This document shows positions 1 to 64,000 of a stretch of DNA of 64,000 nucleotides, piece after piece (the stretch's first letter is position 1; each line of letters starts with the position of its first letter). The notes under the pieces are model-generated. The model was not told where the DNA came from and made no database searches. It saw only the letters and a list, made by a program, of their open reading frames with translations. The translations under genes and the position numbers were made by a program. Source of the DNA: Acanthochlamys bracteata (lineage: Eukaryota > Streptophyta > Magnoliopsida > Pandanales > Velloziaceae); contig CM034127.1 of NCBI GenBank assembly GCA_019914995.1, forward strand, positions 4,092,001 to 4,156,000, given 5' to 3'.

Positions 1-1465
1 CGCCACCTCTTCCATCGCCGTTTAATTATAACTGCCGGTGCCAGAGCCAGCTAATCAGGATTGAATTTATGAAAGCAAATGGCATAGGGTTGATGATGGA
101 AGGGGTGCTATTTATGAATGTGAAAGTAGAAAACCTAATTAGTACTTGTTTACTTAGCATTTGAACTCACGTTTTTTCTCAAAACTTCAATTCTAATTAA
201 CTTTTAAAATAAAACAAATACAAGAATTAAACTTATTTTTAAATTTTATTTTTGAAAAAATTTATCTTGAAAAGTTCAATTCAAAGGGTAGATAAAGACG
301 GCCTTAAAAGGAGAACTTAGTTTTGATAAGTGGGACTCCGCTGCTCCGATTAGATTGGACGATCCCTAATTATTGATGGTAAAGACTGCCGTTATGTTGC
401 ACGTTAAATACTGTATAAATTTTTTTAAAAAAAATTCTGCAAGTTCGACTTAATTCAACAAACCCACAAAACAAAGAAGTGAGAGTTGGTGAATGGAACT
501 AGATGCAATTTGATCACGTCTTTTTCATGGTCTGCACTGGGCAATGGTACAAATAATAGACAGTGTGTGTCGCTTTATGCACCAGATGGAAAAAGTCCTT
601 GCACAATAATTTATGATAAATATCACTCGTTACTAGTAAAATTCATAGGTGTGGTTCAAAATTTTTTATCAATATCACTTGTACTTTCAGTTCAAATTTA
701 TCATTTCATTAGTTGATTATTAATAGAGTAATTTAATGGATAAGATCACATTGCAAGTAAAATATATTTGTAAAAGAATGCTTGGAAAAAATTTTGTTAC
801 TCTTATAACTATATTCATAAGAACTTTATATAGCTTTTTATAAAAAAATTTGAAGTTCTACAATTAAAATAATAAAATAAGACTTTGATATTATGTACTT
901 AAAAAGTCAACGAACTGTATGTATAAAATGTTTGAAATTTAAAACTCAAGTGATAATAGGTTATGGTTGCTCTAACAATTTTCATCACAATATTGCGACA
1001 GACTGTAACAACCAATCAAACTTCTGATATTGAGAGTTTCTTCGCCGTAAAATAATACTGGCCACATATATGAATTTCATGATTGAAAAGGCGCGCAGTT
1101 TGTGGTTGCAGAAACGGGGCCTTTGCCTAAAAGCTGAAAATTGTTAAGATTCTTGATGTTTCACTTGATCAATACAATAATATTATATCTATCATTATTA
1201 ATATAATAGCGTATTTACTCTCCTTACAAAGTATACATACAGGGAACGTTTGGGAAACAGCAAAAGCTTAACACATGAGAGTGCATATTTTTAGATTTCT
1301 TAAACAATGTTTTACAAGTTCACTAAAAGCAATGAATAGAAACTCTGCCAAATAGAATAAATTAACTAGAAATATACAAATAAAAAACAGTTGTAAAAAC
1401 TCTACCAAATAAACCTCTATGCACATAGGCACTAAGTTATCACTTATTGTCCTGGCAGCTATTAA
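1..1465. other. AT-rich intergenic spacer
   Basis: No coding exon, RNA gene or well-bounded repeat was recognised here. The only open frames are short and rich in A/T-encoded residues, without family resemblance. Confidence 0.6.
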
Positions 1466-1726
1466 GGGGGCGTTTGGGATTGTTTATGAAATAAAACTTT
1501 TGTGAAATAAAGAGTATTTTTATCTTTTTTAAAAAACGAGCTCTATTTTTTTTTACTTCTAAAAAAATAATAAAAATATGTAATAAAAAGATCTCACTCC
1601 GTAGAATTTTTCTACACTTTCTAAATTTTTAAATAAATTTTTTATATATTTATAAAATATATATTAAAAAATATGAAATGGAGAATTGAAAAGTTGAGTT
1701 GGAGAAAAGCAAAGCCAAACACCCCC
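1466..1726. mobile_element. Tourist-like MITE (PIF/Harbinger type)
   Basis: A 261 bp AT-rich element begins GGGGGCGTTTGG and ends CCAAACACCCCC, so its termini are inverted repeats with one mismatch in 12. It is flanked by TAA at 1463-1465 and 1727-1729, the 3 bp target duplication expected of PIF/Harbinger elements. A closely similar copy lies at 7337-7590. It has no coding capacity, so it would have depended on a transposase from elsewhere. Confidence 0.85.
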
Positions 1727-1729
1727 TAA

Positions 1730-3053
1730 TTCATTGAAGTTGACACACCAGTACTAGTACCATTTCTCAATTTTCTTGCCTGCCCAATGGTTTCTTTCTC
1801 TTCCTACACTTGGGCTTCTGCTGGATATGAACAAAGAATTCAGGCCGAACTTCAACTTAGCATTTCTTTACTAAAAGTGATCAAGAAATAATTTGTATAC
1901 TTTTAAATAAATTTTATAAACTTATTTTTAACTTAATTTCAGAAACTCAAACACGTTCTTACTTTGTAACCTCTTTATAACAGCTGGCTACTCATCGTCA
2001 ATCTTCACAGTCAGTTGATGACGAAACTTTCTCCAAACAAGCCCACAATAACGGTTTTGGGCAGCTCTGCAAAGTTCTCAGTTTATTTTGACCAATTCAA
2101 AATCTTATAAAATGTTAACAGTTTGCTAAAATGAATAACAAAAGCTTGTTCTGTAAAATAAACAATTTCAATGTGCTGCACGCCATTGCTGCAGTGATCT
2201 CAACTGACATGGCAGACAAAGACTAGAAAAATTCTTGGATTCGAAGTTCCATTATCTATACTGTAGGAAAAAACCATGCCATATTCCTCCTATATCCATC
2301 TCGACCATTTAGAACTTACCCATCTCCGCTTATCAAACAACAGGCTATTGATCACTGTTGATCGACGGAAGACTTGCTCGTTGCTGTCCCCAACGACCGT
2401 GCTGCAATATCGGGACCAGTACGTAACGATCAAGAAAATGAATCGTCTTTCTGCAGAAGAAGAAGTAACGTTTGCGGAGCAGCGCGCAGCAAATGAAGAC
2501 CAAGATAGAGAATAAGCGTGCGCGTTTAACTCCACTGAACCGCGCGCTCTTGAAACGCTGCGACGGCGCTGGAAATAGACAGACGATTGAAGCGCGAACT
2601 GCTGTCAAGCGAGGATTTGTTGGAAAACTCTCCTTCAATGCCAAGAGAACAGGAAACCATTAATTGAAAGTTACTATCTTAACACAATATTCTTTGGTTA
2701 ATAAAAGAACCATAACCACACAAACTTTCCTTTTCAGAATCTAAGTCATGCTTAAACTTTTTACAGACCAAATCTAATATACGAGCATCAGAAGGAATAG
2801 AATATCGACAGCAAAGGCAATAACCACCACCAGGAAAAAATCGTAGTGCTAATGGGAAGATTATGGTCAACCAGCCATGCACCTGTCTTCATGCCTAGGC
2901 TTCTCTTTGTCTTAATAGATTTGCTCAGTTGTTAAGGATGCGCACAAAGTTTCTCACACCTTCCCTCAATTCAGCTTGTCAACTATTCCTTCCGAATTTG
3001 TAGTTGTGCCATTTTCATCTCTACCGCAACCTGATAGCATTTCTCAAGCACTA
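1730..3053. other. Intergenic / 3' flank of the RopGAP gene
   Basis: Contains the downstream flank and presumably the 3' UTR of the minus-strand RopGAP gene. Overlapping open frames at about 2276-2660 lie on both strands in a locally GC-richer patch, but neither strand resembles a known protein. I see no RNA gene. Confidence 0.5.
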
Positions 3054-6000
3054 TTAGATGGAGTTCTTTCCCCGTGAACTTTCATCCTGTTTCTCACCGA
3101 AAATGCCCCTAACTCCCAAACTTTCAACTTTGTTGTCACCTTCCGGACAATGGCCTGTGCTGAACAAGAACTTCCCCAGGGCAGCCTTATCAAAATAAGG
3201 AAACCCGTTGAGGTTATCATCATATCTGTCAGTAGATGTTGCATAGGTTTGAGGCTCATCCTTGTCACTTGTTTCTGAGCAGGATTGAAAAGATCCAACT
3301 GCTGCATCTTCCTCTCTTTCACGCAACATCTTCATGATCAATGTCTTTAGGAAGTTCATCACTTGACCGGCATGAATAAGTGCAGTTAACGGATCCGCCA
3401 TCTGGGACATGGACAACATGAATGTATTAGATTATGCGAATCAGTTTCTATTTGCTGCAAATTTATGTTAGAAACCAAGTTGCCACATCTGTACCTGTGT
3501 CATGTTTGGTGCAAAAACCATAGCAATATTCCTAGCATTCATTTTATTCTGAAACTCATGCCCCACAACATCTGCCATCAAATTAATGGCCCAGTCCAGC
3601 AATGCTGCTTCTATCGGCGGGAGTTTCCTGATAATACTGAGGCATTCTTTTTCAGAGTTGCAATGCATCATCTCATCTGGTGTGATAGAGTCAAGTATCC
3701 CTGTTGGAAGTTCTCTAAACCATGCCTGCAGTTTTTATCAAGAAATTATTTAGAGCAAATGCTGAGAGATCATGGACCTGAGGAGCAAGAAAAAGTGCTT
3801 CTGAATTGTTTTAGACATCATTCCCAATTAATCTTTGACAACTAGATTAGCATTCAAATTTCACTTTAGGAATGAAATTTTATCTTTCTACGCAGTCTAG
3901 GATCTGTACTGCTTCCATAACCTTTGAAGAGTCCTGCGACTAATTATGAGAAAGCACAAGGACTTCAATAGACTACAGGGGAAAGTTCATACATACATCA
4001 TTCAACAAAATGTATAGTGAAAATAAACAAGGACAAAAGCGATTTCAGGACTTCATATGGGTTCCAGAATATAGTAGTTGTCATTTCATGATACATAGGA
4101 ACAGTCAGTCACATAGTTGTTTAACATAGAGTTATATGTGTATCTATACGCAATGCGAAAGAGAATCTTTTAACATTTGGCACTCTAGGACTTCTTAATT
4201 AATTCAAGAACCACCTTTCCAAACATGTTAAATGAGTTCTGCACTTTCATAATGGAAAGTGTTGATATTTATTTCTTCAGAGCATCTCTCTACAAATAAA
4301 ATGAAAAATGGTCTTCAAACTTACATTCCAATTTCTGAAGACTATGGGTTATATAACTTAGCCTTGAGGAGGCAACCCTTGAAATATGTTGATATGGAGT
4401 TAGGGTATCAAACCAGATTACATGTTACAATCAGAAGATTTGGTAAGAAGCAAATGGTAAACAAGGATTGTTTGTAAGCATACTACACTGTGTGTGAATT
4501 TGTAAATGGTGTTCTGTATGATTTTCATTGATGTTGATTTCAAATATTTCAATGTGGAAAGACAAATTTAAGAAATCTTATTACTATAACAACTACTATA
4601 GAGCAATCAGTACCTTAATAAGACCTGCCAGGCAATGCAAATCAATATCTTCTGGGATTACTCCTTTGCTCAATTGTTCCCTAACATAAACCTCTTCACC
4701 ATTCTCTGCATTGATTCTGAAAATCCCTTCGACCTTTAAGAAGGAAAAGGAATAGAAAATTTTCCAGATCCATACACATTAAGTTCCAACTATCAGGCTT
4801 TTAAGGATAGTATGTACCTCCAACCCTCCTTGTGAATATAAGTACTGTTGCATTAGGAGTAATATTGTCGGAACACTATTTCCTCTAGAATCATATGAAC
4901 ATTGCATTGATGTTGCAGACACTCCAAAGACACTTGCACTGCAGGCCAGAAGGAAAATGTTGCTATAGTCAATTTCATGAAAAACCTCTATATATTGAGC
5001 AAACAAAAGATGTCCCAAGTAAAAGAAATAATTAATAATCTGAAAGAACAAGATCTAAACATTTAAGGACATAACGACTATCAAAGAGAGCCCACGTGAG
5101 TTGTATAGCAATGATAAGCTAGATATTACAAGGACTTCCGAATTCCAAACACCTCCAAAATAATTGCAACCTTAGACATAATTAGAAATCAAAAGAAAAA
5201 TCTCTTGATTAACATCTCTTACTATTTAATTGTTCCTAGCATAAGGAAAAGAACGTCTCGCAACATGTAAGAGTTGATTGTCAGCTCCCATTACATGAAT
5301 GTGTTTGCACGATATGACCTACTCCAATCCACAAGATCAGAAGCTTTGAGTTAATATCCTAAGCATGCTAATGTCTTGATGAACAACATAACTGATCAGT
5401 GCCAAAGATGGCTCCCTCAATTATAGATTAGTTTAGGTAGCCATACAAAAATTAGATATGGTGTCTGCCACCGACTAGGTTATCAGCTTTTTCACCAGGT
5501 TTAATAGATAAAAAAAATTCTCTTATTATCCGGGAAGATCTTTGGATTGTTTAAGAGGTCATAGAAAACAGTAAAATTGTATGATCCTGGTAATATTTCA
5601 CACCATGTATGCAGCAAAGTTAATTATGAAAACATGTTCATTTCATTAGGCGCACAGTGCACTACTTCTAGACAGATTAAATAATGAAATAGATAAAAAA
5701 TAATTCTAATGGATGTATATAAAACAAACAAGTAGCTTAACCTACATTGGGTAAAGTTTTATGTGCTCCTTAATCAACTTCATATACGGATACCGCTGCT
5801 AATACTTGCATTTTACAGAGTAAACCAAAAAACCACACAACATGTATACAGTATCAAATGAAAAAAACTACCATGAACTGTCTCCATAAATGCATCAACT
5901 ACATGTAAATTCCCGCTGGGTACTCCTAAATTTCGAGCCCATCTTTTATGATTTTGGTCCCAGCATGCGTATTCCATGCCTTAGGTGTGGATAACTAAAT

Positions 6001-6898
6001 TCCCAACCACCAGGTCCTAACTCCAATTTAAAAGCTGCTCCTTGCAAGTATTTAATTTGCTAGAGAAAATTATGAAACTTCATGATGAAAAATTATAGGA
6101 AAAAAAAATCACTTTTTCAACTCCCGACTACATCGCAACTCCATTTATTCACAGAACACACCGAATTTCTTCTACCTACAGACTAATAAAAAGAAGTTTG
6201 TTCCCTTCTCCTTCAAAATCCTAATACATTCTTCATTTTACTGCTATTTCATTCCCCAGCATTACTGTTTCTCATTCATCATGTATAAAGTAAGACTACA
6301 AATAACCACAACAATCGCATATCTCCCACTCTCTATTGGTATTACTGACGATGAAAGAACCAAAATGTTTCAAATTTCTGCAATTCAATTTCAATCCAAC
6401 TGATGCAATGAAACACATTTCATATAAATTTAAATTAACCAAAACAATGATAGTAAAACTAATAAACAACCGAAGAAACACAAGAAAAGAAAAAAGATGA
6501 AGTTTTGATTCAACGGACCTTGCGCTGGGAACAGATGGAGAAACATGGGGAACAAAATCAGCAGGAAGACCGAGGAATCCATCGAAAGGATCGAATGTCA
6601 CGTGCGCGACGTGTCGTACATCTGTTGGCCTACCGATTTCTGCACCGCTCAACGCAGCGGTTGTGTGTCTTCCCCTTCCACCACCACCTCTGCCGGCGCT
6701 CATTCCTCCGCAAACAACCAACGTCCGCCTGATCGCGGCCAACACTACTGCTACGAACGATAGCGTCCTGCTATAACTCTCTGCTTCTTCTACTTCTTCG
6801 TTTTCTTCCTCTTCTACTGGCACTGGTGCTGTTACTTTTTGGTGCTGTTGTTGTTGCTGGTAGAAATGCGAGAGCGGAGAAAGTTGGAAACGGCGCAT
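3054..6898 (-). CDS. Rop GTPase-activating protein with CRIB motif (RopGAP)
   Basis: Five exons join to a 399-residue protein: 6898-6519, 4938-4818, 4733-4614, 3725-3495 and 3401-3054. A CRIB motif (about residues 88-103, IGRPTDVRHVAHVTF) precedes a RhoGAP domain (about 130-310). The RhoGAP domain contains the EGIFRINAENG loop with the probable arginine finger R173, and the conserved blocks LPPIEAALLDW and NKMNARNIAMVFAPNMTQ. CRIB followed by GAP is the plant-specific RopGAP layout. These proteins speed GTP hydrolysis on Rop/RAC small GTPases at the plasma membrane or cortical microtubules, and the CRIB motif helps bind Rop. The acidic/Gln-rich N-terminus (residues 13-40) is not conserved. 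The start is the first ATG in frame with the CRIB, so N-terminal length is the weakest part. The C-terminal ~90 residues are low-complexity; a further alternative exon is possible. Confidence 0.92.
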
Positions 6899-7336
6899 GG
6901 GATTGTTTCGTTTTCGTTCGGGTCTGTAATGATTTCTGAATCCGAAAACAAAACAAGTAGAAGAAGAAGATGAACAGATCGTGCGCGGGTGACGATCGAC
7001 CGAGAAAAGAAAAAGAGTACAGAGAACTGGAACAGCTCAGTTCACATGCTTCTGCTTGTATATTACTACTAATGGAATGCAATGGAATGCAATGAACTCT
7101 AATGAATGTTCAGGGAACGAAATGAATAAGAGAGAGAGGGGTGGGGGGCGGTGGGCGGGGAGATGTTTATAATTTGTACGTATGAGAAATTTAAACCCAA
7201 AAATTGAAAATGAAACAGAAGGTGTTTTGTACTTCTTGGACTTGGAAGAGTTAGTTAATAGAACAGAAATATTAATATTGGGATTATATTAGATTGTTTG
7301 TTGTTATAGAGGACTTACTTGCCGCCCACTTTCTTA
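6899..7336 (-). promoter_or_regulatory. 5' leader and promoter region of the RopGAP gene
   Basis: Upstream of the RopGAP start lies a purine-rich tract, with a GA-repeat then G-rich run at about 7128-7161, and a short direct repeat of AATGGAATGC at about 7072-7091. These would read as CT-rich leader sequence on the gene strand. No convincing TATA box was identified. Confidence 0.35.
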
Positions 7337-7590
7337 GGTGCGTTTGGGATTGCTTATGAAATGGAGCTTTTGTAAAATAAAGAGTATTTTTTGTTTTTAA
7401 AAAAACGTATTTTTATTTTTTTTTTCTAAAAAATAATAAAAATATGTAATAAAAAGATCTCACTCCGTAGAATTTTTCTATACTTTCTAAATTTTTAAAT
7501 AAATTTTTTATATATTTATAAAATATGTATTGAAAAATGTAAAATGGAGAATTGAAAAGTTGGATTGGGGGAAAGCAAAGCCAAACACCC
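7337..7590. mobile_element. Tourist-like MITE, second copy
   Basis: A 254 bp element in the same orientation as the copy at 1466-1726 and very similar along its length, including a shared core around ATCTCACTCCGTAGAATTTT. Its ends are GGTGCGTTTGG and CCAAACACCC. It is flanked by TTA at 7334-7336 and 7591-7593, again a 3 bp T/A target duplication. Close similarity between copies suggests fairly recent activity of the family. Confidence 0.85.
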
Positions 7591-8309
7591 TTAATACATA
7601 ATATGGATTTTATTGGGATCATTAATTTGTATTTAATTCTGGAGCAATCTGCTTCTGATGGTGATATACATGTCGATTTTTATAAAAATAAATTTTTGAT
7701 GAGAAGTCAAAACTTAATAAAAGTAAAATTTATAGTGATAATTAAAATATATAAATTAAATTTAAAATAAATTTTATTAAAATAAATTTTGATGTAAAAA
7801 TAAAAATTCTATTTGAAATGATAACTCAAAATCTAAAATAAAAACATACCTTTCGGAATTTAAATATGCCCTTAATTTTAAATACTGTTGAACTAGTATG
7901 AGACAGAAGGGGTCGGTTCGAATTGCGATAGTTTGGTAGAACTTCTAAGAATATATGTATATCTTTTAATTTAAAATTTTTGAAAAGTAAAATCTTATAT
8001 ATATAAAGTTTTTAAAGTTTTAAATATTTTAAAAAAATTTTAAATAAAAAATTGAAAAAAATAGAAAAGTATTCATAAACAACGTTAAACGGGATCAAAT
8101 ACATATGTGAAAGATATATCTATCTCATATCTTTATATATTTTGTTTGATCCAAAAATTGACGTTTCATAAAAATAACATAACGTCAGTAATTATATTAA
8201 TATTTGTTTATTTTGATAGTTAAGTATAGCTTGATTAATGGTTAGAATTAATAGTGAACAAAACATGAGCAGATTTTGAACGGCTCTATTTCTCTTCGGA
8301 TATAGGTTT

Positions 8310-8830
8310 GCGGTAGTATTTTTGAAATAGAATTTTTTAGAATGAATAATATTTTTATTTTTTTTATTTAAAAAATGTAATAAAAATATATAATAAAAAA
8401 TCTCACTATGTAATTTTTTTATATTTTTTAATATTTTAAATAAATTTTTAAATATTTATAAAATATATATTAAAAAATGTAAAATTAAAAATTAAAAAAA
8501 TACTTCCGTGATAAATTAACCCAAACGCACAGTTTTTGAAAAATTACTTTTGTGAAAAATTACAAAATTATTTTCGTGTTAATATTAATTATTTAGCAGG
8601 TGCTCAGAAATATTTTTTAAAAGTATTTTTTAAAATAAAAATATTTTATTTTATCTTAATATTTGAGCTATGTTATTTTGATAAAAAATAACAAAATAAA
8701 TTATTAAAACTTTTATTGAAAATTGTTTCTATATTTTATAAAATTTTATAAAATATTATAAAAAATTAACTAAAAATTAAAAATTAAAAATTAAAAAAAT
8801 ATTTTATAAAATACTTAGCCAAACGCATCC
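8310..8830. repeat. Degenerate MITE-family copies
   Basis: Two diverged AT-rich segments in tandem resemble the Tourist-like copies. One is roughly 8310-8530, ending CCAAACGCAC, and keeps the core around AATCTCACTATGTAA. The other is roughly 8600-8830, ending GCCAAACGCATCC. Left termini and target duplications are no longer recognisable, so boundaries are approximate. Confidence 0.5.
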
Positions 8831-9489
8831 TGACCTTTACAAAACACGAGCACTACCTTAAATAGCGCTGGTTGATTTATTAAAAGATAATTTTAGTTAC
8901 TAACTGGGCCATATATCCGGTATGGAGAAAGCAATTACTAATTAGGTGTTAGCGGTATGCAAAGAAGATCTATGGCTCCATAATTGAGATTGCACTTAGA
9001 CCAAAATGACTCAAAGTACAAAAGGTACTACTTGATATCACACAATTTTGCGTCTTATCAAGAGCTTGATGATCTACATTTTGGAACATAATTCACAATC
9101 CTTCTAAAAGAAAAGACAATAATTTAAATTTTCATTTTTCTGTGTTTGAGATGTGAGCAATATTTTCAAATACCCTGCAAAATAAATAATATGTAGTGCA
9201 AATATTTGTAATGGGATGATTGTCATGTAGTTGAGCAGTTGTTTATCAGCATAATTAACTGCATGATGTATAAAACAACAGAAATAGATTACTTAGAATT
9301 CCTTGCTTAATTTGTGGGTAGGAAAACTTTTTGGATAATAACAATATAAAAAAGAGCTATATGCAGTCTATGAGCTGTCCAAAAAAGATGTGATATCCAT
9401 GTCCTGTTCCTAAACGAATCCTCTTTGTAAGAGTATTAAGACCAAATCCAAACAAAACTTAATGCTCTGCATTCCCAGATCTTAATAAA

Positions 9490-10010
9490 GATTTAATTTC
9501 ACGTTAGTTATCAATAATTCTGAAATAATATTCATAAATATTTTGGCTCATTAATCTCATAGCCAATTAGTTTTGTAAAAAAATTCTAAATTCGTCACAT
9601 AATATCAAAACGAGTTAAATCGGATCGGCTTAAAATGTGAGTTAAATTTAACTTTATTATTTATATCTATTCATGACATCATGGTCTGCTTTTATTATAA
9701 AGCAAAATAGCTCATTTTATTTCAGGACGGATAATCCGTTTCATTTAAGGACTATTGTTCACTATATTATAGGACAAATAGCTTACTTTATTTCAGAACA
9801 GATAATTCGCTTCATCTTTCATCCAAATTTATTACAGGACAAATAGCCCGCATTAGTTCAATGAAAAAAACGCTCTGTTGAAAGGCAGGTGTTAAAAAAA
9901 CTTTAGTCTCACATTACCTATCAATAGTTTTGAGAGAATATTCACAAAGATTTAGCTCACTCTTTTTATAATCAATTAATTTTGAGAAATTTTAAATTCA
10001 CCACAGCAAA
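9490..10010. repeat. Diverged direct repeat with internal ~65-72 bp tandem units
   Basis: The segment at about 9490-9600 recurs at about 9895-10005, with shared phrases around TATCAATA, ATATTCA and AATTAGTTTTG/AATTAATTTTG. Between them, units starting near 9703, 9771 and 9836 repeat the phrase AGGACAAATAGC followed by TTTATTTCAG. This could be the remains of a small terminal-repeat retroelement whose ends are the outer direct repeats, but no primer-binding site or coding region was seen. Confidence 0.45.
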
Positions 10011-10214
10011 ATTCAGTACATTATATTTATATGAGATAAAATAATCTCTATAAGTTTTTAACCAAATATATAAAGCTTGCAATACAAATACAATTTTGGT
10101 GTGAACTTTTATTAGAGTCGGTTCACATTCGAGGCTGATTTGCCTATATATTAGAAAGCTCAATCAATACAGAAATGGTTGTGCTACAAGTCTCAAAATA
10201 TAACTAAGGTCCTT

Positions 10215-10540
10215 CGTTCCATTTTATTTGTTGGAGGATCTACCATGGAAAGAAAGCGAATCACGGATCGGTACACATCATAATAATCGTGTCCCGTCCA
10301 TATTTCTCCCTTCCTCCTTTTTCGATAATTGATTCGCTTCCATGAAGCGAAATAGCTTCAATCCTTGGAGGTTAGGTTCAAGAGACGATCGAGCTGAGCT
10401 ATGGCTTTCCTATCCTAGCCAACCGTCAAAGAGTTTTAGTGGAACTGTACCGGAGTAATGAGTCACAATGCAGTCTTTGCATTGCTTTTGTAGAGTAGTA
10501 GATCAGTTGAGTAAATTCTTGAATCAGGCGTATTTTACTA
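10215..10540. other. Compositionally distinct segment, possible organelle-DNA insertion
   Basis: This ~325 bp stretch is clearly less AT-rich than both flanks, has no long A/T runs, and reads like plant mitochondrial intergenic DNA, with mixed composition and short inverted GCTTC/GAAGC pairs. It contains no complete gene. The mitochondrial origin is inferred from style only. Confidence 0.3.
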
Positions 10541-11053
10541 AATGAATAGATTGCTCCCGTTGAAAGGGATCTTTTTACATACAAGGATTTCATAAAAAAG
10601 TCAAATTCAAAAGTTTAAGTCAATATGCTTACAACTCTTTAATATATGAACAATCTTTAATTTTTTTTTTTTATCCATATGAGTTTAATTTGACTAATTC
10701 TTATACTCGACAATTTTATTCTCATACACCGTATTTTTCTTTCCAAACTCCCGAATCCCAATTCTAACATATGAGCAGAAGATCATTAGCTCATAAATGA
10801 GCAGAAGATCTTTGATTCTAGTGTGGCAATAACGTCCTAGACATTAATCTTTCTAGAAACAACTTAGTTCACCAAATGCTTCATTACAGTTAAACAAAAG
10901 AGGCGTATTTCTTGTTTACCGATTTCGCCGTCATTACAAGTTAGAAAATTTTTAAGACTCGCTCGCTTTTAAATTATACACTTTTTCCAAGTACATGATT
11001 TAACCAGTAATTAACACATCAAAAACTAATCTGTCTTCAAAACACCTAAACAG

Positions 11054-11835
11054 CATAGTTGTCAGATCCGGACCGATCCGTCTGAGTCGACCCGAAAATC
11101 ATCGATCCGGACGGTAAATTAGTCCGGATTTGCAAAAAAATCGTTTATGTAATCGACCCATTTCAATCCGGTTTGATCCGCTTCAACCCGATCAACTCGC
11201 CCGCCCGGATCAAACTGGATTAAGAAATTTTTTTAAAAATTAATTAAAAAATTTTAAATTGATGATATATTTTATGCAAAAATAATTATTAATAGTCATA
11301 TGTAGTTTAAATTTAGCATTTGGATGTGATAATTCAAAATTATAATTGATTATTTTTTATTTGTAAATATCAATTATTAGTGATTTTTAAATTTTTTATA
11401 TTGTAAAATATTTAGACTCAAATATGTATACTTAAAAAAATTAGTTATATCTCTTTTATGATTTATCTATTTTATGATTTTATTTTTTTCTAGTTTTCTA
11501 ATTTATTTAAATATTTCTATTTATAAATTTTAGTTGTTATTATTATTGTTGGTGGTGGCAATACTTCAATTTTTGCTGTGATTATTATTACTGTTGTTGT
11601 TGATAATAATAATATAATAAAAATACTCTAATTTTTTGTTATGATTGCTATAGCTATTATTATTGGTAATATCATTAGTAGTAAATTTCTTACTATAATA
11701 ATAATTATTATTAGTTAAAAATGCTTTAATATTATTGATCCGACGGTTCGACTGGTTGACCCGACAGTTCAATCCGAAAATTATGACCCAAAAATTTTTT
11801 CGGTTCAATGTCCGGTTTGATTCTTACAACTATAT
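11054..11835. mobile_element. Non-autonomous DNA transposon-like element with inverted termini
   Basis: The left end (ATAGTTGTCAGATCCGGACC) and the reverse complement of the right end (ATAGTTGTAAGAATCAAACC) form imperfect terminal inverted repeats of about 20 bp. GC-rich subterminal blocks full of CCGGAT/GATCCG words lie just inside each end (11065-11220 and 11740-11825), around a very AT-rich centre containing TTATTA repeats. No open frame of useful length is present. Target duplications are not clear, so the superfamily is undecided. Confidence 0.6.
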
Positions 11836-13576
11836 TGTGCAGAATCGCAATTTGGATTGTATTAGGCCTAAGATTTGCATATTGCTACAGGCGTACTGGG
11901 CTGGGCTTACTTAAGATGAACTGGGCATGCTATTGGGCTTTTAGGTGGACCATCATCATGTGGGCTTTGTGGAGGCTAGTATTATTACTCGATTAACTGC
12001 TTCTGTTCTCGATCACTCGCTCGACATGAAGCAGTAAAACAGAAAATGGCTATGTAGAGAACTATCAATTATGTTCAACTATCAGATTTGCTCGCGTAGT
12101 TTATTTTTATCTCTTCAAGAAATAAAAATTTACGCATATGTTTTACAATTTGTTATAAAGCTTTGATTTTTAAAGAGATCAGCAGCAATTCATAGGTGGG
12201 TGGCTCTCCAGTCTGTTAATTACCCAATAATCAATCCCTCAGAATTTAAGATGCAAGATAACAATTGCTCGTCTCAACCGTGCTGTACTATTACCATTGA
12301 CAACGTTTTTGTTACGACCTATTTATTTTCGGCCATGACTGAAATCAAACCAAGACAAACGTAACTGCTACGGATACTGAAAATTTCTTTCGTTTTACTT
12401 TAAAGTCGTTCGTGATAAATCTGTGCGTCACTGGTAAAAGAAACGAGGGAACACAGCAGCACGTAACATGAAGAGGCCCAGCTTTACAGAAAAGGTTAGA
12501 AACACGAGCCTAAGTTGCAGTTTAAGTAAAACAAATGACAACGGTCGCCTGCTTGGCTGCTTCAAATTTGTCGCTATGCATTTTACTTATCCAAACTGTT
12601 AATTAAACAACAAAGAGATAACACTGCTACTGTACATCTGACAAAACCTACCCCAAAAAAAAAAGAAATTGAAACTAGCATCAATCAATAGAAAACTAGG
12701 AAAAGAAATTTTGTAGAAAGATCTCCATTTTTTTTTTTTTTTTTGCATGTATAGTAATAGCTAAAAGGTGGAAAGAAGAGAGAGAGGGAGCGACCACAAT
12801 GTCTACAGCAAGGCGAAGCACAGTAGCTGTGGATAATAACTGTAATGAATGAAACAAATAATTTGCCAGCATAGAGTCACCATCACTAAAATCACTATAC
12901 GGCACTAATAAAAGCTACCCAATTATCAACCAAAATTCAAAGTTTGTACAGTGATGAAGACGAGAAAGATCAAAGCGATACAAGACTGCCTATGGCCCAA
13001 AGAAGACCCCAACTGGGTCCGACCCAAATCCGTGCCACTAAAAGTAAACTTTTAATCTCTTAATAGGAGGAGACGAAAGAAGGGAAGTAAAGAACTGAGA
13101 GCTGATGGTGGTGATGCAGGTCCTTATCTGGTAGCTGTCCTTGTGATCCGGCACGTTTACAGGAACTGTAGGACCCAAGCGGAAGCAGGCAAGCAGCAGA
13201 TAGAATCATCACCGCCACCAACAAAAGATAATGATTTAAAAGAAATTTTGGGAAGCATCAGAACAAAAGCCATGTTACCAACGGCTACTTAATTCCAGCA
13301 GAATCCTGTTCTTAATTTGTTTGGCGGGAAAGAAGATTATGAGCTCAAGATGTCGGGAACAGACTTCGAATATTGACCGGAGAAAAGAGGATTGAAAGCG
13401 AGCTTTGTCTGGATAAAGGGAATTCCCACTTGGAAACAAATAGAGATAGAAAACAAAAGAACGCATTTGATTAAGCTTAAAAGCTATAAACTAATGTTAT
13501 AGGATTCTGATAGTGGATCAGCTTGACGAATGATGGGGATGGACAAGGAAAGAAAAGAAAATTGGTATTGGTGGGG
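11836..13576. other. Spacer and probable 3' UTR of the LRR receptor kinase
   Basis: No coding exon was recognised. The part nearest 13577 (about 12,600-13,576) is likely the 3' untranslated region and terminator zone of the minus-strand receptor kinase. A T-run sits at about 12,729-12,744. Confidence 0.4.
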
Positions 13577-16500
13577 TCATGAACCGGTGGCCGGAGAAGG
13601 CTGAGAAGTTGGGTCAGCTGAGGAAGGTACATCAGGACCGACACGACAACCCTCGAGCATGAAGACAACATCCGGCATTGAAGGACGGTCAAGGGGATCA
13701 GGGGCAGTGCAGAGCAAGCCAACCTTCACACCCAGCAAGAACTCTTCCCACTCTGATGACTCAGGGTCGAGCTCCAGCAGCCCTGGTTCCATTAGTTCAG
13801 CCACCTGCCCGCGCTGTAGCTGCCGCTTTACCCACTTGACGATATCTTCGTCCATTGCGCCTTCTCCACCATCCCCACCTCCGCCAAACATTCCTGCCCG
13901 TCGACCTGTCAACAGCTCCAGCAGCACAATTCCAAAGCTGTACACATCTCCCTCCCTCGTCGCTTGTCCTGCAGCAGCCGCGTCCGGAGCAACGTACCCC
14001 AGTGATCCTACCGGTCGTGCCCCAGATGTGGATGCAGCCTCTGCAGCAGCCCCCATAGTGACAGTCATCCGCTCCAAACCAAAATCCGAAAGGTGAGGCT
14101 CAAAGTCCGCATCAAACAGAACATTCTGCGGTTTCACATCACCATGCACCACTCCGGATGCATGAAGGAACGCTAATCCCCGTGCCACACCAAGCGCAAT
14201 CAAATGCCGCATTGGCCAGTTGAGAATGTGCCCGTCCTGGTGAGACGCTTCCTGCAGTAAGGTTGCTAGATTGCCATTGGGCATGTAGTCATAAACAAGC
14301 AGACGCACATCCGGCGGCGGCCCAGCATAGTATCCCCTGAGAACAGTTAAGTTGCGGTGCTTCACCTTCCCCAATGATTCTGCTTCCTTCCTGAAAGCAC
14401 CTTCCTCTACTACAACCGCACCATCAGCCGAAGTTGATGGCAGCCTGTGTATGGACAGCACAGTACCGTCATTGTAACAGGCCTTAAATACCACGCCGTG
14501 CCTTCCGCGGCTAAGCACATTCTCCTCATCAAACTGCCTGGTTGCCTCCACCGTCTCGGCATAGGTGATTTTGTTGTTGAACATGATGAGCTTTGGAGCT
14601 GGTGGGCCACCATTCTCCCCACCACTACTCCGATTGCCACCAGCACTTGAACCACTGCCTCGCCCTGGGCTATGACGCTTCTTAACTCCTGCCTGCCCAT
14701 CAATGAAACGGCGGCGCCAACGGTGCACGCACCACAAACAGCAGCAGCACAAGGAAGCAAGCACAATACCAGCGCCAACCACTAAACAAACAAGTATAAT
14801 CAGCCTTACTGTCCTCCGGCGCCTTTTCCCTCTTCTGCAATCTCTGCCCAGTGGTTGTCCACAGAGTTCAGAATTGTCATTGAATGCTGATGGATCATTA
14901 AAGCGAGAACCTATCATGGGGGGGATTTCCCCGCTAAGCTGATTATCCGACACATTGAGATGAACCAGACCTGGAATGCGGGACAATTCCGGTGGGATGC
15001 TGCCACTGAATTCGTTTCCTGAGAGATCAAGTGTTTTAAGCTTGGAAAGGTTGGACAATGTGCTTGGAATCGGCCCTGATAGATGGTTGTTGTCCAACCT
15101 CACTGTTGTCAGCGATGAACACTCACCAATCTCTGATGGAATGATACCAGAGAGCTTATTGTTACAAAGATCGAGCTCAGCAAGGTCAGAGAGCTTCGAC
15201 AAGGAGACAGGGATCACACCTGACAATTGATTGGAGCTCAATTGAAGCTCGGTGAGGTTGGAGCAATTGCCAAGCTCCTCCGGGATTGCACCAGAAATAT
15301 TGTTTCTGGACAATGAAAGCACTTGGAGGGATTGCATGTAACCGTAAGTCGTAGGTACCTGGCCGGAGAAGAAATTATCCGAGAGATTGAGCTGCTTTAA
15401 ACTCCAGAGGCTGCTGAAGCCCTCAGGAACTAAGCCAGACAACGAATTCCCAGCTAGTGAAATTACCTCAAGATTTGGTAACCCAAAAAGCTCAGGTGGC
15501 AGCTCGCCGGAGAGATTCTTCAGCCCACTGAGGTCCAAGGATCTCAGGCTTGTCAAACTCCCAATCGCGACCGGAACACGGCCGGCAAACCCATTCTTGC
15601 TCAGGTTCAAACTCTTAAGCTCTCCAAGACTGCCAATGCTTGCCGGTATCACCCCAGAGAGGTTATTTCCGGCGAGGTTCAGGAAAGTAAGATTACCTAG
15701 ACCCATAAAAGCCACTGGGATGCCTCCGGTGAGTTGATTCTCGCTGAGATCAAGGGTGTCCAGCTTGGAAAGATTTCCCAAACTTGCCGGAATCCCTCCA
15801 GTGAATAAATTATCTCCAAGATAGAGTTCCCGGAGCCCTTGAATCCGGCCTAGAACACCTGGTAGTTCACCAGAAAATTGGTTGGAACCAAGACCAAGAA
15901 CTTGGAGAGAACCACAACGCTCAATCTCCACAGGAACAGAACCACTTAGATTATTCCCCATAACCCGAAGTTCCTGCAGTGCATGAAGCTGCCCGATCTC
16001 TGCGGGAAGCTCACCTCTGAGCCGGTTACGTGAGAGGTCCAAGATAGTCAATGTGGATATGTTGGGGACCCAAGCCGGGAAGAGACCGGAGAGTTTGTTC
16101 TCCTTAAGATCAAGCACCTGCAGAGCACTCCAAACTTTTCCAGACGGCAGAGGAGATAGCTTGGTAAATTCATTGAACGCAAGCTGAACAACGCGAAGCA
16201 ACGGCGGCGATGAAGGTGAAGAGTTGAAGAAAGCAGCGGAGGGAACAGGTCCGGAGAGATTGTTGTGAGCGAGCGAGAGAACCATCAGAGAAGGTATCCC
16301 GGCAACGGCGGCAGGTAGAATGCCACGGAGATTGTTTCCCTGCATCCCTAACTGAATCAACGATGAACAGTTTGCGAGCGCCGCCGGAATCGTCCCTTCC
16401 AACTCATTCCAATCCAACCATAGGTACTGCAGACTCTTCAACCAGCCGAGAGACGGTGGAATCGTGCCGGTAATACGGTTGAATGCGAGATTGAGTAGCT

Positions 16501-17089
16501 GGATAGATGAAGGAAAATCAGAAGGAATAGGTCCAGTGAAAGCGTTGGAAGAGAGATCAAGATAACGAAGGTTGGGAGGAAACGTTGTTGGAACATGGCC
16601 GGAGAGATGGTTGTTGGCGAGGTTGAGAACAAAGAGAGAAGAAAGATTCGAGAGTAGAGATGGAGGGAACGGGCCGGAGAAAGAGTTATACTGAAGGAAA
16701 ATGGAGCGAAGGTTTGGTGGAAGAGAAGATGGTAGATTGCCGGAAATGGAGTTAGAACGAAGGCTTAGTTTAGTTAGATAAGGAAGAGAAGAGAAAACAG
16801 TGGGAGGGAGACGGCCAGAGAGACGGAGACGGGGAAGCCGGAGCTCGGTAACATGCTGCTGCGGAGAAGAAGACGAATATGAACACTTGATTCCGTGCCA
16901 TGAGCATGGAGCAAAAGGAAGAGAAGAGTTCCAGCCGGAGAGTGCGCGCAGTGGATCGTGCAGTGCGGAGCGGAGTGAAAGCAGTGCAGCCACTTCTTCT
17001 GCCGGCGGGGATGAAGGAGGTGGTGGTGGACTTAAGGCGATGATAAAAGGGAAGAGTAGAAGGAAGAAGAAGAGTGAAGAAGAAGCCAT
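13577..17089 (-). CDS. LRR receptor-like kinase, MUSTACHES/MUSTACHES-like type, atypical kinase site
   Basis: An intronless 1170-residue membrane receptor. A hydrophobic signal peptide (about residues 1-19) is followed by an N-terminal LRR cap with paired Cys (CSWHGIKC). About two dozen LRRs with the plant LxGxIP pattern run to about residue 730, closed by a second Cys pair (ELCGQPLGRDC). One transmembrane helix (about 759-785) and a kinase domain (about 845-1145) follow. The C-terminus (VGPDVPSSADPTSQPSPA) and the kinase sequence match the Arabidopsis At4g36180/At1g75640 pair; At1g75640 (MUSTACHES) acts in guard-cell symmetry. In the kinase, the VAIK lysine position reads SIHRL, HRD is HGD and APE is APD, while DFG and the aspartate of HGD remain. 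It is therefore probably weakly active or a pseudokinase, as inferred for its relatives. The ATG is the first in frame and directly precedes the signal peptide. Confidence 0.93.
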   Translation of the reverse strand: MASSSLFFFLLLFPFIIALSPPPPPSSPPAEEVAALLSLRSALHDPLRALSGWNSSLPFAPCSWHGIKCSYSSSSPQQHVTELRLPRLRLSGRLPPTVFSSLPYLTKLSLRSNSISGNLPSSLPPNLRSIFLQYNSFSGPFPPSLLSNLSSLFVLNLANNHLSGHVPTTFPPNLRYLDLSSNAFTGPIPSDFPSSIQLLNLAFNRITGTIPPSLGWLKSLQYLWLDWNELEGTIPAALANCSSLIQLGMQGNNLRGILPAAVAGIPSLMVLSLAHNNLSGPVPSAAFFNSSPSSPPLLRVVQLAFNEFTKLSPLPSGKVWSALQVLDLKENKLSGLFPAWVPNISTLTILDLSRNRLRGELPAEIGQLHALQELRVMGNNLSGSVPVEIERCGSLQVLGLGSNQFSGELPGVLGRIQGLRELYLGDNLFTGGIPASLGNLSKLDTLDLSENQLTGGIPVAFMGLGNLTFLNLAGNNLSGVIPASIGSLGELKSLNLSKNGFAGRVPVAIGSLTSLRSLDLSGLKNLSGELPPELFGLPNLEVISLAGNSLSGLVPEGFSSLWSLKQLNLSDNFFSGQVPTTYGYMQSLQVLSLSRNNISGAIPEELGNCSNLTELQLSSNQLSGVIPVSLSKLSDLAELDLCNNKLSGIIPSEIGECSSLTTVRLDNNHLSGPIPSTLSNLSKLKTLDLSGNEFSGSIPPELSRIPGLVHLNVSDNQLSGEIPPMIGSRFNDPSAFNDNSELCGQPLGRDCRRGKRRRRTVRLIILVCLVVGAGIVLASLCCCCLWCVHRWRRRFIDGQAGVKKRHSPGRGSGSSAGGNRSSGGENGGPPAPKLIMFNNKITYAETVEATRQFDEENVLSRGRHGVVFKACYNDGTVLSIHRLPSTSADGAVVVEEGAFRKEAESLGKVKHRNLTVLRGYYAGPPPDVRLLVYDYMPNGNLATLLQEASHQDGHILNWPMRHLIALGVARGLAFLHASGVVHGDVKPQNVLFDADFEPHLSDFGLERMTVTMGAAAEAASTSGARPVGSLGYVAPDAAAAGQATREGDVYSFGIVLLELLTGRRAGMFGGGGDGGEGAMDEDIVKWVKRQLQRGQVAELMEPGLLELDPESSEWEEFLLGVKVGLLCTAPDPLDRPSMPDVVFMLEGCRVGPDVPSSADPTSQPSPATGS

Positions 17090-20000
17090 GGAACAATGGC
17101 GGAGAGATGGAAAAGCTGCTACCCTTGCTGCTGCTGGGTTTTTCTCAATAGAGAGAAGAAAGAATGCTTATGTTGTTTCTCTCTCTTTCTTTTCTTTTGA
17201 TTTGATTCTTATTATTTTTTGGTGGAAAGAGAGAGGGAGATGGAGGATTTGCAGTAGCAGTGTTCAGTGTTGCCGAGCGGGGACATAAACTTTGGAGTGG
17301 ACTGGTTTTTTAATTTCATTTCGTTTCCCTCCTCTTTTTCCGAAGATTCCGTTTCAACAAAATGAAAAAGAAAATTAATAAAACAATCTACTAATAATAT
17401 TTTAGCTTATCTATGAGCTTATACTTTTCTTTGATAATTAATTCAGGAGAAGGAAGGATAATTACTTTTGGGACCATTATTATTGCAAAATTTTATTCAA
17501 CTCTGGGTAATTATTCAAACTTCAAAGGGTGTGGTGATGGGATTGTTTGTATAACGGCTTGGAGGTGATTGGTCTCTTTATGCATAGGAAATTAATTAAT
17601 TTTAAATTATATTTAATTGAAATTGGAAGACTGCTTACTGACGCTTTCGATTTTCAGGTTTGGCGCTTTCCGAGAACAGAACAGTAGAAGAAAAGTAAAA
17701 CGAAGTCCAACAGTAATATTCTTCTCCACAGAAAATTACAGTAGCTAGCAACAGTTATAGCTTTATAATATCGACAAAAGTTGAAAAGGCTAATCAAGGT
17801 TAATAAAAGGCTAGAATGAAATGATAATCAATCAATTTACCAAGTATGCGATCGATTATTTCCGAGTTAGCTCAAGTAAAAATATGAATAGAGGTTTGGC
17901 AAAACATTTAATAATTTTTCAAAAGTATCTTTTATTTTTATATTTTTAATAAAAATTTTCTAATATTTTATAAAACTTAAAACTTTAAATTATATAATTT
18001 TAGTATTATTTTTTAATTAAAAAAATATTTTTTTGAAATAAATTTAGATTATTCATAGGTAATTTCAAACATTTTCAGAATAAAATTAGCTCGTATTTGC
18101 TTTGAATTTAGTTAATTCATTTATATACTGAAGGGGCGATAAATCCAGAACTCGCTTAATTAGGGTGCATCAATTAAATTAACAAATAAATTTAACTTAG
18201 AGAATTTACGTTTTCTTTTCCCACAGTTGGTAGAAATTTACCTTCTTTTAATCTCAATTTAACTCTAAAATAAGGAGGTAGAATTGAAATGTAATTGCAA
18301 TTGCACTACGTATCTGCTGTCTTGCATGTGTTTATATAGCTGGCACTGTCACTTTAGTTGTATCACAAGGCCCTACAATCATATATTAATTCGTTTACCA
18401 TTACCAAGGAAAGAAACTATAATTTGACTGCACAACTTGCTAAGCAAAAACTTATGATCTGGGAATTCAAAATCAAGTCTATAAATTTACCTGGATCGTA
18501 ACTTAGATCTATCTCAGAACTCCGAGAGATGACTAGTACCCACAAAAACTTCTTTAAACCTGATTCCAGCAAAACCAACACCGACATGATCAAACAGCAC
18601 ACTAGTAAGCAAATATAAATTGCAAAAATTAGAATATTTTCATTAGCTACTAAGAGAAGGGGCCCAAATCTTTCAAAATGTAATAATCACCCAGGTACAA
18701 TTATGAAACGAGATCCTCAACGTTCACTGCCAAAACAGTGGTGACCAGATTAATTCAGAACTTGAGCACTCCACATAAAAGCCGTCGATCTACCGCCAAG
18801 TATAAGATTAACAGATAGAACGGAAATGAATAAAGAATTCAGTGATTTGCTACACTAGCCATGTGAAAGTGCTGAGAGCCTGAGATGGCTCTCACTCTCA
18901 TGACTCTCTTATTAAATACAGTCATGGCTAATTTGTACCTCGTCGTGTAAATTGTCGAGAAATTTGGTAAGAAGTAGAACCTTTTACTCATCATCATAAC
19001 AAGATTTGCCATTGAAACCCAAAGTATTGAATAAAGGTCCAAGAAGCTGATTCTATGCAGAAAATTTCAGAGAAATTAATGTAGTACCTTCAACTGTTGT
19101 TTCTTTCATATTTTGATGTTGTATGCGTTTCAATGTAGGCGGGGAGAATTCTGGTATTACTTTCCAGTGCACTGGGCGGGAAACTTGAAATAGAAACTGC
19201 TCTGGAGAAGTTAATGAAACCTGTGAAAGATAAGAGGTATCACGTATAATTAAGGTATTCACGCTCTCTGAAGCTCTATTGAAGTAAAGAAGAAATGTTT
19301 GAGATGTTCTGTTTTATAAGCAATCTACAGCAGCAAGATGAAAATGCATGAACAGATAAAGCAGAAAAAGAACAATCAGGAAAGCTGTATTCATCCAATC
19401 TCTGAATCTAAGATGTAACCTTTTCGTGAAAATACCCACATCATGTATATAATAATCATTGTGTTATTATCCAGGTCTCTGTTATATATGCTGCACCCAC
19501 TTCACAAGTCCCTTATTTTACAGAAGACACAAGTAGAGTTAGACCAGAAATTTGTAAGTTTGCTCTAACAAGAATATATCTGCCACTACTACAGAAATTG
19601 AAAGCTACAGAAAACCATAAGCAACAAACATTACTCAAGTTGCCTCCATGCACAAACCAAACATTTAACAGGTTGGTATTGAGCAGGAATTTTCCTTGTT
19701 CCAATAAAAGTTGTTGACACATCTAAAAGTAATCATTATGATGTCTGGATCCATATGATAATGGTATTTCTGCATGGCTTCATACTTATAGCAGCATTAA
19801 CATGCTCCTTTAAGCCTCTTAAGTAAGAAAAACCCATCCAGCTACTATCCATGAATTTGTAAAGGAGAAAAACCCATCCAACTACTATCAATGTGTTTGA
19901 TTTATGCCGTTCTATTTTATTTTACTTTAAGACAGGTTCGCACCATTACCATTTCTGGCTTTCTGTACTCCTACTTTAGCACCCATACTGCCACTTTTTC

Positions 20001-22364
20001 ATCATAGTTCACAAAACCACAGTAGGAATTTCTCATCTTTGCTATTGGGCACATCCCCTTGCATCACCCATGCATGAAAGTAATGTTCTCCAAATAAGAA
20101 ACAAGTACTGGACCAGCTCATGTGCATTCATATCATGGCAATTCAGCTCATGGGTTAATCATACTGAATTAAACTAATAGCTTAGATATGAAGCTCCCTA
20201 AAGACCAATGAAACATATAATCATGGTCACCTCTGCATCTTGAGCTTTTCTTATCCAAGTCCAAACACATTGTTATGAGAAGGATACAAAGTCATCCTTG
20301 CGTAAGCCAGTTATAAGGAGCTACCAAAAATAAGTGCATTAGCAACCTGTATGCAAAAGCAAGTAGCAGCACCATTGTTCAAACAAACAACAAAGTAATT
20401 AAGACATTTAGAACCAATATGCAAAACGTAACCATAAACCATCAAAATTTGCTGCTATGTCCTATTGTCCTGTATGCAGATCACATAAAGAAGTGGCATT
20501 TCACCCCTAACCACAACTCATCCGCTGATTCTTCAACATCAGTCGGTTCGTGAAAAACAAAACCAATGTAAACCAGGAGCGATTTATAATTCAGACTCCA
20601 GACTGGTACGAGCTGATTTATAAATTCAGTCTCCAGACTGGTACTATCAACAGAAGTATATATCTGAATTACAGACAACAAAGAACTATCACATCAGAAA
20701 CTGCAATCGTTTCAACTTGACACGACTAGTAAAGGGACTAGAACTTGCATATTGATATGTCAGTATTAAAGAAAAAAAAGATCCAATTTTGCAAGAATTA
20801 AATGAAACTTACAAGATAATGGAGGTCCAAAAGATTGCCATCATGATAAAGGATCCTACCTTGACAGTAACAAGAACATTCCAAAATTAGCAAGAAAGGA
20901 ACATGAATTCCTATCAGAAAAAGGAACTATACATTGAATCAAGCAGTTACATGAGTGCATAACGGTAGCTTCAAAGGCATCTCGAAATTTTCAGCAATAA
21001 GAGAGGTGCTTCATAGCAACAGTAAGGATACTGAAGAAAACAAATGCGAATCTTTGGTTGTCAAAATCTAAGGTAAACCTGAATAAGAGCTTCGACATGC
21101 ACATTATAACTAAGGGTGGGATTGAGCATACCTCCATTAATATGTTAATTTTTGAATTGCAACATAGCCTCCTCACTGCGTCACTCTAAGAAGAAAACAT
21201 CATTGTACAGAATGCTTCGACAACCTCAAGATATAACAAGAATACATGCTGTAAACAGCTGTTGTTGCAAAAGACTCCAAGAGAAAAAACAATCAGAGAG
21301 ATTACACATTAAACAAAATTCTATATGTCCATATACATATTGCACTGCAAAATTTCTAACTAAAATGTCTACTCACTAATCTCATTGTGGATTTTTCTTT
21401 GCAAAAACCTGAGCAATAATCCATCCCCCTCAAACTCCAAATATCATAGCTAATCACATCAATTGCCTAGCAATTGGGCACAAGAGTATGACTTGTCAAA
21501 AAAACAAATTCTAAGAAATAAACACTAGATACTTCTCAAAGCTAAAACTAACTCAGGTACCAAATTTAAAAACTAAAGAATCGCTGTTGATTCATGAAAA
21601 CCAATAGAAAAGATGTTGACGAATGTTTTGATACAAACGTTTCCACTTGTCCTAAGAACATAAGCCTAAAGGATTTAACATGAATAACGGAAAAGATCAC
21701 AAAAAATGACTGCATCTCTAGCCAAAATGATAGCCTTTGTTTGAAAGAGCATGAGCTACATGTTAAATTGGAGTTGGGATCACTAACAAAAAGAAACTGT
21801 ACATAGAAGAATATGAAGGAGAACCTATCTCATGTATGGATCCCTCATCAAAAAATGGGGTCAATATATAACCTAAACAATACAATTTCATGATTTGCGC
21901 TCACTATCAACTGCGTAAAAAAGCTTTCTGAGTCACAAACCATAAGTTCTCATGAACTTCAGCAAAAAGGACAACCTGCTGCTCACCAGTTTAGGAGTCC
22001 ATGTCGCAAATCTCTCGATCATCTCCTTGGCCAATGATGCTCCCATATGGCTATACCAGTGCAACACAACTTGTTGTAACCAGCCAAAATGCTTCCATCA
22101 GAAAAACAGCCAAAAGGTCTTTCTTCACGAACCTTGAGAGCATAACTTCCATCATTCAAATATCTTGACCCCCAATCACTGCATTAAGTTGTTCATTGCC
22201 ATCGCCCCTCAACGCCAAAGTGTCATTTGAATGGCGGTCACTCCAAGTCCATTTTTGGAGTTATAGAATCATGGTTAGCCAACAACCTGGAACATAGATG
22301 AGATCTTTCACTGCTTGGCTGCTCAGAAGTAACTGTGCCAGAAACAATCCCCTCATACACAAGA
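17090..22364. other. 5 kb region with no recognised coding exon
   Basis: Lies between the receptor-kinase start (promoter and leader at about 17,090-17,700) and the LDL3 stop codon (3' UTR probably about 22,000-22,364). Reading all frames gives only 60-75 residue open frames with no family resemblance. Two small tandem duplications are visible: a ~40 bp unit at about 19,826-19,900, and a ~35 bp unit at about 20,580-20,645 built on TCCAGACTGGTAC. The base composition from 18.4 to 22.3 kb is intron- or UTR-like rather than strongly AT-rich. Confidence 0.45.
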
Positions 22365-25300
22365 TTATGGCCTTGGCTTCATTGCAATATGCCTCTCTAT
22401 TAACTTGTCCACAAAAGCCCGAATCTGCAATAGATTTTGTTAAGTTGCAATTAAAGAAAATGATGTCAGATCACACATATATTGGACTTTTTGTTTTGAG
22501 TAACTTATTGGACTAGTGATGAGAATTAAAGAGGGTATAACTCTAAGAATTAACATGCCCGAAGAAAAGATGAACAAGGAATTCATTAACAACTACAAAC
22601 CTTGTTCTTCCTTTTGAGATCAAGGAACTCATAAACTGCCATAGCTTTTTCAGCTTCAGAAGATTGATCCATTACCTAGCATCACATGTAAATAGGTATA
22701 TTAGAAATTAACAAAACCTAGTAGAATTGAAACAGAACAAGACCAGAAGATAAACACATGAAGTTTGTTAAGATAGCTGGTTAAGTGGCAGAAGCAAAAT
22801 ATTTTTGGATTGCCAGGAAAACAAAAAACTAAATGCAGTGCGCAATACTTTACGAGCAGAAGCTCAAACATGGACACTATATCTTGAACCAGAAGCTTGT
22901 CTTCCTAGAAAAAAGTCAAAAATCAAGATTTCAAGCTGGTTAATTAAGCATTTTTCAACAAAAAAAAACCAAAAATATTGTGCAAGTATGCTTACGGTAA
23001 TCTTAAAATTCCTATTCGGGGTAAATATTCATGCTTGCAGAGCAAAAAAGGGGAGGAAAAACAAAACAGACCTTAGTTGCAGCTTTCCGCAAAATTGATT
23101 TGTAACCGTCTTTGTCAAGTTTTCCCACTTTAAATAAGGGCATGAGCAATGATGCCACGTAGTCTACAACACCCTGTTTAATATGTGCTCCTCTTGGATG
23201 ACCTTCAACAGAGGATTTGTTTTCTGCAGCTTGTGACGCTGAGCTGCCTTCATTACATCTTTGGTCCACTGCAGATGGTAGTGTTACCAAATTGGTAGAA
23301 TCTTCTTCATCTTGCAAGTGTATGGACCGATAATAGTCAGCATCGGCATCAATTGCTTGTGATTGCCACCTCTCTATTGCAAGGGAATCTTTCACAGCTC
23401 CATTACTAGTGGTATCTGTATCAATCCATGCTCTTGTCAATCTGCTGTTGACCGCTCCACTTTCTCCAGAATGTTCAATGAGATTTAAGGGACCGTCTAC
23501 TTCATTAATATCCTCTCGGATGCGACTATCAAATGACATCTTGGAATCAACCATGTTGAGGCAGGTAGCAGTAAAATCAACAGACCAATTTCTCACTCTG
23601 CAATTTCTTGAGTCTATTTCAGACATGCAGTCTTGCTTTCCAAAATCCCCACAGTACCATTTTTTTCTCAGATCAGAATCATCCATCCCAGGATGCTGCT
23701 CACGTCTTGCAAACCTCTGAAAAGAGGGTATCTTCGGAAGATCTCGAGCTCCAAGCTCTTCAGTCGAAGCATATGCCTGAAGAGTTCCTCATCAGTCTTT
23801 GAAAGTGATTTAAAAGGTAGTATAGACGATAGAAGTTGACTAATTCTAGAGTCAAAAGTCAGAGCCATTTTTTTTCTTTTGAAAAAAATATCAATTACCT
23901 TGTCAAATACCTTAGCAGCTTCAAGAGCAGCAGCACGTGCAGCTTCAGCTGCCGCAAAGGCTGCAGCTTCTTCTTCAGACATAACATCGTCCACAGTAGG
24001 ATCCAAGCTTCCTACCATATTAGATCTGGACTCCACCTTTTTGTGCTTTGGTTTGGAAGGCATATGACATTCAGCAGATAGTGGGAGCCGCAAATTTCCT
24101 CTGCTATCTGGTGTCTCAGGGTTCACATGATGAAGTGTTTTCCTAGGTATCTGATCCTTAGGCCTTAGTCTTGATGTTTCTGATGCTGCTGGATGTCTCA
24201 ATAACTTTTTGGCTTTTTCCTTGCGGAAGACTTCAATCCACATGCTGACAAGCTGACTTGCTATTGCACGTATGTCTCGGCTTGTATGCACACAAACTTT
24301 CTCCTTTACAGTTCTACCAATTCCTATATCAATCCGGAAAAGAGGTCAGGAATAAAACAGTGTGGACTAATTGACAATTAAACAAGAACTAAAAGCACAT
24401 TCCAAAGTGATAGTGACCAGTTGACAGTCTGGAATGAACCCCCCCAAAACCCAAAAAAAACATCTTCATGAAACAACAATAATTGCTATCTTGACTAATT
24501 TGTGTTATCTGTACATTTGAAGCTTGATGGTTCAAACTGACTACTGTCTACTCAGAATGGTCTACTTAGACACGTAGTCTTGCTAAGTTCTTTGTATTCC
24601 AAGAAGCAGTAGAAAGATTTTCACACTGATGATCTCTATATGACAATGCTGCATAACTTACTCTTAGCTCTCTCATTAACTTTCAATATACAGTGAAAAG
24701 CCTAAACCTTTTCATGGAGTCATAAAATCATTGCAACAAGCAAACTACTTTACCATCACAAAATTTAGAAGCTACTAGAAATATAGAATACTGAATACCT
24801 ACAAATTTGCCATGCAGCAATTAAAATTAAAACAGAATGGTTATATATTTTGAACTCAAAAGATGAAAAAACAAAAATAAAATGACGAAGCTTCAGCGTA
24901 AGTTTTACGGTTAAAATTTCACACATCCTCAAAAGATAATCCTCATGAATTTTTCCATGAGTAACTCATGCAACAAAGACAGGTGCAGACTTCACCAAAA
25001 AGTGACACAATGAGCCGAATGCTATATCTTAACACTTACACTGCCAACATGCCAAGAAAAATCAAAGTAAGTTCAAGTAAACTGACCAGATAAGCGGACA
25101 GCTAGCAAATTTGTCGACACAAGAACAAGTATACGAACACAATGGCGTAACAGTTGGGTAGCATCCTTGCCAAGAGAATCCTGTCACAAAAGATAATTTA
25201 CAAAGTAACTCTACTTTTCCATTGTAGATCAGATGATATACAAATAAGGAGTAAAAATTTAGAGAAAATGCACTTACAAGTATCCAAGAGTTTAATGTGC

Positions 25301-28300
25301 AAAGACCTTCTCTGGTTCCAGCAAATGATTTCAAAGTTCCTACAGGAAGACGCAACAGCTCCTTCGCAAGATGCAGTCTTCCAGATGTCGTCATTGCATT
25401 AGCAAACAAGTCTTGCAAAACAGCTTCTTTTGCAAACAATGTTTCTACCCTCTCAGATGAACCCTTTGAAATAACACCAGAAAGTTTGCATGCTTCAAGT
25501 CTCCTCGTTATGTCTCTGACTTCGTTTCTTTCAGTTTCAGTTTGTCTCTGTGCTGCCTCCATTGCCTCTACCTCTGCAGCATAGTCCATACCAGTGTTCC
25601 AAAGTTCAATAATTCGCACAGCTTCTCGAAGACCACTCATCATTGCACCGCCAACAGTATCTGGGTGTTCTTTGCATGTTGCTTCACCAGCAAAGAAAAG
25701 ACAACTCCCAACTGGCCTTCCCAAAACATCATAATCTTCTCCAGTTGCACCAATAGCAACATAGGAATAAGCTCCCTTGCTAAATGGATCGAGACCCCAA
25801 TTTGTCACAACAGATGCCACAGGATCAGGAACAGAACTCTCACCAAAAAGCTTCTTGAGAACTACCAGAGCATGATTCACATGATCCAATGTGCTGATGG
25901 ACAGCCCATCTAAAGCTGCTTTTCCAACAACAAGTGCTATAAGAACAGGTGCACCAACAGTCTTTTTGACATTCCAAAACATGAAACAGTGACCCCTTTG
26001 TTCTGTTTCCTCAGCAGTCGCTCCAAAATAATCGACTGAATCATCCCAGAACACCTCAGGAAACTCCAAAACTACCTTGTTCAGCACTCCAAACCCAAGC
26101 CTCTCTATTGAACACCGCTTCCAATCTGGTAGAACTGGAGAGAACCTTATGGCATTTGCCTTCAAGCAACCAAGTGGGACAGTAACTAAGACTGCATCAC
26201 CTTCAAAGTCTTCACTGTTAGATGTGCACACTTTGACAATGTTTCTCCGCTGGCCAGTAGCGTCTGAATCATTCATGTCATAAATCACGTCAGTGACAAC
26301 GTGGTTCAAGCGAATATCAATTCCTTTTGCTAAACTTTCAGTAATACTGCTATAGCCCCCCTTTATCATACAATGAGCGCCTCCAAATCCTCCATAAACA
26401 TCATCCTGATTCCAGTGAGGAAGAGAAACTTCCTTGAGCAATGCAGCACAACCATACTCCAAGTTTGCGTAATGCCAATCCATCACTCTCCTCTCAAGTG
26501 GGCTCATAATGTTTGTTGCTTTGCTGTCGGTGTCTTCCACAGAAAGAATGCCTTCCTTATAGTTGAGAGCACTAATTGGCGCATTAGTTTGACTTAAACT
26601 CTTAAGCTGATCAGATTGCAAAGTCTCACTTCTCATTCGATCCATTCGACGCATCTTAAGAGCATGTTCTAGGCCATCCTCAAGTGACATCTTCATCACA
26701 CCTTCTCCATTTTCTGCAACAAATACAACCATATCGTCAAGAAGGCTATTATACTCTGCTTCTAGGGCTCCATCCAGATCACTAGGCACTTTCTGTCCTG
26801 TAACTATATCATAGAGAGGGCAATCACTATTCAAAACTGTCAAATCTAGTCCCAGTTGTTTACATATTAAAGATGAAGGATCGGGCCTTCTTTCAGTTGC
26901 TACATCTGCTTCAACACCAGTGATAATGCTAGCACCAAGATCCACCGGAACGGAAAGCGATGAACGATCTGTGTACACACGCCCCCCAATTCTATCACGG
27001 GCCTCAAGTACTACGACAGAAATGCCTTGGCGTTGCAAATGACGAGCAGCTGTTAAGCCGGCAGGACCTGCTCCAATAATGATTACTCTCTTGCGAGCAT
27101 TACTGTCAGATGAAGAAAACGTTTGTGGATATCCTCGACTTGCTGCATGTTCTCGCACATTGAGACGAGTCGAAAACTCCTCTTCTTTGGGCTCAGGGAA
27201 GGAACTTCTAACAACAGGTGGCTCCAAGACTGCAAAATTAACACTGGTACTCTCTGAGGCAACTTGTTCACTGGTTTTAACTTGATCAATTGCAGCAACT
27301 TTATCTCCATGATTGGCAAGATCTCTCCCATGATCTTGGTGAGGTACTAGTTGATCGGAAGTGTCAGGGCAAACGACAGTAGAGGCCTCAGCAACCTCCT
27401 TCTCCTGAGCAATTCCTGAATTTATATACCCCTGCAAGATACTTCTAAGTTATATAGAGCACCTCTTGAATCTACAAAAGGATTGATCTAATATGTGATG
27501 CCAGCGCTCTCTTATACCAAGATTCAAAAATGTAATGCAAATTACACGCTGAGATTCCAAATAATCATAACCACAAATTTTGGTTAACTAGTAAACGACA
27601 ATTGGAGGGAATATAAACATATAAACTAGTCATTTACAAGGATGGAGCTACTATTAAGTCTGAATTAATTATCTATGGCATTCTCAAGCAACTATCAAAG
27701 AGAAGGAAGGAACAGACTTACATATTGATCCAAAAAACTGTAGATCTCTCGAACAAGAGTTGCATGCTGTGAATCATCTTCTGAGGGAGTTTCAGGTATA
27801 CCGCAATCCATAAGACGTAATGTGTGATTGAAATCTTTGCTCCAAAGATCTAAGATAAAGTTCCTGTAAAAGTCGATAAAAGAAAAAAATGTCCATGTTA
27901 AAGTTTATAGACAGTGAAAAGATTGAAAGAAACTAATCAAGCAAGAATTTATAACTTAAGCTAATATATGTTACACAACACCTAACTCAGCTTTCAGCAG
28001 TCACATATTATGTGATGCCACGTAGACATGTTATTTTACCAACAAAAGTCCTGCATATACGAAACGGTTAAAAATGGACAATAGTATGCAAAATCAACTA
28101 AAAAGGTTGCTATCAAAGAACATCAATTACTTTAACAACAATAAACCATAAAACCATGTACAAGAAACTTTATGAAAGTACGTGTATTTGATGCAGTTGT
28201 GTAATCAGACCATATTTGGATGCATGTATTTGGTCTTTGAAAGAAATTGTTTCTTGGGTATGTGCACTATACGATCATGCATGTAACAGGAATTTTTTTC

Positions 28301-31145
28301 TAAAAGATTATAATAAAAGTTTTATCAGGAAAGAAAGGAAGTCATATGAAGTATTGCAACATTAAGAGAGACTACAGGGGTTTAAAAATTGATCTTTAAA
28401 GCGATATTAAATAAGGTAGCCATAATTAAGTCAGTATTGCACCAACTTTCTTTTAACACTCACAATGCAGCCACTTTCCACATCAAAATTCTCATATCCA
28501 AAAAAGTTTTAAGTATGGCCAACTGACCTGCAATCAAGATACTGCTGCAGTCCTCCTTTCCTCTTCAATAGATCCTTAAATTTTATTTTTTCAATTGGAC
28601 CAACAGCACCAGATTTAAGACCGGCTGCGACAGCAGCTACACCTACATTTTTGGTGTTTCCCAAATCATTTGACAACTCCTCGTTCTTCTCTTTGCTTCT
28701 AAGAGACTCATCTTCACCAGTGGTAGGAGAATTCCCGAAAATCCCATGCTCATTAGACAGAACTTCCCAGTCTACATCTCCTTCATAGGCCATATCACAA
28801 TGGCGAGGTATCTTTACGTGACGCATCACTCTAGGAACCCATGATTCTTTATCTGCACCGTCATTATCAGATGCTACAGTTGTATCACCTTTGGAACTAT
28901 AATTACAAACAGATGCAGACTTCTTAAAATTAAGATGTGATACATCTATACTGGATGATCGAGGCAACTTATCGTAAAGCAATGTTTTCTTTTCATCTTC
29001 CTCTGGCATGCTACCCACGACAGATTTTGAAAAAATATATATGGGATCATCCCCAGAAGTGGCGCTATAACCATTTTTACAACTTTCACTATTATTCTTA
29101 GTGCCACAATCTGTGACAGATATCTCACCATGCTGTTCCTTTAGTTTGTAACTGTTGCCAGTATGAGTTTCCATTTTGTTTCTTCTTGAGAAGAGGGAGG
29201 ATTTCTGATTTAGATGCGGAGAGGACATATTCATACATTTCAAACGCTGATCTAATGGCTTCTTTGATTCTCCAACTTGTTCAGGTTGAGATACTTTGGA
29301 AACATCAAGATTGTCTTGGACAGATGAGCATAATTGTTCACAAATCTCCAAAGAAACTAGGTTGGATTGCCTCCTGCGTGATATAAGTTGGCTGTGCCTA
29401 GTAATATTATCATGAACCACCAGCACTTCCTCTTTCAGCGTTTGGACATTGCTCTTAAGTTTTGGTATATCATCTGTCACTGTATCTATGGTGTTGCCAA
29501 TCTCTGATTTTCCTTCAGGATGCTTTCCTACATGTACTAAGAATTCCTTTCGAACTTGGATATTATGATGCCTGTTATAATCCTTATCTAGTGCAGCTTT
29601 AGATGCTATAGGGTTTTCCTCAATAGTTGTAGGAAATTGCCCACTACATCTTCCAGAAGAAGACCAGCCACCATCCTCCAAGGCAGATTCTTTCAGTAGA
29701 ATTTCTTCAGAAATCAAGTTGTCCATTTTCTTGTTTGAACAATGCTTCAGTCCATCCTTAAATGCTTGTTCCTCTTCTATCAATGGCAATACGTCTGGTT
29801 GTCTACCGTTGCTCATCCCATTCAACTCGCTATTTATTGCTGCAAGTGAACAGGAAACAATTCCTTCAGCTGCCATAGTCCTCTGCGTCGACCCTGAATG
29901 CTGTGACAACCCTTCAAAAGATCTATTAGCACAGTCATTCTCAAGCTTGCTGCAATCTACTTTCAACTTCAAGTTAAAAACAGAAGATGTTTCAAGCAAA
30001 TCAGAAGCCAAGCCTTCTTTCATCCTACTAGAGCCACAGAGAGAAGCATTTTTTAAATATTCACTTCCAGCCTTTCTTTTTCGAGCTAATGAAGTCTGCA
30101 GTTTCCCGCATTTTTCTGATGTTTCTGCAAGGGGAAGATCACTTGCAATCACATCAGAAACATCTGCAGACTCTGCAGTAGGCAAGCTGGTATAGCTGCA
30201 GCCTGTCTGACTGGTACCTAGATCTGTTTTAGCACCACCACCAGGCGAATTTACCTTAGCTTCAGATATACCAGCTTTCTCAATGTTGCTTGACAACAGA
30301 CTATTTCTCTTGAAATCTTTACTATCTGAAAACTCGTTAACCTCAACATCATCATGCTTGGTGTTCCTGTCCTGCCTTGAAGAGTGGCCTTGACGCCGCT
30401 TCTTACCACTTTTGCTGGAAATTGAATCTTTCTCTCTACCACTTATACCTGAACTCAATTCTTCTCCAAGCAAACTGCATGCTCCCACATCTAGTGATGC
30501 TGAATCTGCTAACAATACATTATTGCATGAAATCCTATGCAATGCCTTATCACCCTTCACTACACCTTTAGCCAAACTACTGCGAATTATCTTACCTTTC
30601 ACACTATCACCTCGACCACCTGCCCTTTCCACAGGACTATGGTATTGCATATCATCTGCAGCCTGAAAACTTTCAGCAAGCTTCCTTTTGCCAGCGCTAG
30701 ATTTCCTATATGAACCAGACTGAACCCTCTGCAAAAATCCAGCCAGAGAGTCATCCACATTGCCATCCAAAGACCCGCCGGGACTACCAAGCACCCCTTT
30801 CTTATCCTCCTCGACCAATTCTTTGGTAGATCTCACATCATTCAATGGCAACTCCACAGAGGAAGCAGAATCCAAAGAACATAAACCCCTCCCCTTCTTT
30901 GACCCCTTCCTCTTCTTCAAAAAGCTCGCAAGCGTGTTCCCAAACCCAAATTCCTCCTCCTTACTCTCAGGTCCTGCTGTAGAACCACCACTAGCAGAAC
31001 CAATACTGATTTCAGGAACTAGTGAAGCCTTAGCTTTCTTCAATAGCTTGGGCTTCTTCCGCTTAAACAGAGACCCTAACGGCACCACATCATCATCTGA
31101 TCCGTGGGCCGAATCAGGCTTCTTATCAAACACCGCGTCTTCCAT
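22365..31145 (-). CDS. LDL3: Lysine-specific histone demethylase 1 homolog 3
   Basis: Eight exons join in frame to 2086 residues: 31145-28528, 27863-27722, 27431-25278, 25180-25087, 24323-23911, 23776-23072, 22675-22601 and 22424-22365. The order is a ~870-residue charged, low-complexity N-terminus with Lys-rich blocks (KRKKPKLLKKAK), then a SWIRM domain (about 873-930, including GIPETPSEDD and REIYSFLDQYGYINSGIA), then an FAD amine-oxidase domain. That domain has the dinucleotide motif IIIGAGPAG near 1037-1045 and a C-terminal FAD segment, GEATCKEHPDTVGGAMMSG. A ~450-residue plant LDL3 tail ends with IRAFVDKLIERHIAMKP. LDL3 is a nuclear flavin enzyme removing methyl groups from H3K4me1/2; in Arabidopsis it is linked to shoot regeneration competence. 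The Arabidopsis protein is ~1630 residues, so this one is long, mainly through the N-terminus. Exon 5/6 has alternative GT sites; I chose the pair giving EAAK-AYASTEE, as in the family. Confidence 0.93.
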
Positions 31146-32525
31146 GGTCGCCGGAACCCTAGCTTTGCTTCTCGTTCAACATCGGCGATATCACCAACTG
31201 TTTCAACAAATACTCAGCATATAGATAGAGCGATAGAAACAGAAATTGAAGCAGGAGAAGGGAAGCTGACCTGTGCGTGTGGAGATTGTAGTCAGCGGGG
31301 CGGCGGCGGCAACGTGTAGCCGCAGAACAGGGTAGAGAGAATTGAGAAGGAGAAAAGAGAGAGGCTTCAAGATGAAGATGAAGATGAAGATGAAGAGAAG
31401 AGACACAAGGGGGAGAGCCCTAGTTGGGTTTTCTGGTTTTGTTTTGTTTTTGTTCGTGTCGGGGGAAATTGTGGAGGGAGTGAAGAGCGCGGTGGGGAAG
31501 AAAGAAAAACAAGTAGAACGACGCACCGTTCAGTTGTTGTGTTATGAATAAATCACTGTTTGTGCCGAATTGGTACCGACGGATTTTGAATGAATTGGAC
31601 TCGATTACTTGCTCTTATAATAATAGTAATAATACTAATCCAATGTTCGACCTTGGCAGGTTAATGGTGTAGAACTGTTTACTAGTTGCAAAGTAAGTTT
31701 CAGATTTCAGAAAAGTTCGGTATTGGTGATTCCATGATTTGGGTATTCCTAAACATGCCTATGTTTAGCAAATGAGTAAACAGTAGGTACTCATCGAATA
31801 CGCTTATTTGAAATTAACCTTCACCTTCCAACAACCATCTTCCAAAGCTTTATTTGAAATCTAACATTTGTCTCCCAGTACCCATCCTGAAAAGGTAATA
31901 GTTAATCACAACCGTACCGTAAGAAAGAAGTTTACATAAAAAAGTTATCGAGTGAAAATACAAACAATTTGCAATGAAATTAAAAGACATGGCTATCTTA
32001 GAATCAAGGAGATGCCTACAGTGAAGACAAGCGAAACACCCATATCACACATCTCACTCTCAGCACCATGCAAAGGCTTTTGAACTGACAAAACCTTCCA
32101 TCAAAACACTGATACATGGAAAGAAGTAGTAACATGGATGATATCTAATATAACGATAACATATGACTAGTGAGCACATAGATTTTTATGAAAGCTAGTT
32201 TTATCTACAGTTGATCATAACTTGCATTAACATTCGAACATTAAACTATACACTTGAAAGACTCCAGTGCAAAACTCATTCTGCTACTGTTTAACTAGCA
32301 TGCAGGATTCTGCATTCTGTCGCTTGATAATCTTTATGAATCCCCATAGTCTAAAATTGGCCTTACAGCCTAGAAATAACCATTTATGCTTATAGCCTAG
32401 AATAAGACACCTGAAGAATAACGGCAACCTGACAAGATTTTGATCAAGCATAAGTTAAATCTGGCACTCTCGCATTGTTGCCGTGGGCCTTGTAAATAAT
32501 TATGCTGTTGGAATAGTAATTGCAT
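31146..32525. other. LDL3 5' leader/promoter and downstream flank of the polyprenol reductase
   Basis: The first ~400 bases above the LDL3 start look transcribed. On the gene strand they carry a CTTCAT repeat (plus-strand GATGAA units at 31371-31396) and a plausible donor (CACAG|GTCAGC near 31270) for a short leader intron. The remainder to 32,525 is spacer with no recognised gene, and includes the polyprenol reductase 3' UTR next to 32,526. Confidence 0.4.
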
Positions 32526-35500
32526 CTAATATATGAATGGAATGATTGCACGCCTGGATCTTGGATAGCTATCAAACTTGCGGTGGTACCATCTATGTGT
32601 TTCTACTGCTGCAAACACCAAATTTGCTACCTGGAACATTAAAACAATCAGAGTTAGCAGAATTTTTAAAACATTGTACATCATTAGGAAGTTGAAACAC
32701 TAAACTGCAAGTGCAGGTTCTTGATAAAATGTGCTTACCACAAAAGACAGAAGAAGCCACACAGTTATGTCTGACCCACCACTGGCAATCAGGATACCAA
32801 CATATATGACCTGTCTCACGACAAAGGATAGAATGTCATACTTGGAGTCTTTTAGCAAGACTTAATCTCACACTTCTTGAGTTTTATGAATGAGTTTAAG
32901 GGAACAAAAATGTGCTGAAATAATTCTAACAATTGTCCTTTTAAAAACTGCTAAAAGTGAAAGTAATTTGCAGCTGGGACTTTCATACAGGAAAGTTCAT
33001 CATTTCTTGACCCTGAACTGATGACTATTTGAGGAGGAAATTTGTCACACATTAGAAAATAGCATCAAGGTGGGATATGCTATAGGATCTGCTCATCTAA
33101 ACTCATGATCAGGAATTCATTGTGAGATCGACAAAGTTGATAACTACTTTATACTGAAAAAAGTTATTGCTCATCAGGGTTACTTTCTCATAGGCAGTCA
33201 GGTTGGATTATGAATCTAGTTTATGTGTCCATTTCTCTGTAGGCACTCCTCAGAATCCCCCAACCATAGCTACAATCAGAGTCAAAATGGTATTCACTAC
33301 CAAAAGAATGCAGCGAGGAGCAGTAGGAAAGAGTTCACACTATATTTCTTCCCTTGCGTTCGTAAGTTACGAATATCCAAAATTTCCCTCCCAATGTGCC
33401 CGTCATGGAGTCAATGCCATCAGATAATCTACTCCACATAACATACGACTAAGATCAACCTGACCTTAGAAATTTATTTCACTTCGACAATTTTGGGAAC
33501 TCTAAATACTAGACTTGAGATCTTCATCAGGACAGTGTTAAAATAACGTGATAGCTTTTTCATTAGTCTTATTTTACAGTTTATCCTGACTTTATCTAAG
33601 CATTTTGCAAGTTATGTTTGTTGTTTGTTTCCAGTTTTGTAGTTAGTCATTGGTGAAGATCATTTAGCAACCTTCAGAATAAGGATAACTCATCCATCAA
33701 TCAAATGGCATATTGAGCCAAAGCAACTTACAATTTCAGCAAGGTAATGTGGACATGAAACCAAGTCAAACCAGTCACCATGTGGGATCACATATTCGCT
33801 TCCCCCTTTTTGTTGACGCAAGGAACCCTGTGAAATATCCCCATACCAGTGAGTTACTAACTGAATAGTACTCACAGTATCAAAATCCAAGACAGCTAAG
33901 AAACTTGCTACATCCCAACACAGAAGACGGGAACCATCCAAGTCAAGATGAAAGCATATTCATTAGTGTACCATTTCACAATTACAAAATTTAATATCAA
34001 GAAAAAGAATGTTGAATGTGTCATATTAATTATATGATAAATCATAGCATAATTTGGAATGCAGAAAAGGAAATATAACTCAAAAGAACACCTTGATCCT
34101 CTTCCATTCTAGGAAGAATGTAACATATTCCCAACTTTTATGTGAGTGAAGAAAAAAGTAACTGCTGAGGCAAGAAATGCATTAAAGTTGCCAACTACAT
34201 TCTAAGTAGAAAACAAACAAAGCAATTTCCTTCCCGCTCCTCTAAAACAGATTTTCAATACAAAATGCACCACTTGTCATGCAGAGTTTTCAGGAAGAAC
34301 TCATAAAGATTATTATCAGTCAGTAAACATACACTGAATTAAATGCAAAAGGATAATATATGCAAGCATTTATCAGATGAAAACAAAAACTTACTAGTAT
34401 AGAATGGCAACGGAGCTGATGAAACCAACCCCACAAATAGATAACAGCACCAATCCACTGGGACCAGCCCAAAGAAGTAAAAGGCCTGACATATTCTGTC
34501 AAATTAAGCATGGGTACTGGCATCTGATCCTGACCTTTTACTATAAACTCAGCCAATTGGCTGCCTCCGTATGACAAAGCCTGTAGAATAAACGAACTGC
34601 ATAGGGACAAAGGTGCCACTGTGTAGAAGCTAAACATAGAAGAAAACAAAACGTATCAATAAACGCTCAAACTAGTTAAGTAAGTACCTTGTTTGGATAT
34701 AGAGTTACAAATTATACAGTAAAGAATATCCAAAGTAGAATCATTTAAAAAAAGGAAGATATATGCATTACAACTTGAGCAATAAAAACTGCAAACACAT
34801 AAGGGAAACATAGAGAAAGGAACTCCACGCTCATGTGCACTAACAATATGAAAAAGCAGCTTCATAACATGGAACAAACAAGTAAGCTAGCCTAAACAAA
34901 TTGCACAAGCAACCAAGTCTCTTTAGACACTTGTTTTAAAAGAGAAGTACTACCCTTCATGGCTGATATGGCCTCGTAGTGGATAAGGTTCACATGTGCC
35001 AATTAATATTGGTCAATAGTTAGAAAGAATTAATACTTTCCAAAAGCTAGTATTCTACACCTAATCATGTACCTAGATGCCAATCCTAATTTGCTTCGTT
35101 GCCAAAACATCCATAAAGAATAGCAAGTCTGGTTTAAAAATCATTGTAAATTCATACGCTTGTGGAAGTTAAAATGTATCAGTGTTCTATATTATACAGA
35201 AAAGGTTCACTCCTAAATAAAACCTGTGGTCATATTAAAACATTCATATGGATTGCTAACCACACCATATATTAAATCAGTTAACATCGGGCACCTTACG
35301 AACCATATGTGTATCAACAAAATAAGATTGCAATTGACCAGTATATGATGTACATCTCAATTACATAAATATACATACTGATAAAAAGATGATTAGCATG
35401 CACACCTCAAACAGTTTGTCTACAAGAGGCCACTTGACATATCAGAAGAATCTTTTTGCAGTATTGAAAACATTTTCACATATTAAGGTCTACTAAATAC

Positions 35501-37096
35501 AAGGCGTATTAACCACCGTAGAGCGACTGACTAATTAAGTCAAGAAGTTATTAAATGGGCTCCTGAAAAAATTACATCAAGAACTATGATCTTTAAACCA
35601 ATTATTAAATGATTGCTAATTAGTAGTTTCAAATGAGAATACTATCTCCAAATCACATAGTGGGACGTAATGGAAAGCACCAGAGTACCGAAATGCAAAG
35701 GAAACAATACAGAGGAAGGCATAAGAAAGCACAGATCTTATCATTAGATCATGTCATTCTTACTAGATGTCTATGCAGCAATCATGCCAAGCAAATTAAG
35801 AAGTTTGTCTATTAACTAATGGAATGTTTGAAAGACATTACTAAGAGAAAGTATGATATATTTATCAGAAATTTAGCAATAGCGCCAACGAACCATAACA
35901 GCACAAGCAAAGTGCTCGATAGTATGTTAGTAGTGGAAACCCAGAATCGGCAATGTTGACAGAAAACGCAATTCCATAAGCTCCTTGTGTCATAGTCTTT
36001 CAGATGCAGATGAAAAAAAAATTTAGGTACTATGAAGAGCAAGCAAGTACCTTGGGTTGGCATCATCTTTATACATATGAAAATAGTAGATAAAATATCA
36101 ATGAAGATTTGAACTCACAATATACCAGTTATGTAGCCTAAAATGTGCATGCGAGCAGAAGGGCTATAATCAAACACGTGGCATGTCTCATATGAACGTC
36201 TAATGACCTGAGCTTCCATCAACAGAAGGATAAATACCGTACGCCATGCCCTGAATCTGTTCTCCGTAGTGGTTGGCTGACTATTTAAAAAGACATGTGA
36301 ACCCCCAGTCAAGTGGCTAGCAACAATTGAGTATTCCAATGAAGCAGTTGGATCAGGTAACGTTTGCATATATGCGTAGAACCATGTCAGCAGAAGTAAC
36401 ACTGACGTCAGTGCCACAGCGAGTGCATAAAAATGTCGAAAGTAACTCTGTGGGACGGTGAATCTCTGCAAATAAATGCAGTTAAACATATTAATAGACT
36501 CTAAGTTATCTTTAGAAAAAACAAAGCAAGATAATAGCCCAACACACGCATCATAGAAAGGAGATGTATGTGATCAAGTAACAAACCTGAACCATGATTA
36601 CAGTAGAATAAGAAGACTTAGTGGTGTCGAGCAGAAGCATTGAACATTCCCTTATCCAGAACAATTTCCATTAGAAGTTCCTTAAATCATCCTTGCCAAA
36701 ATATCATTTAAGATTAATGCTTACTACAATCCCACTTTCTATAACAAACTACCAAACTTGACATTCTTTCGCAGTTAAACAAAGGCTAAACCACAGGGAG
36801 TGAAGGCAATTCCGTAACCAAAATTCAGAAAAATGGCATTTGAATTACGAACTTAAACTACAATCTACAAGAATTTCTACACAATTTAATGCTGCACCTC
36901 AGAGGCCAAATAAAAATTTGAAAAGCAATCAACAGCTTACACGAGAAGATGGGTTAACGGTTTTTCCCCGGGCAGCAAAGTCGGAGATGGAGCGGCGAAG
37001 GAAACCAAGGCCCGGCAACGGCAACGAGGCGAGGACGATCGGCAGCGTTGCAGCGGCCCATAACAGTCGGAGAACAGCTGTCAACCCAATCTCCAT
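32526..37096 (-). CDS. PPRD: Polyprenol reductase (SRD5A3/PPRD family)
   Basis: Six exons join in frame to 336 residues: 37096-36941, 36465-36119, 34629-34395, 33827-33732, 32810-32739 and 32630-32526. The protein is mostly hydrophobic with several membrane helices. It carries conserved family blocks: [63 protein letters not shown], and the typical end RRAIIPFIY. These place it with the steroid 5-alpha-reductase C-terminal domain family, subgroup SRD5A3/polyprenol reductase (Arabidopsis PPRD1/2, ~340 residues). The enzyme sits in the endoplasmic reticulum and saturates the alpha-isoprene unit on the route from polyprenol to dolichol, the lipid carrier for N-glycosylation. The ATG of [13 protein letters not shown] is the only start compatible with exon 1. 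No internal damage was seen. Confidence 0.93.
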
Positions 37097-38569
37097 AAAA
37101 AGGGAAGAGAAAAATAATCACGGGGCGGGTAACAATGGAAGCAACAAAAACAGAGTAGGAAATGGAACGGAAAGGGAAGGGAAGCATGGTGGTGAAATTT
37201 ATTGCAGATATTAGATATATAAATAAAAAAAGAAATTTTTTTTATAGATATAAGAAATTATTAATAATATTTCTTTTTTCTTTAAGAAATTAAATGATTG
37301 GTATTAGATTGTTAAGTTTCTTAAACCACCAGTTGAGAAAGTATAATTTCTTGATAAAAAACTTTGGAAAATTCTTTTATAAAATTTTGGACTATATGTA
37401 TAATTATTTTATAATATATTTTTTATTATATTTTTAAAATTTTAAATTAAAAATTGAACACTATGATGAGTTTTTTGAATTTTAATACGTCCTAAATACT
37501 TCTATTAAATTATGTCAAATACTCTAGTTCGAATGAGTAAATAAAAAAATAATTATAAAAAAAAGAGAGGAAGGTGAAAATATTTATTTGTTATACTTGG
37601 TGAGGTTAATCTCCTGCGGATAACAATCGTTTTGAGCGCTTTGTGTTAAAACTTCTAAATGCAGGATATAACTAGTTGGATGATGTCCGAATTAGTAGCG
37701 CATGAAATTAAAATAATATTTAAATGAAAATGAGCTAGCAAAATTGATAGATATGATCAAACATTTCGACTTAACATCTCGACTTAAGCTGGCCAAATTG
37801 AATCCTGCCCGATGAGTTTAACAATATACAACTCTTAATAATTTTATATTAACGTCCTATTGAATAGAGTAAGTGATTATATACAAGAGATGCCAATTTC
37901 AAACGCTGTCAATTATTTGATATTGGAATCGGATCTTACAGAATATTAATATAGTATTATGCTGTTATTTATTTATTTATTATTATGGTTTTTTTAGAAG
38001 AAGGCTTTCCAGTGATTTAATTACGGAGAAAAATGGAAAATTCTTATATGTAAATGAATATTTGGATAAACATCACCTTTTCTTCATCTATATACATATG
38101 CGATAGAGTTAACAGCACACTATTCATCCTCAAATGAGGACTTTGCATAAACTATTTGCTATATGATTTCTTTGCCTTAATATTCCTGCAACATAAAATT
38201 CATTAGATAAAAGATCAACTTGATACCTACATCTATAAGAAAACTTAGGAAACAAGAGAATTTATCTTATTCATGCTGAATACACAAGAAGTTTTATATA
38301 TTATGTGCATTTTAATTGTACACCTCATCTCAAAAATCCAAGAGAAACCTTTCCTCTTCTATAGTAATCATCAGTTCATCAGAAAACAAGACTACATATA
38401 TCATCAAAACCCATTAAGAATGATACCTTCACATTTTCTGTGTTCCTGGAAATTGCATATAGCCATTTGGGCATTTCTTTCTCCACATATATAGTAAACC
38501 ACCAAGTTAAAAGTTAATCAATATCAATCACAAGCTTCTTAGTTATAAACAATTCGTTAATTACTACTT
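37097..38569. other. Promoter of polyprenol reductase and 3' flank of the NAC gene
   Basis: AT-rich spacer. A TATATAT-containing stretch at about 37,208-37,222 is a possible TATA region about 115-125 bp above the polyprenol reductase ATG. The segment at about 38,300-38,569 is likely the NAC 3' UTR. No gene was recognised. Confidence 0.4.
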
Positions 38570-40122
38570 TCACTTCTCAAATATGCAGATTCCCTCTGGT
38601 CCTGATGAGCTCAACAATCCATTCAACTTATTGTCTTCTTCTTCTTCTTCCAAGCTTCTCTGAAGCATAAGCAACGCCGCCATATCACAGTTCTTATTAT
38701 CAACATGCTCGGAATTAAACCCGTCTTCAGAACTCAACTGGGACGCGACAAACTTATCAAGCGCTCTCCAGTCAGTGACCTTCTCGGGTGTATTTATATT
38801 ATTATTGCACCCTTCTTCATTGTCCAACGGAGAAATCATCATTGGCAAGCTGATGGAGTGCTTTGCTATCGGCAATGAAGGGTTCTCTAACTGCGGAAGC
38901 TGGACAAAGAAGTTGGAGTACTGTTGGAATTTCAGGCTGTCGAGTTCTGTTTCTTGTTTACAGATTTGTTGCTGGAGGTTGTGTGCATGCACCGGCGGCA
39001 GTGGTCTCTGGAGGTATTCGATCGGATTGAGGATGGAGTTCAATCTGCTGGTGGATTCTTCATAGGCATAGCTAGAGTCCCAGGCTTCTGCTGCTCTTGG
39101 TTGCACGTTGGTTCTCTTCTTGAACGCTCTGCAGACAACCCATCCTTCATCCTGCAAAAATGCAATTGATATTAATTTAGAAACAACAAAAGATAAGAAA
39201 GAATGAAACATCCTCTGAAAAGGTGAAGCATGCATAGACATATATGCTGAAAAGAAGAAGATAATAAAAAGAAGAAGAAAAAAAGTTTAATGCTCTAGCT
39301 TTCTAGTAGTCTTCTGACAAATGTATGTGCATGACCGGGCATTGTCTGGTCTGGTCCTGCAGGGCGCTCAAAGTTTCCAACTTTATTGAATATGAAAAAA
39401 ATATATATAAAGCACAAGTTCAGCCATTAGCAGAACATTCTTGCAGATAATATAGTTTAAGCAGCTAGTTGCCATCATTATAACCGGAAAATCTGAAAAA
39501 ACTTGAAATATGTTTTTGGTATAGCTGTTGTTACTTTGAATAATTGTACTGATGATCGAGAGAGTTTCCTCATGGAGCTTACCTGTGGAGGAGCATTCTC
39601 TTCAGACTCAAGCCGGTACTCATGCATGATCCAATCTGTCTTCTGGCCATTAGGGGCTCTGCCTTTGTAGAAGACGAGTGTCTTTCGCATGCCTATGAGT
39701 CTGTTCTTGTCTTGAACGGCCTTGTCCCTTCCCGTCGCCTTCCAAAATCCTGCCATGGTGGCCCTGTTCGTTCTTGTTCCAGTAGGGTACTTTTTGTCCT
39801 TGTGGCTGAAGAAGTACCATTCTGTTTGCTCTTCATACCCAATCCGGCAACGATCTTCAGTATCATCGTCAATGCATCACAAGGTGGGAAAACAAAATTT
39901 TACATCAAGTTCTAAGAGTATACATGAGGAGTGAGATGTGTAAGATTTTGTCAAACCTTGGAGATCCCATGGCTCAATGCGATAAAGATCGATGTCTCTG
40001 ATGACATCGAGATCAATCTTCTGACAAGCCATCTTCTTCCTGAGATAGTATCCAACTAGCTCCTCATCAGTAGGGTGGAATCTGAATCCAGGTGGAACAC
40101 ATGACTCCATTGTCGAGTCCAT
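38570..40122 (-). CDS. VND: NAC transcription factor, VND1/2/3 type
   Basis: Three exons join in frame to 339 residues: 40122-39957, 39854-39583 and 39151-38570. The NAC domain spans about residues 9-159: [68 protein letters not shown], and [10 protein letters not shown]. Exon breaks fall where NAC genes usually have them. The C-terminal half has the VND features [13 protein letters not shown] and [13 protein letters not shown], and ends GICIFEK; Arabidopsis VND1 ends similarly. VND proteins switch on secondary wall deposition and programmed death in xylem vessels. The start [13 protein letters not shown] agrees with family starts. Placement in VND1/2/3 rather than VND4/5/6 rests on the C-terminus and on a HIS1-3-like gene as the next gene upstream; a close paralogue within that clade cannot be excluded. 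Confidence 0.88.
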
Positions 40123-40216
40123 GGCCTACTCAAAGCAGCATATAATACCCTTTCAGAATAAAATTAATCAAACAAAGTTCTCCAATAACACATTTCACTT
40201 GAATCATGAAAGCTAC

Positions 40217-40224
40217 TATTTATA
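40217..40224 (-). promoter_or_regulatory. Putative TATA box of the NAC gene
   Basis: TATAAATA on the minus strand, about 95 bases above the NAC start codon, would give a leader of roughly 60-70 bases. A good sequence match and spacing, but unproven. Confidence 0.5.
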
Positions 40225-43100
40225 ATATTAAAGAAGAGGTTCTAGGCAGACCATGCATGAATACAGGTGTGCGTTGTCTGCCACGACAAAGTTTTCAAGA
40301 AAGCAAAGAAAACAGTTAGCTGGAGTGTGGCCGGATAACTGAAATTTAGTTTCCAGAAACCTGTTAGTTGGAAGCTGGAATGCTCTGATCATACAAGTCA
40401 ATATTAGAGTTTGTGTTGCAGGCGTCTGGATAGGAATTAGAAAAACGGGACGAAGCCGCAGTCCCTGATAATGATGCTGTCTTCATCACCTAAGGTGAAT
40501 GGTGGACGGAATGATTCATTTGCAGCATGCATGTGCACTATTCGTCAACTAAAAAATCATGGCATTCATATTAAAGAAAAGAACTGTAATAATATTAAAC
40601 ATTTGTCATCAGTAAAATAATGTAAGAGGTATACTACATCGTAAACATCAATAAATCTGGCTTCTTTGTTAAATGAAAGATAAGGTTCCTTGGATCAAAT
40701 ACTTAAACAGATGAATAAAGGGAAAACAAACAAAAAGGTCTAGAAAGAAGAGACGTAAAAATGATACATTATGTATTGATGATTAGCATTTTTGAGACTA
40801 AGAATATATGTAAGGTGGTGCCATTGGGATGTTAAAGAAGCTGCAATATTATGGGAGTCAAGAGAGTAATGAAGTCATACGTATGTAATACTACAGTATT
40901 ACTGAAATGTTAAGCATTGAGTAGAAACTTGAGTGCTTAATCACTTCGCATTAATGAAGATCGAACTCACTAGCGTTCCCCAAGCTAGATTTATATCTAC
41001 GTGTACAATAGACGAAGATGTATCTGTTCGTATCTTAGCATGTTTTTATGTTAAAAATCGGTTCATACATTCTCAGATCAATAAAGAAAGGAAGGCAGGC
41101 CTTGCTCAAAGATATCATCCTTACAAACTGGACCACAAGGAACATGAGAGACTATTTCATTTCTCTAATACATTCATTAAAACTAACTGAAACACCGAGC
41201 TTTCTTACCTAGGAGCATGGAGATTCATTTTCCATGCTCACGAGTACGCACGGACAGGGAAAGTACCGCTTGCAAGCTATAGTGTACGGTATTCAGCATG
41301 CGTTCTTAAAGAAAAAAAAATGAAGTTTGAGAAATTTATCAAAACAAAAAGGTTTTGAGAAAGAGCTAACAAAAGGAACGGAGGAGAAGACGTGTTAGTT
41401 TCTTTTCTGTTTTTTGCTTGGATCAGGCCTGATTGAAAGAACAAAGGGACTTAGCAAGGACGCAAAAAGGTTTCACAGCTCTGCACGACTGCTGCATTCC
41501 TGGTTTCTTTGTCTTGGATTTCAATGACAAATAGTACTCCAAAACTAAGTAGAGTCTATTCTGATGGGAAGTAACAGAAGAAGAATGCCTAAGGACAGAA
41601 CAGGTAGTTTGTATATATCTTTAGCTTCCATAGTGAATGTTGGGTGTAGCATTTGTTGGATTCATTGAAAGTGCTATAGTAACACTGAAACAAATGAAGA
41701 AATAAGGCTAGCTACTCCTTTTGGGAAGCAAGAGATAATGAACATGTATATATAACACATTATTGTTACGAAGTGTGGTTCAGGAGAATGGCAGCAGTAG
41801 CGGGTGATCTCAAAAGAAGGCTAAGTAAGGGAGTGTTGATGATCACAAAATTAAAGGAAAGAAGGGAGCATTTTTAATTGTATAGAAACCAAACAGAAAG
41901 AACTACTTTCGATCATCAAAACAGAAACGATTCTTCATGGTTTGTATTGGAGAATTTGATCAAACAAGATCTGGACTTAATTAGAATAGCGCAATTGTTT
42001 CTGTTTGATTGTTTGAGCAGTGAGACAATAAGGATCGATCATGAGGGAATTTTTCTTAAGAAGATCATTACAAAACAAGATGAAGGAAAAACATGATTAC
42101 AATTGGAACAAACTGGAAAAACGACCATATATCAAATTAAATTGATCTGTAAACCATCAATGATTCAAGGAAATGATTTGATCACGAAAATCGTCTTTAC
42201 TTGCTTAGAAGGGAAACTCCGGCCTACTGCAGCCAAAAAAAAGAAAAAATCAAGATCTCTACCTGTCAGTACCACTTGCACTCAGAAAAGGAAAATCTCT
42301 TCTACATTATATTAATTTTAGACTGAACCAATATATACATTGGACATAACTACCAAGCTCCGGTTATAACAACAACGCATGAGTGGCAGTCAATTGAAGA
42401 AGATAAGAGAAGTGATCCTAGCTACAAGTTATAGTAGTTTTAGCAGAAACCCTAACGAATGCGACCTATCGAGTAAGAACCAGTCTTCGCTGGACCGTAT
42501 CACGGGAAAAATCAGTCAGGCAATCTAACAAACACCTCCGAATCGCTATGCCAGACTAATCAATACATCTCACTCCGAAACTGCAAAAGGAAGAAAAGAC
42601 TTGTAGAAGTATACTCACACACCCAAACAATATTCTCATGCCAGCATGATCACCTTATGATACAAGTACACTTACAGTGCTAGTAGTGCTGCTATCAATC
42701 TCCTAGATAGCTCTAGGTAGTTTCAAGAATATTGAATCTTGCAGGCTATATGTTGTTGCAGATGTTTTGTTTTCTGGGAAAAGAATTAAGAAGAAAGATG
42801 GGTGGAGATATAGAGAAAGAGATGAATTGGGTGAAGGAATTTAAGGAAGGGTGTGTATATAAAAAGGAGACCACCAAGGACCCCAAACTCTCTTCATTGC
42901 GCGTGGTTCAGGGTGGTATCAGACGCTTTCTCCCTTCATCCACCACTAGACTGAGTGACGTCACCTCTTCACCTCCTCCTACCACCCTTTTTTTTTCACT
43001 GAAGAAACTTTTGTCACAAACACGCTCTCTGTCCATTTTGTTGGTCTTTGAACAACAATTGTGGCTTATTAGCTCTGTCTGATGCAGTTGTTATTGCACA
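40225..43100. other. Upstream region of the NAC gene
   Basis: No coding exon was recognised. The sequence at 40.2-43.1 kb is less AT-rich than the following spacer and probably holds the cis-regulatory region of the NAC gene. A TATATAAAAA word on the plus strand at about 42,856 is followed by CT-rich sequence and a 116-codon open frame that looks non-coding. Confidence 0.4.
41213..41239. repeat. Perfect 9 bp inverted repeat (hairpin)
   Basis: GAGCATGGA at 41213-41221 and TCCATGCTC at 41231-41239 are perfect inverted copies separated by 9 bases. It is too short for a microRNA precursor and could be a small RNA hairpin, a dyad binding site, or chance. Confidence 0.5.
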
Positions 43101-46100
43101 ATTGGTTTTTGTATTTTTTTTTAATGTTGGGAATGTTGCATTTGATGATATATGATGATGATGATGGTTTGTTAATTGAGTTAAATTTTCAGAAATATAT
43201 TACAGTCCGCCTGTTGGATTGTTGTTTTGACATTCTACGTACGAGTTTAGAGATGTCTAGGATCACTCGAGGGTTTAGCATTTTCAATTTACTTCTTGTC
43301 GCATGGTTAATATGTCCGGGCACATTCAACACATGAGTTTGGCTAAGCTGATTTATTCCGTCGTTTCAGTTTTGATCATTGTATAGTTGCGTTCTTAAAG
43401 ATATCTGCAATTTTTAGTAGAAATCAGGATATATATTTCTTGTTTTATCATCAAAAGATGATGATGGAATAATATACACCATTTCATCAATTGCTTTTGG
43501 AAATGGGACTCGTCACTGGAGTCCAGTGAGACGCAATATTCCATTCTTAAATTTGCCATCTGATGTTAAGACTACTGTTTCACAAGTGTACCTTGGCAAA
43601 AAATGCTGTGCCATAGTATCGGTTTTACCCAATTTCAACATTGCAACAATTGGAACGGCGACGCAGGTTTCTCAAACAACATTGCAATAATATTAAGCAC
43701 GGGTAAGGGTTGTGTTTGCTTGCCAGTTAAAGATCTCTCTTGATTTTTGTTTTTCCTTGAGGCTAACTGTCTTGATTGTAGCTAACTACGGCGAGTTGCA
43801 TGTGTAACTTTTTACCCTCTCGTCATTTCCTATGACAAGAATGCTTGCATTGACCAAAAATTACTTCGCTTTTTCTATTAAGATGTGACAAAAAATTGTT
43901 GATATGTTATTTAGAAATATAAATTAAAAAAATAAATTATTATATAAAATTATTGAAGATGATTTTTTTTGGAAAAATGTAGTTAGTTTTGAAAAAAAAA
44001 TACACTCATAGCTACATCACTAGTTTTCAATGTGTGATATGATATGGATTTTTAGTGATAATTATATGGTTCATGCAAATTGATAATCATGCAATTGGTT
44101 GGACAAGTATGTTGGAGAAGGTATTGCCTGCGGGAAGATGACAAATTCTAAAGCCAGTGTTTAAATGGTGGTTCCCATTTTTTTCTTTTTTCTACGCGTC
44201 GATCGACAGTAGGTTCAACCTCAACAGAGTTCGCTTATTAAAGTACTTCTACTTTACGTAAAAGATAAACAACTAACAAATATATTACTTACAAATTGAA
44301 TGAGAGCGCAAAGAAGAAAAGGTGTTCTATTTTATGTATTTTCAACTTTCTTTTTCTTGTGTTTTTATAGCTTTTCTAGTGCTCAACAGACAGCTTGAAG
44401 AAGAGCGTTCTCTGTTTGTTGAAGTACTCGCAAAATTTTGGCACAGGCTCTTTGGTTTTTTCTTCTTTTTCTTATTTTGGTGGACCTTTAGTTTGATTTG
44501 TTTTAGATTTGCTACATGATTACTACTGCTAAGCGTTTACTAGAATAGTGACCACTATAAGACTTGAACAAGTATTTCTTCTTTTGAACATGTTTTCCAT
44601 TAATTTGGGACATGTATGGTTTCATTGAAAAATAATTTTCTATTTAAAAAAAAAATTATTTGTGAATAATTTTATTATATTTTGTTACGATTAATTTAAT
44701 TTATTATTTGATTCCTGTTCACTTTAATTTCTCACTATATAAACAATATAGTACAAACATTATTTCAAAACACACTTCTAAATACAATCAAATATCAAAA
44801 TTAAATTTAGTTTCCATATTCTATATCCTAGCAACTTATTATTTAGAAATATACTTATCAATAAAATTACTTTTCAAAAAATCACTTCTACTTTATAGCT
44901 TGAATGATAAAAATAATTTAAATATCATTTTGGTAATTTGTTTAAAAAACAGTTGGAAAACACAAATAGTGTAACTTATTTTAGTAACTTGTTTTTATCA
45001 TTTTGTAACTTGTTTAAAATTTTTTTTTTTAGTAACTTATTTTTAAAAAATTCACTTTTAAATAAATAACACACGTACTTACTGAGTAGAAAGCAGCTAG
45101 ACATTCAATATCATTGTGCTGTATAAAGTTTGATAATGGAGAAAATTATATATACAAAACTAAATCACGTATTGCTACCGTTAACATTATTAAATATACA
45201 CAATGGCAAATAATTATTGTAGTCTATTTCTTTTATTCAAGTCAAACTTAAGAATTCTGCTTCATAATTGGATGGAAAACCACCTGATCAACTCTTGAAC
45301 AAATATATGAATATAATGATAACATTTGGACCATATTTCCCGTAGCTTATTCAAAGTGCTTTAATTTTTTTGTATTTTTTTCAGCAATCCACTTATGTCC
45401 TTAGTGTTATTTCCTATACTATACATACTTATAGGATTATCTTTAGCGACAATGATTAGTCTTGATTAAATCTAAAAAGATACATATTTTTCCATACATT
45501 TAGCGGCATCATTAACCTCCATTTCACCAGAAAGGCCACTAATTAGTTTTGTTAAATCAATGAACTAAATGATTATAGCAGCAATTTATTATGAATTTAT
45601 ATTGTTTGACTTCTTATTTAGAATGATTTTAACGGAAGTAGGAAGGTGAAGATGACAAGGTAACAAACAGCAATTATCATAATCATCAAGGCAAGATCTT
45701 GTAGGAGACTTAGCACCTAATGTTTCACCTTCGGCTAGTTATGGCTTTTGGATGAATTGAAAAATAATTAAGCTCTGTTTGTATGTACAGTAATTTTCTA
45801 TATGTATGTGAGAATAATAAGATGACACATCTGATGGAATCACCGGAGTTACTGAAAAATCTTATTCTGTTAATCTATCAAATCAATTATTTGACTAAAT
45901 CAATGGTTATCGCACCCGATCCTGTTACTATTTACGATCAAATCCTTCCAACTCAAAGCCTGACTGAGAGAACCGCACTGTTAACTATTTTCTAGCATTC
46001 GCAGTGGGGCGGCATCCATGCCCGATGTAGGCATACATGGCTCTGGCAGGGCCGGTGCACTGTCGGTCCGCTCTCTCCCTCTTTCACACACAACATAACA

Positions 46101-48210
46101 GGCACACAAAACTCACGTCAATCATGAGGCGAACCGCATCATTGAACTCCTCCTCTACTGCGGGGCCAATGTCCACCACACCACCACCTAAACGCGTCCT
46201 CTCTGCAGCCCTCCGCCGGTGAATGATCAGGTTCTCGACAATTATCTTATCATCAAGCAAAGCATAAACCTCTGAAGTCCTCAAAGGGCCTATATAGATA
46301 GCTACAATGCACCCTCTATTCTCGGTAGTAGTATCTTCACTCTTTATTTTAACACTGTCGGCTATAACTGTAGCTTATAGTTGATCATATTTATTTCCAG
46401 AATGACTCAGAATTATCCACCCATTCATAATAGAAAGATAAATTAGTACCGCTGTAAAATAGATTGTTCGATTCTAATTTAGACGGATGACAAAAGCTAC
46501 AATTTTTCATGTTACTAGTACTATTTTTCTGCTACAAAAAATTCTTTTTCATAAATATAAATTTATTAGTAATGCATTTTATTTATTTATACCAATATTA
46601 AATTTGAAGTTATGAAGAATTTTTAAGATCATTACTAATTTAGCTTTATTTCTTGTACTGGAAATATTAATAAAGGAATTGTAGTTAAAAAATTTGAAAC
46701 GATATTTATTTTTTGACTACATATTGGCATTGATATCGATTAAATAGAATTAAACTTACATCATATATTTTCTTTATAAATTATTGGAACAGTTGATGAT
46801 TTCATTAAAGATCAAAGAATCCAACACTAGCTAGGTAGTAGTACATCTAGAGCTTCTGCTTCAGCTCTACTCCTGTCTTCTGGTGTGTGAATCACAAGCT
46901 TCTTTTTCTTCTTCTTCTTCTTCTTTAGCCTTTTTTCCTTTATGATATTCGCTAGCTTATGATTGCTGAATGTCCACCCCACTATAGCAAATTAAGAACC
47001 CTTGTGTTTAAGAAACAAAACAAAGACAACGTACACCGAAATTGCATATAACTCATTGAAAGAAGATTGATCAATAAGGATTTCGCAACTTCGACAACGA
47101 GGAACAATGGCAAGTTCATAGGTGGGCCTACTGTTGGATATCGATATCATTGCACGAGAAGTATCGAAGACAAGGAGAGAGATGAAGCTTTTGAAACTTT
47201 ACTGGCAGCGTTGAAGCTGTGTAAATTGAGAACGGGTGTGGAAAGGGGAAAGAAGTAGCTCTAGTGTATAGGCTTGAACAGGAATGATATGAATCCTTGT
47301 GTTCTCCACTGTGATATGTTGGTGAAGGAAATGTTTTTTGCAGGCAGATCATATTAATTGAGTACTGAATTACTGATCGAACCTGATATTGATCGATTGC
47401 GACGAAGAATTTAACGCCATCATGAGTATAGTTGGATCACTGCAGCGGAACGAGCTGTATTCTTGTCCACCCATTTCATACTTCAAATATTTTCCTACTC
47501 TCTCTTTCTACTTCAGCTTCTCAATAAAGATTTAGGAAGTGTTTTATTTGGTAAAAATAAATTTTATAAAACTGATTTTGATATATATTAGAAATTATTC
47601 GATTAATTCGAAATAAACTAAATACAAAAAAGAAATTAGAATTTAAAATCTAAACTAATTAAATATTATGCAATTAAAATAAGAAGGCAATTAAAAATAT
47701 TTTAAAAAAAATATTATTCTGAAACAAAAATATTTTTATTTATTTTAAAAATAAGTTTTATTTTTTTATCTAAAAAATATAATTAAATAATAATAAAATT
47801 TTTCTAGATTAAACTTTTTTATACTTTTTAAATTTTTAAGTAAATTCTATATACAATAATAAAAACTTATTATAAAACATAAATTAAAAAATTAGAACTT
47901 ATTTTTTTTAAATGAAATACAAAACAGCCTGAATTCTTTCAACGTATAAGAAGGGGTAACAAGAGATAGATAAGGCATAGGTTTTTTGAGCCAGTTGCAT
48001 ATAGAATCATGTACATTTTACATAAATGTTGTGCAGTGCACTGATCCTATGAAGGATAAACTTGCCATGGCTGCAATGGCTATTTAGCAGGTTTTGTATT
48101 TCCGTTTCAAAATGCCTTGATTATGTTATAGCTTTTTATGGACAAGTATTATTGAAAACAAAATCGAGAAAGGTAATATCCTTTCGTTCATTTTGGAAGT
48201 GGCGATTAAC
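43101..48210. other. Long AT-rich spacer
   Basis: No recognised gene. A GC-richer island at about 45,990-46,290 carries overlapping open frames on both strands (see findings). A CTT microsatellite lies at about 46,902-46,924. About 47,690-47,930 resembles a degraded member of the local MITE family. Confidence 0.45.
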
Positions 48211-48910
48211 GGTCCGTTTGGATTATGAGTAGGCATGAAGAGGAATGATAAAATTAACATATTTTTTATCCCTACTCATATTTGCTAAATCTTCATTAAA
48301 AAAATGATAAAAAACTATTACCAATTATCTTCACTATTTTATGATTAAATATGTATCTAATAAATCGGTGAATACATATGATAATACAAAGAAAAGCAAT
48401 TTCTCTTTTATTTTATTTATTTATTTATTTTTTATCTAATTTAATATTTAATTTTAGTTTAATATAAAATTTCAATTCATATTTATTTTTTATTTAATAT
48501 TTTTAAATTAATACATATTATTTTTTATTATAATAATTTAATTTATTTATTTATTTAATTTTATTAGTAGAGAAAATAATATAATAATATAATTATTTTT
48601 ATAATAATTAATAATTTTATATAATAATAAAAAATTAATCTAAAAATATTATTAATAAATTTTATTTATTATATTAATAAATTAGTTAAATTATATTAAA
48701 TAAAATAATATTAAATATTTGAATTTTTATTAAATATTTACTTTCATTACTAATTTATTTATTTATTTATTTAAATATAATTAATTTATTATTCTTACTA
48801 TATATTTAAATATCATAAAATAAATTAACTATTTTTTTTCATTCATTCTCTTATTATTTTATCTATTCGTACTCCTACTTTTATTTCTTATCTACGATCC
48901 AAACATATCC
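48211..48910. mobile_element. Putative AT-rich DNA transposon remnant with inverted termini
   Basis: The left end GGTCCGTTTGGAT and the inverted right end GGATATGTTTGGAT form short imperfect terminal repeats around ~700 bp of very AT-rich sequence containing TTTA tandem runs. It has no open reading frame. Target duplication is not evident, so the boundaries and class are tentative. Confidence 0.5.
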
Positions 48911-49058
48911 TCAAACAACGGCGGATTGGAACAATCCGTCTATTCTAATCCGTCTCTTTCTTTGGGGCCTACAGCTTTTCCATCTATAACTACCTAGGTA
49001 AATAAATAAATTAGTTATCATGACCCTAATTATTATTTTATTTTATCAGAACTAATAC

Positions 49059-49062
<4 letters not shown>

Positions 49063-49089
<27 letters not shown>
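49063..49089. repeat. (TA)n microsatellite
   Basis: An uninterrupted TA dinucleotide tract of about 27 bases, likely polymorphic in length. Confidence 0.9.
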
Positions 49090-49947
49090 CAAATAACTGT
49101 GATATTAGTCGGCGTTTCCGAGATTGCTTAAATAAAAACATTTAAAACAGAACTTAGTTAGAACTTCTCTAAACATAAAATTTATTGTTTATATTTAAAT
49201 TTATAATTTTATTTAAAATTTAAAATTATTAACTATTATAAAATACCGTAAGTAACAAAATACTAAAATAAATTTTTATAAATAATAATAAGTACCCGTA
49301 AATATGCATTTACTCATCCATGTTCTGGCAATATTCTCCTATTACTGTGATGTCGGCTTAAAGCCTAAAGAGACATGCGGCCTCCAGTTCGGCCGAACGG
49401 GAACCAACTCTAGTAAGTCCAGTCCATTGGCCCAAATTTAACGGGCTTCTTAAAACTTGATACCTGTGTTTAAATTCATACGTTAAACGAACTTCACAAT
49501 CAATCAAACTTAAAGCGTAAATGAACAAAAGAATTTAGAAGGACCCCACACAAATATCAGTCGCGCCGCTGACGATGTTCAAAACTAATCAGCAATCACG
49601 ATCCAGTGATAGGAGAGCGGGCTGACGACGATCCAGTAAGGCAATCGCACGCAATACAAGACTCTGGATTTGAGCATTAAACTCATCAGCGATCTGCCAC
49701 GAATAGAACATATGGAATCGTAAAATCCCTTCAATTACATTCCAGAACATTTCTTCATTGACCATGTTTCGGATAAACACATCCATCTATGATATATTTA
49801 TACATGTAGGTCCCATACGAGAAGGATTTACAAGGGTGTCCAAAAGAAGACCATTGTTCATCACTTGATCTAAGCACGACGACAGATTTACAAACCTATT
49901 GAAAAACACTAGTCAAACTTCCACTAAGATGACGAACAAAAACAGAT

Positions 49948-50780
49948 CTAATTAGCAGCACCAGCGGTTGCTCTCCTAGCCCTCTTAGCAGCAGGAGACT
50001 TGATAGATTTTGGTTGCCTTGGCTTCACAGGAGACTTCATGGACTTGGCCTTCCTAGGTTTAGCAGTAGTAGCCTTGGCAGACTTGGGCTTTCGGTCCTT
50101 TTGACCAGCAGTGGTAGACGTAGCTTTTCTCTTGGCGCCTGTTGTTGCATTGGGTTTCTTTTCCTTAGCAACAGCAACTGCAGTGCTCGATTTCTTCTCC
50201 TTGACTGCATCACGCTTTGGAGAAGACTTCACAGCATCAGAGAGTTTGAATGAAGCCTTCACCCGGACAAGCTTCCCTTTGGCAACAAAATTCTTCAACT
50301 GCACGGCAAGGATTTTGCGGAAATTCGCTGGTAACTCTCCCTTGTGTTTATCCTCCATGTGTTTGGCAATTGCGTAGGGACTCGAACCAGTTCTCTCGTG
50401 CAGATCAACAAGTGCTTCCTTAATCATCTGATCAACATCATAAACAAAAATTATAACACGGTTAGAAATAGAATCGATCAAATCACCAAAACCAAACGGA
50501 CCAAAACTTTAGTACACCCAAAATCAAATCTACAAACAGAAATAAACTAAAAAACCAATCGAAACATGAAAACAGTTGAAAATACAATGGTAAAGAAAAA
50601 TTGAATCAAATTGAAACCAAAAGCTAGACTCCATACCTGGAAATAAGGCGGGTGAGAAAGAGTAGATGAAGCCTTCCCTCCGTTCGTCTTTTTCTCCTTG
50701 GTGGCCTTAGTTACCTTAGGCTTCTTCACTGCTGCTGCCTTCTTCTCCGGCGCAGCCATCACAGTTTCTACGTTGGACAT
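49948..50780 (-). CDS. HIS1-3: Linker histone H1, HIS1-3-like
   Basis: Two exons (50780-50637 and 50427-49948) join in frame to 207 residues. A Lys/Ala-rich N-tail of ~40 residues is followed by the H15 globular domain (about 43-112: SHPPYFQMIKEALVDL, GSSPYAIAKHMEDKH and LPANFRKILAVQLKNFVAKG). A Lys/Ala/Pro-rich basic tail contains RQPKSIKSPAAK, very like the tail of Arabidopsis HIS1-3. The intron splits the globular domain directly after PPYFQ, as in plant H1 genes. Linker H1 binds the nucleosome dyad and linker DNA; the HIS1-3 type is a minor variant induced by drought and low light in Arabidopsis. It is longer than the 167-residue Arabidopsis protein, mostly in the tails. The ATG of MSNVETVM is chosen because the frame above it lacks an ATG. 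An identity as a main H1 variant is possible but less likely. Confidence 0.88.
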
Positions 50781-50892
50781 CTTCACAATAACAAACTGCT
50801 TCAGAGAAACAGAAACCGAGTTTGATGATCTCTATTTGAAAACTTGATAAGGAAATCTTTGTAGTTGAAAAGCTGCAGTAATTTCGCAGCAC

Positions 50893-50900
50893 TATTTATA
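50893..50900 (-). promoter_or_regulatory. TATA box of the H1 gene
   Basis: TATAAATA on the minus strand lies 113 bases above the H1 start codon and suggests a leader of about 80 bases. Confidence 0.6.
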
Positions 50901-51184
50901 GGCAGGATGCTGAAGAATATTTTTAAAAGGATCTTTGCACTGATTGGTTGAAAGGAAAACACACGGATTAACAGATCTGCACCGCCCAAATGGACGGTAG
51001 ATGAGAGGGGCGGTTGGGCGGAGTTATCTGGAAGAACAAGCTGGAAAGGAAGCCTGTTGGGTGGAGTTAGAGAAGGATTGTGTTTTCTCAAAACCCGCTT
51101 TTGGTTTTGTGAGACGGGTTTTCGCCCGTTGATCTGGTGGAAGGCCTTTGAATAAATTACCGTTTGATGAAAACCGGAAAACAT

Positions 51185-52619
51185 AATAGGCTACTGATCG
51201 GCTTTTAGATTTTACTTTTTCTCAATAATTCCATTTGGCTCTAATTCAGGAGACATTTAAAATACCTAATTTGTAAATAAATTTTTTAACGTTTTAAATT
51301 AATTAAATAGTTTACTTTAAAAATATAAAATTATGTATTTAAAAATTTTATTTATATACTTTATAGTTCTTTTTAAATTTTTACAAAATTCTCAAAATAT
51401 AAAATTTTAGTGTAAAATAAAATTAAAATTATAGTTTTAATACGTATGATAAGCTCTATTAATTTGCTTTTAGTCATTTATTTTTTTTAAGTGTAGATGA
51501 TTCTATTAGTAGCTCAATTATTTAAAAATGCGCAATACTACGAAAAATTTCATGAGTCTTAATATTCTTTTACACTTCATTATAATTTATCATTGTTGCA
51601 TATATTATCGATAATTTTGCATGTTCGAAAATAAATGACAAATTTGCAGAAGTTAGTACGTATGAGAAGCTGCGTAAGAAGGGATACGCATTGTTGAGAG
51701 CTTATGTCAATTACAATGAGTATCATTTTAGAAAGATATTTAGTATGATTTGTATATTGAAATTGCTTAAAATAAATTATTTTTATAGATTAGATAAGGT
51801 TTAAAAAAGATTATAATAAGAATTAAATATTATAAATTTATATGACAAATACATTTCTCATATTTTCAATTTTTAAAATTTTAAAATACTTAAAAAATTA
51901 AATAGAAACAAAATAAACACATAACTGTAAGTTAACTATGCCCCAAATCCAAAGAGCACGCTGAGAGGAACATCAAATAGCAATATTTATTACCCAAAAA
52001 CAAACCTCAGTCTCTCTGGATTATTTCTGAGTTTATTTTTAACATAGTTAAATGCAAAAAAGTATTTCAAATTAATTTTAAAGTATATTTATATACACAA
52101 TTTTTACTCATTGTTTAAACTCATATTCAAAAATTTATTCGTTCAAAAACTAACGTAGTTTATAAGTAACGAATAAGATGAAAACTTAAAATTGAGTTGG
52201 AGATAGTTTTATCTTTTTTATTTATAAGGACATATTTAGGGATGTGTTTTTAGAACGCCAAAATATATTTTTATCTTTTTAAAATTTTAACGAATTTATG
52301 TTTTTAAATTCAAGATATAAATCAAAGATTATTCATTATTATATATTTTATATTAAAATGTTTTTTAAAATTTGTTCTTTCAAGATCATTACTTCTTAAG
52401 CATACCCCAAACGTGATCTAAATTCTAACACCACAAACTTTACAAATCTTTTTCATTATTGATGGTGATGTAAAGTGATTGACCTAGATGTTTTGACTAG
52501 GATCAAAACTTTTGTTGAGATTTGATCAACTCGGATTTGAGTTCCGGTTCTACCGATTTTTTTTTTTTTTTTTTTTTTTCTCTAAAGGGTCCACATTCTT
52601 TGTGTCTTATCAGGACTGT
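51185..52619. other. AT-rich spacer between H1 and BPC genes
   Basis: No gene recognised. A run of 23 T residues occupies 52,557-52,579. Confidence 0.5.
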
Positions 52620-52850
52620 TTAATACTGCTTATTAGTTTTTTTTTAAAATTTTTTATTTTATATTTTTAATACATATTTTATAAATATTTAAAAAATTTA
52701 TTTAAAAATTTAAATAATATAAAAAAATTTAACAAAATAAAATCTTTTTATTATATATATTTATTTATTTTTTAAAAATAAAAAAATAAAATTCATTTAA
52801 AAAAAAACAAAAATATCTTCTATTTTAAAAAAATCCCATTTTATAATCAC
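52620..52850. repeat. Degenerate MITE-family copy, inverted orientation
   Basis: The reverse complement resembles the core of the elements at 1466 and 7337 (an AATAAAAAGAT-like word, then AAATTTTTTATATT and AAATATTTATAAAATATGTATT). Termini are eroded and boundaries approximate. Confidence 0.45.
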
Positions 52851-54164
52851 GCCACCTAAATCCCCAAACCGACAGCCCCACTACAGAGCAGCATGCCGTC
52901 GATGCTCTTGCAGACCATTTCTACCACGCCCGGCGTCATCCAGTTTCGGAGCTCATCGCTGGGAATCTAATGTTCGTCCGTCTCCGTTAACTCTTTCATT
53001 CTAAGATAACGATTTGTAGTCTGTAAGATCTCTTTGTCTGATTAGCTACTTGCGTTTGATCACTCCATTAGAGGTTTCTGCCTCAAATTCAGTTCGATCA
53101 AGGTGACAAGATCTGTGTTTCTTCAAGTTGAGGTATAGTTTATGAGACTGCCTCATTGAAATGATTCTGTTTTTTTCCCCCATTTTGGTAACTGTAACTT
53201 CGGATGTTGATACTTGGTTATTGTTTGCTCGGTGAATTAAGTCTACGATCCTGTTTGTTAAGCTTAGTGGTTATGCTTGCGCGCGCCCGTTCGTGGGGCT
53301 AGTCCTGCTTCATTGTTGGTATCTTTATGCTTATACTCGATGTGTTCGTCGGGAATACGTAGCATCCGTCTTGACGTTTGTTTGAAACCTTTGTTTCAGA
53401 GTGAGTTTGAGAGGTCTTGCGAGCTCAAAGTAACACATTGGAGCATCATTCGAACTCAAGAGCTGTTTTTGTGGATCAAAGACTAATAGATCCACACTTG
53501 AAATTTGTTCGTATCAGTATAGGCTTCTAGTCCTAGCATCTGTGAGGTTAATGTGAGTTACGATTGAGACTGATGTGGAGGCACTGAGTATCTAGAGTAT
53601 GCTAAATATAGAGATCTAGATATAAGACAATTTAGGCTTTCTGATTGAAGTGTACAAATGTGCCATGTAAGCCATTGAATTGGAGAAGCTTTTATATGTT
53701 CTCAAATAGATAGCATGATTGGTGCAGTGAAGAGTTACGAATAATTATGTTACTGAGGAAGGGCTAAAATGTTATCTGGATAGAGTTGCAACTTTCAGTG
53801 AAGGCTTATGAAGTTAGAAAAGTAATATCCCAATAGGGTGTTGCTTGATGCAAAGCTAAATAGAATTAATATGATTAAGTTCTCTTCTATTGTAAACTAG
53901 TGCTAGAATAGCATTTACAGTAGTCGAACAAGTTCTAATTTGACCATTTCCTTTTTAAATTGATGCAATGCTGCTCAGCACGCGCACTGACCCCTTCTTT
54001 TGCATGAATGAAGTTGTTTTTTGACGTTTGGTTGTTGTACTGTTTCATAGAAGGCACCTAAGGATTTTTTTACCATCCAATTTCTGTATAGTGTTATTGT
54101 GAATGTTTTGTTGCTTTCCAAACTGTATGTTTATTTGAATTTGCTTTCAAAATCTAAAGTTTGG
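52851..54164 (+). other. Probable promoter, 5' leader and leader intron of the BPC gene
   Basis: A GC-richer segment at about 52,855-53,030 starts abruptly after AT-rich DNA and looks like a first leader exon. It contains short open frames with ATG (around 52,893) that could act as upstream ORFs. The following ~1.1 kb is T-rich and intron-like until the coding ATG. Exact leader splice sites were not determined. Confidence 0.4.
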
Positions 54165-56061
54165 ATGGATGATAGTGGATGTAAGATGGATGATAGTGGA
54201 CAAATGGAGAGCGGGAGGCATAAGTCTGTTCATGCTCAGGTATTGAAGGCTAAATTGTGGTTGTTATTAGTTCTTCACAGTTCTTGCTTTAAGTTTCTTA
54301 TCTTTCGGCTGAAGTAGGGATCATAGTAAGAAAATGTGTCGGGTCTTACTTGCTAGCCGCATGCTTGGGCCTTGTTCACCAAATGTGTTGTACAACATTC
54401 TTGTCGAGAAAATATGGTATTTACTTTTGAAAATTAAAATTCCTTTTCATGCAAGGACATGCTGCTGCCATGTTAGTTTTCTATGCTCCGGAATAAATTG
54501 ATCTGAATAAACTGTTGCATGTTTTATATTCATGGGAAAGTTCTTTCACATGTCTGGTATTGGTAAAGACAATGAAATTCAGAGGAGAAACGCAGAAATG
54601 TACTCTTTTAGAGACAATGTGACTTGCTACCTTTGGCAGGGATGAATTTCTATTCTTTTTGTTAAACAAGCAAAGCTAAAATAGCAAAGAGCAAGAAACA
54701 TGAAATCTCTGCCTTCTTCAACTGTAACCTTACTTCTCTTTGAGGAAGGACACCTTTTTGTTGAGTCAAGGGTGTGGTTAGAGTTGTAAGAGCTTCAGTA
54801 TACCCTAATCTTAAATGAGGGTTCTAGAGCCTTGGACATAATACCTTACTATTTCTTTTCTCTTTAGATTTAAGAATTATCTTTGCTCTTAACTTTGACA
54901 TCATGGTATACCATGGCATCATAAGTTGACGTCCACACCCTAATTCACATTTGTGTTTCCTGTTGAGTTACAGTACTAAGCAACTAGGCCAATTTTTTGA
55001 ATTTGTTAACATATAAAACACTGCAATGGACTTTTGAAAATGTAATCGATTGCATCAGGTATATTCTATTGATTGACAGGAGCTACTTTCCTGCCAGCTT
55101 ATCATCCTTGCTTGGAGGTGACTGATCAGTTTTGATGGTCTTGCAGTGGATGATGCCTCAGCATCAGCTGAAAGACAACTACACGATGAAGCTCATGACC
55201 ATCATAGCTGAGCGAGATGCCGCAATTGAGGAGCGAAATAGATACATTGCGGAAAAGAAAGCTGCCTTGGCTGAGCGGGATAGGGCATATCTTCAGCGAG
55301 AAGCTGTAATGGCTGAATGGAACGGTGCTTTGTTACAGCGTGATGAGTTTCTTGCAGCCCTTGCCGATGATACTGGGATTAGTAACGGCAGCAATGGTTC
55401 CACATATACTCCTTTGTCCACATCCTCTCGAGGAGCAAAGCATATTTATCACCATCAGCAGCAGCAGCAACATATACACAGTTCTCAATGCCTGCCATCT
55501 CAGGATTCAGATGCATCATACAACAATTCAAGAGATATGCAAATAGGTGAGGCATTCCCCGTCTCAGCAGCTCATGAGAATGCACCAAAAGGTAGGCGTC
55601 GGAGATGTTCGAAGGATGGTAGAGCTGGGGAGGTTCCATTCAACAAGGCATCTGCACCTTCAAAGAAGAGCAAAAAGATTGCAGGTCAGGAAATGAAGCA
55701 GACAGTTGTGACAAAGAAAAATGAGTTGAAAGGTCAGGACCTAGGGCTCAACCAGGTAGCATATGATGATTCAACAATGCCTGCTCCAGGTTGTTCCTGT
55801 ACAGGAGTATTTCGTCAGTGCTACAAATGGGGACATGGTGGATGGCAATCTGCTTGTTGTACCATGATTTTGTCCATGTATCCACTGCCAGTCATGCCAA
55901 ACAAGCGTCATACGCGGGTTGGAGGCAGGAAGATGAGCGGGAGTGCTTTCAGCAAGTTGCTTAGTCGCTTGGCTGCAGAGGGCAATGATCTCTCTTTGCC
56001 GATAGACTTAAAGGAACACTGGGCCAAGCACGGGACCAACAGATATATAACTATCAAGTGA
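54165..56061 (+). CDS. BPC: BASIC PENTACYSTEINE (BBR/BPC) class II GAGA-binding factor
   Basis: Two exons (54165-54239 and 55147-56061) join in frame to 329 residues. The N-terminus MDDSG..GRHK is followed by a long alanine-zipper coiled coil (about residues 36-98) with repeated [17 protein letters not shown] heptads, typical of class II BPCs (Arabidopsis BPC4/5/6). The middle holds basic nuclear-localisation stretches ([14 protein letters not shown]). The C-terminal DNA-binding domain (about 226-329) has the five cysteines (CSC, QCYKWG, ACC) and ends [17 protein letters not shown] proteins bind GA-rich promoter repeats in the nucleus, regulate homeotic and hormone genes, and recruit Polycomb proteins. 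The splice removes a possible in-frame upstream ATG of exon 2; joining VHAQ to WMMPQHQ follows the family pattern. The start region carries an internal repeat (see findings), so translation could instead begin at the second MDDSG, 7 codons in. Confidence 0.93.
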
Positions 56062-57285
56062 GCTAGCTTTAAAAGTATTGCCTTTCTGTACCATGTTCTG
56101 CGGTAGGTTCTATCCAATTAGGAGGTTGCGAGAAAGAATGTATAATATACTGTTTCTTTTGGTGAATTTAAGTGGTGGGAATGTTTTAGAATAGATTTTA
56201 ATTTGACCTTCGTTCTTTTTCTGTTTAGGACGTTACCGAAACTCTACTTTTTCAGTTGAATTTGAAATCTCGATAAGTTCACATATTTTAATATTACATC
56301 AGAATTGCAATTTTACGTGAACTTTTATTTTCACTTGAGTTCTAGCTTTTTATTTTCATATTTTTGGAGACAATTTAAAATATAATTGAAACATGAAAAA
56401 TGCACTTGATTTATAACTCATTTTTAAAAAAACTTTTACTTATTTCTCAATTTCATGAAATTCAATAATAAAAATTTAAAACACTGCCCTTAATGACTCT
56501 AGAGCAATCGACAAGCCTTATGAAATACTTTATCATTTGTGCAAATGACGAATTTATCATTTATGAGCTCATGCTCTCTTGATTCCAGCTTGGATGTACA
56601 TTGCCCAACCTGCTACATCTTTGAGAAGCTGTACGTGAGAGACAGCACCCCCACATACAGGTCCTTCAAATTTTCGTCAAATTTAAATCCTAATGCGAAG
56701 ATTCGTTTGAGCGCCATTTTCAGCCAAAGAACTAACGCGTTAATCGATTCAGTAAGCATCACTCTGCAACAATACCCATTATCTTACACGGCCAAACTAA
56801 CAAGTATGTTCTGCTGGAATTTGTCTGCCTTAAATCACACAGATACTACAGCTATGGTTCAGCACTCACAGATATTACTGTTCTCTTCTGCTTCTAGCAT
56901 AGTCTTGGTGGCTAAATCCATTGCATGAATGAACTAGGACCTTCACTACCAACACGTATTGATTGGAATTTAATATGAGGTTTCCATATAACAGATCTCG
57001 TAGCCAAGTAGCCGGCCATCATCTTGGTCAATATGGCAAGTTAATGAAGAGAAAAATAGTCATCAACTTGAGTTGATCCCAAAAGCATGATTACCTAAGT
57101 CTTGAAGACGGAAGCAGCGTTGAAGCAAAACTTTCAGAAAGTCAGCTTTGTCATAGAGATTAAATAAGATTGTAAACAAGATCAAAACAAGGTAAGGGTC
57201 TATGGACAACTTCGAGAAACCAAAAAAAAAAAAAACAAAAAAGATACCACGATGAGATGCTGCATTGGAATTTCAAACAAAATCT
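56062..57285. other. 3' flank of BPC and downstream end of the snoRNA transcription unit
   Basis: About 56,062-56,300 is the likely BPC 3' UTR. The rest holds a 129-codon plus-strand open frame (56,539-56,928) without family resemblance. No further box C/D snoRNA was convincing here. Confidence 0.4.
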
Positions 57286-57289
57286 AGAT

Positions 57290-57380
57290 GTGTCAGATTA
57301 ACAATTGTCAGCAACCCATACGAATGGATCAGACAGGGATAACTGTACTGAGGTTAAATTTCTCTTCACACACATCCACT
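57290..57380 (-). ncRNA. Box C/D snoRNA, second copy of the 25S ACAGGGAUAACUG guide (possibly decayed)
   Basis: The minus strand carries the guide CAGTTATCCCTGT (57345-57333) directly before a CTGA D' box (57332-57329), then GGGTTGCTGACAA and a terminal CTGA (57296-57293). This matches the copy at 57842-57954 from guide to D box. The C box position reads TGTGTGA (57372-57366) instead of RTGATGA, so this copy may be inactive or may use a non-standard C box. Confidence 0.5.
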
Positions 57381-57591
57381 CACATTCATAATTGAGAACC
57401 TAAGATCATGCCTTTAGGCATGGAACCAAGCTTTAGTTTTTTTTTTCATTACAGTATAAGTGAGCTTAGATAGAGGGAAAAAACAAAAAAAATAACTATG
57501 AAACACCGGAATCATGGATTTAAACTTCATAAACATTACATAAGAACAACATTGATGTACTTGACCATAAGATTGGTGTATGATTTAATTG

Positions 57592-57681
57592 CCAAGCATC
57601 CTCAGACCGTCCTAGTTCACGAATTTGTTTTCAGCACAAATTTGAATTTCAGTCACCTGATTGGTCATCATTGGTGCTTGC
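57592..57681 (-). ncRNA. Box C/D snoRNA with 18S rRNA guide
   Basis: The minus strand has a perfect C box ATGATGA (57671-57665) and a D box CTGA (57605-57602). The guide ACTAGGACGGT (57616-57606) abuts the D box and is complementary over 11 bases to ACCGUCCUAGU of plant 18S rRNA. Flanks GCAAGCACC and GGATGCTTG pair as a terminal stem with one bulge. By the D+5 rule the predicted 2'-O-methylation falls on the U of ACCGU. A possible D' box CTGA follows ~20 bases after the C box, with no clear target. Confidence 0.8.
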
Positions 57682-57841
57682 AATACCTTCACTAACAACT
57701 ACCAATTTAATCTATGTATTCAATTCAAATAATCTTAAAATCAAGCACCATAGCTATCCCAAATTCTCCTAAACAAGCATGCAAACCCAAAACCAAAATA
57801 GAATGAGCAAAATTTCAGGCATCCAATCATCAAAAAGTTCT

Positions 57842-57954
57842 AGGAAGAGACGTATCAGATTCACAATTTGTCAGCAACCCATGATGATGGATCAGACAGG
57901 GATAACTGTATAAAAATGTGTTTCTCATCATCCACAACTCGTAAAAGTCTTCCT
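57842..57954 (-). ncRNA. Box C/D snoRNA guiding 25S rRNA at ACAGGGAUAACUG
   Basis: The minus strand has C box ATGATGA (57931-57925), guide CAGTTATCCCTGT (57908-57896) and D' box CTGA (57895-57892). The terminal D box is CTGA (57858-57855), with an external stem AGGAAGA/TCTTCCT (57954-57948 with 57848-57842). The guide is a 13-base perfect complement to the conserved 25S segment ACAGGGAUAACUG in domain V. The D'+5 rule points to the second G of GGG. This resembles the yeast snR38-type modification, from memory. Confidence 0.85.
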
Positions 57955-58042
57955 TAATGAAAAACAAAAAAGATAACACAAACAAAAGAAACAAGAAACA
58001 ATCTTACTTTTTTTTTCGTTTTTTCTTGGGGCAGGGATAATC

Positions 58043-58140
58043 AATCTATCAGATCTTCCTATTCAAAATCAAGCAGCTATCAAAGCATTTGAGCTATCAA
58101 TCAAATGCATCTGTTGCAGATGAAACTCATCAGCTAGATT
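58043..58140 (-). ncRNA. Box C/D snoRNA with 25S rRNA guide
   Basis: The minus strand reads AATCTA, G, then C-box core CTGATGA (58133-58127), and ends with D box CTGA (58052-58049) followed at once by TAGATT. The ends form a perfect 6 bp terminal stem, AATCTA with TAGATT. The guide before the D box (ATAGGAAGA) is complementary over 9 bases to UCUUCCUAU of 25S rRNA, just after GAUGUCGGC in domain V, with one unpaired base next to the box. The predicted methylated base is a U of that segment. The C box has C rather than a purine at its first position. Confidence 0.72.
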
Positions 58141-58272
58141 TCACCCTGCTGCAATAAATCCTCACATCAAACTAAGAACGAGAAAAACAAAACAAAACAC
58201 CGAAAACAAAAAGAAATCTTTGCACCGAAACTAGAACAGAGCTCTCTCAGAGATGTTCTACAGGGTAGAACC

Positions 58273-58387
58273 TATATATATAAGCCGCCACGTTTCAGAA
58301 CTAGATTAGGGTTTCATAAAATAGCGATATTAATAGTGGCCCAATTTGAAGTTACTTGGCCCATTAGCTTCTATACAATCAGGCCCA
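58273..58387 (-). promoter_or_regulatory. snoRNA-cluster promoter: TATA, telo-box and three site II elements
   Basis: On the minus strand, going upstream from the snoRNAs, there is a TATA tract (58283-58273), a telo-box AAACCCTAA (58314-58306), and three TGGGCC site II words (58343-58338, 58363-58358 and 58387-58382). Telo-box plus site II is the known signature of plant ribosomal-protein, translation and snoRNA gene promoters. The DHDPS gene starts in the opposite direction at 58510, so the region is probably bidirectional. Confidence 0.75.
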
Positions 58388-58509
58388 ATATTAGACTAGG
58401 AAATCTTCGAAGCAGCTCTTCAGTCCTGAGTGTTCTTCCTCCGATCGCCGACGATTGAATTGAAACAGTTTGAATTCTTCTTCAGAAATTATATAAAGAT
58501 TTGAAGAGA

Positions 58510-61500
58510 ATGCAATCGGCGGTGGTGATGAAGAGGTCTTTGAGCTTTAGTGATGCTTCTGCGATTACATGGCTAAGGCAGCTGCCATCTCCCTGTACCA
58601 CTCATCTCAGGTCTGCTCTAAATTTTCGGTCTTTTTCTTCTAAAATTGAATATTCTCTTAAAATTTTATTGATTTGAAGGCCTAGATGTAAATGGAAACT
58701 AAAAGGAAGAATCTTGGTGTATGTTTATGGTATTTTTGGTATAACTTCATCACTAAATTTGGCGTAAAGAGAAAGTGATTGCTACTGGAAGGTTTACAAT
58801 GTGCAACAAATATGGGATTCCTAATAAGAGCTTTGATTATATGATCTTTGGTTCTATTTGTTTGATAAATCTGGACTTAACCTGTGCTTGGGGTATTTAG
58901 CTCCTGGGAGTATTAAGCTTAGGCATGTAGGTTGCGGTAAGTCGTATTTAGAGGAAAATGCAGGATGCAACTGATTTCAGGTTGAACTTGTGCTGAATTG
59001 GTATAGTAAAGCTATAGATTGCGTGTAAAGAAATCCGATAAGATTCAGACTGGGATTGTTTTGATCTCATCCCTCTTCATGCAAGTACAAATTCAAGTAG
59101 GAGATTCAATAAGATCTGTTGGAGTTAGTAGTGAGTTGGTTTAGGGCCCTTGTTGAGTAGAGATAAGAAGAGAATTGATATGTATAGTAGAGATTGCCTC
59201 TATCATTTGCTTAAACTTTTGGATTGGGTTGAGCTATTTGTTACATGGGGCCCCGTGACTGTATCGCAAATGAACCATTGGTTTTGATATTATTTGCTGG
59301 GTTCTGATATCAAAATCTCTACTCATTTTATTGTCTTCTTTAATTTTCTTTGAGAAAGCTTATTTCAAACTTTGAAAATTGTTTTTTAAAGATAGAAGGA
59401 ATTTCAAATTTAAATGTTCTTTCTTTGATCTTGGGAGCTACTTTAATCTCTGTATCAGTTTATTTCTTAGACCTTAGTGTTTGGCATGCTGCATGTTTGA
59501 TCCTGTGTACTGCATCATTTTGCCCATGCTCTTTACTACTGGTTGACAAATTAATTTAGTTTAATATATATACAGGTCTAATGTGCCACCATAAAAACAT
59601 GTGGAGAAAATTTGCATTGCAATAGGTCCTATAATTGTGAGACACGCTATTTGGCTATGATGCAACATGCAATCTAAAGCAAATCTCACCATAGTGGCTT
59701 GACTATTTGTAACTAGTTGTTACCCTTTAGTTTTTACATCTCCAAGAATGATTCTTCTTGATACTTGTATGTCCAGGCTAGGAAGGTGGAGATCTCCTAA
59801 AGCAGCTGTTGTCCCAAATCTTCATCTTCCTATGCAGAGCCTAGAAATCAAGAAGAGGTTATCTACGTACCTCAAGAGTTTATTAGGTTTCCTGTTGTTA
59901 CTGCAAAGAGTCCGTCTAGTATATTTGTGTTTCTATTTGGTTCTGACATTCTTTACAATCTTCATTGTCGGACAATTGAACTTGGTTTTGTAGATCAATG
60001 TCCTGTGATCATGCCCTTCTGCTTAATTAGAGATTAAGCCCTAAAAAATGACTTTGTTCCCCTATGATATGTTTGCTAGCAATTCTACTGTCTTTCCTAG
60101 TATATAATTTTTCTAAAATCCATTTTCAATTAGCTCATATGAAGTAATCAGCCCATGTTTGTGTCTACATGTTTTTGTAAGAGACAGTGAAGAAAAAGCA
60201 ACTATATTTTCTTTTTCAGTTCTTTCTCTAGTTATTCTGTTGTACGAGTGAAATAGCTGGACTTCATCTTTGACTCGAAGCTTTGTTTAGTTAAAGTTGA
60301 AGTACTGACTGCTAAGGCATGTTTGTTCCTGATCACAAGCTCGAGTCTTAAGTTAATCTTTGGACTTCCATTGATCATTCAAATGTTAGCTTTTAGTTGT
60401 AATAGTAGGCGTCACATATAAATTTTACAAGTCAGTGCGAGTCCATATCCTCTTGGTTTCGAAGTTGCAAAATGTTTGTTTACTACTAAAGTGTAGACGA
60501 TTATCTAGTGAACTGCTGAAGTGAGTTTCATGTGAATGAAGAATTTGTTGGATTGGTATTTTTAACTTTTTAATGATTACATAGGTTTTAGTGGGAATTT
60601 AGCAAATAGTTCCGCTGCTTACAATCGTCGCTCTTTTACTATCTTCGCTTTTCTGTTGATCTTTTTACCATACAGGTTATCAGTGGAGGAAATAAAAGGC
60701 CTTAGGCTAATTACAGCCATAAAGACCCCATACCTACCTGACGGAAAGTTTGATCTTGATGCTTACGATTCTCTAATGCACATGCAGATTAACAGTGGCG
60801 CTGAAGGTGTAATTGTTGGAGGAACTACTGGAGAAGGCCATCTTATGAGTTGGGATGAACATATCATGCTTATTGCTCATACAGTTTATTTGTTTGGTAA
60901 ATCGATAAAAGTGATAGGGAACACTGGTAGCAACTCAACAAGGGAGGCAAGCCATGCTTCAGAACAGGGTTTTGTTGTGGGCATGCATGCAGCTCTTCAT
61001 ATCAATCCTTACTATGGGAAGACATCTTCAGAAGGGCTAGTTACGCATTTCGAGACTGTCCTTTCCATGGGCCCTACTATTATCTACAATGTTCCATCCA
61101 GGACAGGACAGGATATTTGTCCTGCTGTCATCCATGAGGTATCAAAAAATTCTAACATGGTAGGTGTGAAGGAGTGCATGGGAAATAAAAGAATCAAGGA
61201 GTACACTGACAAAGGTATAACCATATGGAGCGGGAATGACGATGAGTGTCATGATTCTAGATGGACATGTGGTGCAACTGGAGTAATATCTGTTGCTAGC
61301 AACCTTGTTCCAGGCTTGATGCACACACTTATGTTCCAAGGGAAGAATCCATCTTTAACCTCCAAGTTGATGCCGCTGATTGATTGGCTGTTCCATGAGC
61401 CAAATCCAATAGCTCTTAACACAGCCCTCGCACAATTGGGTGCAGTGAGGCCAGTGTTCAGGCTGCCATATGTTCCTCTTTCCCTTGCTAAGAGAAAGGA

Positions 61501-61603
61501 ATTTGTTTGCATAGTGGAAAACATCGGAAGGGAGAATTTTGTTGGTGAAAAGGATGTGCAGGTTCTAGATGATGACGACTTCATACTAGTTGGCCGCTAC
61601 TAG
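58510..61603 (+). CDS. DHDPS: 4-hydroxy-tetrahydrodipicolinate synthase, chloroplastic
   Basis: Three exons (58510-58610, 59777-59857 and 60676-61603) join in frame to 369 residues. The first ~50 residues, Ser/Arg-rich and poor in acid, form a chloroplast transit peptide. The rest is a TIM-barrel DapA-family enzyme. Catalytic features visible are GGTTGEG (109-115, with T111/T112), Y198 in [11 protein letters not shown]203, and the Schiff-base lysine K226 in VGVKECMG. Residues of the plant lysine-feedback site lie in LMSWDEH and [11 protein letters not shown]. The enzyme condenses pyruvate with aspartate semialdehyde, the first committed step of lysine synthesis, and is inhibited by lysine; it works as a homotetramer. 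[12 protein letters not shown] and the exon layout match plant DHDPS. The ATG is the first in a leader that lies just downstream of the shared promoter. The third-exon frame extends upstream of the splice site, but homology places the junction at [11 protein letters not shown]. Confidence 0.95.
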
Positions 61604-62297
61604 CTTCTGTTCACATGCCTGTGGATATGCATGCTTGATATTCTCTACAACATACTTGCACTCAGGTTATTAGTTCCCTTTAACAAGTTGCTATACCGGT
61701 ACTGCGGAATATGTAGTGAAAGTTATGAAACGGTTTTGCTCCTATTGGTTGCACGATAGTGGTTCCTACCTGAGATTGGTGTATTCGTAAGTTGTATGAA
61801 TCGTTTTCCAACGTGCAAAAGTGGCTAATAGTGTGCGGGAAATTATTGTTGCATCCAACAATTCCCAGTCTTCTCTCCAGATATTGTCACATTAAGATTC
61901 AGGTGTCACAGACGATCACCAATTCCATTAATCCATGGCAAGTACTAAGGATAGGTACCACCAAATGAAACTGAAGAAGGGGCGTAAGAATGTACTTTAG
62001 CTAAGATTGAGATCCGTCTGACCGTAGCACTTAGCTTCAGAGCTGGAAAGACAATATTCGAATGGATAAGAAAAAGACTGCACATCTGCATTCTGGAGGA
62101 ACAAAATGAGAGAGACAGAGAGAACAAAAATGCAGAATCAGGCAGCTATTCCTTCCTACTCTAAATACAAACATATACATCTACCATAGGATACAGATAG
62201 GAAAAAAAACAAATAAAATAAAAATTTACAAAGGCTTCCCCCAAGCAAGCTTGCAGCACCAGCAACTCAGCGCCTCGGTGTGTCTACCCGAATTTTC
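61604..62297. other. Convergent 3' flanks of DHDPS and the FHA-like gene
   Basis: The two genes point toward each other here, so this ~690 bp should hold both 3' UTRs and polyadenylation sites. An AATAAAA-like word at 62,213-62,222 is present. No gene is recognised within it. Confidence 0.5.
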
Positions 62298-63381
62298 TCA
62301 CCCAACAGAATCTTCTATGGTTACCTCATTGCCGTCCTCCTCACCCTCATTCTCGGTATTGTCCTTCCCTTCACCACCAGGATCTTCCCTATCAGTCCCA
62401 TCACTGTTATTAGAGTCATTACCTCCATCCTGTGTCTCTGTATCAGACATTGAAGCATTCCCTCCATGGTCAAATCCACCTCCACTTTGAAGTTGTTGCT
62501 TAAAATCAGGCTCAACAATCTCAATCATGGTCCGTAATGCACGGTGCTCCTTGGTTAATTTGGGCAAAGCACTTGCGGCATTAGTCTGACTCCCTGATAC
62601 ATGGCCCTCAGAGCAACGAATTGGCACATCAGCATCAGCATCGTCAAACATGCTCGCCGGAGATTCATTCTCACCATGGACTGATGGCGCAGTACTTATA
62701 GCCCAGCTCCCTACAGGCTCCGAGGCTAATAGATCACTAGTTCTGATAGTTCCAGTCTCTGTATCGTCCAATGTCATGCTGTGTTCAACTTTTGGAGTGT
62801 CCCCAAGCTTGTTCATCTGTTTTTCCAACTCATGCTCAACCTGTAGCTCATCATCAAGTTGCATTGTGTCCTCTGCCATATTACTACACTTTTGCAAACA
62901 GAAATTCTGTCTGTTCAAGTATGCATCAATAACAGGGCTCTCTGTTCCAAGAACTTGTTCAGTATCATTGAGATCAGGCATAACAGCTGTGCATACACCC
63001 TCTATGTCTGAGCCAAAGCCGCCTACTGGCCTATCAGCACTTGTGAACTCTAGGTCCTGAGTATTCCCATCTTGGCTTTGCATGTCACAATCATGCTTCT
63101 GAGTCTCACTGGCATCATTGCCAGACACACTATTAGCATCTTCATCATTCTTAGGTGTGGAACAACCTGAAGCTTCGTGACAACCACTTCTTGGCAGTTC
63201 TCTTCCATTAGTATTTATGTTCCTTGTTGACAGTTCATTAAGATCTAACTTGAATGATGCAGTTTCATAGTTCTCCTCATCTTCCAGAGTTCTCTGCATT
63301 GCTTTGAGCTGTTCCTGCTGCTTTGTGAAAAGCGCAGATATTTCCTCGGTTGTGGAATAAAAGGCTCGCAACTGGGTCTCC
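62298..63381 (-). CDS. Last exon of a probable SMAD/FHA-domain coiled-coil protein (partial)
   Basis: A terminal exon encodes ~360 residues and begins at an acceptor (CATGCAG|GGAGACC). The first ~40 residues, with ETQLRAFYSTTEEISALF and KQQEQLKAMQRTLEDEENYE, form a coiled coil resembling the C-terminal region of a plant SMAD/FHA-domain protein (Arabidopsis At2g45460, recalled from memory). That gene lies two loci from DHDPS2 (At2g45440), which fits the order here. The rest is acidic, Ser/Asp/Glu-rich and low-complexity, ending EEDGNEVTIEDSVG. The FHA domain itself, a phosphothreonine-binding module, would lie upstream beyond position 64000, so family membership is inferred. The apparent ATG just before the exon is inside the intron. 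Confidence 0.65.
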
Positions 63382-64000
63382 CTGCATGATGCCACAAGCA
63401 GGTAAAAGTAGCGACTTTCTAATTAGCACAAAAAGTATTTGTACCGACAAAGCATCCAATGGTAATTATGTACTTAAACAAATAAAAAGTAAAAGAATCT
63501 GAAGAAAAAATCATCCCTTTAAGTGAAACTAAACAATCACCTATAAACTTGGAAATGTTCTGTAATAATAAAGAAGAGAAAATGATGCAAACCAACACAG
63601 GAAGAGAGTGTAGCATACTGCACAACAGAAGGACAACAAGTGTAAGCTTGAAACACCAAAGAACTTAAAAGAGTATACTAGCTAAGATTGAAGAGTAATA
63701 TACTAGTTTTAGCTTCATTAACTTCGTGAAGAATTTGAGAACCAATGTGATAAGTTATAAGGCATTCTTTGAGGTGGTATTCCATGATGTGCATTCATCA
63801 GACTGATCATGATCTTGTGCGAAATACCCAAGCACACTAGTCATCAACTAAACTTCACAAAGTCGAATGCAACAAGTTTCACCATCAAAAAAGTTGAATT
63901 GCCACCTTTAGCATCAAAGAAAATTGTAACAAAGAATTCATACATAGCACAGAAAGAACTAAAAACTTTAATATCTATTCTAATATACATTTCATCTTTT
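63382..64000 (-). other. Intron of the FHA-like gene, cut by the window edge
   Basis: AT-rich with no convincing exon. One acceptor-like site (TTCTGTTGTGCAG near 63,616-63,628) is followed by sequence that does not resemble coding DNA of this family. Confidence 0.45.

Follow-up and report, generated by a model that had tools for sequence, protein, structure and literature searches.

What a stretch of about 850 bp on the minus strand encodes in Acanthochlamys bracteata was the question raised by a first-pass annotation, which read in it four units with C and D boxes. The window, the whole 64-kb stretch of DNA analyzed (C2:4092001-4156000), belongs to a genome of 195.5 Mb in 557 contigs. Reading of the sequence and the positions of the boxes bore out the four units: the locus is genuine, and it is an unremarkable box C/D snoRNA polycistron of the plant type, made up of gene kinds already known from Arabidopsis, ordered snoR64-like, snoR38, snoR20-like, and snoR38 along the minus strand (Table 1). 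The borders of the region originally delimited (57290..58140) were too narrow, as the cluster with its outer stem extends past both ends and the promoter lies outside.

The cluster is located between genes for a GAGA-binding protein and a dihydrodipicolinate synthase, on the strand opposite to both, and these two genes were the ones with matches among the five ORFs submitted to Pfam. The GAGA-binding family is known only from plants. A protein gene on the strand of the cluster was rejected, the only minus-strand ORF of at least 50 aa listed between 56118 and 61141 having a length of 54 aa, and a tRNA-snoRNA dicistron was rejected because ARAGORN (bacterial code) detected no tRNA anywhere in the window.

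Table 1. Features of the snoRNA cluster, its neighbors, and the C1 counterpart of unit 2 (positions refer to the window unless a contig is named).
Feature	Position	Strand	Assignment
snoRNA cluster, including outer stem	58149-57286	minus	four box C/D units
Putative Pol II promoter	58273..58387	minus	site II, telo box, TATA elements
Unit 1, snoR64-like, with outer stem	58031..58149	minus	RF01163, below gathering; predicted target 25S U2884 (Arabidopsis numbering)
Unit 2, snoR38	57848..57939	minus	RF00213, 58.1 bits; predicted target 25S G2816
Unit 3, snoR20-like	57590..57682	minus	RF01193, below gathering; predicted target 18S U1013
Unit 4, second snoR38	57286..57377	minus	RF00213, 56.8 bits
ORF, cluster neighbor	55132-56061	plus	GAGA-binding family PF06217, 1.2e-94 (Pfam)
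ORF, cluster neighbor	60656-61603	plus	dihydrodipicolinate synthase PF00701, 2.9e-89 (Pfam)
C1 counterpart of unit 2	C1:4051133-4051225		snoR38, 48.7 bits, above gathering

Architecture and family assignment of the four units

The C box agreed exactly with RUGAUGA in units 2 (57931-57925) and 3 (57671-57665) and differed from it at a single base in each of units 1 and 4, where a C instead of R stands ahead of the TGATGA core (58132-58127) and the box reads GTGAAGA (57369-57363), respectively. The terminal D box was CTGA in all four units (58052-58049, 57858-57855, 57605-57602, and 57296-57293 for units 1 to 4) and a D' box CTGA was identified in units 2 (57895-57892), 3, and 4 (57332-57329), with no clear D' box located within unit 1. 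Guides of 9-13 bases at D or D' had been described at first pass, and the lengths complementary to rRNA were 13, 13, 11, and 9 nt: units 2 and 4 share the identical 13-nt guide CAGTTATCCCTGT adjoining D' (57908-57896 and 57345-57333), unit 3 carries ACTAGGACGGT adjoining D (57616-57606), and the 9-mer of unit 1, ATAGGAAGA (58062-58054), is one base away from D. The terminal or external stems claimed for three units were likewise recovered from duplex energies, which were strong in units 1, 3, and 4 (-15.1, -13.4, and -11.6 kcal/mol); the duplex of unit 2 was weak, at -5.0 kcal/mol. The pairs are AATCTA/TAGATT (terminal) and GCAGGG/CCCTGC (outer) in unit 1, CAAGCACC/GGaTGCTTG in unit 3, and GATGTG/CACATC (terminal) in unit 4. 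The D guides of the two snoR38 copies of the window had no exact rRNA match of at least 7 nt. Unit 1 also contains TTTCATCTGCAACAGATG (58125-58108, minus strand), which is identical in a duplicate of the cluster on contig C1 and, by eye, could form a small hairpin; as a second guide it had no exact complement of at least 9 nt in the rRNA pieces scanned.

Covariance-model search of the 64-kb window placed both snoR38 copies above the gathering threshold of 45 bits, with E-values of 3.1e-7 (unit 2) and 6.1e-7 (unit 4), and these were the only gathering-level Rfam matches in it. When 2 kb were searched permissively (20 matches listed), the best family by bits was snoR20a (RF01193) for unit 3 (36.6 bits, E 0.0011, gathering 42) and snoR64a (RF01163) for unit 1 (28.9 bits, E 0.041, gathering 45), both below threshold, and the guide and D box of each of these units equaled the family consensus unchanged. 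The Rfam score of unit 1 alone is no better than chance because sR17 (E 0.0028) and K10_TLS (E 0.028) had better E-values in the same list. The matches to sR17 and snoZ223, plus-strand hits at the stretch of a 58-aa ORF, and to K10_TLS, on the promoter, were below threshold and were taken as chance.

The earlier assignment to three rRNA-guide families, two acting on domain V of 25S and one on 18S, agreed with these Rfam results, the conserved duplicate, and the Arabidopsis methylation table described below. Its remark that a standard annotation would leave the region blank held in part: both snoR38 copies are reported at Rfam thresholds, and the snoR20-like and snoR64-like units would be missed by a threshold-only annotation since both score below gathering despite their consensus guide and D box. 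Of 62 candidates scored across the genome, four passed the snoR38 threshold, namely the pair in this cluster and a pair on C1. Units 3 and 1, used as DNA queries, each hit two places, the window and C1, such copy counts being lower bounds for large families. In whole-genome Rfam searches neither the snoR20a nor the snoR64a model had a match at E <= 0.001, which does not in itself show absence.

Arabidopsis snoRNA clusters were reportedly described in 2001 by Brown and by Qu. Excerpted text of published accounts (PMC4660826, PMC3022908, PMC8053127, PMC6461891, PMC2780460, PMC5122169, PMC7464842) did not contain the order snoR64-snoR38-snoR20-snoR38, and newness is not claimed. Arabidopsis SnoR38Y (RF00213) matches units 2 and 4 in its 13-nt D' guide, in box layout, and in length, and excerpts of one study give its LSU target as common to human SNORD1 (PMC6461891). 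The yeast counterpart is snR38, and the present cluster differs from SnoR38Y in holding two copies and in the GTGAAGA C box of unit 4. The GAACUAGGACGGUCUGAGG end of Arabidopsis SnoR20.1 (RF01193) is identical in unit 3, with the same predicted target at 18S U1013, although unit 3 is about 13 nt shorter than the snoR20a model in addition to its lower score. The AUAGGAAGAUCUGAU end of Arabidopsis SnoR64 (RF01163) is identical in unit 1, again with the same predicted target at 25S U2884, whereas the unit has diverged outside this end.

Predicted rRNA targets

Guided 2'-O-methylation by box C/D snoRNAs involves the C/D core proteins and fibrillarin and follows the D+5 rule. Applied to the cluster, the rule puts the methyl group on the U of ACCGU in 18S and on the G of ACAGG and the U of CUCUU in 25S. 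By analogy, the predicted bases are equated tentatively with Arabidopsis 18S U1013, 25S G2816, and 25S U2884 from the family names and from the distance between the two in 25S, which lie 68 nt apart, equal to 2884 minus 2816, on a provisional 195-nt reference piece of 25S that is also the basis of the snoR38 guide match. The table of Arabidopsis RiboMeth-seq sites attributes these positions to SnoR20.1, SnoR38Y, and SnoR64, respectively (PMC8053127), and the SnoR38Y target is numbered G2805 instead of G2816 in the excerpted PMC6461891.

Comparison with the rRNA of the species itself upheld the proposed guides in part, with exact matches for snoR20 on 18S and snoR64 on 25S and a partial one for snoR38 on an indel-rich 25S copy. 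The 18S target of the snoR20 guide was exact in three of three own 18S copies found, each confirmed as 18S by Rfam (868-1008 bits), a count that signifies presence and not an unbiased survey because the search pattern contained the target. No match in the genome was obtained with a pattern that combined the two 25S targets. The provisional 195-nt piece had 25 genome matches, among which that on contig C498 was the best and alone spanned both sites (84%, with many indels); the other matches include seven of 69-86%, mostly on short contigs, beyond those inspected. The snoR64 target was exact in the C498 copy, which at the snoR38 target reads ACAGGGAT and departs thereafter, a departure tentatively attributed to poor rDNA assembly and not to absence of the target. 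The two 13-mers were matched solely on the provisional 25S piece, the own 25S being indel-rich there.

Two further observations concern rRNA sequences in the assembly. On the rDNA contigs C199, C279, C383, and C498, the 18S genes of C199 and C383 and the 25S of C498 adjoin large N blocks. A dispersed repeat containing an approximately 100-nt piece of 25S rRNA was identified on contigs C9, C17, C13, C20, C5, and C7: 14 of the 25 matches to the 25S piece begin at query base 94 or 95, among them one that adjoins an N block and resembles near-intact rDNA. Five repeat copies are like a sixth over ~340 to 1650 bases around and beyond the 25S piece, and the reference copy scored 64 bits against the LSU rRNA model. 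It is possibly a mobile or satellite repeat with captured rDNA.

The duplicated block on C1

One other place was found for the 851-bp stretch in the whole genome, C1:4050603-4051384 (71% identity), where all four units are present in the same order and the duplicated block also retains the stretch of the GAGA-binding gene (82.5%). With gaps counted, identity between the window and C1 was 88, 77, 87, and 90% for units 1 to 4 compared to 44, 53, and 58% for the spacers. The leader reached 59% and the promoter stretch 64%, and the flanks were at 50% (downstream) and 41% (upstream). When gap columns were excluded, the units gave 88, 79, 90, and 91% and the spacers 75, 61, and 66%, so that the spacer between units 1 and 2 came close to unit 2. 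Overall, these values are as expected under selection on the mature RNAs, probably relaxed on the C1 copy of unit 2. The guides of units 3 and 4 were identical in C1 (13/13 for unit 4), and the C1 guide of unit 1 had a single change, A to G opposite U, keeping a wobble pair and taking the exact match down to 8 nt. The C1 copies of the snoR20-like (35.8 bits) and snoR64-like (20.3 bits, E 2.4) units were both below gathering, and the flanking stem of unit 4 is weak there (-3.9 kcal/mol).

The C1 counterpart of unit 2 retains its C and D boxes and a flanking stem of -10.6 kcal/mol, and its guide for 25S G2816 has decayed, reading CAGTTAGTCCTAT compared to CAGTTATCCCTGT in the window, with a D' box of CTTA. 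The sequence AATTTGTTCAT at its D box pairs exactly over 11 nt with ATGAACAAATT in all three own 18S copies, with a predicted methylation site near own 18S A69 (own count), the fifth base of AUGAACAAAUU. This position is absent from the 111 Arabidopsis methylation sites of the table (PMC8053127). When the D guides of all four snoR38 genes were shuffled, 18 of 5000 trials yielded a match of at least 11 nt in 2832 nt of rRNA text, the true odds being weaker because the match was selected post hoc, up to 16 guide positions were available, and the rRNA was searched in part; 11-mer rRNA matches also arise by chance in the window, which bears on this one. As judged from sequence, a snoRNA whose target changed from 25S to 18S after the block duplication would be an improbable outcome, and plain decay of a redundant copy is likelier.

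Promoter and alternative readings of the cluster

Ahead of unit 1, three site II motifs TGGGCC (58387-58382, 58363-58358, and 58343-58338), a telo box AAACCCTAA (58313-58305), and TATATATATA (58282-58273) were identified, the TATA box lying ~120 bp upstream of the unit. The combination of telo box, site II, and TATA is given as a signature of plant snoRNA polycistrons in excerpts of two studies, in which the same telo box, TGGGCC, and TATA precede tandem snoRNAs (PMC4660826, PMC3022908), and the combination is present upstream of this cluster. Telo boxes had 10 hits at six places in the window, and three site II motifs within 200 bp of one occurred at the cluster promoter only, compared to 5 of 100 windows of a first-order simulation containing such a place somewhere. 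C1 retains two of the three site II motifs, the telo box, and the TATA box.

A 58-aa ORF without a Pfam match (58501-58677, plus strand) begins ~220 bp from the TATA box of the cluster, in a stretch (58401-58800) only 41% alike to C1, and may be the first exon of a divergent gene having its promoter region in common with the cluster. Elsewhere in the window, four site II motifs in 70 bp (11897-11966), with no telo box nearby, may mark another promoter.

Short C and D boxes might come together by chance with rRNA-like 9-13-mers, and the surroundings of all 501 CTGA of the window (225 and 276 on the two strands) were compared with a set of two 18S copies, a partial 25S, and the provisional 195-nt piece. 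Only the D' boxes of the two snoR38 units had exact rRNA complements of at least 12 nt, abutting or one base from CTGA, and these lay on the provisional piece. Complements of 9-11 nt occurred next to CTGA elsewhere in the window too, two 11-mers being outside the cluster, and a bare motif scan that asked for an exact C box together with CTGA and at least 4 stem pairs returned seven places, two in the cluster (units 2 and 3) and five outside, both of which speak for a chance assembly. Motif and length alone are weak proof, and family match, conservation, and known target therefore carry the case; the 11-nt snoR20 and 9-nt snoR64 guides rest on these three because such lengths recur elsewhere. 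Among the 91 CTGA of the C1 locus, the 13-nt snoR38 guide of unit 4 and the 11-nt snoR20 guide appeared again, with a few 9-10-mers outside the units. The covariance-model scores, the conservation of four units in order on C1, and the fall of the three predicted bases on mapped methylation sites refute a chance origin, whose probability is vanishingly small.

Readings that accept the units and dispute their state or setting were also weighed. The cluster might consist partly of relics that keep boxes and guides, with one snoR38 or the snoR64-like unit giving no stable RNA, as suggested by the departures of the C boxes of units 1 and 4 from RUGAUGA, by the weakest flanking stem of the window in unit 2, and by the decayed 25S guide and D' box of unit 2 on C1, from which it follows that copies do decay. 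This is rather unlikely given that all three guide types are intact within the window, that the guides of units 3 and 4 are unchanged on C1, and that the single change in unit 1 there keeps the wobble pair and 8 nt of exact match. Units lying in the introns of a host gene, and not in an independent polycistron, would fit the 3' splice-site-like TTATTGCAG directly ahead of unit 1 and the frequency of intronic snoRNA genes in rice, such genes being the exception in Arabidopsis according to the same excerpted source (PMC3022908). The sole minus-strand ORF long enough to be listed around the cluster (54 aa) overlaps unit 2, the two neighboring genes with Pfam matches are both on the plus strand, and a TATA box stands shortly upstream of unit 1, all of which make a host gene very improbable. 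A plant polycistronic box C/D snoRNA gene is almost certainly the best account of the cluster.

Observed in this genome were the boxes with their guides and stems, the motifs of the promoter, the matches to known families, the conserved duplicate, and the 18S target in the own rRNA. We infer how the locus would be expressed and would act in this species, from transcription and processing to the assembly of RNPs and methylation: RNA polymerase II would start directly 3' of the site II/telo-box/TATA promoter, near 58250, and transcribe the minus strand as far as ~57280 or further. The precursor would be cleaved into the four snoRNAs (snoR64-like, snoR38, snoR20-like, and snoR38), each of which would bind C/D core proteins, and fibrillarin guided by them would carry out 2'-O-methylation at 25S U2884, 25S G2816, and 18S U1013, in each case on the predicted partner of the nucleotide five positions upstream of D or D'. 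The A. bracteata genome gains one snoRNA polycistron with this locus, and the pair of clusters from duplication offers a small natural experiment in which redundant guide RNAs may be decaying or switching target.
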